From: Ceratodon purpureus
Lineage: Eukaryota; Streptophyta; Bryopsida; Pseudoditrichales; Ditrichaceae
Length of the DNA stretch: 64,000 bases
Assembly (NCBI GenBank): GCA_014871385.1
Contig: CM026433.1
Location: forward strand, 7,711,930 to 7,775,929
Direction of reading: 5' to 3'
Numbering within the stretch: position 1 is the stretch's first letter; each line of letters opens with the position of its first letter. Under the pieces are notes generated by a model. It was given only the letters and a program-made list of their open reading frames with translations. It had not been told where the DNA came from and ran no database searches. The translations under genes and the position numbers were made by a program. Of the stretch, positions 1-64,000 are shown piece after piece.

Positions 1-204
1 AATAAATCATAAAAAAAATAAAATCATTATTGTTTCTTGTTACTTGTTGCTTGTGGTTAAAGTGTCTACTCTCGAAAGGCGAAAGTAGATCCTTACTTCC
101 ATACCTTTGTCCTGTGGACATTGGATTAGTAGTGCATCAAACACACACTTAATTCACTTCGGTCTCCTCCAAAGACCGTAGTCTCTCTCTCTATATAATA
201 ATAA

Positions 205-775
205 AAATTTGGAAATATAGGATCTAAAATAATAAAATTTGATACCAAATTAGAAGTATATTTTTTAAAATAGGATTGAACGTTTAAAATGTTGGATCTA
301 AAAAAAGAAATACAAGCTCCAAATTTAGAAAAATAGGATCAAAAATAAGAAAATTGAAGCCAACATTAGAAAATGGGATCCAATATAAGACATTGTATCA
401 AAAATGAGATAGTTGGACCCAAAGTTAGGAATATAGGCTTTAAAATAAGAAAATGAGATCAAAAATTAATAAATTAGATTCAAATTTAAGGAAATATGAT
501 CATAAATTAGAAAATTTGGATGCCATTCTATAAGTATAGGCTCAAAAATTAAGAGAAGTGGATGCGAAATTAAGATATTGGACCCAAATTTAGAAATGTA
601 GGCTCCAAATTTAGGAAAAGTGGATCCAAAATTAGAGAAATTGGATTAAAAAATTAGGAATACAAGTTCCAAATTGGAAAATTTCGATCCAGTATTAGAA
701 GAATAAGATCCAAAATTAAATAGTCGGATCCAAAATTAGGAAAATTGAATCTAAAATTTAGAAAGTAGGATCAAG
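205..775. repeat. degenerate AT-rich minisatellite array, unit about 20-24 bp
   Basis: Roughly two dozen imperfect copies of a short unit close to GGATCCAAAATTAGGAAAATT follow each other. Recurring landmarks are GGATC/GGCTC steps separated by an A-rich core. Copies differ by many substitutions and small indels, so the array looks old. No coding potential is seen. It ends about 55 bases before the tRNA-His gene. Confidence 0.7.
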
Positions 776-829
776 CACGGAGAACGTGTGTTCTCTGGCT
801 CTGCGACATTGAACTCTATATTTCTGTGA

Positions 830-901
830 TGTGGCTGCTGGGATTCGAGCCCAGGTCTCCACGGCCACAACGTGGAATTCTCACCACTAAACTACAGCCA
901 C
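830..901 (-). tRNA. trnH-GUG: tRNA-His (anticodon GTG)
   Basis: The minus strand folds as a 72-nt cloverleaf. The acceptor strand starts GTGGCTG and pairs with the 3' CAGCCAC, followed by discriminator A at position 830. The A-box lies in TAGTTTAGTGG and the B-box in GGGCTCGAATCCC. The anticodon loop contains TTGTGGC with GTG at 866-868, giving histidine. There is no intron and no encoded CCA, as expected for a nuclear plant tRNA gene. No clear oligo-T terminator lies immediately downstream, so expression is not proven. The sequence closely matches my memory of plant cytosolic tRNA-His. Confidence 0.93.
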
Positions 902-3900
902 GTCGGATTCTCAGCAGGCCGCCAGATGAGCCCACCCAATCAGATGGCAGGAAAATGCCAGCAAAGCAATTTAAAAATATTCCACTATTGCTAATTTGTA
1001 AAAAAGATCGCCAAGACCTGGCATAACATTCTAATGATTAAACCTCTAGTTCCTCCAAACAGACTGGATTAAACAAAGTGTTTGTTTGTTCCAGAAGTGA
1101 ATTTCTTTCCATGGGACATAGCATAGTGGTAAAACATTGTAGCTAAAAGTCAGGGACTAGTAACCATTGACTGGGAACAATGATTATTATCCAAGAACTG
1201 CTATCTGGTATCTTGGTTTTGTAGAAATTCTAAGTAATTTATGTATGTGAACTTTGCCAAGTTATGAAGTCATGCTTTGGTAAGAATAAGTCTTCGTTAC
1301 ACATTTAAGTAGTCTACATTTGAGACCAAGTGGATTTTCATTTAAGTGAATATATATGTGATATGTAATGACATTTTAAGTGGATAATTGCAAGGAGGAA
1401 AGGAGGTGTACCAACCAATAAAGGCATCAAGCCTAATAAGAAAGAAGTGCTTTAATGAATTGCTGAAATGAATGAAGTAGTCTTCATTACTAAACATCTT
1501 TAGTTTGCCCATGATGAATCATTTGATTGTGAAAGGAATCGGTTACTGTAGGTAAGTATGTTTTTTGAAGGACAAAATACTAGTCATAAGGTTGGTGTTG
1601 ACAAATTTTACGAAGATGTTTCAAATACTAGGGCTTTTGATTACATTAAATTTATCTTCAAAGAATCTTATTGAAGGTAAATGCGTTATAGCGGATGCTC
1701 TAACCACAATGACTATGAATGAGTCAACACCAAGATCAATAAGGTTTACGTGGTGGTGGTGTTGTTGACTATAGAATATAGGGATATTGTCCACTATTTT
1801 GATGAAAATGTGTTATTCATTGCTGAAGCCTTTTCATTTATATTTTCAAATGATTTTCAAATTTATGAAATTTGGTGTTTTAAATTGAAACATAAGAGAG
1901 CTTCATCAAGTATTTCTGAATGGTTCAAGACTACATTATCCTTTAAAATGTTCAATTGTAAACATCAAATACACTGGTATTGATACTAATTCACAATCAT
2001 GGTATTGGTACTAAATCACAATCATGTCAAAACTTTGAACTAATAAGAAGACTTGCAGTTGCACATTATTATGCCAAAAACAAAGAATGTTATATGTGTT
2101 ATAGTACCTTGTTATAGTTATATATTTTTAAACCGGTATTTTGATATGAGGTAGTGGCTAGATATTTTAGAAATAGGTAAAAAGTTATTGACATAAACAA
2201 TGTACATGTCCTATAATGGATTATAGCAATTGGTAGCATTTTTGAATTGGTACACAATCTCACATGAATTTGTAGAATACTCTTGACAACTTAACATGCG
2301 TTTTCGTTGAAAATTGATTTGATTTATAAAAAGTTAGAAGAATAGAAATCAAAGAGCAGTTCAAAATTTATTGATTTTGACAATTGTCTTGTTACGTTTG
2401 TTGTTTTATTGCCATTTTTTTTCATGTGCATCAAACTCAAATCTTGAAATATATTCAACATTGAACCACCAAGAATATAAAGAAATGAAAAGTTAAGAAT
2501 GGTAGAAATTAATGCTCCTAATGCACAAACTGCCTTAGATCAAAAGATAGGCTTTGGATATTTAGAATGTTACAAATTTTGGAGTCTATGATAGACTTGC
2601 CAAATGTTTTGTTTATTTAAACATTGTATAGAATTATCAAAAATAAATTTGAATTCCTTTATGCTTCAAACATTTTTTTCAGCCAGTCAATAGAGGGATC
2701 TCAATAGCAATGTCTGAAATCTCTTTGTAGATTTGTGAAACACCACAACTTTAGTCTTGGGATAAATTCAATGTATCAAATGAGTTATTTGTATAAAATA
2801 AGTTAATTTGAATAAGGTATCCATCAATGAAATCTTAGTATTTTATTTTCTTCAAACCACTTGCTAGTATTTTATTGCACAATCAATATCAAGCTTCCAT
2901 ATATTTTTTTTTCAAAGCAAGGATAAAGTCTTCCAATTGTTAAAGAAATTGATGGTAGGCGTTCACTATCATGAGATTTGGAAATTGAAGGGCATTTAAC
3001 CTCTAAAGTTGAAAAGCCTCAAAATTGCCAAAAATCCTTAAAATTAGAGTCTTTCAATACAAGGTGTAAGTTTCTAAATTTTCATGTATTTTGGGAGGAA
3101 ATAACCGTAGGATCTAGTACCTTACTTGTACATGTATATATACCCCAAATTCTAGATTCAAAATTCTTACCGTTTGTGAGATCAAAACATTATAAGTTGA
3201 TAGAAAAGTTTTTTTCCCTTCTTGCAAAATAGTTTTCAAGTGTTTCGTGAGAATAAAAATAAAATAAAATTAAAAAAAAAAAAAAAAAAAAAAAACAATT
3301 TCAAAAGCATATAGGATGTGAGGCTCTTCAAAATATTGTTCCTAGATGGGTTAGGAACATGTCCATGTATATTTTCCCCTCATACGACCTATAAAACCTA
3401 AAAAAATGCTTAGTTCTTCACATGGAGGCATGCTGAAATTCAAACACAAAGGCGGGTCTATGATAGTACTAAAAAGGCATGCGGAGAAATATCGGATTGA
3501 AAATCCGAGCAGTAAGGTCATGCCTAAAAATTGCATTTATATGTTAAAATAAAAATAAAAAATAAAAAAACTTGAAAAATGTAAAATCTACAATTCTTGG
3601 TGAATTTTTGAAGATTTTGTGCTCTAATTAATTTTGGATAGATTTTGAGCATATACCTCAGTTTTGGGCAGATTTCAATATGCCCAAATAGTGTTTTTAA
3701 ACTTTGATTGCAGAAATCTCCTAAAATAATAGGAATTTTGAAGCGTGAGGAATTTTGAAGCGTTAGGAATTTCGAAGCGCGAATGGTCCAATTAGAAAGA
3801 CATAATAATTGTCTATACTGTGCCAAAATTGGAGCTTCAATCTATGAAAGATGACTTATAGGAAGCCTAACCGGACCCTAAATCAAACCATTTTTGTTAA

Positions 3901-5550
3901 GTTGATGCATTAGGGGTTAAAGGGAAAAATCACTCGTAGAGTTATTGATGTCGATGAATATTCTACTTATCAACTATTATTCTGAACAGCCAACTGATTA
4001 TTTATGATTCACAAGTAATTATTCATAATTGTAAACTCATAGCAAATAACTCATTTAATATTATATTCAACCATATATTATTTAAAAAAGGGGTTTATCT
4101 TATGATCAAATAAGCACAATACTGGAGCCATCCATATTCACTAGCTCTTGCATTCCATGTCTACAAGTGGGATAGCCTGGAAGGGGCGGAGAGGTTCCTG
4201 AACCTCCAGGTTCAGGCCCAAAACGAATGGGAAGTAGCAGCAGGTCCAGTTCCAGCACTTGCAAGCATTCAAATGGAAGACCCATCCGGATTTGGTCCAG
4301 GCAGTCTGGACTCTGTCTGGCATAGATCAAACATTTATTTCGAGCTCACAAATTTTGGAAAGACTTCTGCAAGGCCACAAAACTGCCACATGATTGTCAG
4401 GAGTTTACTCTTTTCACAACAACTCTTGCATCCGGAGTCATGCATTCTCTGTAAATGTGGAGTCCATTCGGACTCCGAACCTGCATGCAGTAAAGTTCCC
4501 GAGTGAAAGTAGACATTAAGAAGCTCCAAATCAGTGATAAGTTAAGACTCAAGAGCTCGGAGTAGGTGAAAAGCCCGGCATCTAACCCAAAGGCTGAACT
4601 GAACTTAATCTTTTGCTTTTGGAAATGGAAACCAGAGTTGAGTGGAATTATTGGACGAATATGCTCATGTTTCCTCCCTGGCAGATGCCTACCTGGCAAT
4701 TAAGCCCTGGAACTTTCGTGGATGAAGGTTGGTAGGAGGTATTATAGAACCACACCGACCTCGTGGACTTAAGTTGAGCCCTCCATCCCCATGCATGAGG
4801 CCGAATCTGACGGCCTTAATTCTATTACGTTGACTGATTGTATTTTAAACTGGGTGGTCTCATAAAGCAGCGGTAGGGCCGTGGATGCCACAAGCCACCG
4901 AGGGATCATGTCGTTGCATCGTACATTACAAGCTGTCGTGGCACTGGAACTATATATGGATCACCGCCGAGAATAAACATTGACGATGGCCCAGGAGACA
5001 TACAGTGCGAGCAACAACTTCAGCAAGTGGATTTGACTTCGCATTCAGTGGTCTTCCGATGTGCTTCGTTGTTGCTTGAGAAGTCTGGTACTAAATTAAG
5101 TGCGTCGTAAATGACGATGTAGAAGGTTGATTGCATGTAAATATGTACGGTATGGTAGTTCTTACCGTACTGCGCCATGCACTGAGGTTACAGTGCTGTT
5201 CGGTTTAGGACAGTTCGATCGTTTCGTCGATTGCAGAAGGTGAAGTAATGCAAAAGAGTACGTCGTTGTGTTGTTGGAACAGCCGCTTTCATTGAGACGG
5301 CTCCCTTTCTTCTTTTCGAAATCAGAGAATCAATAGAAAGTGAATTACGATTTCCGGAAGCAAGCCACAGTAAGCTGGTGGAATTGGATAGAAGTTTCAG
5401 TGGACCCCTGTGCAGCAGAGTAAGCAGCAATGCTCCGAATGTAAAATAGCACAGGAAGGCCTTCTACAAAATCATCTAACTTTATAACCTTGAACATGGT
5501 CCGCTAAGAACTGACGTTCACACAACATTCAGAGTCCAATTAATCTCTGT
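902..5550. other. gene-poor spacer
   Basis: No gene is supported here. The first 3.1 kb is AT-rich, including an A-homopolymer at about 3271-3296. The part from 4100 to 5450 has a more balanced composition but only short open frames, on either strand, with no recognisable protein motif. A pol III A-box-like string near 1120 has no partner B-box. Confidence 0.6.
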
Positions 5551-5557
5551 AACCACT

Positions 5558-6408
5558 AAGGTAGAAACACCTAAAACCACCAACTTAAGGATTTTGAGCC
5601 TTATTTTTGGGGGTTATTTTTGGGGTGTAATTTTCACTTGTTGAAAAATAAGTTTCTCGTAGAATGCAATTTTTTTCAAAATTTTCTTCCCAATATTGAA
5701 ATAGATACAAATTTTTAAACACAAAAGTACTTCATGACCCAAAATTGATATGTAGACTTTTCCATTGTCACACCTAGCTTGTACTAATTTCCACTCATGA
5801 TCCGACCCAAAACCACCAGCTTTTTGAGTGTTTTGATTGGTCAGCTTGGATTGAGTGGTCTGACAATGCTAGTTCAGCTTAGTGGCGGTTCTGGGGAGGC
5901 CTACAGGTTGGTCATGGGGGCGGTGGTGGTTTTGGGGCATTCGACCTTAACTTTCTCAGGAAGTGCATTCATCTGCTCCTTCGTTTGACGCCATGCTTAA
6001 GGTTGATGTACCCATTACCACCACATAACACTTGGCCAAACTGTAGACTTTCCTTGCACCACCATTTGTTAGAACCCATCACCACCATTCCACTGTAGCA
6101 CCCATGAAACAAGCAAAGCAATGGCAAGCCAGGGTTTGGAATAAATTTGTAGAATTTGGAATAAATTGTGTGGTGGTTTAACATATTGACTGAAGTGGTT
6201 TCTAGTGAAACCTACAGGTGGGTTATAGGAAAACACTACTTTTCACTTTGAAAATTTGTATCTATTAATCTATGAGGACTTAAATTATGGAAAAATACGC
6301 GTTATGTAAAAAAACTATCTTCCGATCCAAGAAAATTACTCCCTAAAAATAGAACTGCCACAAATAAGCAAAAACCCTTATTTTGGTGGTTATGGGTGCT
6401 TCAACCTT
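5558..6408. mobile_element. non-autonomous TIR DNA transposon, long terminal inverted repeats
   Basis: The left end AAGGTAGAAACACC and the reverse complement of the right end AAGGTTGAAGCACC match, and similarity continues inward for about 180 bases (5558-5740 against 6228-6408) with gaps. Both ends are flanked by ACT (5555-5557 and 6409-6411), a possible 3-bp target duplication. The interior holds no recognisable transposase. Its termini resemble those of the element at 28634-28917. The superfamily is not resolved: ACT does not fit the TWA preference of PIF/Harbinger, and the left flank reads CACTA while the right does not. It is probably an inactive copy mobilised in trans. Confidence 0.7.
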
Positions 6409-6856
6409 ACTAAGGGATGTGCGGGAGCGGCCCGACGACGTTGCGGTTTTTCTTTGTGTTACTGTACTAGTTACTTTAGAGGCTGCTTAAAATGTTCCCA
6501 AATTGCAATGAGATCAGTGCTTGAAAACGAAGGATTTAACAAAACAATTAAAAACAACAATTATCAATCAGCATATTGCAGAAAATTATGAATCAAATCA
6601 CTGACCAGATTTTGGTTATTACGAAATCTCTCAGTAAATGAGATCCCTTGGACAATTTCTTTGCAGAAGTCAACTTGTGAGAAAATAGAAATGGGTTGTT
6701 GAACATTCCCCAGATGATTCTAGCTACGTCGCACAGTAAATCATTCCCCTGAGAATCCATCCAAAGTTTACAGACATGAACTGTATGGCTAGGTACCAGC
6801 TGGGAACTAGGATTACGTCGACAATATTAAGCAATCCTAGAATCTGGAAGCAGCGC

Positions 6857-6863
6857 TATAAAT
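6857..6863 (+). promoter_or_regulatory. TATA box of the peroxidase gene
   Basis: TATAAAT lies about 172 bases before the peroxidase ATG, in a promoter-like position. It would give a 5' leader of about 140 bases. No other TATA-like string sits closer to the start codon. Confidence 0.6.
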
Positions 6864-7034
6864 GCCGACTGGGTACATGGGAATTCGCACACTTCAGAAT
6901 CCCGTCCTCGACCTGGAGCTCTATGTCTCTCTCTTCTGTCTGGAAGAGCGACACTTGATCACATTGGGCTCGGACATTATTGTTTCGTTCAGCTTCGACT
7001 TTCATTTTGACCTTAGGGGCTGGAGTTATCAACG

Positions 7035-8439
7035 ATGGCTCGGGGTCACATGTTGACCGTCTGTTTGATGTCAGTGATGTTAGCATTGTCAATGAGTCAC
7101 TTCGCCGAGAGTGCGCTTCAGGAGGGATTCTACAGCGCGATGTGTCCCCAGGCGGAGGCAACTCTGTACAACACACTCAAGGACTTGACTGTCAACGACC
7201 CGGATCTGCCTGCCGTCCTCCTCCGTCTACATTTCCACGACTGCTTTGTCAGGGTAAGTGTTATCCCATTCATCACCTCACACATTATACCGGATTGTAA
7301 TATGGCGGAGTAGTTTACATTTTCAGGTGTGAACTCTGCAGCGGGTCCTGAATCACGTTACTGCAATATGAAGCAGTTATAATTTCTCTCTCCCTTGACC
7401 CAAGAGATTGTCCTTGCACATGCATTTCAACGCATGGCGGTTATTCTCTATGTGAATTCCTTCGATCAGTGCCTACCTCTACTCTGTTAACTCATCACTA
7501 CCTATATCGATCCCAGACTGAAGTAGTGTAGCACTTTGTACCAATCCCCTAAAAAATCTGAATTGAGTTTTTGAATCTGTACGATTCGTACTTTTACCGA
7601 CAGGTACGGACTTGCAGAGGTGCTTCTGGTGATGTCGATGGAACGGCATTAGTGTTGTGAAACTAACTCGATGTCCTCGCGTGCAGGGATGTGATGCATC
7701 AGTGCTTCTGGATGTTCCCAAGTCGGAGAAGACCGCCCCGCCCAATGCTCGTCTGGAAGGCTTCAATGCCGTGGACAGGCTGAAATCCGCAGTGGAGAGT
7801 CTCTGTCCTGGAGTGGTCTCATGCGCTGACATCCTCGCGTTCGCCGCCCGCGACAGTGTGGTCCTCACTGGCGGACCCGGGTACAATGTCCCCGCAGGAA
7901 GGCGCGACGGAAGAGTTTCGTCGGCGACCGAAGCGTCCAAGTTCCTACCCGACGCGCAGTCGAAGGTGCCGGGGCTCGTGGCCAACTTCGCCAACCAGGG
8001 CCTTTCTGTGGAGGACATGGTGGTACTCTCAGGAGCGCACACGATCGGTGAGGCGGCGTGCCATCACATCGACAGCAGGATTTACGACTATCCGAGCAAG
8101 TCGGGAGTCGACCCCAATATCCCAGCTGATTACGCGAAGAAGCTGAAGAAGAAGTGTCGCGAGCGTGGCCTCAAGGACCGGACTTTCGACCTGGACACCA
8201 GCACCGATCACAAGTTTGATTCCCAGTATTATACCAACTTGATTGCCAAGAAGGGTCTGCTTGTGTCGGATCAGGCGCTGTTCGACGACAAGTCGACTAA
8301 GCCGTTGGTCGAGAAGCATAAGAAGCAGGCAGTGTTCTTCGAGGCGTTTGCGAAGGCGATGGTGAAGATGGGTAACATTCAGGTGCTCGAGGGCACGCAG
8401 GGGCAAATTCGGAAGAGCTGCCGGTCTGTGAATAAGTAG
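7035..8439 (+). CDS. secreted class III peroxidase (two exons)
   Basis: Exons 7035-7253 and 7687-8439 join in phase 0 at AGG|GTAAGT...TGCAG|GGA to encode 323 residues, the usual family length. Residues 1-27 form a signal peptide. The distal haem site is RLHFHDCFV (R64, H68), followed by GCDAS of the calcium site, and the proximal site VVLSGAHTIG places the haem-binding histidine at H191. Cysteines for the family's disulphides are present. Such enzymes oxidise phenolics with hydrogen peroxide in the apoplast, for cell-wall cross-linking, lignin-like polymer formation or defence. The intron sits directly after the distal-site exon, a position common in this family. The reading frame is intact. 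The natural substrate cannot be told from sequence. A minus-strand frame over exon 2 is only a shadow. Confidence 0.96.
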
Positions 8440-8755
8440 AGCGGTTATAATCTTGAGTCCGTGACAATGTATATCATTATTCACAAGTCTTGATAAGTGA
8501 GGGAGAGGTGGTAATCTTGTTCAATTAGAAGTAGGATTTCTTCGTGTACAATCTAGGTTTTGTTTGCATATTGCTGAGTAGAACAGAATTATCAGACGGA
8601 ATGCAGTCGAAACAGGGTAGACGAGTATGAATATGTAAGGCATAGGTTGCCAAATTCTGGGTCGATGTAGAATTAGATTTTTTACGGCACTGAAGAGTTC
8701 AGTTTGTAGATCAAGGGAACAACCTATCTGTGGCCCGGGTGTATAAATGTTCTTC

Positions 8756-8761
8756 AATAAA
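8756..8761 (+). terminator. poly(A) signal of the peroxidase gene
   Basis: AATAAA lies 317 bases after the stop codon in T-rich surroundings. It is the first perfect hexamer downstream of the gene. Plant signals are loose, so the exact cleavage site is uncertain. Confidence 0.5.
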
Positions 8762-10127
8762 GACAGGAAAATGATCTGTTGCCTCTTTGTGGAAGTTGCA
8801 CATGTTATTTGAAGTTATAAACTGGTAATTTTGTAATGCATGGTTTGAAAATACGACTACTGGTACACTGGTCTTACTAAACGATGAATGTACTTAGTTG
8901 AAGAGGTTGTTTGAATATGTTTCAGTCCTCCTACATTACCAGCATCGTTTTAATGAATGTCAGTTTACAAAGTGGTTCTGATGTTTCTGCTAGGTGCCCA
9001 GTCATGTGCCGAAGTGACCTTGCTCATATTAGTGACCAATACTGAATATCACCTTAGTACGTAATTTTGTTCCCGCAGACATATTACACAACTTCATATT
9101 TTATCCAGCTGCATGTTAAATATAAATATTAAACAAACGTGCCGAATTATATTTTCTATTTTGATTCTAAAAAGGAATAACGAAACATACAAAAATCTCT
9201 TGATCTTAAATGTGCAGCTGCTGCCGTCGGGACAGGCCTCGGTTTGCACACCATGATACACATAGAATCTGAATACAAGTAATTTCTGACGTGAGTATTA
9301 CTTGAGAATCGAGATAGCCTTGCCTTGTAACCCTCTTATACCCAGTATATGTGCGGGTGTGGCTAGTTGAAACAGCGTTACAGCGGGCGCAGGAAAGATT
9401 GACGACCAGCTTGTTGAATTGATTATCCAGCGCCCCAGCATCTGTCCACCTGCATCGGCATCTTGCGCAAGTCAACTTACTATCCACCTGCATCGGCATC
9501 TTGTACAAGTCAACTTGTACACATGAGGTATATGTGACTTATTATATTCTTCCAAGAAGACCAGGACCGTTCCCTTATCAGCTACAGTCATTTGGCTTTG
9601 GAAGTGGGATTTCTAGTCAATTAGTACTGTGGAATTGTTTCAGCTAGGTAGTGGAATTACGTCTAAGTCAAGTTCTGTGGACTTGTCTGCAGTTTTGACA
9701 TTGGTAGCGACTCATGAAGCAAGTACTCTCTCCCAAGTGCTGGTGTAGTGACATCAAACTTGCCATGGAACAGATATCTTTTTCGGTTCAGGCTTAGAGT
9801 GTAAACTTGTATCCATATGCATTACACATAGAGTAGATCCACATGTGTGTTCTTGCACACTTCTGCGTAGTTCACTTGTCGTGAGGAACGACAACAGTAA
9901 AGATTATGTAGGCTTTTCACTTGGTGATATTATCATTTACTGCTTCACCACAACTGCATGCTTCGGTTCTTGGTCCCAACCCACTTGATAGTCAACTCTG
10001 TTAAGTATTCCACACTTGATTGTGCTATTTCCACAGACCGAGGTTAATAGTTAGAACTAAGATTAAAAGGGAGGGAGATGTATGAAGTAGGTTGAGAAAA
10101 TTTGGAGCTGAGGATGAATTAGAAGCC
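8762..10127. other. spacer between peroxidase and CACTA element
   Basis: No gene is supported. One imperfect tandem duplication of about 38 bp lies at 9444-9518, both copies containing TCCACCTGCATCGGCATCTT. The remainder is unremarkable. Confidence 0.5.
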
Positions 10128-10130
10128 TCT
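10128..10130. repeat. target-site duplication, left copy (TCT)
   Basis: TCT directly precedes CACTA at 10131 and recurs directly after TAGTG at 23967-23969. A 3-bp duplication is what CACTA elements make. Confidence 0.85.
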
Positions 10131-11104
10131 CACTACTAGGAATTTGGGGTCTATGCAACGTCCCTGGTGTAGCATTATACACTAGAAGTTGATGGTCGTC
10201 AGGGCTGCTAGAACGTAGCTCCACTAACGTCCCTGACGTTGCTCCCACTAAAGTTATGCCAGGGGTGTAACGCTAGCTACGTTTTGGGTCGTCTGTGAAC
10301 GGGCGTTCTCATAAGAAAGGGACACCGTGGCCACGATCTCTCTGTTCGCCACGTGTCAAGGGTAACTGTAATTACACGGTGGGATACGCAGGCGTAACTT
10401 ATTCTGCGATCAATTTACCCATTTTTTAGAAGTTATTTTTATTTACAGTATTCATTATCACATTTCATCTCCCTCGGTGAAAACGAACTCAGTAATTCAG
10501 TTTCACGTTTATAAAGTTCTGAATAGGCAGTTTTACTTTTTTTTTTTTTTTTTTTAATCGACCGCATTTTGGGGCCCAGAGTATATATAGTATGAACCTC
10601 ATGTTTTAATTTTTGTGACGTGTCATTCTCCTACTGCACGATTTATCGATCACCGCATCCGTCACGTGTTGTATTGCTATATGTTCCTATATTCTGACTG
10701 GTCGTTTCATGTCGACAGCAGAATATCAACCGACACTAGTTCGTCATACATCTATTTTTAATCAAACAAGTATAGCCAATCAGAGAAATAGAACAGTAGA
10801 TCCTCATTTTCCAATTTCAGCCTAACATGTGGAATTGCTTGTTAAATCGGACGGCCTCAAAAATACATTGAAGTCGATGTCCTACTATTCAATTCTGGAA
10901 TGTACATTAGTAGTTCCAAATCGTTCTCACTGAGCCTATACTTCCGCGATCTTCGGTTCCCTCCACGATTGTTCGAAAATGAGAGATTATTCCGGTAAAA
11001 AATTGTTCCTACAGTAGAAAACGCTACCAAACCAGTGACTATATCCTACACAAAAAACCCCGAAACAACATGGCTCCTGCAGGTACTGATCCATATAGAT
11101 ACTA

Positions 11105-14100
11105 TTAGATGGCGTCTTCATCGTCATCCGAGTCGGTCCCTGAGTTAGTCCCTTCAAAGTGCTCCATAGCTTCGACGTCTTCGGAGCCTTCTTCTCTTTC
11201 TGAATCCGATTCTCCCCCGGAACTACTCTCCCTGTCGGAGCTGCTCCTAGAACTACCACTGTCGTCATCGCTGTCGGTGCTTGAGTCCTCTACTTCCTCC
11301 TCACTCGAGTCAGAACTGGACGATGCAGCGGAGTCATCATCTTCCGAACTCGACTCCAGCTTTATCCCCTTCCCCTTCCCCTTCCCCTTCCCCTTCCCCT
11401 TCCCCTTCTCCTTCCCCTTCCCCTTCCCTTTTCCCTTCACAGCTTCAGTTATGTCCCGCGCTACTTCCATTGCTTCATTCATCATCAAAGAGGTACTCCC
11501 TGTTTGCACTTTCTCCACGGCTGCTTGAATGCCATTCTCTTTTGCATACACCACCTCCTCCTCAGTTGGATTTCTGTCGAATTCGTCCAACTGCCATACA
11601 CGCGGACAGAGCGAATGAGTTTCACTGAAATAAATAAGATGATGACATGAGGTATCCAACTAACATGGCCGGGGCACAAATGGGGTGAGACCCGTATGTG
11701 CCATTTGAAATCAACTAAGCCTTAACGAACATGGTAAACTGCAACATGTCCTTCTCCTAAGCGGAATTCAGAGTTCAGCGGAAAGATGACTTACAAATAC
11801 ATTTACAAGGCCCTGGACTCCCCTCGGGCCTAACTTGTGTGTGAAGCCCTTCCTCCTGGTGCGCTCATTGGCAGCCACCTTGCATTTTTCAGACTTTGAC
11901 TGGTACTTCGGGTTAGAAAGTGAATCAAAAATTGCATTCCAAGAGTCTAAAGTTACCCCACCAGCCACAGGGACACTGTTTTTATGATGAGCCCTAGCAA
12001 AGCTTTTCCTCAACCTAACCCGCCTCTCCCTCATATTGGATCCTATCATATGCATAACATAGGTATCGTCCCAATCACCAGGATATAATTTTTTTAATCT
12101 AAGTTTAAATCTGACTTTGGTTAGTGGGTCCTGCTGGGACCAGTCCAAATGCCATGGGAAGGTATAAGCAGCTCTCTCAAATGCGAAATTCTTCATATGC
12201 TTCCAAAACTGACCAATAGGTTGGGCCGCGCTGTTTATTTCGCAAGGAGGCACATCTCTGATTACATCCCATGTCCCTAATGAAGAAGGATCCGAAAACA
12301 ATATGCTACCAGAAGGAGAAGAACAAGCAACCGGATTTGAAGAATCACTGGAAGCACCCCTACCCTTCCCACTTTTACCACGCACCTCTTTAATTTTCAT
12401 CGTGATAGGGATCTCCGACTTGCTCCTCTGACCTTTAGAACTCTCTCGTGGGCTCACAGTCGATTTCATTGTGAGTTTATTTTTCTGCTCCTGTAGCTCG
12501 TTCATTAGGGTCTCAATTTGGGCCAAAACCGCCAAGTCCGTGTTCCCCGCTACTTCAGTCGATTCCTTCCCCTTCTCTTTAGTGTTCTTTGACTTCTTCT
12601 TAGAATCCGTAGCTGGTTTCTTCTTGCCCTTGCAGCTGGATCTTTTACAACCCCCTTCTCCTGCTTTACATGAGCACTTGGACCTACTGGTTCGCTGTTT
12701 AGATCCATTCCCTCGCTCGAGAACCAGGTCCTTGCATAGCCCCTGCCCTCAAAAGTCAGAAGATGCGAATACAGTGAACAGTGATCTCAAAAAAGAAAAA
12801 GAACCAATCATATCAAAATGAATGCGCTTGTTAGATAATGCTTACATCTTTGTTTGCTTCTAGGAAAGCTGCTCGATCCGGCACGGGGAGAGTTTTTATC
12901 AAGGACCGCAACGTAGATTTGCAGACTAGGCTGCGCACCGTTTCCCCGGGAGGAGGGTTCAGTCGTGCCGCGATGCTCGGTGATATCTGTTTTGGTGCAG
13001 CATCTACATCGACGACAATTCTCTTAGTTGAGGGTTTTCTAGGGGGTCTAGATGCAGAGGGTAAAGAACTCTTCATAGGGGACTTAGGAAAAGGCTGAGG
13101 TTGGATACAGCAAGGGAAAACAGGGGAAGACGGTGACGGGGGAGAGGTAGGCGCTGGAGAAGGAGGCGGGGGAGAGGTAGGCTTTGGAGTAGGTGGCGGG
13201 GGAGAGGGAGGCTCTGGAGATGTGGCAGAGTTTTGCTGGCCGTTGCGGTCTCCTGTCCACCAACAACGGGATCATTGTCTGTGTCCGCCATTTGTTGACA
13301 TCCGAATTCGGTATCGAGTGTCCGTGCCACCGAGTTCTGTCGAGGTAGGGGATTTCCGCTGACTTCAGTACGTTTCTGTGGCACCGCAGAGTTAAGGGTC
13401 GTCGTCTGCAGGTCAGACTCTGCAACGCATGTCTCCTCGGGTAACTCCGAATCGACCATCTCCGGAAACCCAGGAAATTCATCCAGTGAGGTTAGTATAG
13501 GAGCAGAGGTACTAGGTCTTTCAGAACAAATCATACGAGGGTTTAGAGAGGTATGAGCAATAGTGATTGAGGTTGTGGCCGGACCCTCCTGTACTACACC
13601 TGAGATTACGTTTCCAGCAGCAGATTTTGCACCTCTATGACCCGACGAATCTAGGGTGAAGGAGGAAAGAGTACTTCTCTGGTGATCCTCGATTCCGGAC
13701 GGTGTCGACGTTAGTGGAGGCTTCGACCATGTTCGCGATATAAACTCCTCGCCTGCTGGTACTGTATTTTCACTGGGATGTACCTCTGTGTCAATGAGAG
13801 CGGTAGCGAAGGGATATCTCTGTGTTGTAGCTACTTCCCGGGGTGCTTCAGTGGGAACTTCTGTGGAAGTAGGGTTCGCGCCATCAGCCATTTTCGACGA
13901 CGGACCTGCTGCTGGATCAACCTGAAATTCGGACCTAGCTCTGGGGCATGGCGATGTGTTAAAATGAGACACTACTTCATTTCTGCTGTAAAGCTTTGAT
14001 GCGAGTAGAGTATCTACAATTTCCCTACCAGTTCCTCCAGCGTAGATTGGCCCCCCCTCCTGTAAATCACCTGCATCCAACTCGTTGTTATGTTCACCGT

Positions 14101-14833
14101 CTTCTTCGCCGGTCCTGTCTCCAGCTTCATTCCGTGCCATACGACCCCCTGCATTCCGATCGGCGAGGAGCACCGTGTCCCCTCGAGACCTAGAAGCCCG
14201 ACTGTTTGCTTTACCACTTCCCGTCCGTGAGACCCTGCCTGCGTTCTCGTCAGTGCGCTGCTCCGAGGGGGTGTGGGCTGTCTTTGTGGCCACTTGACTG
14301 CTTTCCGATATCCCAGCAGAACTTCGAGTTATACCACCCTGCACCTCTCCGTCATTGTCTGCAGCTCCAGATCGTGTTTTCTTGAGGCCCCTTTTCTTTT
14401 TGGCAGGCGATGTGATCACAAGCCGTATGTTGTGACTCAATGAGTTGATCTCCAAATTCAATTGGTCAGAGTCTTCCTTCGTAGCTGCGTCGAACTGCTC
14501 GACCAATGCGTTGGACTTGTGTCGCTTCTTCGGTGTGTGCGCTGCTGTTTCGGAAACATTTCGAGCGCGGCTCCTGGTGCTCGTGGCGCCTAGGGGAGTG
14601 TGGATCGCGGACACTAGTTTCTGTCTCCGGTGTGGTGAATCACCAGGCAGGGACTTCCGTTTCGACTCACTGAGGGCTGCTGGACCTTCTTCTTCTCTGA
14701 CTCGCTTTCGCCCTTTTCTTCCAGACCCGCTCCTTGCAGATTCAGGTCTTCTTCTTCTCCCGTCGACGGATTCCACTGTTTCTCTCTCATCGTCAACGCC
14801 ACCTTCTTTATCGCGTCGGCTCCTCTTGGGCAT
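11105..14833 (-). CDS. TnpA-like CACTA protein (plant Ptta/En/Spm Transposase_24 type)
   Basis: My model runs on the minus strand: 14833 to about 13250, about 13250 to 12846, 12742-11795, and 11590-11105, about 1140 residues. The N-terminal 500 residues are basic then low-complexity. A proline-rich stretch follows, then a cysteine cluster (KCSC, GGCKRSSC, about 12676-12635), a short coiled-coil-like piece, and the Transposase_24-like core with MRERRVRLRKSF and SEKCKVAANERTRRKG. The last exon has a Lys-Gly run and an acidic serine tail. Introns 12845-12743 and 11794-11591 keep phase. Between about 13270 and 13230 the frame changes without an obvious intron: either an unusual splice or a one-base shift. 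Proteins of this type bind the subterminal repeats and assist the transposase. The start is the ATG before PKRSRR. Confidence 0.75.
11365..11438. repeat. hexameric (CCCCTT)n microsatellite inside the TnpA-like gene
   Basis: About twelve copies of CCCCTT with a few substitutions. On the minus strand they encode an alternating Lys-Gly tract in the last exon of the TnpA-like gene. The hexamer length preserves frame when copy number changes. Confidence 0.9.
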
Positions 14834-14905
14834 TGTAGACGACTTCCCTTGCGCCCCCCCCCAGATCCTAGAGAAGAGCACAAGGGTTAGTCTGCGTGCT
14901 TTCAT

Positions 14906-16183
14906 TAGGTCGACTCTGACATATCACATATCGTATACTCTAACCTCTTACGACAAAGACGAAAATTTGGAATTGGAACATCAAGCTGACAACGTCGGAT
15001 ATTTCTGTATTCAGGTTTAAAGGGATTCGAGGGTTACCACAATCTGAAGCGACACGGCCGTGACTTAAAAGCCAACTTACAAGTAAGTCCGAATTGTCTG
15101 GACGATGGACATGGCGAACAGAACACAGGTCAGTAACTTCCTAAACAATTTGGTTTCTGTGATTCTATGTATCGAAGGGCTCACTACATTCGCAACAATG
15201 TACTAATTAGAATACTTGGGTTCTTATTTTGATCGACTAACTTCTTTACAGATAACAACGAAAAAAGACAAATGGAAATTGCAACCCCCACAAACTGAAA
15301 TCAGTGATCTGCAGGGTGAAATGAGCTGACCTGAGCTGAGCGTATGTCACTGAAGTTGCTGGCGCTGAACAAGACTGCACACGGTGACAACAGAAAACAC
15401 AACTAGATAGGGAAGAGGATAAAACGAGAAATGCGACTGAGGGAAGTGTGTACGCAGCGGACCCTATAGAGCTCAGAGAAGGCAGGAGATGGAAAAGTAG
15501 GAGCGCATTCTTCACATACTACAAACTCTGGAGAAAATGTGATCACGCTCCTCGACAAAGACGGCGCATGAACTACTGTCGCAGCTACCTGAACTCAGTT
15601 CTCTCGGGACCGGTGAAAGTGAAGTGCGAGAACGGGGGGCTCTTCACGAATCGATCGGAAAACAAAGCCAGGTACTTAAACCCTAACCATAAATGTCTTT
15701 TTTTTTTGGCAGTATGTTCCTCATATGTACATTTGGAAGAGCCCAAAGATCCAGGGATTTGCTGACAGTTTCCGTCCTTGTCGTAAATCCGTTAGTCAAC
15801 GGCTTATACGGATGTAGATTTTCAGGGGATTAAAATGTACATACACGAAACTAACATGCAAATGAACTTTCTAATAGTTCGGATGTGAGTTTATGTGGCA
15901 TATGTTACGCCGTACGTACATTCGTCGATGTACTTTATGACGGTTTCGAGTCTTATCTGGTTCCAAAAGCGAGTAACGGCGGGAGGGGGCGGTGATATGG
16001 AATTCGCAATAAAATTAAATTACCATTACATTTAAACTAATTCAGTTAGTTCTTTAAATGAGTTTCAGAATTGAAGTGAATGGTGTAAAACTTGACGATT
16101 TCTTAGCTAGAGTTCCATGGGCATATTAAGGAATGGTACACCTGAAATTGTTATTTGTGATTTCAACAGCAGAATCAGAAACC
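14906..16183. promoter_or_regulatory. divergent intergenic region between the two CACTA transposition genes
   Basis: About 1.3 kb separates the two opposing start codons. It must contain both promoters and any untranslated exons. Short open frames on either strand show no motif. A 3' splice-like TTTCAACAG precedes the transposase ATG at 16184, so a non-coding leader exon may lie in this interval. Confidence 0.5.
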
Positions 16184-19100
16184 ATGAGGACACACCGACC
16201 AGTGGAAGTTTCTAATGTTGTCCCAGTAAGAGAATTATTCGAAGTGAGAGGAGAAGAAGAAGATGTTCAACCAGTACAGCAACGGTGTAAAAGACGGAGA
16301 ACCAATATCCCAAGGAATGACCCGAACAGTGCACCACAATACAGAGTCTATTGTCCCTGTCGAAGGTGTGATTTGAAATCGAAGCCAACTTTGAGACTAC
16401 TTCGGATTTGCGACGAACACATAGCTCTTCACGGTGTTGGTGTAAAGTGGAAGGTAAGACATTCGCCGGTCCTGTTCACATGCCTTAATTGATTTTATTT
16501 TGCAAAATTGAAACATGATGTCATTCTCGTCTTCCCTAGTGGAAGTACTCACCCTTCTGTAATTAATTGAAAAAATAATAAGATGGCTGTGCTCTTATTA
16601 CTCTCCTGTCCTCACCTCCTAGAAACTGTCTAATCACTGTTCATTAATCAGAATTTAATTACCGCTGAAATTAAAATACATTGAGGTCAAATCGAGGGCA
16701 CACTAACGACTTGGAACAGTAACAGCTGCAGTAATGAACTCGTGGTTTGGTACTTCCTTACATTTAAAGGGTCTCCAATAATTATCATGTATATTAGATG
16801 TTATCATTTCTGTATTATAATGCACCGTCGACCATATTAATTTCAGAGTAGATGCATGAGGTAATTATACAGGTGTCGAGATAGAAGTGGTAGTGCAGCA
16901 GTGAATCGTTCTTAAATGTAACGTACCCAATCTTTTCTGAATCAGTATTTACGCCATACTTGATATATATATTTATCGTTTTGGAAAAAATGAGATGTAA
17001 AACGTTGGTAAAATTTATGATCGACTTACGAGGTTCAGGGCGTACTGTTCTTAAATGGTTAGTCTTACATACACAAAGTGAATTTCCCTCAATTTCAACT
17101 AAAGAAATTTGAATTCATTTGTTTCCATGGCCATGTACTGCTAAAACGTGGACTCTGCGCTTTGGGTTTAGCTAATTACGTTTTATTTTCAATCAGCCTG
17201 TGTATGACTCTCAGATGGAAGGAATCAGAGGACGCGGTGCACCGGGCGCGTTAAATGAAGGCGTTCCAACTGGTAATCCAAGTATTCCACGTGGCTTAGT
17301 TCAGGAAGAAGCTCAAGGTGTTGATGAAATCCAGGAAGCAGCATGGGTAGACGACCTCACATTCGAGGATATGATGGCCCACCACGGTGCAAGAGATCCA
17401 GCGGTCATCAGGGTACAGTCATCCGCAGGCCCTGATGCAGATATGACTTTCTTAGAAAAGGAAGACTCCACTAAATTGTACGATGGCGCAGCATCAAGTA
17501 GGTTGAAGATTATAGTTGAGTTTCTGAACCTCCAAGCCCGGCATGGATGGTCAAATCTAGCGATGGACGACATTTTTTCTACAATCTCTGATCTAGTCAT
17601 TGCTCCCCATCTTAACTCTAAAATGCGTCACAGTAGACAGGAAGCTAGGAAAGTTATCTCTGACGTTGGCTTGGACTACCAAGTAATACATGCTTGCCCC
17701 TGTGACAAAACCCTTTATTTTGGGACTCTGCAGAATGCAACATTCTGCCCTAAGTGCAAAATTTCACGGTATGGGAACACCACAGTAAAGAAGACTGTGC
17801 CCCGCAAGGTATGAATTCCTTTTTTCAGTAACGTATCATTTGCCAAGGTTTTTCAGCACATACTGACTGACACTCATATGATTGTAGTATTTACTATCAT
17901 TTATCTCGTGTCAGAAAATGTTTTTTTTCCCAGTCATTCCAAGACTCCTTGCTCACCTCCGGAGCATGGAACTGGCACCCTTGATGTCTTGGCACGCCGA
18001 TAATATGAGCAGGGATGATATAATGAGAGTTCCTGCAGACAGTGGGGCATGGCGACAGATTTTGGAGAACCCTAAATTCTCATGTATGGCGGAGGAGCCT
18101 CGGAACGCATGGCTAGGCTGTGCTATGGACGGGGTGAACCCATACTCCAACAACTCAGCGAGTCATTCCACTTGGCCGATTATGTTAGTTCTGTACAACT
18201 TGCCTCCATGGCTATCAATCCAAAATCGACACATCATGTTGTCAGCAATTGTACCCGGTAAGCTGAACCCAAAAATTTTTGTTTGACTCACTCGAAAGTT
18301 CTCCATAATAGATGGACATTTTATTTATTATGGAAATTTAGAAATTGCAATCCATATTGCAGGGAAGAAGAAAGTGAAAGACATGAATACATATCTCCAG
18401 CCCATGATAGCTGAATTGCGAACTCTATGGGACTCTGGAGTTGATGCTGTAGATGTTTCTGCCCCACATGACAAGAGACATTTTAAGTTGAAAGGCATGC
18501 TATTGTGGACAATGCATGATTTTCCGGGGTACGGGGTATGCTCATCACTCCAAACCCAGGGACATCACGCTTGTCCCCCTTGCGGTCCCGATCAGCTGGA
18601 ATCACACCAATCCAGAGCGCTTAAGAAAGTTATTTATTTGGGGCATAGAAAGTACCTACCATACGGGCACAGACTACGCCACCCACATCATGATAGAGCT
18701 TATGGCAAGAGGAGGGCTCGTCGACCACCTGTTTGGACAACTGTGGAATATTGGAGGAGGAGATGGCGTCTTGTTAAGAGCAAAGAGATTACCATCAAAC
18801 AGGCTGGTGTAAAAGCAAAGTCAATTTTCCACAAACTGCCTTATTACAAGGTAAGCAGTTTTGTTTTAGAAAATTTTCATTTATTCTGCAACATAACTAA
18901 CGAATTGTACATATGGGTAAGGTATTTTCCTGTTTTAAATTATCATTTCCGTGGTTGATAGTATTTCGACAGTGAGCTATGGTCAACTGAAGAATCTATT
19001 ACTAACCGTAAATGGTAGGTCAGTTTGATTAAGTCACAGACAGTTTTGAATTTTTTTTATTTTCCATGTAGTTGGTTGACATTTTACTCCAGTTCTCATA

Positions 19101-22100
19101 ATCAAATAATTCGAATCTATGCATATTTTCTGATTTCGATTTATTTCTATTATTCTTAATTTTATCCTTTTTATTTTTCCCACTCATTCATAATATTTAT
19201 TCCTTTTTTTTAAGCCAATTTGGAAATGACCGGATACCTTGAACTCATATCAAGGACTTCCTTACCAAAAGTAATGAACACTGTATTCTTTATTTTCAGT
19301 ACATTTTATTGTACGTCTATTTTTATTGTAAGTTTATTGTTACCACTATTTCAAATAATAGAACGATGGAGCCATTTTCTATTTTTTCAATGTATAGGAC
19401 AATACCATTTTTTTTAATTTCTGTCAATACATTTCAGAATGTCGAGTTCTTGGATTTCCAACACTTTGTCGGAATTCACAGTACTGTTATAAATGAACTC
19501 AGACTTTGTTTAACCTCATTAATTTAATAAAGAGGGATGTGGTCTGCACTTTCCAGGTACCGAGGGACTGGTTTTCATATGGAGGGAGTAATCGTATGAA
19601 ATTTGAAGATAAAATAACATAACATTTACACCGTTATTTGGCTTCAGAGAATATACAATTTGTTCATTTAAAAAATTAGTATACCGTATTTTGAATTTCG
19701 TCTTGTTCTTTAGTGATACTAATAATTCTCACAGTCTTTATATTTTCCTTTATTATTCTTCATTTTATTATTTTTTTGTATAATTTTTTTTCTTTTAATT
19801 TTTTTAATCACCTTTATAATTTTTTTTTAACCTTTCATGGTTCGACATTGTGGCAACCGCCCAGCGGTTGGGACAATGTAAACCGTGACGTTTCAACTCC
19901 TGTAGAGAGGTCCCTGTTACGAATGCACAGTGGCCAGTTCTACACCGGAATCTTTAAGGTCAACCTGGATGGTATATGTCATGTTCAGCTTTATTTATAT
20001 TATATCCAGTCTAAGACATTGTTCAACTAACCATAGAAGGAGAGTTTCTTAAGATATCAATGAAGGTAAATACGTTTGCTTTGTAAGAACATGCTTATGT
20101 CAAAGAAGGATTTGTCTTATGTTTATGAATTCCCAGATGTTGGGTCTTAATCAGTTCCCAATTTACTATATGTCTGCATTCTGCACTGCTATGCCTCTTA
20201 CTGCAGTGATTTTATTAAAATACTCTGAAATTGGACTCTTGCAGGACCTACCTATTCCACACTTATTGGATCCTATGCATATAGAGAAAAATGTGTGCGC
20301 TGCGCTTTTCAAGACCTTTTCAAATTGCAAGGGCACCAAGGCAGACAGCATTGGCGTTAGAAATGCTTTCAAAGAATTGGGAATACGACCCGATTTGCAT
20401 GCAGAGGAGGATGGCCGGGATAGCAAGGGAAATGTAAAGTACAAGTATGCGAGGGCCCCTTGGATCTGGACCACCGAAGAGTACAACTCAGTCATTGAGT
20501 CTATCACCTCTACTAGAACTCCCACGGGGTATGGTTCTTCCTTCTCATCAAAGTTTAGTGATCAAAAGATTGTTGGTATGAAAACCCACGATTATCATAA
20601 TCTTTTGCACGACCTACTTCCTATTGCCATAAGGGGCACTTTAACAAAAGAAATACGAGACATTGTATATCGATTGGGTTCTTTATTCAAGTGGATTTGT
20701 TCGAAAGAAATCAAGAAATCTGAGATTATCTTCAAAAAGGTAGAAGCAGCAGAAATATTATGTTTGATGGAATTGCATTTACCGCCCTCAATCTTCGATA
20801 TTCAGTTCCACTTGATAGTTCACCTCGTAGAGGAAGTAGAACTTGCGGGTCCTGTCTCAGCTAGGTGGATGTACTTTCTAGAGAGGTATATGAAAACGTT
20901 GAAAGGGTTTGTGAGGCAAAAGGCCCGTCCAGAGGGCAGCATGGCTGAAGGGTATATTGTGTCTGAGGCTATGTTCTACATCACTGAGTATGTGCAACGG
21001 CTCTACCCTAAAGCACCCCGATTATGGGAATCTGAGGAGGATGTGCGTCTCTCTGGAATTGTTTTACCCAAAATGAAGACTGAACAGATACTGAAACCTG
21101 TCCTGAGAGAACAAGTGCATAACTTCCTCCTAAAAAACTCTCCAGCATTTGAGAAATGGCGCACCAGGTGAAGTTTGTATTCTTTGTCTAATTTATATTA
21201 TTCAATCAGTGAGTTTCCACCTACTATGTACTTTCTTGAAATGAAAGATATATTTTTAAAACAGCATTGGCTAACAAAGTGTATTTTCCCATACTGTCGT
21301 ACAGATATAGCGCAGCGAAATCAGGAAATCCTAGTTTACCTAGTCTGAAGGAGTGGGCTCTACCGGCACTGCAAGCTGCTCAAAGAGAAGGGGAAGAAAT
21401 ATCTTCAATGGAAATTGACATTGCAATTGGACCTAGAGTGAAGGCAGAATTCTTCTCTGCCATGTGGGCGTATGGACGACATTTCCGAATTATGGAAAGG
21501 GACATGAACAAGAAAAGTACGTTTGATTGTGGCATTTCCTCGATGTACGACGAGGATGGAGAAGGGACGGAATACCTTGGTTATGTTGATAATATAATTC
21601 AAGTCCAATTTGAGAGCTTTGACACAGTACTAATCAAGGGAAAATGGTATAACTCCATTATACGGCGAGGGGCAGGGGGGACTTTGGTCGAGGATGAATG
21701 TGGGGTAGTTCGCATAAAGGCAGGGAGGTTCATGTCAGAATCAGCAAGTACAGACGAACCCCTTGTATTTCCGAAAGATGTTGCTCAGGTATTTTATGTG
21801 GATGATACCATTAACCGTGGATGGAAATTAGTAGTCCATGTTAATACCAGATCGAAACGAGTTTTTTACAGCCGTTCTCGAGAATCAGGTGGATCATCCG
21901 ATGGAGAGGATGCGTATGACACTTTCTCGGAAGAGGAACGAGGCCCTCAACATCGAGGCGATACACTAATTGCCGTGGAGGCAGACGATGTGGCTGGAGA
22001 AGACGGTGAGGACGTCGACGAGGAGAGCGGTAGGGATTCGACGGGGGAAGAGGAGGACAGTTCGGAAGGGGACAGCGACTCCGTCGATTCGGAAGGGGAC

Positions 22101-22214
22101 GAAGGTCGGCGTCTTCGGAGACTGCAAGCTCGTCTTGGATTGCGTGATTTGGAGGCCCACGAGATCGAAGAACTCGAGAGCGACGGTGACTTTGAGAACG
22201 GAAGTGAGTTGTGA
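16184..22214 (+). CDS. CACTA transposase (TnpD/Tnp2 family), six exons, intact
   Basis: Exons 16184-16453, 17197-17808, 17915-18257, 18363-18850, 20245-21167 and 21305-22214 all use GT-AG borders and keep phase, giving about 1181 residues. The N-terminus has the CPCRRC zinc-binding motif typical of Tnp2 proteins. The Tnp2 core follows: FFPVIPRL, CAMDGVNPYSNN with candidate catalytic D366, LWTMHDFPGYG, and PHLLDPMHIEKNVC with candidate D580. Next come a DUF4218-like region (MKTHDYHNLLHDLLPIAIRG, ARWMYFLERYMK) and a DUF4216-like region (YVDNIIQVQF, VFYVDDT), ending in an acidic tail. It cuts and moves the element by binding its ends in the nucleus. The 1.4-kb intron 18851-20244 is AT-rich and empty. 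I saw no stop or frameshift. The start at 16184 is the first good ATG; an upstream exon is possible. Confidence 0.93.
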
Positions 22215-22630
22215 CATATCTCAGCAGTGCCCACTAATTAAGCAAGCAGGTTCGCTTTTCCAATTCCGCCTCTGTAATATCTTTCGTTATGAGTAAGTGG
22301 TCAGCTGCGGTCTCTCTGTTTTGAGGTATCAACTCCCTGGTACTCTCCTAGGTCTAAACCCTAGAAGCTATGTACTGCTGTCGTATTTGTATTGAGAGGT
22401 TAGTATGTGTAATATTGTGATGTGTTCTTGACCTCCTCTAATCATACACGTCTAAATAGATGGCATGAGGTTTCTTTAAATTCCAGGGTCTCCTTCCAAC
22501 TCGCTAAAATTGAAAGATTGGTACTGAACCTGGGGTGTACAGTTAGGATTTTGTCATGTTCGTCTCGGAACAACCCCGTTTCGCTGTTTTGTACTAACCA
22601 CTGCTGTTTACTGGTCTCACACAGTCCAGG

Positions 22631-23349
22631 ATGGGTGGAAACAGAGAAGAATGTCGGAAACATAAACGGAGGAAGAGAAGGGATTTACGGTTGACATTTA
22701 AAGAAAGGGCTGATGAGCTCACGAGAGGTTGCGACATGCTCCTGCAAGACCTAGAAGACCTAGAGGCTGAGTTCTACAATTTCTGGCGTTCAATCCGTCC
22801 CTTTATGGAAGTTACAATTTTTTTGGCACCTCCCATCCATTCCATGTAAGACCCCGTACAGATTTTTTGCAGTCGTCCTTGTAATTAATGAGTTCACAAT
22901 GCCGACCATCTAGCCTTCACGACTAATTATGCTTCTATTCAGAAACCCGGACTCTCAGGCCATTGCTTCATTAACTCTTCGGAGACTGCTCATGGAAGTG
23001 AAGTGTCTTGGAGCACAGTCTGATGCTACTCTGGATTACACAACTACGCATGTCGTAACTTTTAGACCAAGCTGGACAAACCTCGACCCTAAGAACATTC
23101 TGCGGAGGTGAGGATTTTTGGGAATACAGATCTCTACTTCGATTTTTATGTTGCTACATATGTTCGGTGGACCACTAACATCTCATTCTTGTATGCAGTT
23201 TGGGAGATATAGAGGTTCAACGTATTGTAACTCTGAGCCCCTTCTGGCATCCTAAAGGAGAGAGTATCAAAGTAGTGTATCATGATTGGTTAGTTGATTC
23301 CTTTGCTGCTGAGAGGTTGCTTTCGGTGCAGCCGTACTTGGCAATGTAG
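22631..23349 (+). CDS. BRCT-domain protein carried inside the CACTA element (three exons)
   Basis: Exons 22631-22845, 22943-23107 and 23199-23349 splice in phase (2, 2) at GT-AG sites to give 176 residues. A basic nuclear-signal-like stretch RKHKRRKRRD lies at residues 9-18, then an acidic helical linker. Residues about 58-176 look like one BRCT domain: strand VTIFLAPP, helix LTLRRLLMEV, CLGAQ, strand TTHVV, and the hallmark tryptophan in VVYHDWLVDSF followed by LLSVQPYL. The layout reminds me of the C-terminal BRCT of DNA ligase IV, but this is recall, not a search. It lies 417 bases after the transposase stop, same strand, inside the right terminus. It may be a captured host gene, or alternative 3' exons of the transposase transcript; the frames I tried for joining to that transcript hit stops quickly. 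BRCT domains bind phosphoproteins or pair with other BRCTs in DNA repair. Confidence 0.72.
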
Positions 23350-23966
23350 TCACGATCCATATGAATAAGAAATCAAAAAAATTCAATAAATTTCGAAAAA
23401 GAAATAGCAGTGATCTCAAAAAATTTCAATTGAAAATATAAGTAAACTGTGTGGAATTCATCTCTGCTTGAAAAGACCGTGTTATCAGAGCACTGGGAAG
23501 ATCTATCTGATCCGATATTACTTTTCCTGGATTTAACTTTACAATGCTGCTTAGATCTAGGTAATACAATTAGAAATTCACAGAACATACTGTTATGGTC
23601 GATAATGTTAAACACATTCATCACTCTTACGTTAGTTACCCAGAATGTTAAAAAAAATTAATGTAAAAAACTGTCGAAAGTGTAGATGGTGTAGGCAAAA
23701 CGAGGCCCAATAAAAAAAAAACAACTTCCGCCCGGTGTAAATATGGCTGAAGCTTTTCCGGATCTGGGTTATTCTATTCAGACCGTGTCAGAAGTAATAT
23801 TCCCAAGACACATCTCCTCAAGGGAACTCCCATGGGAACGCCAAACGTAGCTTCGCCATGACACCGTGCCCAAATCTGCTGGCGAGACAGCTTTCACACA
23901 AAAACGTAGTTTTTTTCATAAACGTAGCTTATTAGACGTAGCTTCTGCACAGAGATCCTAGTAGTG

Positions 23967-23969
23967 TCT
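23967..23969. repeat. target-site duplication, right copy (TCT)
   Basis: TCT directly follows the right terminus CCTAGTAGTG and equals the left flank at 10128-10130. Confidence 0.85.
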
Positions 23970-24981
23970 GTTATTATACACATGGCCTGGAGGTACTGAG
24001 TTCATGAACATTTGAGCTAAATTTTGTCACCTCTTGCGACCTTAGAAATTGAATGTGGTCTACAACAATTTCTACACATTGTGAGAAACGTAGCTCTTTA
24101 GGTTGTCTCGCTCATAATTTTAATGTTATTTTTGAACCGGAAAGACATTCTCTGTTAAACCACCATTTCTTGCCGAGAATGTCTTGGTACAGACATTGGA
24201 TCATGCGTTTCTGTGATCCCCCAATATCTGCATTTCGTACTGATAAATACATAGAGCTGTTGCACAAGCAGCATTAGAAGCGATGGCGTCCTATTGAAAA
24301 TATCACGTCAATTTGAAAAGTCACGGATATGGATTACTTTAGAAAGTTTATTCAGGAAAAACAAAAAAAAATTAAAAGAAAATTTGAAGGAAGAAACAGG
24401 CATGAAACGATACTACCCACCACAATGGCTTGATCTTTAATTTGCATGAACTTAATGTGGAGGCGTCGGATGGTTGACTACATATACCAAGCTCAGATGC
24501 AATCAAAGTATAGCTTGTGATTTGAATTGAGAATGCATCTGCCATTTGGTAACTGTAGTCAAACATCCAAAGCATCAGTATTATTTTCATGCATATTATA
24601 GATTAAGCACGTTTTTAGAATTATTCTTCCATACTAGTCCACCAAAAACAATTCCATGCATAGAGCCATGGCTCCAGCAAATTGCTCCTCTATTAGATCA
24701 CCAATCATGTAATAACCTGCACAAGATAGCAATCCCTACAGTCATGTCCTTTGCAGAATCTTTCATCAAGTTGTCAAAACCGTTGTATTAACTTATTTGC
24801 TTGAGCTATGAATCCGAGTCAACCCACAGCTGACTATATCAAACCTAAACTCATATAATTTAACTCCGAATCCGACACTTTCGCCATAGTTTTCCAGCCA
24901 CAAGTCCTCTCAATCCCATTGATTGAATCAGAAATTGGAAACTTTTATCTTGGACACTATCACCTCATTCACCGTCTGCAG
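23970..24981. other. spacer right of the CACTA element
   Basis: No gene is supported. One further AACGTAGCT lies at 24087, outside the element; it resembles the subterminal repeats but may be chance. Confidence 0.5.
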
Positions 24982-25208
24982 ACCTTGCCCCTCCTCGCCC
25001 GAAGTTCCGTGAGCATGCATTTGGTTCTCACCTATCTTCATCTCACCGTAGCCAATATTGCAACGCACGTGTTGACGGAAGAGTACCCCTTGCTGGACCG
25101 CACGTTCTCCACCAAAATATTGCTGAAAAGGACCTCGACGCTCAGATGTTAGATGAGTTGTCTACCGAGCAGCTCAGCTGCTTCAAAAAGTTTGCCCAAG
25201 CTGGCTGA
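24982..25208 (+). other. possible terminal exon or gene relic, unrecognised
   Basis: After a CTGCAG acceptor-like site an open frame of about 75 codons runs to TGA at 25206-25208. Its end looks protein-like (NIAEKDLDAQMLDELSTEQL, then CFKKFAQAG). No upstream exon was found and no family is recognised. It meets the BTB gene tail to tail, with the two stop codons about 10 bases apart. It could be the last exon of a decayed gene. Confidence 0.25.
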
Positions 25209-25217
25209 TCAGATCAC

Positions 25218-25754
25218 TTAGCGTTGCTTTAAGGATGCAATCATCCAATAATAAAGGTAGTTCCCACAATTCTCCGGGGTCAAGATCTTGGACAGGGCTT
25301 TAGTGAGGATGGGATCCATCACGGGCACCTTGAATTTGAGACGTGCTGCAACAAGTTCATCAAAATGATCTATCACAGCATTTTCCAATCCATTCATGAT
25401 GACATTGTCTTGCAGGACAGGCGCCAGGTACAGCAAGACCACAAACAGCTTTAGACCCTCAATGGTCATCTCGTGAAGTTTCTCTGGCACTGTAGCAATG
25501 ACCCTTTCTTCAGTCCTGGTTTTGAAAATGGCATTAAACACAGGTGAGTTTGCAGCCAGCACACACGTATGAGCTCTAAATCTAGAGCCCCCTTTGGCTT
25601 CCAGTGTGATGTCTGTGTTGAGCCCATCCAAAAGCATCTTCATGGTTAGATTGGAACGGATCATGAATGCAATGTGCTTCCTGTTTGTAGCTTCTGGTGA
25701 AATAAACTTGGTGATGTCAATGTTCAAGACGCTTGCACCACTGGAGGATGCCAT
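25218..25754 (-). CDS. BTB/POZ domain protein (single coding exon)
   Basis: An intact 178-residue frame. Residues 1-40 are a short leader. The BTB core follows: LNTDITLEAKGGSRFRAHTC, VLAANSPVFNAIF with the conserved D48, H62 and the SPVF turn, and then IEGLKLFVVLLYLAPV. The C-terminus (ILTPENCGNYLYYWMIAS) resembles the helical extension of plant BTB-only proteins. Such proteins usually act as substrate adaptors for CUL3 ubiquitin ligases or as dimerising scaffolds. A GTAAGC donor at 26689 and a TGCTGGCAG acceptor near 25787 could mark a 5' leader intron. The spacing of two conserved BTB segments looks somewhat altered (LYLAPV in place of the usual LYTD), so substrate recognition may differ. 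No partner can be named. Confidence 0.85.
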   Translation of the reverse strand: MASSSGASVLNIDITKFISPEATNRKHIAFMIRSNLTMKMLLDGLNTDITLEAKGGSRFRAHTCVLAANSPVFNAIFKTRTEERVIATVPEKLHEMTIEGLKLFVVLLYLAPVLQDNVIMNGLENAVIDHFDELVAARLKFKVPVMDPILTKALSKILTPENCGNYLYYWMIASLKQR

Positions 25755-26039
25755 TGTTGACGTTATATGATTGCCTTTAACCTGCCAGCAACAACCAATT
25801 TAGTTCTCTGCTTAGACTCTCGAATAGAATTAACCAAAGGGATCACTAAAACTGCTAATATCCACTAGATTGTCGAAATCTGCGAAAATTGATGTTACAA
25901 AAACCAGAGCATGTCATAGAGCCACAAGAAGATGGTGAAAAGTATGGACAAATCCAGAGTACCTTAATCAGAGCAAAAAAACCAAGAAATAATACTTCTG
26001 TTCCCATGTGAATAACTGTCTCAAATGGCCCGAGGTTCT

Positions 26040-26106
26040 ATCGAAGTGTCTAGGGTTTCGGGTTTTGGGAATTGGAGTTTGGGGTTTACGGTTTAGGGTT
26101 TGAGGT
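26040..26106. repeat. degenerate telomere-like TTTAGGG repeats
   Basis: Several GGGTTT/GGTTTAGGG units occur in a row about 300 bases upstream of the BTB start codon. On the gene's own strand they read AAACCCTAAA, which is like a plant telo-box. They could be a promoter element in the putative 5' intron or an interstitial telomere trace. Confidence 0.4.
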
Positions 26107-26996
26107 CCTCTCCTGGTTTTACAATAAACCCGTTCTTAATTACCTTGTTAGGATTAACTTCCGTACACGGTGCTCACAAACGACACGGTAGGGCACCAGA
26201 AAACAGAGCAGGGACAATCGTATCTTTGCGAAAGCCTTTTCTACACACATGCAGATCGAAGTGAGGATAGAGGTCAGGTAACAGGCACTTAAAACACTCA
26301 CCGAAACTAAAGCGTTTGAGATGCACCCACAATTAGCCAAGCGCAAGCATCGCCCCTCTACTGTATGTGTTCTGTCAATAAGAAACAAAACCAAACAAGG
26401 AAAACCTGTTTAATAATTTCCAGTAATCCATAATCAGTAATTCATGATCATCAACCCCCGCCATATACAAAAGATAAAAGCAAACCTTCAGCAAAGTCAT
26501 TCAAATGCTCTTCCTAAAGTACACCATCCGCATATACACCGAGAATTGCACAACCTAAGTACATTCCTTCACAGAAAAACTACATGAGGATACCCCTAGC
26601 AAGAATCCCATGCCACCACTTGATATCATCATCATCATGAGCAATTACTCAACCCAACCCCCTTCCACCCAGAGAAAGGCAGAGCTTACCTGTTGAACTC
26701 TCCTTCCTCACCATGAGAAAATACCACTTCCCAGTCCTCCTGATGTGCTTGCTAACACGATCCAACAACATCCATTCCTCTACTACTCATTGAGGAATGG
26801 TTCTAGAAGACCATCAAAGGAACACACCAAGGCCATCAAGCTCATCAAGCTCATCAAGCTCATCAACTACTGAAAACAGCTTCAAAACCTTCCGGAAAAA
26901 ATTCTACTTCTCCACGATGTGGTTTCTGCTTACATAGCGCATCACCATGGCAAGCGATGATCTGCGGACAAGAAAACAGAAAAGATAGAACTCATA

Positions 26997-27230
26997 CAGC
27001 AACACATTCGCTTCATTGTGAGCACATTTGTGCTTCCAAATCCTACATTATATACACAAATTCTTTGTATAGGTAGACGGTATTGGTTTTTGGTGCAGTG
27101 ACGGGTTTTGGCTCTATGCGCGAGAGGAAGCTTGACGTTAAAGGTGAGAGGCTGGGTATCTGCCGGGTATCACAGAAGTATGAACTTGGTGTAACACAGA
27201 TAAGTGTATCAATTAGTGAATTTTACTTCA
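26997..27230 (+). repeat. dispersed repeat, copy 1 (direct copy at 34807)
   Basis: GCAACACATTCGCT...ATTGTGAGCA...ATTTGTGCTT, then GTTTTTGGTG and GAGAGGAAGCTT, recur in the same order at 34807-35080. Similarity is patchy, with indels. No coding sense is seen; probably two copies of one old element. Confidence 0.55.
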
Positions 27231-27638
27231 AATGTCAATAAGAATATTTTTTCAGTAGGTTGCGATCCATGATGGGTACATAAGTTGGAAGAAATCTTGA
27301 ATTGACACGTTGGTTAAAATACTAAATTTTATGTTACCATTTGAAGGCCCCCTCGAGAGTTACAAAATCACGGAATGGCATGTGTTGGTTTATATTGCAT
27401 GGCATGGTTGACTATAAGCATGGTGAGTGTAGACATGTACTTCAAACCTCAATGCATTTGAGAGTTCCCAACTGCTGGATAGAATTGATGATTTGATAAG
27501 GAGACAGTTGTAATCTTGAAGGAATAAAATCTCTAGCTCTTCAAAAAGTGGTTATAACTAATCATTTGAGAATATGGCAGTTGCAAAACCTAGAATAATT
27601 TTTACCTAGAATAATTTTTAGGAATCTATTGTTGTTAG

Positions 27639-27674
27639 AGATTGTGACAGAGATTGTGACAGAGATTGTGACAG
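27639..27674. repeat. three tandem copies of a 12-bp unit
   Basis: AGATTGTGACAG is repeated three times without mismatch. No function is suggested. Confidence 0.85.
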
Positions 27675-28126
27675 TCTTGAGTTCAGGTAGGATAGAAATC
27701 TCTAGGAAGCCTCAAGTCAGAAAGGACTAGAAACTTCATTTGATCTTGAGGTCAGATAAGATAAGAAATCTGCAGTCAAATCTTGAATAAGGCAGATAAG
27801 ATTGATTGATATTTGACAATGTGGGAGTGGCAGCAAATATACATTGTAAAAAAAAAATGTTTTTAAATAATGTCTATCATCATTAGGATCCAATGGTAAT
27901 GAATGTGACTGTCTTGAAGTCATTCTAATTAGTTATTAGTTATAATGATTGAGTATTTGCTGTACAATCTCTACTTTAGGCCAAGAACTCATTCCATGGA
28001 GTTGTAAAATCTATGATTGGATGTCACAACTCGCCCAAGGATGACTTTGGTTTACACTTCCAAAAAATAAAAATAAAATGATTGAAGGAGTTGAGGTCTT
28101 GAAAATATCCAAAGATAGGCCTAGTA

Positions 28127-28563
28127 AGAATGGGAAAAATAGGTAGCATGTCTATTTTTGTTGCATTATATATGAAGAAACGAGACTTTATGAAACATCT
28201 TCTTGTTTTTTAGTCCAAAATTCCTTGTTATTTTATTATTTCTTCAAACTCTTCAACAAATATATAATAAAATCCACATATATCTTGCCAATATCATGTA
28301 ATGATCAACAAAGAAAATGATCCAAATGAATAAAATTGAAATTGATAATAAATCAACTTACAACTATCATCATTTAAATAAAATTTGTGAATAAACCTTA
28401 CAAAATTAAAGTAATAAAATTGGAATTAGACTCATTAATCATCTTTTCTACTATACTGAATATCATTAATCATCACACTACATGGCTCTACAAATACATC
28501 CAACATTGTCCTTACTACCTAACACATTACTATCATGAACAAATGACTATAAAATGCAAGTCT
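28127..28563 (-). repeat. left copy of an inverted dispersed repeat
   Basis: The reverse complement of this segment matches 35497-36219 at roughly nine bases in ten, for example GATAGTAATGTGTTAGGTAG and TTCATTTGGATCATTTTCTT. The right copy carries about 300 extra bases (35655-35956) at the point that is continuous here near 28396. AT-rich, no coding sense. Confidence 0.75.
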
Positions 28564-28633
28564 ATTTGATTAATGTAGGATGTGGGTTTAGTTTGTGTGC
28601 AAATTTGTGTGCAAGATATTGCTTGAAGGGATT

Positions 28634-28917
28634 AAGGTTGCACTACCTAAAAGCGCCCCCTGACCCAAAAGCGCATGTCCGAATCTTTTGATTTTGAAAG
28701 GACAGATGTACCTCATTTGTAGAGTGCGCATTTGGGTCAAATCTTACTTAGCAGTTTGGAATTTTGTATAAAATTCAGAAATGCAAATTACATGTTGCAA
28801 ATTTTTTCAATCCTCGTGAAAATCTATTTTGAATGTGATCATATTTTTATTTCGAATTTACTACTGCTAAAAATAGGTCAGGTCGCTTAAGTTGGTGCTT
28901 TTAGGACACTCAACCTT
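28634..28917. mobile_element. short non-autonomous TIR element (AAGGTTG family)
   Basis: The left end AAGGTTGCACTACCTAAAAG and the reverse complement of the right end AAGGTTGAGTGTCCTAAAAG face each other 284 bases apart. The right end also shares CACCAACTTAAG with the left end of the element at 5558, so both belong to one family. No clear target duplication is preserved and there is no coding content. Confidence 0.6.
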
Positions 28918-29686
28918 ACCACAGTGAAGAGTTGCGCTGCGCGCAAGGTCTGCGTTTTGTCAACCCAGCTGTAGCTCCGACAGCTTCAGCATAGGGGCTC
29001 GGGTTTCTGGGTACCGCATTGTTGCGTAAAGAACCCATTGAACCGGTAATGAAGGCGGCTCAACCCAGCATGAAACCGGAAACGTCCGGTACTCGTTTTT
29101 ACCAGACCGGCTACCACCATCCTGCTGACCTCAGCCTAACGACTTCGGCCAACATGACAGCACCGGTTTTCAACTGATAAGAAGTCTTGTGAGAATGACT
29201 ACCTAATACAAATTCTTTCCTCCAAATGCTAAGCACTGAGGTAGAAGGCTCGAGAACAGTTTGGGCATTAAGAACCGCCCCTTAGATGGGTGTAAAATGG
29301 ACATGAGTTGGTTCTGAAATTGACTAGAACAGGTAGTGAATGAATCAAGGAAAAAAAGAAATGAGCCAATCATTCTCTTTGTTTTCCCCATTTTTATTTA
29401 GAATTGCAAATGAACAATTTATGAAAGACCTAGGGACACAAATAGGGACCTACAACCCAACTCGTTTGAAAATTCATAAGTAATTCAAAATTCTTTGGAA
29501 AATTATAAAACTACTTAGGTTAGATTCTTAATAGTATACTCCAATAGTATGTATACATGGTATTGGAGTATGCAGTCCACCTGGAAGAAGCAGGACAACT
29601 AATCATAAACATGCCAGTTGAACCAACCCTTGCAGTATGGGGTGCGTTGCAGGTGCTTGCAAGATACACTGGCAATTAAACAAAAG

Positions 29687-30375
29687 TAAGGGCCGCTTCA
29701 CACTACGGCCGAACTTAAGAGGAGGAGGGAGTGTCCATTGTCCCGAACTTGGTCGAGAAGAGAAGCCTTTGGGCTGAAAAGTATTCTTAAAATAATCCAC
29801 TTGGAAGCTTTGGCCGGGCATAGTGTGAAGGCCAAAGGAGAAGGCCAAAGGCCAAGAACTATGATCCGAATATTTCGACGTTTATAGAAAATCAAAAAAA
29901 AATCAAAAAAATCTGAAAAAATAAATGAGGTGTATTAATTTCAGCAAATTCTACATTGTTATGACAAATTTATAAGTGATTGAAGTTCCGCTTATTTTTG
30001 GACAACATTGGTCTAAACCCAATGATTGTCAAAAGGTTCATGAAATAGAAAATGACAAGGCTAGTGGAGCATGACTAGCTCTTATTAGCCCATGAGCCTT
30101 GTCTTCTTGTGCATATTTTAATGAAAAAAAGTTTCTCTTCTCGACGGAAGTTTGGGTCGAGCATTTTGCTTGACCCAAACTTTACTCGAGAGGAGAAACT
30201 CTTGGCGCCAGAACTTGTTAAAAGTGCTGCCACCTAGGCTCCTTTGGTGGTGACGTCCTTTGGACTTCAGACTCTACTGTGAAGGCCGAGAGGAGGAACT
30301 TTGGCCATTTCAGCGTTTTCATTGGTTGGAACGCTTCTCCTCTCAAAGTTTGGCCATAGTGTGAAGCGGCCCTAA
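29687..30375. mobile_element. PIF/Harbinger (Tourist-like) MITE, 683 bp, with TAA duplication
   Basis: Termini at 29690 (GGGCCGCTTCACACTACGGC) and 30372 (reverse complement GGGCCGCTTCACACTATGGC) form inverted repeats of about 38 bp, flanked on both sides by TAA (29687-29689, 30373-30375). GG-starting ends with a TWA duplication are diagnostic of PIF/Harbinger. The interior has no transposase, so it is a non-autonomous copy. A strong internal hairpin lies at 30131-30199. Confidence 0.88.
30131..30199. repeat. internal hairpin of the Harbinger MITE
   Basis: Arms of 28 bases (30131-30158 and 30172-30199) pair at 24 positions around a 13-base loop; each arm contains GTTTGGGTC or its complement. 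It may be a nested foldback or an ancient duplicated terminus. Confidence 0.75.
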
Positions 30376-30723
30376 GAGTCTCTACTTAAACTCGATCTAC
30401 AAGATGCTACCACCTGTGTGATGTTTTCAAACACCTTATATGCCGCAGCTACCATGCCTAATACTGTGACCAAAGTATGCTTGAGGAGACGCAAGCAAAT
30501 TGTGTGACGAAAGATCCTAGGTGCAAGTAGCTGGATAGAATTAGACGACGACAAAATACCTTCTTTTGTGGTTGAAGATACCTCACATCGTCAAGCAGAT
30601 GAGATTTATGCTGAGCTGAACTTAGAGATTGTTTGCAACAATGAAAGAAGAGCCTGGTTATTATTATAGTATGTCCACAAATAAGTGCACAATAGGTTAA
30701 ATGTCGATGAAGGGATATGACAG

Positions 30724-30750
30724 AGTTCTCTCTCTCTCTCTCTCTCTCTG
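30724..30750. repeat. (TC)n microsatellite
   Basis: A run of about twelve TC dinucleotides; no associated gene. Confidence 0.9.
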
Positions 30751-31194
30751 CATCGTAAGTGTGCTTGTTGAAGTACCGTACTTCAAGAATCACGTATGTA
30801 CGTCATTGGGAGCAGCTGCTAATGTTGTAAGCTTGTTGCAAGAGCTTACGTTATAATTTAATGCCTTGGAGTTCTCTGATACTGTAATTATTGCTCTTGA
30901 ATATTGAGCCTTATTCCATTGAATGTTAGAATTCTTTTTACTAGCTTCTATAGGTTATGGGCCCACAACTTTCTACTTTGAACTAGTAGAAGATACTAGA
31001 AGATTACAGTTAGAATATTCTTCACACACTATGCCTACAAAACGTGTGTTTTCGCCAAAAGTGATGTGCCTACAGCCCTTTTTTCCTTGTTCGTTATTTT
31101 CTGTCATCTACCAGAGTCTTTTTTCCACCTTTAGTTACATTCTATTATTTGAAAAATACAAAAATAGAAGTCATACAATATAGATGCTAATACA

Positions 31195-32410
31195 AAATTA
31201 CAAAATGTCAAGAGTTACAACGGGCAGAACTTCCATCTGTGGAAGTTTCAGCTGCGTGCTATTCTGTAGGGGCAAGATCTCATGGGTATTGTGGATGGCA
31301 CAATACCGATGCCCACAGACACCACCTTACAGCAAACATGGCTACGGAAAGACAATCAGTGCATATCACTTCTATGCAAGGCAGTCAATGAGTCTATACT
31401 TGAAGTACTGATGAACTGTGACAGGTCGAAAGCCATCTGGGACAAGCTTAAGTTATTACACAACCAGTCCGCTCACGATTTTGTCCATCACATACAGCAA
31501 CTGTTCTATAAGTGTAGGATGGAGAGTTCCAACACTATTGCGTCATTTCTTGGTAAACTTGAGGTTATCAAGAGTTTTCTACTCAACATGGGTGATAACT
31601 CAATCAGTGATGCTAGTTTGATCGCAAAGATCTTGGCAAATCTACCGGCCAGTCGCTGTAGTGTTTTCTTGTCCGCATGGGATAATGTAGAAGACGCCTC
31701 GAGGACCCTCAATAACCTCACCATCCGTCTATTACATCACGAGACTAGATTAAGAAACGAAGAAAGAGAGGAAGATAAGGTTGCTGTAGCGTATGCGGCG
31801 ACCTATGGCAAGGGTTCCAGCAGTTTCACTAGTCATGAATCTTCACAGTCACAGACAAGTCGACCACCGCTCACGTTTGAGCAACGTCAAGAGCGGAGGA
31901 AAGAGACAGATGAGCACAAGAAAGTCACCTTTTGCTATAAGTGTAACCGACTTGGACACTGGGCACGAGAGTGTCCTCTTAACGAGAGCAAAGGTCATGT
32001 TGATTTGCTTGAAGAGCCGAAGCTCACGCACCAGTCATCATAGCTGCCACCACCCCCTTCCCATCGAGCCTACATGACGACCACCGCCGGAGCGGATCTT
32101 TCATCGTGGTATATGGGCAGCGGTTGCATCGACCATATGACCAACGCCATCAGCTTCTTTTTGACGTACACTGATATATCGTACGAAAAGCGAACAGTGC
32201 AAGGAGTCGGAGGGATAGTTCTTGAAGTCGTCGGGATTGGGGATGTTAATATCCAAGTTCACTTGAGCGATGCTGAAGAGTTCACCACACTTACAGAAGT
32301 GTTGTTCGTTCCCAAGCTTGGGACCAGTCTCTTTTCCTCGCAAAAGGCTGCTCGGAAGAATGGGTATTTCTACGTCTCTATTGTGATGGTCAGTGGAATC
32401 AAGTCAACGT
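31195..32410 (+). mobile_element. Ty1/copia retrotransposon fragment (gag and start of protease)
   Basis: A fossil of the 5' coding part of a copia element. The clearest portion (from 31282) has the gag signatures GIVDGTIPMP, AIWDKL and a CCHC zinc knuckle CYKCNRLGHWARECP. It is followed by the protease/pre-integrase-like segment around 32090-32410 (SSWYMGSGCIDHMT, LFVPKLGTSLFS). Integrase, reverse transcriptase, RNase H and flanking LTRs were not seen, so it is truncated as well as broken in a few places. The lack of recognisable ends suggests an old insertion. Confidence 0.85.
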
Positions 32411-33197
32411 AAACGTTGTCGTATGTCACATGTTAATGTGCCTAAATACAGCCCCCGTCCTCTCTGCTTCTAAACTGCCCTATATTGTACCCTGTATTTA
32501 TACCGTATATTGTATAAATACATCATACCATATTCGTATTCGTATGGTTACCCCTAAACCCGCACACTACAACCGTAAACTGCAAGACCATACTGGACAG
32601 TTCGGTGTCCATCGTCATGGATTCTAAATCATTGGACCTTCAAACATTCCACAATCATAGGGTATTTCCACGTCTCTGTTGTCCATTGCCCACGGTTTTT
32701 GGGGTACAAAAAAACAGAATTTGTCCTTAGAAATTCATAAAATATTCTATTTTTTGTAGGAATATTCCCTCAAAATCTGCTCACTGCTGGAACAGAAATC
32801 ACATTATACAGATACGGAGGAAACTCTGATTGTGTATAAGAGGACATTATTTTTTTCTAAGGTTTGATAGTATACATTATGAATTGCTTAAGCATGGTGT
32901 AAGCAAAGTAGATAAAATATAAAATTCAGAGTTCAAGAAAATGTGGTATTTGATTTGGAATTTATATTGATTGCTTGGAGTTGTCAAACACCAAAAAGGG
33001 TAGAATTTACAAAAGTCTCATTTACTTCCGCTTCTTATTAGATGGTTTCTAAATTGGAAGGAAAAAAGTAACCTACGATAAGCAGGAAAACTGCTATACA
33101 AAACAAAACTGCTACACAAAACAATACAGAACTAGATAGCTGCTATGCAATACAACACATTAACTAGAAGTCAGAGCTTGGTTCTTGCATGTAGACT

Positions 33198-33767
33198 CTA
33201 ACTTCTCCAAAGCTCCACCGGTGTCTCGGACTCGCTGTCGGATTCAGCACTTGCGCCAACAAAATCCAGTGCATATCTACGCAAAATTTCGAAGCGCTTC
33301 ATTTCCGCATGAGCCCACCGGTATAAGCATGTCAATTCTTCCATAGGCTAATCTGGCTTGCAAATAAAACAATCCCATGATTCCTTAGTGGCAATTATGC
33401 TGCAAATTTTGTCGATCTCGAAATTTTGATCAACACAGGACAGCAGAGTGACTTCAAACATTGCTTGCAGTGGAGAAGTATATCCACTCTCCCGCACCAT
33501 CGACAAAATTCTTCTTGCGTATCAGCCTCAACCCCCTACAAGATAGACGTGAAAATTGTAAGTTATAAGTACTTGACTTCAAAACATGGAAGACATCCAT
33601 CCTCCAGCCAGGAATGTTAATGAAAGTAACTAAGGAAGCCGAAATTATGACTTAATGGACAATCATGGACAGGCTACCCAAAAATCAATTGCAGCGTGTA
33701 TACCTTTTGAAAGTCTATTGCTCGTAAATATTCAAAGCAGACGGTGGCAGATTCCCATGCGAGACGC
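33198..33767 (-). pseudogene. relic of an ATRX-type ADD zinc-finger gene (two exons, broken)
   Basis: On the minus strand, exon 33767-33704 (encoding RLAWESATVCFEYLRAIDFQ, then K) ends at AAG|GTATAC. A second exon starts at 33535 after TTGTAG in the same phase: EEFCRWCGRVDILLHCKQCL, then KSLCCPVL. This matches the cysteine pattern of the ADD domain in ATRX/CHR20 chromatin remodellers. The remainder (FEIDKICSIIATKESWDCFI, then CKPD) needs a one-base frame change near 33420. An in-frame TAG follows CKPD, after which similarity-like sequence continues (MEELTCLYRWAHAEMKRFEI) to a stop at 33198. No ATPase part lies nearby. It is a fragment of a host gene, left by duplication or carried by a transposon. 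ADD domains read histone H3 tails. Confidence 0.7.
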
Positions 33768-33899
33768 CTAGGTTTCCGGGTTAGAAAGCTTGGCCCTCAA
33801 ATCTCATAAAAATTTGAAAAATTACTAAAAAAAAGTGGTTTTGCCCTCCTAAAAAGAGTGAAATGTTAATAATAAAGATCTTGCTAGTAGCACGGATTG

Positions 33900-34560
33900 T
33901 TAGCACAATAAAATAGCTAAGGGCCCAGAGTTACGGGTATATGAATCAACCACCCACTCATGTTTGGGACTACGAAACGAATCCGAGATCCAATCCGAGG
34001 AGCCGATCTTGGAGAGCCGACCCAAACTCTGGGTCGAGAACGGAAGCTCGGAGGCATGGGAGTACGAGAGCACGGGTGGCGCGGGGCCTCGGATGCGCGG
34101 GACGGCGACACTCATGATCATGATGATGATTATTTATGATTAGGGTGATTAATGAGCCGCCAAACATCATTTTGATCTGATGTTTGGGGTTGTCTCTCTC
34201 CCCTAGTTGGTTTACAAATCCTAGGGTTTTGCCTAATCTCTTTCCATTTGCAATTGCAACTTTCTCCACCTCTGCTCTTGCGCTTCTATGATTTTTGAGC
34301 GTTCTCTCTCCCGCGCTTACGCTTTCTTCCCTCCCTACCCGGCTCGGATAGATTGAGCGTTGTTCGATCATTAATTGTGAGCGCAGTCTTGGCGAGTCTC
34401 TACCACAATTCTAGTGTAAAGGTAATAGAGCGTCAAACAAGCTTTGGGCGAGAGGTGATAGACTGTGGAAAGGGAGTGTTCTAAGAAGGTTTTTTATTGC
34501 ACGATCGACAATGGCTTTCCACTAAGCTAACCGCGGCAAGGAGATCGCAAGATCGCTACT
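33900..34560. other. GC-richer island without a recognised gene
   Basis: Composition rises sharply over 33940-34400. Open frames occur in several registers on the minus strand but none has a recognisable motif. The island precedes a short plus-strand frame at 34565 and may be part of an unidentified mobile element. Confidence 0.35.
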
Positions 34561-34564
34561 GCCA

Positions 34565-34756
34565 ATGAAGGGGATCGCTATCAAAGTTCCCAAGAACAAC
34601 ATCGATCTCAGTTTGCTGCTGGAGGACTTGCTGAACATAGGGTGCTTCATATTCATGGACAAGCCATGGGGAATTCGAGATCCGGACATGGTACAGGAGC
34701 TGCTAGCACCATCTGGCTACGGAAAGAAGAGCCTTCGTGGACGACCAGAAAACTGA
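34565..34756 (+). other. short unrecognised frame, possibly element-derived
   Basis: Sixty-three codons with a protein-like look (NNIDLSLLLEDLLNIGCFIF, DPDMVQELLAPSGYG). No family is recognised with confidence. It lies just before a dispersed repeat copy, so a fragment of a mobile element is likelier than a host gene. Confidence 0.25.
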
Positions 34757-34806
34757 AGGAGAGCTCAGTGGACGGAGACGTACAGGTTTGCTGAAGAAGG
34801 ATGCGT

Positions 34807-35080
34807 TTTGCAACACATTCGCTAAATTGTGAGCAAATTTGTGCTTAGAGAGAGGCTGACACTCAAAACCGACTTGTATATCCCAAAACCAACATTTTCT
34901 ACACATGCAAACATTTACTACTCTGAAATCTATATTAATGTAGATGATATTTGTTTTTGGTGTCATGACAGTTTTGGTTTTTGAGGAGAGAGGAAGCTTC
35001 TCACTCAAGGTATAAGGTTGGATATTTAATAGGTATTGCAGAAGTTTTGCTGAAGTACATCATACATATCAACCAACATT
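34807..35080 (+). repeat. dispersed repeat, copy 2 (direct copy of 26997)
   Basis: It shares GCAACACATTCGCT, ATTGTGAGCA, GTTTTTGGTG and GAGAGGAAGCTT with the first copy in the same order, with a longer middle. Confidence 0.55.
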
Positions 35081-35496
35081 AGACGATGCTTGAGATAATG
35101 AAACGAGTCATAGAGGCTTTTTATGTACAATAATAGTCTTGTCTACTACACGTAATGACACACTAGTTTCACCTCGGTATTTTGTGGATATCACTTGAGT
35201 ATAGTGCGAGTATTGAGATAGTTGAATGAAAAGGGATCTGAACCCAAATCCAACAAAATGTACGCTTCTGGTTTATTTTATATTCTCAAAAGTACACTGA
35301 TGCATTATTATTCTATATAGTGTTTGATTTTGGGAGAAGTGACGGTGTTGAGGACTCCCTATAGTAAGAACTATGATTATTGTCTTATGGCCTGCCGCTA
35401 AGAATTCAAATTGTTCGAGTGGGTTGTGGTGGATGTCCATGTCAAGGTTTGATTTACTTCATTGCAGTGGTGATTTTTAACATAGTAGAATTAATA

Positions 35497-36219
35497 TTTT
35501 ATAGTCACTAGTTCATGATAGTAATGTGTTAGGTAGTAAGGACAATGTTGGATGCATTTGTAGAGCCATGTAGTGTGATGATTAATGATCTTCAGTACAG
35601 AAGAAAAGATCATTAGTGACTCTAATTCCAATTTTATTACTTTAATTTTTAAGGTTAATATGTTACATGAGTGTTACCAAGATTAAATTTTGATAAAATT
35701 ATTGTCGGTGTGAAGAGATACGCGTTAATTTATTGATGGTGTTACATTTAAAATGGTGTGATATGATATCATTAGAATGGAATAGGTTATAAAAAGGTCT
35801 TAATCTTGGTTTAATTATTGGCTATGATTATCATGATTACGAGCTTTAGAAAAATGTAGAGCCATGAAAGTTATTGTTATACACTTTGATAATAACATGG
35901 CAGTCAATGGAGCATGTGTTCACACATAGGCATGTTTGTTTAATTATGGTACCATGGTTTATTGATAAATTCTATTTAAATGATGATGGTTGTAAGTTGA
36001 TTTATTATCAATTTTAATTTTATTCATTTGGATCATTTTCTTTGTTAATCATTACATGACATTGGGAAGATACATGTGAATTTTATTATATACTTGTTAA
36101 ACAGTTTGAAGAAAAAAACAAATTAACAAGGACGTATGGACTAAAAAGACAAGAGAATGTTTCAAAAAATCTCTTTTCTTCAGATATAATGCAATAAAAA
36201 TAGACATGCTACTTCTTCT
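35497..36219 (+). repeat. right copy of the inverted dispersed repeat, with a 300-bp extra segment
   Basis: Segments 35497-35655 and 35957-36219 match the reverse complement of 28563-28127. The interval 35655-35956 is absent from the left copy. It ends about 500 bases after the DUO1-like gene's 3' end. Confidence 0.75.
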
Positions 36220-36730
36220 TTTTTTTGACATAATGATAATTACAACTTGTTTCATATTTTGTATAGAAGATGTTTCTAAAATCAAAATTCATAATAAAAT
36301 TTATTACCAAATTCTCTAGTCTTTTCATATAAAGTGCAAAAAGAACATAATCTCAATTTAAAACAACATGTTCTCTTATTTGCAAAATATTTTTATTTGA
36401 CACTTACAATGACCTTTGAAAATTAACCAAAAAAAAAAGAGTATCAATGCTACGTCGGAATGGATACGCCATTGTCATGAAGAATTCTGAACAAACTCAT
36501 TTCTACAAGTTTCAAAAATTAGAACATAAAATCATGCATAAAGCTAATTGGCATATATTACAAGAATTTTACAAATCACACTTGAAATGTTGCTCAAAAC
36601 TAAATTCTTAACATAAATTTTAATTAATCCTTTTTCAAAATTGTCAATCTCAAACCTGCATCGTTACAATAATTACTTGTACCTAAAAAATTCATTGTCA
36701 CCTACAATGACTAATTTTATGGGAATAATC

Positions 36731-38969
36731 TTAATGTACAACCCACCACTCGGGAGGAGTTGAATTTAAAGGCTCCAAGGAATCAAATACATCTGGAGTG
36801 AAATTAGTAATAACACTATCCGGGCTACACGAGTCTACTTCTTTGATATTACAACCTCCATACAAGGCAGAATTGTCCTCCGAATACAACACAGGTAGCT
36901 TCTCCCATTGATGAGTATTGGTGAGAAACAAAGGATTTAATTCTGGACTAAAAACTTGAACATTGTTTTGCATCAAAGATCCGTCCGATTGGAGCAAAAA
37001 CTCAAGGTAATTGTTGTTTTGTTGCAACGATGTTGCAGAGTCTATTGGAGTGGTGTGAGACGGACGATTTGAGTAAGAAAAATTATTTGGATTCATTTCA
37101 GATAGTAATGTAGCTGTACCATCCATATGACAATTGTCTATTGAATCCACAACTGGTTGCTCAAAACATGATAAAATGGTTGATGATCTTACATCCCTTC
37201 GAGATCTTGGCCTTCGTTTTATGGACCGAGTATTCCTAGATGCCATATTTGCACAAGGAAATGCCACTGATAAAGGTTGAACATGGAGGTATGTAGTTGG
37301 TTTTGTCTCAACTAATTCCTTCCCCATAGTGTTTAAGAGATGATCCTTTTCAATTGTATATGGAATCATATCTCCTGTAGTTTATGATGTAATTTTCAGT
37401 ATGACAATCAAACACTGTATGAAAAATACATCTCTTCTATGTATACCTTTGAACGACATCAAAGTATAATAACGTCTTTATGACTTACAACAAAGATTCA
37501 TTTATAAAATAGAAAGAATGCTTTGATAACACCAGATATTAGATTGCAGATAAATAATCATTTTTTTAAAACTTAAATTTATGATCCAGAACTTTGAAAA
37601 TATTGATTGAAGAAATTTCAAATAAATTAAAGTCAACAGTGATTATAAATCTATAAATTAGTTATTATATTTTATCTTATCATTTTCAATTGTTTCAAAT
37701 CAATTGTATCATACATTGATTTTGAAATTATGTATACAAATTTGTGCATTGCACTAGCATTTGTGAAATGGAATATATATTGATAAAACACTTACCTATA
37801 GACAAAGGCTTTAGGAGTTTGTGAGAATTCAAAATATCATCCGCCTCCAAAGAGTTGAAGGTGTGGACATGGTGGCGATGCATGTGGCAATGCCGGATGT
37901 CCGTTGCAACAGCTTCTCTAAATTCATTATCTCCATCTTCTGCAAAGAGAAAGTGAGGCCCCATAGCGCTACCAATTAGTGGTGCAGCTCCACAAGGATT
38001 ATGAACCTGCAATCAAATAATAAAAATGATCATAAAATGATGATCAATGATCAATGATGCCCCCCCACTCTCCCCCTTTTACTACCAATGAATTCATCTT
38101 TGTTCTTTTCTTTCATTCATTCTTTGATACACAACTTAGCCTGCTCCGCCTGCAGAAGACATTAGACATGGCTTTGGAAGGCTAACAAGACTTTAATCAA
38201 TACAAAGCTACTCATCAATTTAATTGAATTGAATTACGAACGTCTACTTTGATCTTGTGGTTATTCTAATCTTTTTGCTAATATGAAAGGTAAAGAATGA
38301 CCTGAAATGCTCCAAAATTTGTCAAAGATGGGTCTTTACTAAGGTCTGATGTGTCCGCTGAAGCATCCGTACTTCCAGATGGCATCTTGGGTCGTTGTAA
38401 TGCTCGTAAAATTCTTTTTTGTCTAGTGCTCCAAAAGTTTTTTACGTCGTTGTCGGTCCGACCAGGCAAACAACTTGCAATTTTGGCCCATTTGTTGCCC
38501 AATTTTGCTTGCATCTCCACTACTAGCTTTTCTTCTTCTGGTGAAAATTTACATCCACTCCTAAAATAGAAACTATAGCTTACTTTATAAATTTTTAATC
38601 ATATATCAAACTATTTTATAGTGCCATATCATTGTACACATAATTTATATGATACATTGGCATAGAAAATCTTGAGAATTTATTTTAGTTTGAAGCAAAT
38701 GTTCTATCCTTGAGTTTTATGAAAGAATTAGGAGTAAACATAAAAATGAACTTCAGAATAAATTACCTTTTCAGATCAGGTTTGAGCTTATTCACCCATC
38801 TCAACCGGCAAGATTTCCCTGTTCGAGGCAATAAGCCTTTGGTTCTAATGGAGCTCCAATCTCTAGCACCAAATTGTCTAACATACTCTACCAAAATTTC
38901 ATCTTCTTCTGGCATCCATGGCCCTTTTCTGAGTACCTCGTCTCCATTTTGTAAAGATTTAAGACTCAT
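36731..38969 (-). CDS. DUO1: DUO1-like R2R3-MYB transcription factor (four exons)
   Basis: Exons 38969-38767, 38560-38302, 38006-37796 and 37374-36731 keep phase (2, 0, 1) and give 438 residues. R2 is residues about 15-65 ([49 protein letters not shown]). R3 starts at GCKFSPEEE and ends with [47 protein letters not shown] and the lysine in GCKFS (K72, equivalent to K66 of Arabidopsis DUO1) mark the DUO1 clade. DUO1 drives male germline differentiation: sperm cells in flowering plants, motile sperm in the liverwort Marchantia. The long C-terminus is asparagine- and serine-rich with an acidic end ([10 protein letters not shown]...PEWWVVH), fitting an activation domain. The exon 2 donor (GTCATT) is weak. 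The gene sits alone in AT-rich DNA. I am sure of the family and fairly sure of the orthology. Confidence 0.93.
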
Positions 38970-41900
38970 TTTCAGTTATGGCTAAATTCTACTTCAATAT
39001 TTAAATCATCAACCAACAAAATCAATGGTCGATCATGACTTTAGTCACCTACAATTTTCAAATATAACATTATTTTATATAATTCCTCTTACTTCAATCT
39101 ACAATGGCCTTAAAAGTCCATTTAAAGGTTTCACCTTATAACTGCATCACAACCATTATAAACAAAAGAGTTAGCTAGGTAATTTCAAAAAATCTTATTT
39201 ATCAAACACTTGTTGTTTAAATGAGTTGTTGCCCTAATGTATTTTAGTGTTTGAACACTTATATTTTCTAAAATTTAACATAATACAATGTTATAATAAA
39301 CATTTAATTTTCAACTCACAAATGATTCTGGCGTGATAATATAACAACTCCAAACAAAACATAACTTTATGTACTTAATTTTTTGAATTTCTCCACTTTT
39401 AATCCATTTAAAATATAATCACCAAGATTTAATTCATTTAGAAATGTACTCTTCAAGTTTGAGATGCTTAAAGAATACCAAAATAGAAAGAAAAAAGCAT
39501 GTTGATATTTTATATGAACATGCAATCTTCAATTGTAAATATCACTTTGTAAAAACAATTCAATACAAATGTGTCATGAATTGATTAATTAAAAAAAAAT
39601 ACAAGTCTTTCTGAAATGTAATTTGTAATTATTAATCACAAAATATTTTGCTTTTTTCATAATACAATAAATAGAGTTCATTGAAGGATTCAAAATCATT
39701 GATAACCAATTTGTTATGTCAAATTTTCATTACAAAAGAAAACATGATCTAAGTAAATTTAGCAATTTTGCTATTGCATAATGTTCGCAATTTAGAATAG
39801 ACAACTATAGCTCATCATAGTTGCCATGGAAAGACTCAAAAGTTTGAAATTAAAGTTCAAAATTTAAATTGCCTTTTAATTGAGCTGCACAGTGCAAGCC
39901 ACATTCTTTTACATATACTTTGAAAATAGAGATTCACATATATATAGAATTAAAATGATAATTCAAACATTTGTAAAAGACCAAATTGTTGTATAATGTG
40001 TTGAATGTCTAAAAATCATCACAATTATACAATTATTGTAAGATTTGCTTTCAAGCGTGGGTTTCAAATTGTAGAAAAAATTATTTAAGTTTATAGGTTC
40101 TACTATACAATTTGTCAAATCTTCAATATATCTTGTGCAACTTATTGCATACATAATACACTAAGAATTTAAATGATACCTCTATAATACTTTGAGACAA
40201 ATGAAGAAGTCAATATTTAACATATTTCTTCAAATCGAGCTATAAGTGTCAAATATCTCAGCTCCTTAAAGAAAGATCCAATCATTGTTCTCGAAGAATA
40301 TCAAATTCAACTTAATTTCAAAGTCTTGTTAATGAGTTTTCATTGAAGTCTATATTGAGAGTGTTATATACTTTTACTTCTTACATTAAGTAGTTCAATG
40401 TAGCTTTCATTTTTATTTTCAAAAAAAACTTGCATTGTTGGTAAATAGGATTTGTAATTTATTATAATCTTACAAAACATTCATGCACAATTGTAAATTT
40501 GATTTTATCATCAAAATTAAAATCCAATGCAAATTATGTATTTTGCGAAAAATAGAAACCCTTGCTACACCTTTTATGGGCTAGAATCTTTTTCTACAAA
40601 TTGTATTTTTTTTAAAAACGTCAATTCAACAAATGTGCCCTAATCTTGTATATTCATTTTGTAAAAAAGAAAGTCTTCATCAATCATTGGATTTGGACAA
40701 AGATATATGCACTTTTGATTACTATTGGAAATTGATTGTAGAAGAAGTGCAACTCACTATGCACTTTCAAAGGAAGTCTTGATATTTATACAAACGTAAT
40801 AATAAAGAACAACTCTTTTAGAACTTGATAGACTTAAATTTATTGTAGATAGTTACAAAAAGTTTTAAATAAAAAAATATGATGTATGAAGTGATTGGAA
40901 TATAAAGCATATTTTAAGGAATTTAAGCAAATTTTCTTTATGAAAGTCCGGAGAGAAAGGTGGAAAAATAAAGCGGTTATAATATTAATTGATTGACAAT
41001 AATCATCCAATGGCTATATTTGTAATCAAAGACATATAAGCCACTATAACAAAAACAAAAAAAAATTGTCCATGCTACTAAGTTTTGTACTTATGTAATA
41101 GTTATTGTTTAGGATCAATGATCTTTTACGAATTTTATATATTTTTTGTTCAATGTAATTGTAATTGTTTTTTCTATAATTATATCAATTTGTTCAATGA
41201 AATGGATTTAAATTTCTGGATTTTTTAATTGATATTTTAATATTAATATGTTGAAATTCACACAAAACATTCCAAATTTTATAAAGCGTATATACTTTTA
41301 TGATATATGTATATACATCAATTTTTAAAAATCCAAACATCATGAACCATTGATAGCCAAAGTTCAATTTTTTATTATGTAGAATATGTATTTTTAATAA
41401 ATATTTATTAATTTAAATATCAATTAGAAATAGGTTTCATCTAAATCAAAGATGAAGACGTTCAAATTGTGTTATGGGAAAAAAATTAACATCCTAAAAG
41501 ATAGATCTTGAAAATAAGCATGTATATTATTAAACATATAACATAAAAATTAATGAAAATCAATTTTTGGATCAATTGAGAATATTAATTGTTGTTTAAA
41601 AAAATAAATAACGATTTTGAAAATGTCATTTGTATAAATTATCATATATAAAAATTTAAAAATTATTGATATGACGAATATATTTGTATGATAATAACTT
41701 TATTATATTTAAAGATTCAGATTCTTTGTTCATTGCTTTTATTAGTTAATTATTTCATAAAGCCTTTTAAACTAAAGGCTTAAAGTGTTGGAGAATCTCC
41801 TTCAACATAATATAAAGCATATAAAAATCAATAATTGTCTTTTTCCTACCTAATTCATGTATGCACAAAACTAAAGTATTGTTGAATCATGTAATTTTTT

Positions 41901-42780
41901 AAAACACAAGTAAATATCATCATTACAATTCTAGACCATTATTACATACCAAATGACTTTTGGACCTTTTATAAGCATCTTCGGCAACCTCATATTGTGT
42001 GTTAAAACACTTAGATCAACCCTCTTTGCAACATATACAAGCTTGTTATTCGTAGAAGATTTACAATCAGACTTGGATTTATGTAAACATTGTGTACATC
42101 AACCAAACATTTAAAGATTGAGATCATAATAAGAAGAAGAAAGTGACAAATTGACAAGGGAACAAAGAGACAAAAGAAGTTGGTATTGGTAGCACACATT
42201 CATAGTTGGGATGCTAAAGGTATTTTCTTTGATTTCAAACATGCAAACCCTTTTTGAATGCTAAAAATTGTTGTTTATAAAGAACTTGCTTATTATAGAG
42301 TAGTACAAATGCTTTTATGCCTGCTTTATATTAGAGGCAACTATCTCTAAACAAAGATTGTAGAAGAAGGGCAATGCATTTATTACATGCCACATCATCT
42401 CAAATTACAAAAAAGTACATAGTTACAATAAGACAAGAATCCTTTGAAAAAGCACGGAGAAAACTCAAACTTCAAGAAGTATATTACAAATTAGCCAACT
42501 ACAAACTTATTACCACTCAAAAACACCTAAAATTCCATTCTATGTATAAAACATGAAATGAAGACAATACCTCTACCATTATTATAAAGATACTAGAGAC
42601 AGTCACAATTCTTAAACCAAGAGTTTGGATATATAAAGTGGAGACACATTTTGCACCATTGAAACCCTAATCCTGTAAGGTCTCTCCACTTCTCTCGAGC
42701 TCTTTTTGACTTCAGACGTAGTCAAGTTCCTTTGATCACAAAAATTAGCAACTCCTAGGTAACCTCATCGTTGAGCGCAA
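38970..42780. other. very AT-rich spacer upstream of the DUO1-like gene
   Basis: Nearly 4 kb of strongly AT-rich DNA with no supported gene on either strand. The promoter of the DUO1-like gene must lie at its left edge; no convincing TATA placement can be chosen in such sequence. Confidence 0.6.
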
Positions 42781-42821
42781 ATGGGCGCACAACCTTCCGT
42801 TTTAAAAACCAACTACAGTCT

Positions 42822-43245
42822 ACCTTCTATAAATGTTAATCCTTAGGAGTAGATTAAAGTTAACATTTATAGAGGTGTTAACAGTTAACAATTGTAAAAT
42901 TACCTTTTTGAGCAATATATAAATCTTACTCCAGTAACATTTATAAATATAAGCAATTGTGAAGAGTCCTCGTGAGAGAATACCATTCATAAAATTGCAA
43001 ACCCAATCAAAACATTATTCAATATTAAGTTTATAAATCAGGGGTCAAAGAGAGAGAGGAATTTAAGTAGATGTGTAATTTTTATCATTGACATTATAAT
43101 TGTATTTTATTTGTTAACAATTATAACGTCAAATTTACAAAGGAGGGAGTACTATTTTGTTAATAGTTAACATGTTTAACATTTATAGTGTGCAACACGT
43201 GGAGAGTAGAAGAAAGTTAACATTTAGTGAGGGTTAACACTTAAA
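42822..43245. repeat. cluster of GTTAAC/TTAACATTTATAG motifs, possible Stowaway-like MITE
   Basis: CTATAAATGTTAA and TTAACATTTATAG face each other at 42829-42883. GTTAACA motifs recur to 43220, and GGAGGGAGTA at about 43144-43153 resembles a Stowaway terminus. A matching left terminus is only weakly present (TACTCC near 42930). Probably one or more decayed, nested MITEs. Confidence 0.35.
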
Positions 43246-44593
43246 AGGTATAGACACCCATAACCAATAACACACCCATCAGAGATAATTAGGCTTCTTG
43301 GTTACAAAACAATGGAAAACTAATAGCCGATAATTGATGAACAGTAGATTCAGGATGCATCTTCCAGTAGAATGCGTCTGTGACTGTTATGGAACTAGAT
43401 AGTTTTATGTTTGTTTACTACTCTTGTTGTTGTCGGTCATAGGTGAAGCTTTATGTTCGTTATGGGCTCCAAACAACTTTTGAACAATTTTTTTTGTAGT
43501 AACTCTGATTTCACTTAGTTATTTTTGGAAAAATCCTCATTCTTCATGAACCTTATGTTCCTATGCTCAAAAAATAACTCCTTATTGATAACCCAAGCTT
43601 TAATATGTTGAAATGCTTAAATTGGTAGTCCTTCACTCGCTCCCGAGGTTACCTCATTTGTTTTTATAATCTAAGTCAAAATAACTTGACCACTCCTATG
43701 ATTCGCAGAGAGCCCCTAGAGAGGTGAATAGACTCACATGATTAGGATTCCAAATGATGTAGAATGTGTCCCCGCTTCATATACCCGGACTCCCGATTAA
43801 ACTTATCGGTTATAAGTGCTTATACCTTAGGTGTAACATTCATAGAGGGTGTGACTGTATACTCAACACATGTGCAACCTTCACTCCTGCTTCCCCAAGT
43901 CTGACCAAACATTCAGAATGCCATGTCAGCACTACCCAGCGACAGCGTGGCGGAAACGTGCACAGCTGGCACACTCCCCTTCCGCCCATGCCCCCCTAAC
44001 GAACCCCCCTGGATAAGATTGCCCCCCTCCAAACCCGCCACCACCCCAACCCCACCACTATCTACCCATCCCCACCACTATCTACCCATACGCAACATCC
44101 CGCCCCCGAAATCTACAGAACCCAAAGACAACGCCCCAGCATAGCTCACCTGCTTGGCCCCTCCTCATTCACACACATCCCCTCCCCCAATCCCCATCAA
44201 CATGCGGTGGTCTCAAACACCGCAACCCAAACCCATCACTCCTCCCAAAACTAACAAAATCTCCAAACGAGTACATCCCACTCACTAAAATCTACATAGA
44301 TCGTAGATAACTTTCGTCGTCAGTTTTATCCTCTCCTCGTGGTGTGAGAAACCCCCACCCAAACACGTCACTGCACCTAAACTCGCCGAATCTTGTGGAT
44401 GACTACATTTTGGTGGGAGTCATGTACGTAAGGGGTTGATGGTGGCGGTTTAGGGGGGAGGTGGCGGAGTTGGGTGGTGGGGAGCAGGGCGAGGCAGGGA
44501 AGGGGATGGCGACGACGCTGCGGCACTCGCAGAGAGGCGTGGTTGGGGCAATCCGGGAGGAGGGGGAGCGCAATTTGCATCCGGGGGGCAGCG
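43246..44593. other. upstream region of NTRC
   Basis: AT-rich to about 43750, then C-rich on the plus strand (43970-44360) and G-rich from 44440. Several overlapping open frames reflect composition only. The promoter and 5' leader of NTRC lie here. Confidence 0.5.
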
Positions 44594-49299
<4,706 letters not shown>

Positions 49300-51422
49300 C
49301 CACTTCGAGGATCTATTGTCCAGCATATTAAGCGGTTTGGTTTTAGGGGTGTTCAGTTGTTTGGCCCAGGAAATGCTGGTGTTGTAGTTTTAAAATAGAA
49401 ATTGGTCACGTTGTATTGAGGTTGTAAGATGACACGCTCCGGGATGTACCAACACAGAAAGCTATTTTTCTGAAATTAATGGTATTTTTTCGTTGTTACG
49501 AGAAGGAATTTAAACATTGTCACCAAGGTATGATTTTTTAATCAATTCATGTCAGCATATGAGCATTGATAGAATATTATTTTAGAATGTCTTTGAAGTA
49601 GAGGTCTTTTAAGATGTAATCTGTCTCAGTGTTCTGATTATATCCTTGGGCACAGTTCCCTCAAGAGATGTCTGTTTCAAGATGTCTTGAACCGGGAATC
49701 TCAAGTGGGGATAGACTCCGCCCCATTTGTAATGTTAACTCTGTGCCTTCTCTCCACCTCTCTTGGAGCTCTCTTCCAATCATAGTACCAGTCAAGCAAC
49801 TTTTAACCTGGGAAAGGAGTAACTTATTGTCTTCACCTTGGACTTTCCCTCTAAGAGATGTAGTCTGTTTCCAACGAGAGATGACGCAAGTGTTATAGAT
49901 GCTGTTGGCGCGCTAAAACACTCACCCCAATGGAGAAACTCTAAGTGAGCAAATTCAGGAAGGAAAGGGATTGAAATAACTGGCAAACCATTCATGTGAT
50001 ATGATATAAGTGTTTAATTTATTAACATAATTAAGTGGTCTTATTGATACTGTACAGACTACAGGATCAATCTATCTATTTTGTGTCACCAAATGTGATT
50101 GATTGCTGATCAAAATCCGACCCAATATTCGAATATTCTTAGTGGGAATAAAGCCATCCCACAGTCTCCCAAAAAAGAGTTCAAATAAATCAAAAACAAA
50201 AAAAAGTACAAAAAAACAAAGCCATGGGACTTAAGAAGCTGGACGGACTTTAGAAGTTGCTATCAAAGTTGTGGCACTCAAATCACAGTCACTGGGACTA
50301 CACTTCTAAACAACATAAGCTGATATTGTATAACCATATTGTAAGTTTTTCCCGCTTACCGTCATACAGACGTTGGTTCATGAGGGATTCTAGTAATATG
50401 ATTCAAGAATACCTTGGATTTCAACACACTCTAACTCATTTGTGTGAACCTCGTTAAGAATTTGGCCCCACAGCTTGAATAGCACATCCAAGGACAATAA
50501 TGAACTGGTCAATGTGTGGAACAACGATGGCACTCAATCAATGCATCCATAGCAGGTTCTTCACACATGCAACATGGACTATGACCTGATCAGAGATGCG
50601 GGTGCTCCATGTTTTGCAAATTCTAGCTATCTTAAAATATTAATCCATGCATGATCGTTAAGTTTGAGGCTAGGTTGAGCCTGCTTGATAACGGCAGGTA
50701 GATGTGGTTATTGAGCATTTTTTGGGGCACCGTCTCACTTGTTACAGCATATGTAGGGAGGCATCCAGAGGGACAAGAGTTCGTCTGCCTAATATTCACA
50801 GTCACCCATGCAAGGGTATTATACCCATGTTTAACTAATTTTGGATAAAACGTCCAATTATGGACCTTGTAACATCTCGACTGCAGGCCGCCGTCCAAAG
50901 TAGCAAGGTAGTGAATTTTATTTTATTTTTTTGGATTTTTTACCCAAAATATTTTGTAAAAATCGTTTTTTTTTCTTCTTTAAATTCATTGTTTGGACTT
51001 TATTTAAGCCATGAATTCAACATTTAGACATAATTGAGTCTAGTTTTTTTGTAAATCTATTGAAGTTTTTATTATTTCATAGTCTTTATCCTAATTCATA
51101 CCACCACCATGTAGAGCTCAAAAGACTTAGGTAGAGTTTTGATTTGCATCAACAAAATGTATTTTTGAATCTAAAGCCTTTGCAATCATGTGTGTTTTAT
51201 GATGAGATTATTTACCATTTATGAAAATCCATTATTCATACGGCATCCAAAGAAAAAACATTCCAAAGTAGATTTTATTCCTTTACATTTTCAATGATGA
51301 TACTTAACAAACAATATTTCTAATGATAGTAAATATATTCAACAAGAAAATCTAACTATTTTTTAAACTCACTAGTAAAAATGAATTTCAACTATACCCG
51401 AATTAACACCAAGAAAGGTCTA
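49300..51422. other. spacer after NTRC
   Basis: It contains the NTRC 3' leader region and then AT-rich DNA. No gene is supported; the short frames near 49668 and 50632 show no motif. Confidence 0.5.
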
Positions 51423-51587
51423 ATATCTCACCCTCCATGGAAAAACCAACGTGGTTTAAAATAGAAATTTGGGACCTTATCATCAAAATTTTTGTCTACT
51501 AGTAAAACTAAATTTCTGAATGATTTGACATAAAAATTCAAAATTCTATTTTTAACCAGTTTGGTTTTTCCATGGAGGGTGAGATAT
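51423..51587. mobile_element. foldback MITE-like element, 165 bp
   Basis: Arms of about 46 bases at 51423-51470 and 51541-51587 begin ATATCTCACCCTCCATGGAA and differ at a few positions. About 70 bases separate them. No clear target duplication is preserved. No coding content. Confidence 0.7.
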
Positions 51588-52553
51588 GAGGTATTGGGAA
51601 ATGATGTACACATAACATTGTTTGGTGTAATTGGACCACTGACAAGTCTAATTGAGTCCAAGAGGAAAGTAGAGTTGTGATGTAGGCCCTATCCGACTTT
51701 GGAAATGCGGGGCCGTCCTTACCACGCGGATTACGCGGATTACGGAGCAAGTTACATTCCCTGTTTAACTTATTGGAATTGCCTTCTGTCTAATTATTTT
51801 AATTAATTTTGTTGTGGTAGTGGAGTCCTGTGTACTAATTACCTTTGGAGGGGGTTAGGAGTTTAATAATGTGCATATCCATGTGGACCCCCTTCATGGA
51901 ATTTGATAGGAGGGCAAAAGAATAGTTCACATTGTGATGAACATCCGACTGCGTAAGGAGAGGGTAGTGAGTGGAACTTTGTACACTAGAGGAGTGACAT
52001 ATCTTGCGCAATGCTTATGGAACTTCTGTAGGTAGGTCAGTGGACAATTAGTGGACATTTGTAAGCCACCGGACTTCTAGTCAATTAATTCCATTTCAAG
52101 GTTCGTGAATAGTGATGAATGACACTATAGTTGAGTAAAGGGGGAAACTGGGCCGCCGACTTGAAAAAGGACCTTGTTGCTATTAGCCAAGACAAAAACA
52201 ACACTTCCAAGGAGGCAAACTGTCTCACTTTCTACAAAAAATGTGCACAACTACACCAAAAACCAAAATCCACCAATCAACTTTGGAAAACTAGAATAAC
52301 TCTACACCATTTTCAATTTTTGGTGTACATATTCAGTGTAGTTGACACTCATTTCTACTAGTGACTCTTTTTTTGGATGGACGTAGCTAGATCCAACTAC
52401 ATATGAACCTCCCTTCCTACATGAGATTAGTAAAAACAAGGTTTAAAATTTTTGCACATAAGGAAGCTCAAATGCCCAGACACTTGTAATTGATTGATAA
52501 CCCATCTACAATAACTGAGTAAATAACGTAACAACAAGACTATAACCAACGCT

Positions 52554-52680
52554 ATATACATTAAAATGGCCATTCTACGTTGTATTGGCTGCTCAAATAG
52601 TGTAATTTCAGTTCATTTTTCCACTTTATTTGAATAGTGTGGCGGCCAATATAACGTAGAATGGCCATTTTAATGTATAT
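52554..52680. repeat. near-perfect hairpin, 39-bp arms
   Basis: Arms 52554-52592 and 52642-52680 pair at 37 of 39 positions, each containing ATTAAAATGGCCATTCTACG or its complement, around a 49-base loop. Most likely a small foldback MITE; a small-RNA precursor is an alternative. Confidence 0.85.
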
Positions 52681-55600
52681 GGCATTAACCATTCTACTGC
52701 ATTTTCATTGTAAGTTAAACCTATCTATTCTTGTCCTACACTAAGAAAAATAGCTCAAATATCAATTTTATTCGTTTCTGATGGTTTTATGCAATTTAAC
52801 TTCTATATACCACTTCTTCTTACTCCACCCCTAAAAAATTCCTTTTCTACCTAACTTAAAACATTTCCTATATTTCAATGCAAAACTCTGTACAGCTTCC
52901 CTGCCAAGCAAGCCACTCGTCAAAGGAATAATTCATTTTCAATCCTAAAGAAGAGAACAATTCTCACTTTCTTTCAGTATCACTTCAAAAAGAATTCAAT
53001 TACATATTTTATTTTATATTTTATTTATGGTTTTTTCAAAAGCAACAGTTTGTTAAATTATTGCAAATCCAAACTCATGAGACTACCATGTCCAGTACAG
53101 TAGTGAGTTAACATAGTCCAAGTTCCAGAAATTCATGACATTTTTGGTCCAGAATCAGACATTCACGAGGTTATTATGTACAGATTCTAGGTCAACATGG
53201 ATGACGTGAAAGTACACAGGATGTACCAAGCTGTACATCCTTTGTTGTGAAATTATGTACCTTCATAATAAGCACCACACTCAATTTGTGACCAGTTTGC
53301 ACGCAAACATTATGCTGGAGAGCAAGAAAAATGAGTGTTCTAATTTGGGTAGTCTTTGATACCTGGAGAGTCGAATTGCAGCCTATGTTTTCTTTGTGGC
53401 TAGAAAACAAATGTGAAATCCTAGTGATTTTGCAAACTCTAAGATAGTGTTTGTTAGGAGGTTCTTATTTCTAAAGTTTGGTCATAATATCTGGACTAAG
53501 TGGGCTTGAGAATTTTTGAGGTCTGAAAGTAGTTTTTCTCTCCCAAAAAAAGAAGTTTTGTTTCAACCACAGTGGAAAAAATAAGATTTTTTTTTTTTAA
53601 TTTTTAATTTTTTTTTCCACAAATAAATTAATGAGACTCTTATTGTAGCAAAAGATTTTGCAAATAAGTTGTATTAATCATTAATTACTTTAAATTTTAA
53701 ATTATTATAATAAAATTTTAGTGAAATTATATGTTCTTATTATTATCATTGCTTTGCATGGGCCATGTCTTTACTATTTGGGTTTATACGAAAACTTTTG
53801 ACAAAATTTTGTAGCCAAAATTTTACAAAGCGTATAAAGTCCAAAATTAGATCTTTTTTGTATTCAACAACTTGTCATAATCTTTTACATCTTAGATTGA
53901 ACTAAGTTTATAAAACATGAACTTGGATTAAAATTTATATCAATTAAAAAATCAAAGTTGAACTTATGATGAAGGAAAAGGAAGAACTTGAAGTTTTAGC
54001 CAAAAAATGACATTGGGTCCAATAGGACTAAATTAGAAAGTAAAAGATATTCTAAATTTTGTAGCAATAATCATAATTTTATTAAATAACATGTTTTGTA
54101 ATGTGATTTTATTGAGATGTCCCTTACTATATCTACTCTAGCTATGCCATTCATTCCTTTTATTAATGTTGACACCAATGGATGGAGGCACGTTTAGACC
54201 ATAACAAAAAATGCTACATACCATAACCATTGTTTTTATTATGAGGTAGTAGCATTTATAATTGTGCAAGAATAATTGCTGATCCTAAATGGACGAATAG
54301 TTAGTGGCAACATGGAAGTAGGTCAAATCAATAAGACTCCTACTTAGATTTTGGTACACTTCCACATAATTTACATAGCTTCCTAGTGTCATTTAGTAAC
54401 TAGATTTCTTACTTTTAAACCTTTGAAAATTTATAGAAAATTTAATACTATTCCAAAAACATGGGTTTTTTTTTTTTTTTTCTTGGTTTGTTTTTATTTT
54501 GTTCGTATTTTTCTACAACTGCCCCATCTTTGAGTATTTTTTTTTTTTTCACATCAACTATGCAATTTTACCAGCAACAAGGCTCCAAAAAGTGGCAGTT
54601 TCCGGTGCTGATACCTCAACCCCCTCCCAACCACCATTCCTGTTCCTATACATGCTGATTCAAGGCCTTATCCCAATTCTCCCCACATGACCTGTTTAAA
54701 CTTGTCTGGAATCCTAAGAGCTCACTGTTGCCCTCCAGATCCATTGACTTCCCCTCAAACAGCGAAGTCTTGCTTTGCAATCAGTCACCGGGTTGACTGA
54801 TTAGGGAGCATGGTGGACCTGGAGGTGAGGATCCGTTAACAAGTATCCCAATCCTCCGAATGACCCCAGCACACCACGTGGAGAATTAGTCATTGTTTCA
54901 AATCTCCAAAAACTGGAACAATGACCATTTTTTGCAGAAAAGTATCACCACTTTCACAAGTCAATGGACTTTCAACGCTTGAGAATCACGTTGAATCCTT
55001 CACATGTCTAAACCTGAAGAAATGGTAACACTTGATGAGTGATTATCAGTTGAATTTGCTCATATTTACAAATTACCATTTGACCTTCTATCCTCTCCTT
55101 CAGATGCTTACTACAGTGTCTTCATTTTGTAGTACAGTAAAACATTTCAAAGTACCTTTGAATTAATTGCCATATTCATTAAGTCGGCCAATCTTGTTTA
55201 TCTTATAAATGAGCCCAACTTGAAAATTAGTATTATGGATACCAGGTTTGATTATGTATATCTCTGGAAGACAAGTAATTTCCTGTGAATCAGTCTCGAA
55301 TGTTAGCAACGGGACAAGATTGTTTCAATATCGTTCTTGAACTTTGGTATCACACTAAACAACACCTAGAAAAACATAAAATACAAAACAATCTTATCGA
55401 AACAGAGACGATGGAACTGGCATGTTTAAAATAATAGAAATAAAGGGAAGTCGGTTAATGAAGTGAGAAGTCCGAAGCTCTCTCTTCAACGAAGACTTGT
55501 GTAAAACGAATTTGGGTTCGACTTCGTTGTACAGAAAACGCTTCCATACGCTGAAGTTAGTATCATGAGTTGGAAGTTTGCGGGAAAATTTTCAAGTTGG

Positions 55601-56914
55601 GCTGATTTATAAGATTAAAAACACGAGAGTTGAAGAGACTTACGAGTCACTACAACACACATTGTTCATTCTGACAACTAAACTTGAAACTTGGAATTTC
55701 TACTAAAGTAGCCAACAGTGGAATTTCTCTATACTGTAGAGAAAGGCCATACGGATATCAAGGAAGGTTGACGTTGAGGAAGTGTTGACAAGTGAATTAT
55801 TATCATTTTATTAAGCTGCATCAGCTTACAAGTTGCTTTCCATCCGGAATCAGAATATCGGCATTTTTGGGTACGACATGGTGTCGTCACCGTACAAATT
55901 TGCGATGCATATTAAGAACTGAAGACCCACTTCAGGTAGTATTATGGCTGTGCAAGTGAAGTAGTCACTTGCGGCAGGCTTCTGAAAGGTACTCTGTGCT
56001 GGTAGATAGCTGATCGTGTTTTGTACGAACTTTGAAACAATCTGCAGTACAAAGGCAGAACTTGACTAGTCTTGTGCACGGACTCAGGTTGCTCTCTCTC
56101 TGTCGGTGCAGCTTTAGTGAACAATTGCAGCTCCGTGCATGCTAGTCCATAGCTGGGAGAGTAGTACAATAGAGCTAGTAAGTGATCGTTAGCTCCATGA
56201 CTGGTTCATGATTGAGGTTCTTGCCTTGTTCTTATTGATCGAGGTAACACTTTTCATTTGATGCTTAAGCTCGATCAGTGCGTCACAGAGATGAATCAAT
56301 GCTTATGATACCATAGAGAAGCTTTTGAAAGGCTTAGGGCAGTTCCTTTTACAACTCCGTTGAGCGAGAATTCTGAAAACCGTATTGTGTTTTATGGTGT
56401 TCCAGATTCTCAATCTAAATGATAACTACTGATTCGAGCTATCGAGCACATCAGGAAGCGTACAATAGATCCACTGGACGATCCACATATTGAAGCAATA
56501 TTCTGCCAAGGTCATTCAATCTTTGAATTTCACAGCGGATGACTTCTTGAGGTAAGCTCAGCTTTTCTCTGTTCTGAATTTGCGTGGGGAATTGACAATT
56601 GACGATGCTAAGTGGTGCTGACATGAATTTTTTCTAGAGAAATTGCAGAGGAATTAACACAATCATGACAAGAATATATGGTGCCGAGATTGGAATCGTG
56701 CTAGTCATCTTCTATTCTAATTTCGTACAGATTTGAGCTACTTGCAAATATAATCGGTTGTAACTCTGTAGACGGAACTAGCTAATTTATTGATTTTGTC
56801 ATTGCCAGTTGCCATATTGACACACCCACATGATCCGTCTTGCAGGATCACGGCGACGCCCAGCTGATCACGACCAGCGGCACATAGGTGTGACTAGTTA
56901 CCAAAGACTTGACG
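52681..56914. other. spacer upstream of the polyphenol oxidase gene
   Basis: AT-rich with T homopolymers near 53589, 54468 and 54538. A more balanced stretch at 54560-54860 and another at 55900-56200 have short frames without motifs. No gene is supported. Confidence 0.5.
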
Positions 56915-59083
56915 ATGTCGAGCTCCAGGAGCTCAGTGGACATGGCTTCTATTGTGGTCTTAATTCTTGCTGTTGTGAGCATCACTCTGACCCTGCAAGT
57001 GGCGGACGCGAAGCCTTTTCCAGCTCCAGATCTGAAGCTCTGCCAAATGGCTTTTAATGACACAAGCGAAAATTGCTGCACACTGCCCTACACAGGGGCG
57101 CCACTCAGGAAATTTGCCTTCAAGCCCGAGCTGCCTATGCGCGTCCGCCAAGCTGCACATCTAGTAGACGACGCATTCATTGCGAAGTATCAAAGGGCGG
57201 TGGAGCTTATGAAGGCACTCCCGGAAACAGATGGCCGGTCATTCGTCGCACAGTATAGACTCCACTGTGCGTACTGCAACAACCATCTCCACTTCCCAGA
57301 GAACGAATACCCGCTGGAGATTCACCAGACCTGGCTGTTCTTCGTGTGGCATCGTCTCTATCTCTACTTCAACGAGCGGATTCTCGCGAAGCTGATCGAG
57401 GATGACACTTTCGCGCTCCCCTACTGGAACTGGGACAACCAGGACGGGACAAATCCTCTGCCCAACGAGATTCCCAAGGTGTGGGCTAGCAATATCACCA
57501 TATTTCCGAACGCTATCAACAAGACATCCTCACTTTTCCACGAAACCCGCAACCCCTGTGCGGGGATCCCGGGGCGAATTGTCGAATTCCAAAACATTCT
57601 CGGCCCATGTCTACCGCAGAACTACACCGAGGTGCGCGCTCAAAGCTCCCATCTCATGTGGACACAAACAGTCTCGGCAGGACCAACGCCCTCGACATGG
57701 CACGGCGCGTCGTACAGGTTCGGCGACTTCGGTGGCGTTGGCATGGGCACTATGGAAGCTCGGCCTCATGGCCCCGTCCACGTCTGGACAAACATCCGTC
57801 AGATGTCGACCAACAAAGACTCCGCCTCTGATCCCATCTTTTTTGGCCACCACGCCAACGTCGACCGCCTCTGGGAACACTGGCTGACTCTCCCCGGGAA
57901 GTACCGCAAGCACATCACCGACCCCGACTACCTCAACACGGCTTTCACTTTCTACGACGAGGATGGCGAGCAAGTTAGCGTCACCGTCAAAGAAGCCCTC
58001 GACCTCAACCTCTTGAGGTAATAGTCTCCCTATCCCTTCACCTCACTAAACTCAAAACTCCAAATCTCTCACCTCAAATCAAATCTAGACATCGTTAAAT
58101 TCTCAGATACACACAACACCATAGTAACTTATCAAGACCAGACTTCCCACTGTAAGCACACAGAATTCCCAAATCTCTATTAATCTCAGATTAAATTCTT
58201 TGTCAAATGTTCACATCAAATCCGTCAATCTGTTCTGATTACGAAAAAACAACATTAGGGTTCAGAAAATTTAGAACAATTAGATCTTCACAGAATTAAA
58301 AGCACACTGTAATGAACTCTCAAATCTCAGTTAATTCTTGCATCCTAGATAAAATCTCAGTTAAAAATTTCATCAAGAGGACATTGAATGATCAACTTTA
58401 AGACACAACAATTAAATTTCTACAAAATTATCTAGTTTCTGAATACTTTCAAGGGACTGAAACCTTGCACTCTAAACCCTAACCCTAGTACTCGAAATCG
58501 TCGATCAATCTTGCAAACTAAAATCTACAATCATGGTTACAGATACAAGTACCAGGAGATGCCAGCGAAGTGGGCGACCCAAGGACTCAACGACCCGACA
58601 TGGACGTTCTGCAGCCCGACGCCAACCCCAGCCGACGACGCAGCGCTAATCGCAGCAACCCCTCGATTCAACGGCTCACTAGCAATCCTGAGCGGTCCAA
58701 CAACATTCAAACTCAAGCGACGTCCAAGCCTGAGCGCGCGTCACGGCGAGGAGATGCTGGAGCTCAAGGCGAAGCTCGACTTCCACACACAACACATGCA
58801 GAACATCTTCGCGTTCCTGCCGAACTCCACGTACCAGAACACGTCGATCGGGTGCATGGAGTTCATCGGGTGCATGTTCTCGATCCCGCACGTCGGCATG
58901 TCGCCGGACCTGAAACCCGAGTTCACGTTCCGGATCGGCATCCGGCGCAAGCTCGAGCTCATGGGCCGCGCCCATCTCAAGGACATCGTCATCACTTTGG
59001 CCGGCGAGAAGTCTGCTCCTCCGATCCCCGGCGAGTCCGGATTCGAGCTCACCAGCGCAAAGATCATCTACTCGAAGAAGTAG
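56915..59083 (+). CDS. secreted polyphenol oxidase (tyrosinase/catechol oxidase), two exons
   Basis: Exons 56915-58017 and 58543-59083 join in phase 2 at TTGAG|GTAATA...TTACAG|A, giving 547 residues. A hydrophobic signal peptide (MASIVVLILAVVSITLTLQV, then ADA) replaces the chloroplast transit peptide of seed-plant enzymes. The type-3 copper centre is complete: CuA H117, H137 and H146, with C121 placed for the Cys-His thioether (HCAYC, IHQTW, WHRLYLYF), and CuB H285, H289 and a histidine of FFGHHANVDRLW. PPO1_DWL-like (ALDLNLLRYKYQEMPAKW) and C-terminal KFDV-like regions follow. It oxidises mono- or diphenols to quinones with oxygen, for defence, browning or wall phenolics. N-glycosylation sequons (NIT, NKT, NYT) suit a secreted protein. 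A second in-frame ATG at 56942 is an equally good start. Exons are much more GC-rich than the surroundings. Confidence 0.96.
58460..58490. repeat. telomere-like CCCTAA motifs in the polyphenol oxidase intron
   Basis: CTAAACCCTAACCCTAG occurs about 60 bases before the 3' splice site. It is two to three plant telomere units, too few to call an interstitial telomere. Confidence 0.5.
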
Positions 59084-60714
59084 ACCATTTCTTGTCGATG
59101 TCGATACTAGAGTTATCTGTAAACTACGTCGACGTCGATGTCTAACCATGCATGGTTAGATTACACAAATTTTTAACCATTATCATGACATCTAGTTTAA
59201 GTTTCGATGATGTTGAAATAAGTTTTTGACATCTAGAATAAGTTTCGATGATGTTGAAATAGTGTAATTGATTTCGATCACTCACGGTTGGGTTGGGCTG
59301 TCACTGATAGACTAGCAACTTTTACAGATAACTCTAGTATGATAAGACCTGTGGACGTTAATTTCATTTCATGGTAGATGTGAGTTAGATTTTTCAGGTG
59401 TTCAGGTAGCTCGGCATAAAATTGTGCTGATTTGGCTGTCTGAGTGGAGTGGTTGTAAGTTGATTTTATTAGTTTTTTGTTGGAGTTTTGTTAGTGTTTA
59501 TGTTTCATAAGGATGACTCGGATGAGAAGGGTTGTTGATGTGCAGCCTGTGAGTGTTTATAATATTATACCATTGCTGCAGTGAAATATTGGTACAGATT
59601 TTATGGTAGGAGGTTTGTGTAGGAGTTTGGAGGAGGGTGCTGTGGATTTGCTCATGGCATTGGTTATTTGGAACAGTTTCAGATTGAATAAAAAACTTTG
59701 GCTGGTTGGCAACTTTGAGTAATTGAGGGTTTATGTGTTTGAGTGATTGTTTTTTTTTTTTGATTGGATTATTGTTGATGGTTTTGTTGATGAGAATGGT
59801 TATTGTGCATCTCTGGGGTTATCGCATGGGTGCATTGTGGGATGATTATGTTGCTTTGTGCAGTGAAATAAGTAAATTGTTTGTGTCAAAAAATAAAACG
59901 AAATAAAATTGATGTTTGTGTGGTGTAACATGTAACAGTACTGGGGGAATTGTTTTTTTCAACAATGGGTGATGGAAAGTAACTATAATTTGTAATGGTA
60001 CGGTGGTTTTAGATCTTGTGTAATAAGATGACATGATTTCATGGAACTAGAATTATGGATTCTTGGAGAAAATTCCTCCTTGTATCCAAATTCATGAAAT
60101 AGTTGTTTATGATAAATATAAGTTCTGCAAAGATTCTTAACTTCTTCACTAAGAGCATACCCAAAACTTTCAATTAATTTATGGAAAATTTACGAATGAA
60201 TGTAGGAAATAATAATGGATTTAGATAGTGTGGTAGTTTTGATACTCATCTTTCATGACATCTTTTTTTTATTTTTATCCTTTTATAGAAAAGTGATTTA
60301 ATAAATAATAGACAAGGATGGTGGGTTGTATTTAAAAATTGTAGTGAGGGTTCTTTGAATCATTTGGAAGTTTTTAATATATTTAAAATGACATTTGGTA
60401 CATAGGTACAAGTTTGGTAAAAATGTTTGAAAGTGAATGAAATTAAATAATAATTTAGAAATATTCATTTACAATTATAAAAAATATGTAAAATCTATGG
60501 ATATTATAAACCCTAAGACTTAAGGTTGAAATTTATATGAAAAATCATTCCATGCTTAAGTTTTAGATTAAAATTTAGTAGCAAAATTAATGAATAGATT
60601 TGCTCTAAGAGATTTTGTACATATGAAATTGATATTTTAGGTCTTTTATCAAATTAATTTTTAAGCTTCCATTATAAATAATTACAAAGAACAAATCAAG
60701 CTCAAGCAACCATC
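59084..60714. other. spacer after the polyphenol oxidase gene
   Basis: It holds the 3' untranslated region, then T- and A-rich DNA. Two short direct copies of TAAGTTTCGATGATGTTGAA lie at about 59198 and 59230. No gene is supported. Confidence 0.5.
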
Positions 60715-63195
60715 ATGGGTTCCAATGGAATGCATTTACAAGTAAGTAATTCATATGAAAATTTAAAGTCTTATCAATTGTATAATTGAATTGCAAATTT
60801 AAATTATTATATTTATTGAATACAATTAAAATAAAATAAATCAAATTTAATTACATAATTATAGTTATAAATGATACAAACAGGTGGAAATAAGAAAGAA
60901 ATTAAACCTTTGGGATTGGAAAACATCTAATATTTATTTGTCGGTCGGAAATGGCCAACAACCTTTGCAATGGTTGGGCTACGTTGCTTGTAATTATGTA
61001 GCTTTTGAAGATGGTAATTATAAATGTCATGTATATTTGAATATATTACAATCATAAAAAGAAACGACCCAAAAAATTCTTATGGAATTATTTTGTTTTT
61101 ATTGTGACGTATTTTCTTAAAAAATACATTTTTTGATTTGGACATAGTATATAATCTTCTTAGGAATAAAACCTAAATGTGAATTTGTATTAAATAGTTT
61201 TATGCTACATGATAATATTCATATAAACAGGTATTGTAACTACAAGGTGTGTTCCACAAGGTGTACTAGTGAAGGTGTGTGCTCTTATTTTTTATTTTTT
61301 AAATAATATTTTTATAATAGTGAGAGAAAATCATTCTATTATAGATTGTAATTGTAAGATGAGAAAATCAAATATGTAATATCAAATAAATGTATTTTCA
61401 AAATTCAATATATTTTTTCACTCAAAATGTGATTATGAAAAAATAAAATACTTAATTCAATAAATACTTTATAAATAATTATTCTAGGGAAAGCTGGTAG
61501 ACATTGAAAATATCATTAAAGAAACATGTGATGACGGTGAAAAAGTGATTGTTGAATATTCAAGTATGCATTATTTGATTCATCTCGTAATTTTTTAATC
61601 ATCTCGTAAAGTTTTAATCATTTTAATTTGATAATGTATATTATTTGAAAGTCTATTTGAGATTAGAAGTAAATCCAAAATAATCATTTTCTATGAAAAA
61701 GAATATCTATTCAAAAATTGTGTTTTATATTTTATAAAATCTATAATATGTTGAAACAAATGCATAATTATAACATTTTATTCTTGCATTTTCATTTTTA
61801 AAAGCTGGTTTTTCAAGTCAAGGTGTTTTGTTCACAAATTCTAATTGGAATGGTTGATGATTTGGTTTTTAAGCTTGTAAAATACTCATGTGGTACCTTA
61901 AGAAAACTTATGTACTTTTACCTACATCTATCAAGTTTTTAAAAAATAAAAAAATCCCATAATAAAAATTAAATCAAAACAATATTAGTCAATGTGACTA
62001 TGGATTATAGTAATTTCCATGTAGAATTTTGGTCAAAATCTAGATTAAATAATAGAAAGATTTCATTTTGATTATAAATATATTTTATCCAATATTCCTT
62101 GATAAAAGATATACATAAATAATCGATTTCACATATGTCACATATTTCACAGATTTCACATATTTCACATATTTCATGTCTTTTAAATTCATAAAATTTT
62201 AGTCAAAATTTCATACCACATGGCTATTTACTTTTAGTACTAAAATTTATTCTAAAATATATATACGTGGCAAACTTTTAAAAGAAAAAATTGAATGTAA
62301 TTGTGACCATCTTCACATAATTCAAATATCATTTTGCAAAATTAACATTAAGTTAATTTTGAAGTGTATAAATCATCAATCAGATTATCTTTACAATGAC
62401 ATATCACGAACAACATATACAATACAAATGGTTTTGTATTTATATTGCAGAATGTATTCATCTTTATGTTTTGTTATTTTAGAACTATTATGTCAACCAA
62501 AAATTTAAGAAATATATGTACCCATTTTCATAAAATTTAAAGAATCTTTTATATTTTATAGTAAATAAAAAGAGATATAAAATGATATCACACAAATAGT
62601 ATTTTTTTTCAAAATATCAATACATTGTATAAACAAAAAACATTTGAAAACGTATCAAACTCATTTTAATGAATAAGAATTGTCATAAAATCATCGAAAA
62701 ATGAGATTTATAATTTTGAAATGATATACATATTACATAAATTCATCAGATTAACGAAATTCTATTTTCCATTTTAGATGGCCCAGAAGCTTTTACACAA
62801 TGTTGGGAAGGACGAATTTCAGAAGGAGACAAAAGAATGAGAAACTCTCTTATAAAAGTTGGTATAAATTCTATACTAAATACATAGTTATTGATTTTCA
62901 GGGCCCAAATTTATATTTAATAACTTATTCATCCCTACAAAATGAAATGGAAAAATACGTATAAATTTAGAAGTACAATGATTAGATTTTACATTGAAGT
63001 TAAGTTATTTGATTTTATAAGTGTAAATTGTTGATAAATTTCTAATATATTTCTTGAACTATTTTAGGATATGATCTTGGTGACAATGATGAAATGTTTG
63101 ACTTGATCAATGAAGTTGATGCTTTGGTTACAAGAGTTGTTAATTTAATATACGACGTGGTAGAAGAAGTGGATGTACTACTTCATGGAAAAAAA
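60715..63195 (+). CDS. unknown protein, at least six small exons, probably incomplete at the window edge
   Basis: Exons 60715-60741, 60884-61013, 61231-61274, 61488-61563, 62778-62861 and 63068-63195 all have GT-AG borders and matching phases (0, 1, 0, 1, 1), encoding 163 residues. It begins MGSNGMHLQ and includes LNLWDWKTSNIYLSVGNG, LQWLGYVACNYVAFEDG, RCVPQGVLVKGKLVDIENI, TQCWEGRISEGDKRMRN and VGYDLGDNDEMFDLINEVDA. It ends in an acidic, helical stretch (LIYDVVEEVDVLLHGKK). The last exon ends at a GTATAC donor, and no further exon is evident before the window ends. I do not recognise the family. There is no signal peptide or membrane segment. Exons are 27-130 bases, so each is too short to stand out as an open frame; the evidence is the run of six phase-compatible junctions and protein-like composition against very AT-rich introns. 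Confidence 0.65.
62133..62180. repeat. nonamer tandem repeat (CATATTTCA)n inside an intron
   Basis: About five imperfect copies of CATATTTCA. They lie in the 1.2-kb intron between exons 4 and 5 of the unknown gene. Confidence 0.7.
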
Positions 63196-64000
63196 GTATA
63201 CACCTTTCCTACATTTCAAGTTTAATGTATTAAGATTAATATCATCTCCAAATGCCATAAGTGATTAAAATATATATCTATTTTAAATAATTCTCAAATA
63301 ATTATTATGATATATTCTAATTGACAAAAAAACCTTCAAATATAATATATCAGAGAAAAGAATCAATTATTTTATTAAAAGGAAAAGTAACAACATATAA
63401 TGCTTATTAGATTGAATTGTTTCCATATTTATAAAACTATTATACTACAAAATTACTATATACACTTGATCGTCAATTATACACGCTTGCGTGGAAAAAA
63501 CCTGCTTGTCAATTATACACACTTGTCAAAACTACCCACTTATTAAAAAAATAAAAAGATTTTGTTTATACATATATCATGTACCATTAAAAGTATTAGA
63601 ATATGGATAAAGATAATTTACTCAAATTTGATATTTAAATTTTTAAGAATTTTTGAATCATTTTAGAATCACAAAATTATTTGTCATTAACCTTGATATG
63701 TAATAATCTTATGATAAATTTAGTCTACCACATTACAATTAATCAACAAACAAAGAAAAAACTTAAAGGAAAATAGTGATTAAATGTTCATATCTATTCC
63801 TAAATTCATTATAAGATATTCAATTTGTGTATTTCACATATACAAAAAAAAAAAATAAAAAAAAAAATAAAAATTACTAAAAAAATTTAAAATTTAAAAA
63901 AAATTTAAAAATTGAAATCTTGCATTGATAGTATATTCAGAAAAAAATAAAAAAACAAAAAACAAAAATTTAATTTAATTATTATTTTTTTAATAAAAAA
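63196..64000. other. AT-rich end of window
   Basis: Extremely AT-rich with long A runs from 63840. No exon of the upstream gene was found here. Confidence 0.5.

Follow-up and report, generated by a model that had tools for sequence, protein, structure and literature searches.

A BRCT-domain gene inside a CACTA element

The window, by which we mean the whole 64,000-nucleotide stretch of Ceratodon purpureus DNA that was analysed, holds a CACTA (En/Spm) element whose left end is the best partner of its right end among the CACTA sites compared within 5,001-17,000 (Table 1). On the plus strand the right end reads TCCTAGTAGTG and is followed by the same TCT that precedes the left end, and these matching inverted ends and flanking trinucleotides therefore delimit a bounded element with a 3-bp target duplication. 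ACGTAG-type subterminal motifs lie close to both ends. The transposase gene matches PF02992 in two frames (E 3.9e-25 and 6.9e-26), as expected of the tnp2 type, and with end repeats, target duplication and a tnp2-type transposase all present the element belongs to the CACTA (En/Spm) superfamily. Open frames on the opposite strand are possibly the element's second, tnpA-like gene, an assumption that we make from the usual CACTA layout; a Pfam search of the two longest (11768-12535 and 13073-14905) found nothing at E 0.01.

Between the transposase and the right end, where a sequence-only reading had placed a BRCT gene, lies a three-exon gene for a protein of 176 aa with a basic N-terminus, one predicted BRCT domain and the C-terminal end ...VVYHDWLVDSFAAERLLSVQPYLAM, and both this model and the element borders agree with that placement. 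The transposase stop is 416 bases from the BRCT start codon, and the BRCT stop codon ends 617 bases short of the element's last base. The splice sites are GTAAGA/ATTCAG and GTGAGG/ATGCAG, and splicing at these sites is predicted from their conservation across copies. By itself the window protein matches the Pfam BRCT family (PF00533) at E 0.0033 and 18.1 bits, under the cut-off of 21.3 bits; all 10 transposon proteins of our alignment A2 match that family at E 1 or better (best 4.1e-6), the copy L030 scores above the cut-off (25.1 bits), and Trp157 is identical in all ten A2 proteins. A BRCT fold for the window protein is probable from its homology to the second BRCT (BRCT2) of DNA ligase IV (LIG4), described below.

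Table 1. Coordinates of the features in the window and of related loci elsewhere in the genome (contig:position).
Feature	Position	Strand	Basis or remark
CACTA (En/Spm) element, 13,836 bp	10131..23966	+	inverted ends CACTACTAGGA...TCCTAGTAGTG, TCT on either side
Left terminal inverted repeat	10131..10141	+	CACTACTAGGA, TCT just before
Opposite-strand open frames	11105..14905	-	open frames alone
Multi-exon region of the transposase gene (Transposase_21 (tnp2) pieces, DUF4218, DUF4216-like)	17200..22214	+	Pfam; exon borders approximate
PF02992 pieces of transposase	17918-18286 and 18374-18958	+	Pfam, two frames
PF13960 in transposase region	20119-21171	+	Pfam
PF13952 in transposase region	21267-22214	+	Pfam, under cut-off (DUF4216-like)
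BRCT gene, exon 1	22631..22845	+	basic N-terminus, helix, first BRCT strand, ends ...APPIHS
BRCT gene, exon 2	22943..23107	+	NPDSQ...THVVT...KNILR
BRCT gene, exon 3	23199..23349	+	SLGD...YHDWLVDS...YLAM, stop
Right terminal inverted repeat	23956..23966	-	CACTACTAGGA on minus strand, then TCT
Host LIG4 end (locus L047)	C5:11017060 (L047, C5:11015000-11019400)	-	protein search of genome
Tandem-BRCT copy L032	C13:2052864-2054366		upstream of distant CACTA transposase
Tandem-BRCT copy L033	C2:18697204-18698706		upstream of distant CACTA transposase
Tandem-BRCT copy L035	C4:8657972-8659521		upstream of distant CACTA transposase

Further copies and purifying selection

Searches of the same genome (362.5 Mb in 151 contigs, one contig of 110.5 Mb) revealed that the gene is present many times over. 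A DNA search gave 20 matches including the window, the 19 others at 66-87% identity, and protein searches gave at least 171 and at least 160 exon-wise matches that group into at least 113 BRCT loci, the weakest of which are uncertain. A search of related genomes for CACTA copies with this gene was one of the checks proposed with the sequence-only reading; the copies in the same genome speak against a one-off capture. Models were built for 39 loci, with some intact model at 24 of them (some doubtful) and none at 15. A strict set of 14 full-length copies close to the window, picked for being intact, has both introns in phase 2 in every copy and an exon 2 of 165 or 168 bp, and with their GT-AG sites these copies uphold the earlier claim of an intact frame and of splice sites with matching phases. 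Within the 10-kb surroundings of 18 other copies, same-strand transposase pieces lie upstream of 15 and are found at none of the remaining 3. In a survey of 18 copies that includes the window and omits L026 (without an exon-3 match), 9 have a similar right end that begins 501-612 bp beyond the BRCT stop, 2 more have one about 1.7-1.8 kb off, and no convincing one was found in 7. Matches at C6:88550168, C6:14203501, C6:105695241 and C2:14741289 run in one frame across the intron-1 point, some with a stop, and may mark a subgroup of the BRCT gene without intron 1.

The BRCT gene family is under purifying selection, as the proposed substitution-rate test among copies revealed. A codon model gave an omega of 0.205 (lnL -3563.36) versus an lnL of -3716.33 for omega 1 (the best of six kappa values), a difference of 153, and the pairwise ratios were defined for 72 of the 91 pairs of strict copies and lay below 1 in all of these (median dN/dS 0.147, highest 0.40). 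The first 20 residues, which are basic, are looser (median 0.59) and the remainder is tight (0.11-0.14). Across nine copies with both genes the median omega was 0.149 for the BRCT gene, whereas the core of the transposase gave 0.037 (from 28 of 36 pairs); the BRCT gene is the less constrained of the two, which counts against an end-joining explanation. Amino-acid-changing distances of the two genes are correlated over these nine copies (Mantel r 0.72), with 6 of 5000 permutations as high.

Evidence for descent from host DNA ligase IV

Evaluating possible host sources, we found that a profile of the 10 transposon proteins, made without LIG4, matches the BRCT2 of host LIG4 at 92.9 bits when spliced and 66.1 bits as an unspliced exon, with E = 6e-28 against 451 host pieces, versus 12.1 bits for the next host BRCT piece. 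The competing host BRCTs were nine PF00533 matches, all unspliced, and we reject these nine places as the source by that difference in score; LIG4 is not among the PF00533 matches, which means that this set may be short of other host BRCTs as well. In the whole-genome protein search LIG4 is among the matches listed (E 1.6e-5) and none of the nine PF00533 places is. The gene structure points the same way: host LIG4 reads FLLPPIHS-T-NIDSQ with a phase-2 intron after the S, and the matching stretch of the transposon gene is FLAPPIHS-I/T-NPDSQ, interrupted by intron 1 at the LIG4 position and in the LIG4 phase (genomic GT-AG borders). Compared with LIG4, the window domain has 33% identity across residues 73-173 and 41% across exon 2. 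Together, the profile score and the shared intron indicate that the BRCT gene descends from the second BRCT of host LIG4, a stronger relationship than the mere likeness to the C-terminal BRCT of DNA ligase IV noticed at first.

That the host locus encodes LIG4 is supported by a ligase domain (PF01068) that lies upstream in the same orientation and by a linker that matches PF11411 (DNA_ligase_IV) at 24.4 bits, above its cut-off of 22.1. A PDB search with 180 aa of the host protein including the linker returned four rows, all DNA ligase 4 (best 3ii6_X, E 1.3e-7), and 110 aa of BRCT2 by itself returned nothing at E 1. The catalytic piece gave five LIG4 rows together with seven rows of WD-40 and WRAP-T chains, which are more numerous and partly ranked above and which we take as artefacts of a short query. 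Host LIG4 seemingly also has an extra C-terminal tail exon past BRCT2 (KKRQRVSETPQSSSRRE...).

The transposon protein has kept only the end of its LIG4 ancestor. The ligase catalytic domain, for which 176 aa leave no room, and the first BRCT (BRCT1) are missing, no XRCC4-binding hairpin is recognisable, and BRCT2 and a helix-2-like segment ahead of it remain. None of the 10 A2 transposon proteins matches PF11411 at E 1, and LIG4 helix 1 is not recognisable in the transposon proteins. With the LIG4 row in the profile, D43-L44-E45 of the window protein, in the exon 1 helix, aligns with D798-L799-E800 of human LIG4, and E45 is Glu in 8 of the 10 A2 proteins; two tandem-type proteins have no E800 equivalent. 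The helix-2 match is weak (3ii6_X at E 0.61 without the LIG4 row and 0.013 with it), and in both PDB profile searches TopBP1 chains outrank LIG4, matching mainly the last 35 residues; among the BRCT chains listed, the best stretch reaches back into the helix before the domain only for LIG4. The LIG4 row of alignment A1, behind the 110-aa PDB search and the helix alignment, has R at one junction residue where the spliced reading has T; the 180-aa search, the profile scores, the PF11411 match and the tree use T.

According to PMC4786802, human LIG4 binds XRCC4 through residues 759-770, which form a hairpin, through helix 1-loop-helix 2 (771-803) and through a section of BRCT2, with hot spots that include F766, E800 and R814; helix 2 (E800) and BRCT2 touch XRCC4, helix-2 fragments compete for it, and BRCT2 by itself did not block XRCC4-LIG4 assembly in human cells. 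PMC8224183 describes the complex as stabilised by the BRCT2 contact. The C. purpureus genome has XRCC4-family domains at four places, one at C4:1192915.

Distribution among CACTA groups

Same-strand BRCT loci lie within 10 kb of the listed transposase loci in three of four CACTA groups, and each group that has them keeps them on one side. Of the 22 transposase loci in the window's own subfamily, 18 have such a neighbour, always downstream and 1.3-3.0 kb apart; the second group has one at 9 of 24, again always downstream; a distant group, whose transposase is about 40% identical, has one at 27 of 130, always upstream and 2.8-6.0 kb apart; and the fourth group has none listed at its 7. Position-shifted controls (1000 per group) reached maxima of 2, 3, 5 and 1 in the same order, with chromosome lengths rounded or guessed in some cases (C1, C10, C23, C123). 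Distances are those between listed start positions and all neighbour counts are lower bounds; the transposase rows used were 22 + 7 of 124, 24 of 128 and all 130, and the BRCT loci exclude host LIG4. The second group omits two short transposase pieces (C6:17506830 and 17507439), some 5 kb away from a BRCT on their strand, and becomes 10 of 25 if they are added. At least 54 of the 114 BRCT entries (the 113 loci with one C12 locus entered twice) are near a listed transposase, and 60 have none among those listed.

The sequence-only reading had a BRCT gene travel inside the element, and such a gene does lie there. "Captured piece" would be too weak a description, because at least two CACTA groups carry it regularly and at fixed positions, though many CACTA copies are without it. 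With no listed BRCT within 10 kb at 103 of 130 transposase loci of the distant group and 7 of 7 of the fourth, the gene is not needed by all CACTA elements. Five equal-score transposases (C7:832073, C13:11365187, C4:1059159, C10:8083535 and C23:40510), perhaps recent copies because their scores are equal, have no listed BRCT within 10 kb, and a young CACTA family of this kind may lack the gene or have it in diverged form.

Several copies of the distant group have two BRCT units, and three of these gave spliced models of 331, 331 and 335 residues with four introns. Intron 2 has the same position and phase in the single and tandem types and is missing in LIG4, which suggests a single capture with later movement within or between elements. 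In a tree the window-type copies (97/94) separate from the rest, as does the tandem type (99/97), and the deep forks are not resolved because LIG4 sits on a long branch that the program flagged. The two BRCT units of L033 are closer to each other than to the units of L035, as if evolving together.

Possible roles of the BRCT protein

The sequence-only reading suggested that the protein could recruit or modulate end joining at excision sites. Judged by its ancestry and by what it has retained, its most likely role is that of a decoy or adaptor that acts on the end-joining complex of the host, to which we give about an even chance. A CACTA lineage would have taken up the 3' part of host LIG4, comprising the second BRCT and the preceding helix, which would have acquired a start codon and an N-terminus that is basic and resembles a nuclear signal, and would have been retained as an extra gene. 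Its protein would enter the nucleus, where the inherited surface may contact the host XRCC4-LIG4 complex at breaks made by the transposase; a decoy or adaptor is suggested because ligase domain, BRCT1 and XRCC4-binding hairpin are all gone. Ligation at the empty donor site could thereby be slowed or redirected, leaving the element to be restored by repair that uses the sister copy; the protein might instead hold the repair complex near the transposase. Against such a role count the XRCC4-binding hairpin and helix 1 that are not recognisable, the weak helix-2 match, the tandem-type proteins with no E800 equivalent, the finding that human BRCT2 by itself did not block XRCC4-LIG4 assembly, and the transposase loci with no listed BRCT nearby. 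We put forward more tentatively, and consider rather doubtful, the wider proposal that a cut-and-paste transposon encodes a dedicated end-joining modulator, derived from the XRCC4-contacting end of LIG4, which would restrain or redirect ligation at excision sites, and gains copies when homologous repair refills the gap.

The main rival is a re-purposing of the LIG4-derived domain within the transposition complex. The domain would then have nothing to do with end joining and would serve in assembly or nuclear import, by binding to the transposase, to the tnpA-like protein or to DNA at the ends or subterminal repeats. This is possible, if not the reading that we would choose: with no PF11411 match, the principal hairpin for XRCC4 binding is missing, identity to LIG4 is down to 33% over residues 73-173 and 41% over exon 2, and tandem BRCT forms arose in another CACTA group. 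The divergence of the gene also parallels that of the transposase in the nine copies (Mantel r 0.72), but any linked gene would be expected to do so. It seems unlikely that the protein leaves the break alone and instead suppresses host defence or DNA-damage signalling, perhaps by drawing off a phosphoprotein or a silencing factor in the manner of a decoy. BRCT domains commonly bind phosphoproteins, and a gene that is selected yet missing from some CACTA groups behaves as accessory genes often do, but the LIG4 ancestry points to end joining first.

The BRCT exons could be an alternatively spliced C-terminal end of the transposase, given an acceptor-like AG a few bases ahead of the ATG in several copies and a window transposase frame that ends near GTGAGT; however, among the sequences listed L015-L018 and L020 have no acceptor directly before the ATG and conservation comes after it, and in the window the donor and acceptor phases do not fit, which makes such a fusion very unlikely. 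CACTA elements often carry gene pieces, and 15 of the 39 modelled loci have no intact model (with some of the other 24 doubtful), as might be expected of a neutral captured fragment whose frame is intact by chance. Against this stand the gain of 153 in lnL when omega is left free instead of fixed at 1, the 72 of 72 defined pairs (of 91) below 1, and both introns retained in 14 of 14 strict models, a set picked for being intact. For the family as a whole the selection tests and conserved splice sites lead us to reject neutral capture, which we regard as having almost no probability, and one dead copy could still be neutral.

Relation to known systems

The element resembles plant En/Spm (CACTA) elements in its CACTA ends, 3-bp target duplication, Transposase_21 (PF02992), DUF4218 and DUF4216-like part, and differs from them by an extra conserved gene, derived from a host repair protein, at a group-typical position. 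The protein shares with DNA ligase IV a BRCT2 by homology (human 3II6 with XRCC4) and a helix-2-like segment ahead of the domain, and the nearest relative that the genome searches turned up is host LIG4, whose intron agrees in position and phase. Unlike DNA ligase IV, the protein is encoded by a transposon and has no ligase domain, BRCT1 or recognisable XRCC4-binding hairpin; it starts independently, has a basic N-terminus, and its gene contains one intron more. Additional genes in CACTA elements are described for the red alga Chondrus in PMC6431247, where enlarged En/Spm families have 4-5 open frames; a word search of that review finds neither BRCT nor ligase. In Paramecium, Ku is reported to be coupled to DNA cleavage (PMC4148214), a likeness in that transposase-like cleavage is tied to end joining, but there the repair proteins and the process are the host's, whereas here the transposon carries the repair-protein domain. 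In the open-licence literature we found no description of a BRCT gene in a CACTA element or transposon, nor of CACTA tied to ligase or end joining, and titles and abstract openings on extra CACTA frames or captured host domains gave no account of a LIG4-BRCT capture.

Cut-and-paste transposons rely on host break repair. A CACTA family that carries a conserved, LIG4-derived gene may be able to steer the repair of its own breaks, and a repair-protein domain under selection in many CACTA elements offers a concrete, testable handle on such control. Mosses favour homologous repair, and a switch away from end joining would therefore be of special interest there.

Beyond the element the window holds a BTB/POZ-domain open frame on the minus strand (25218-25754, Pfam E 1.5e-9), about 1.25 kb past the right end, and a 253-aa open frame on the plus strand (31282-32043) for a copia-type gag with a zinc knuckle.
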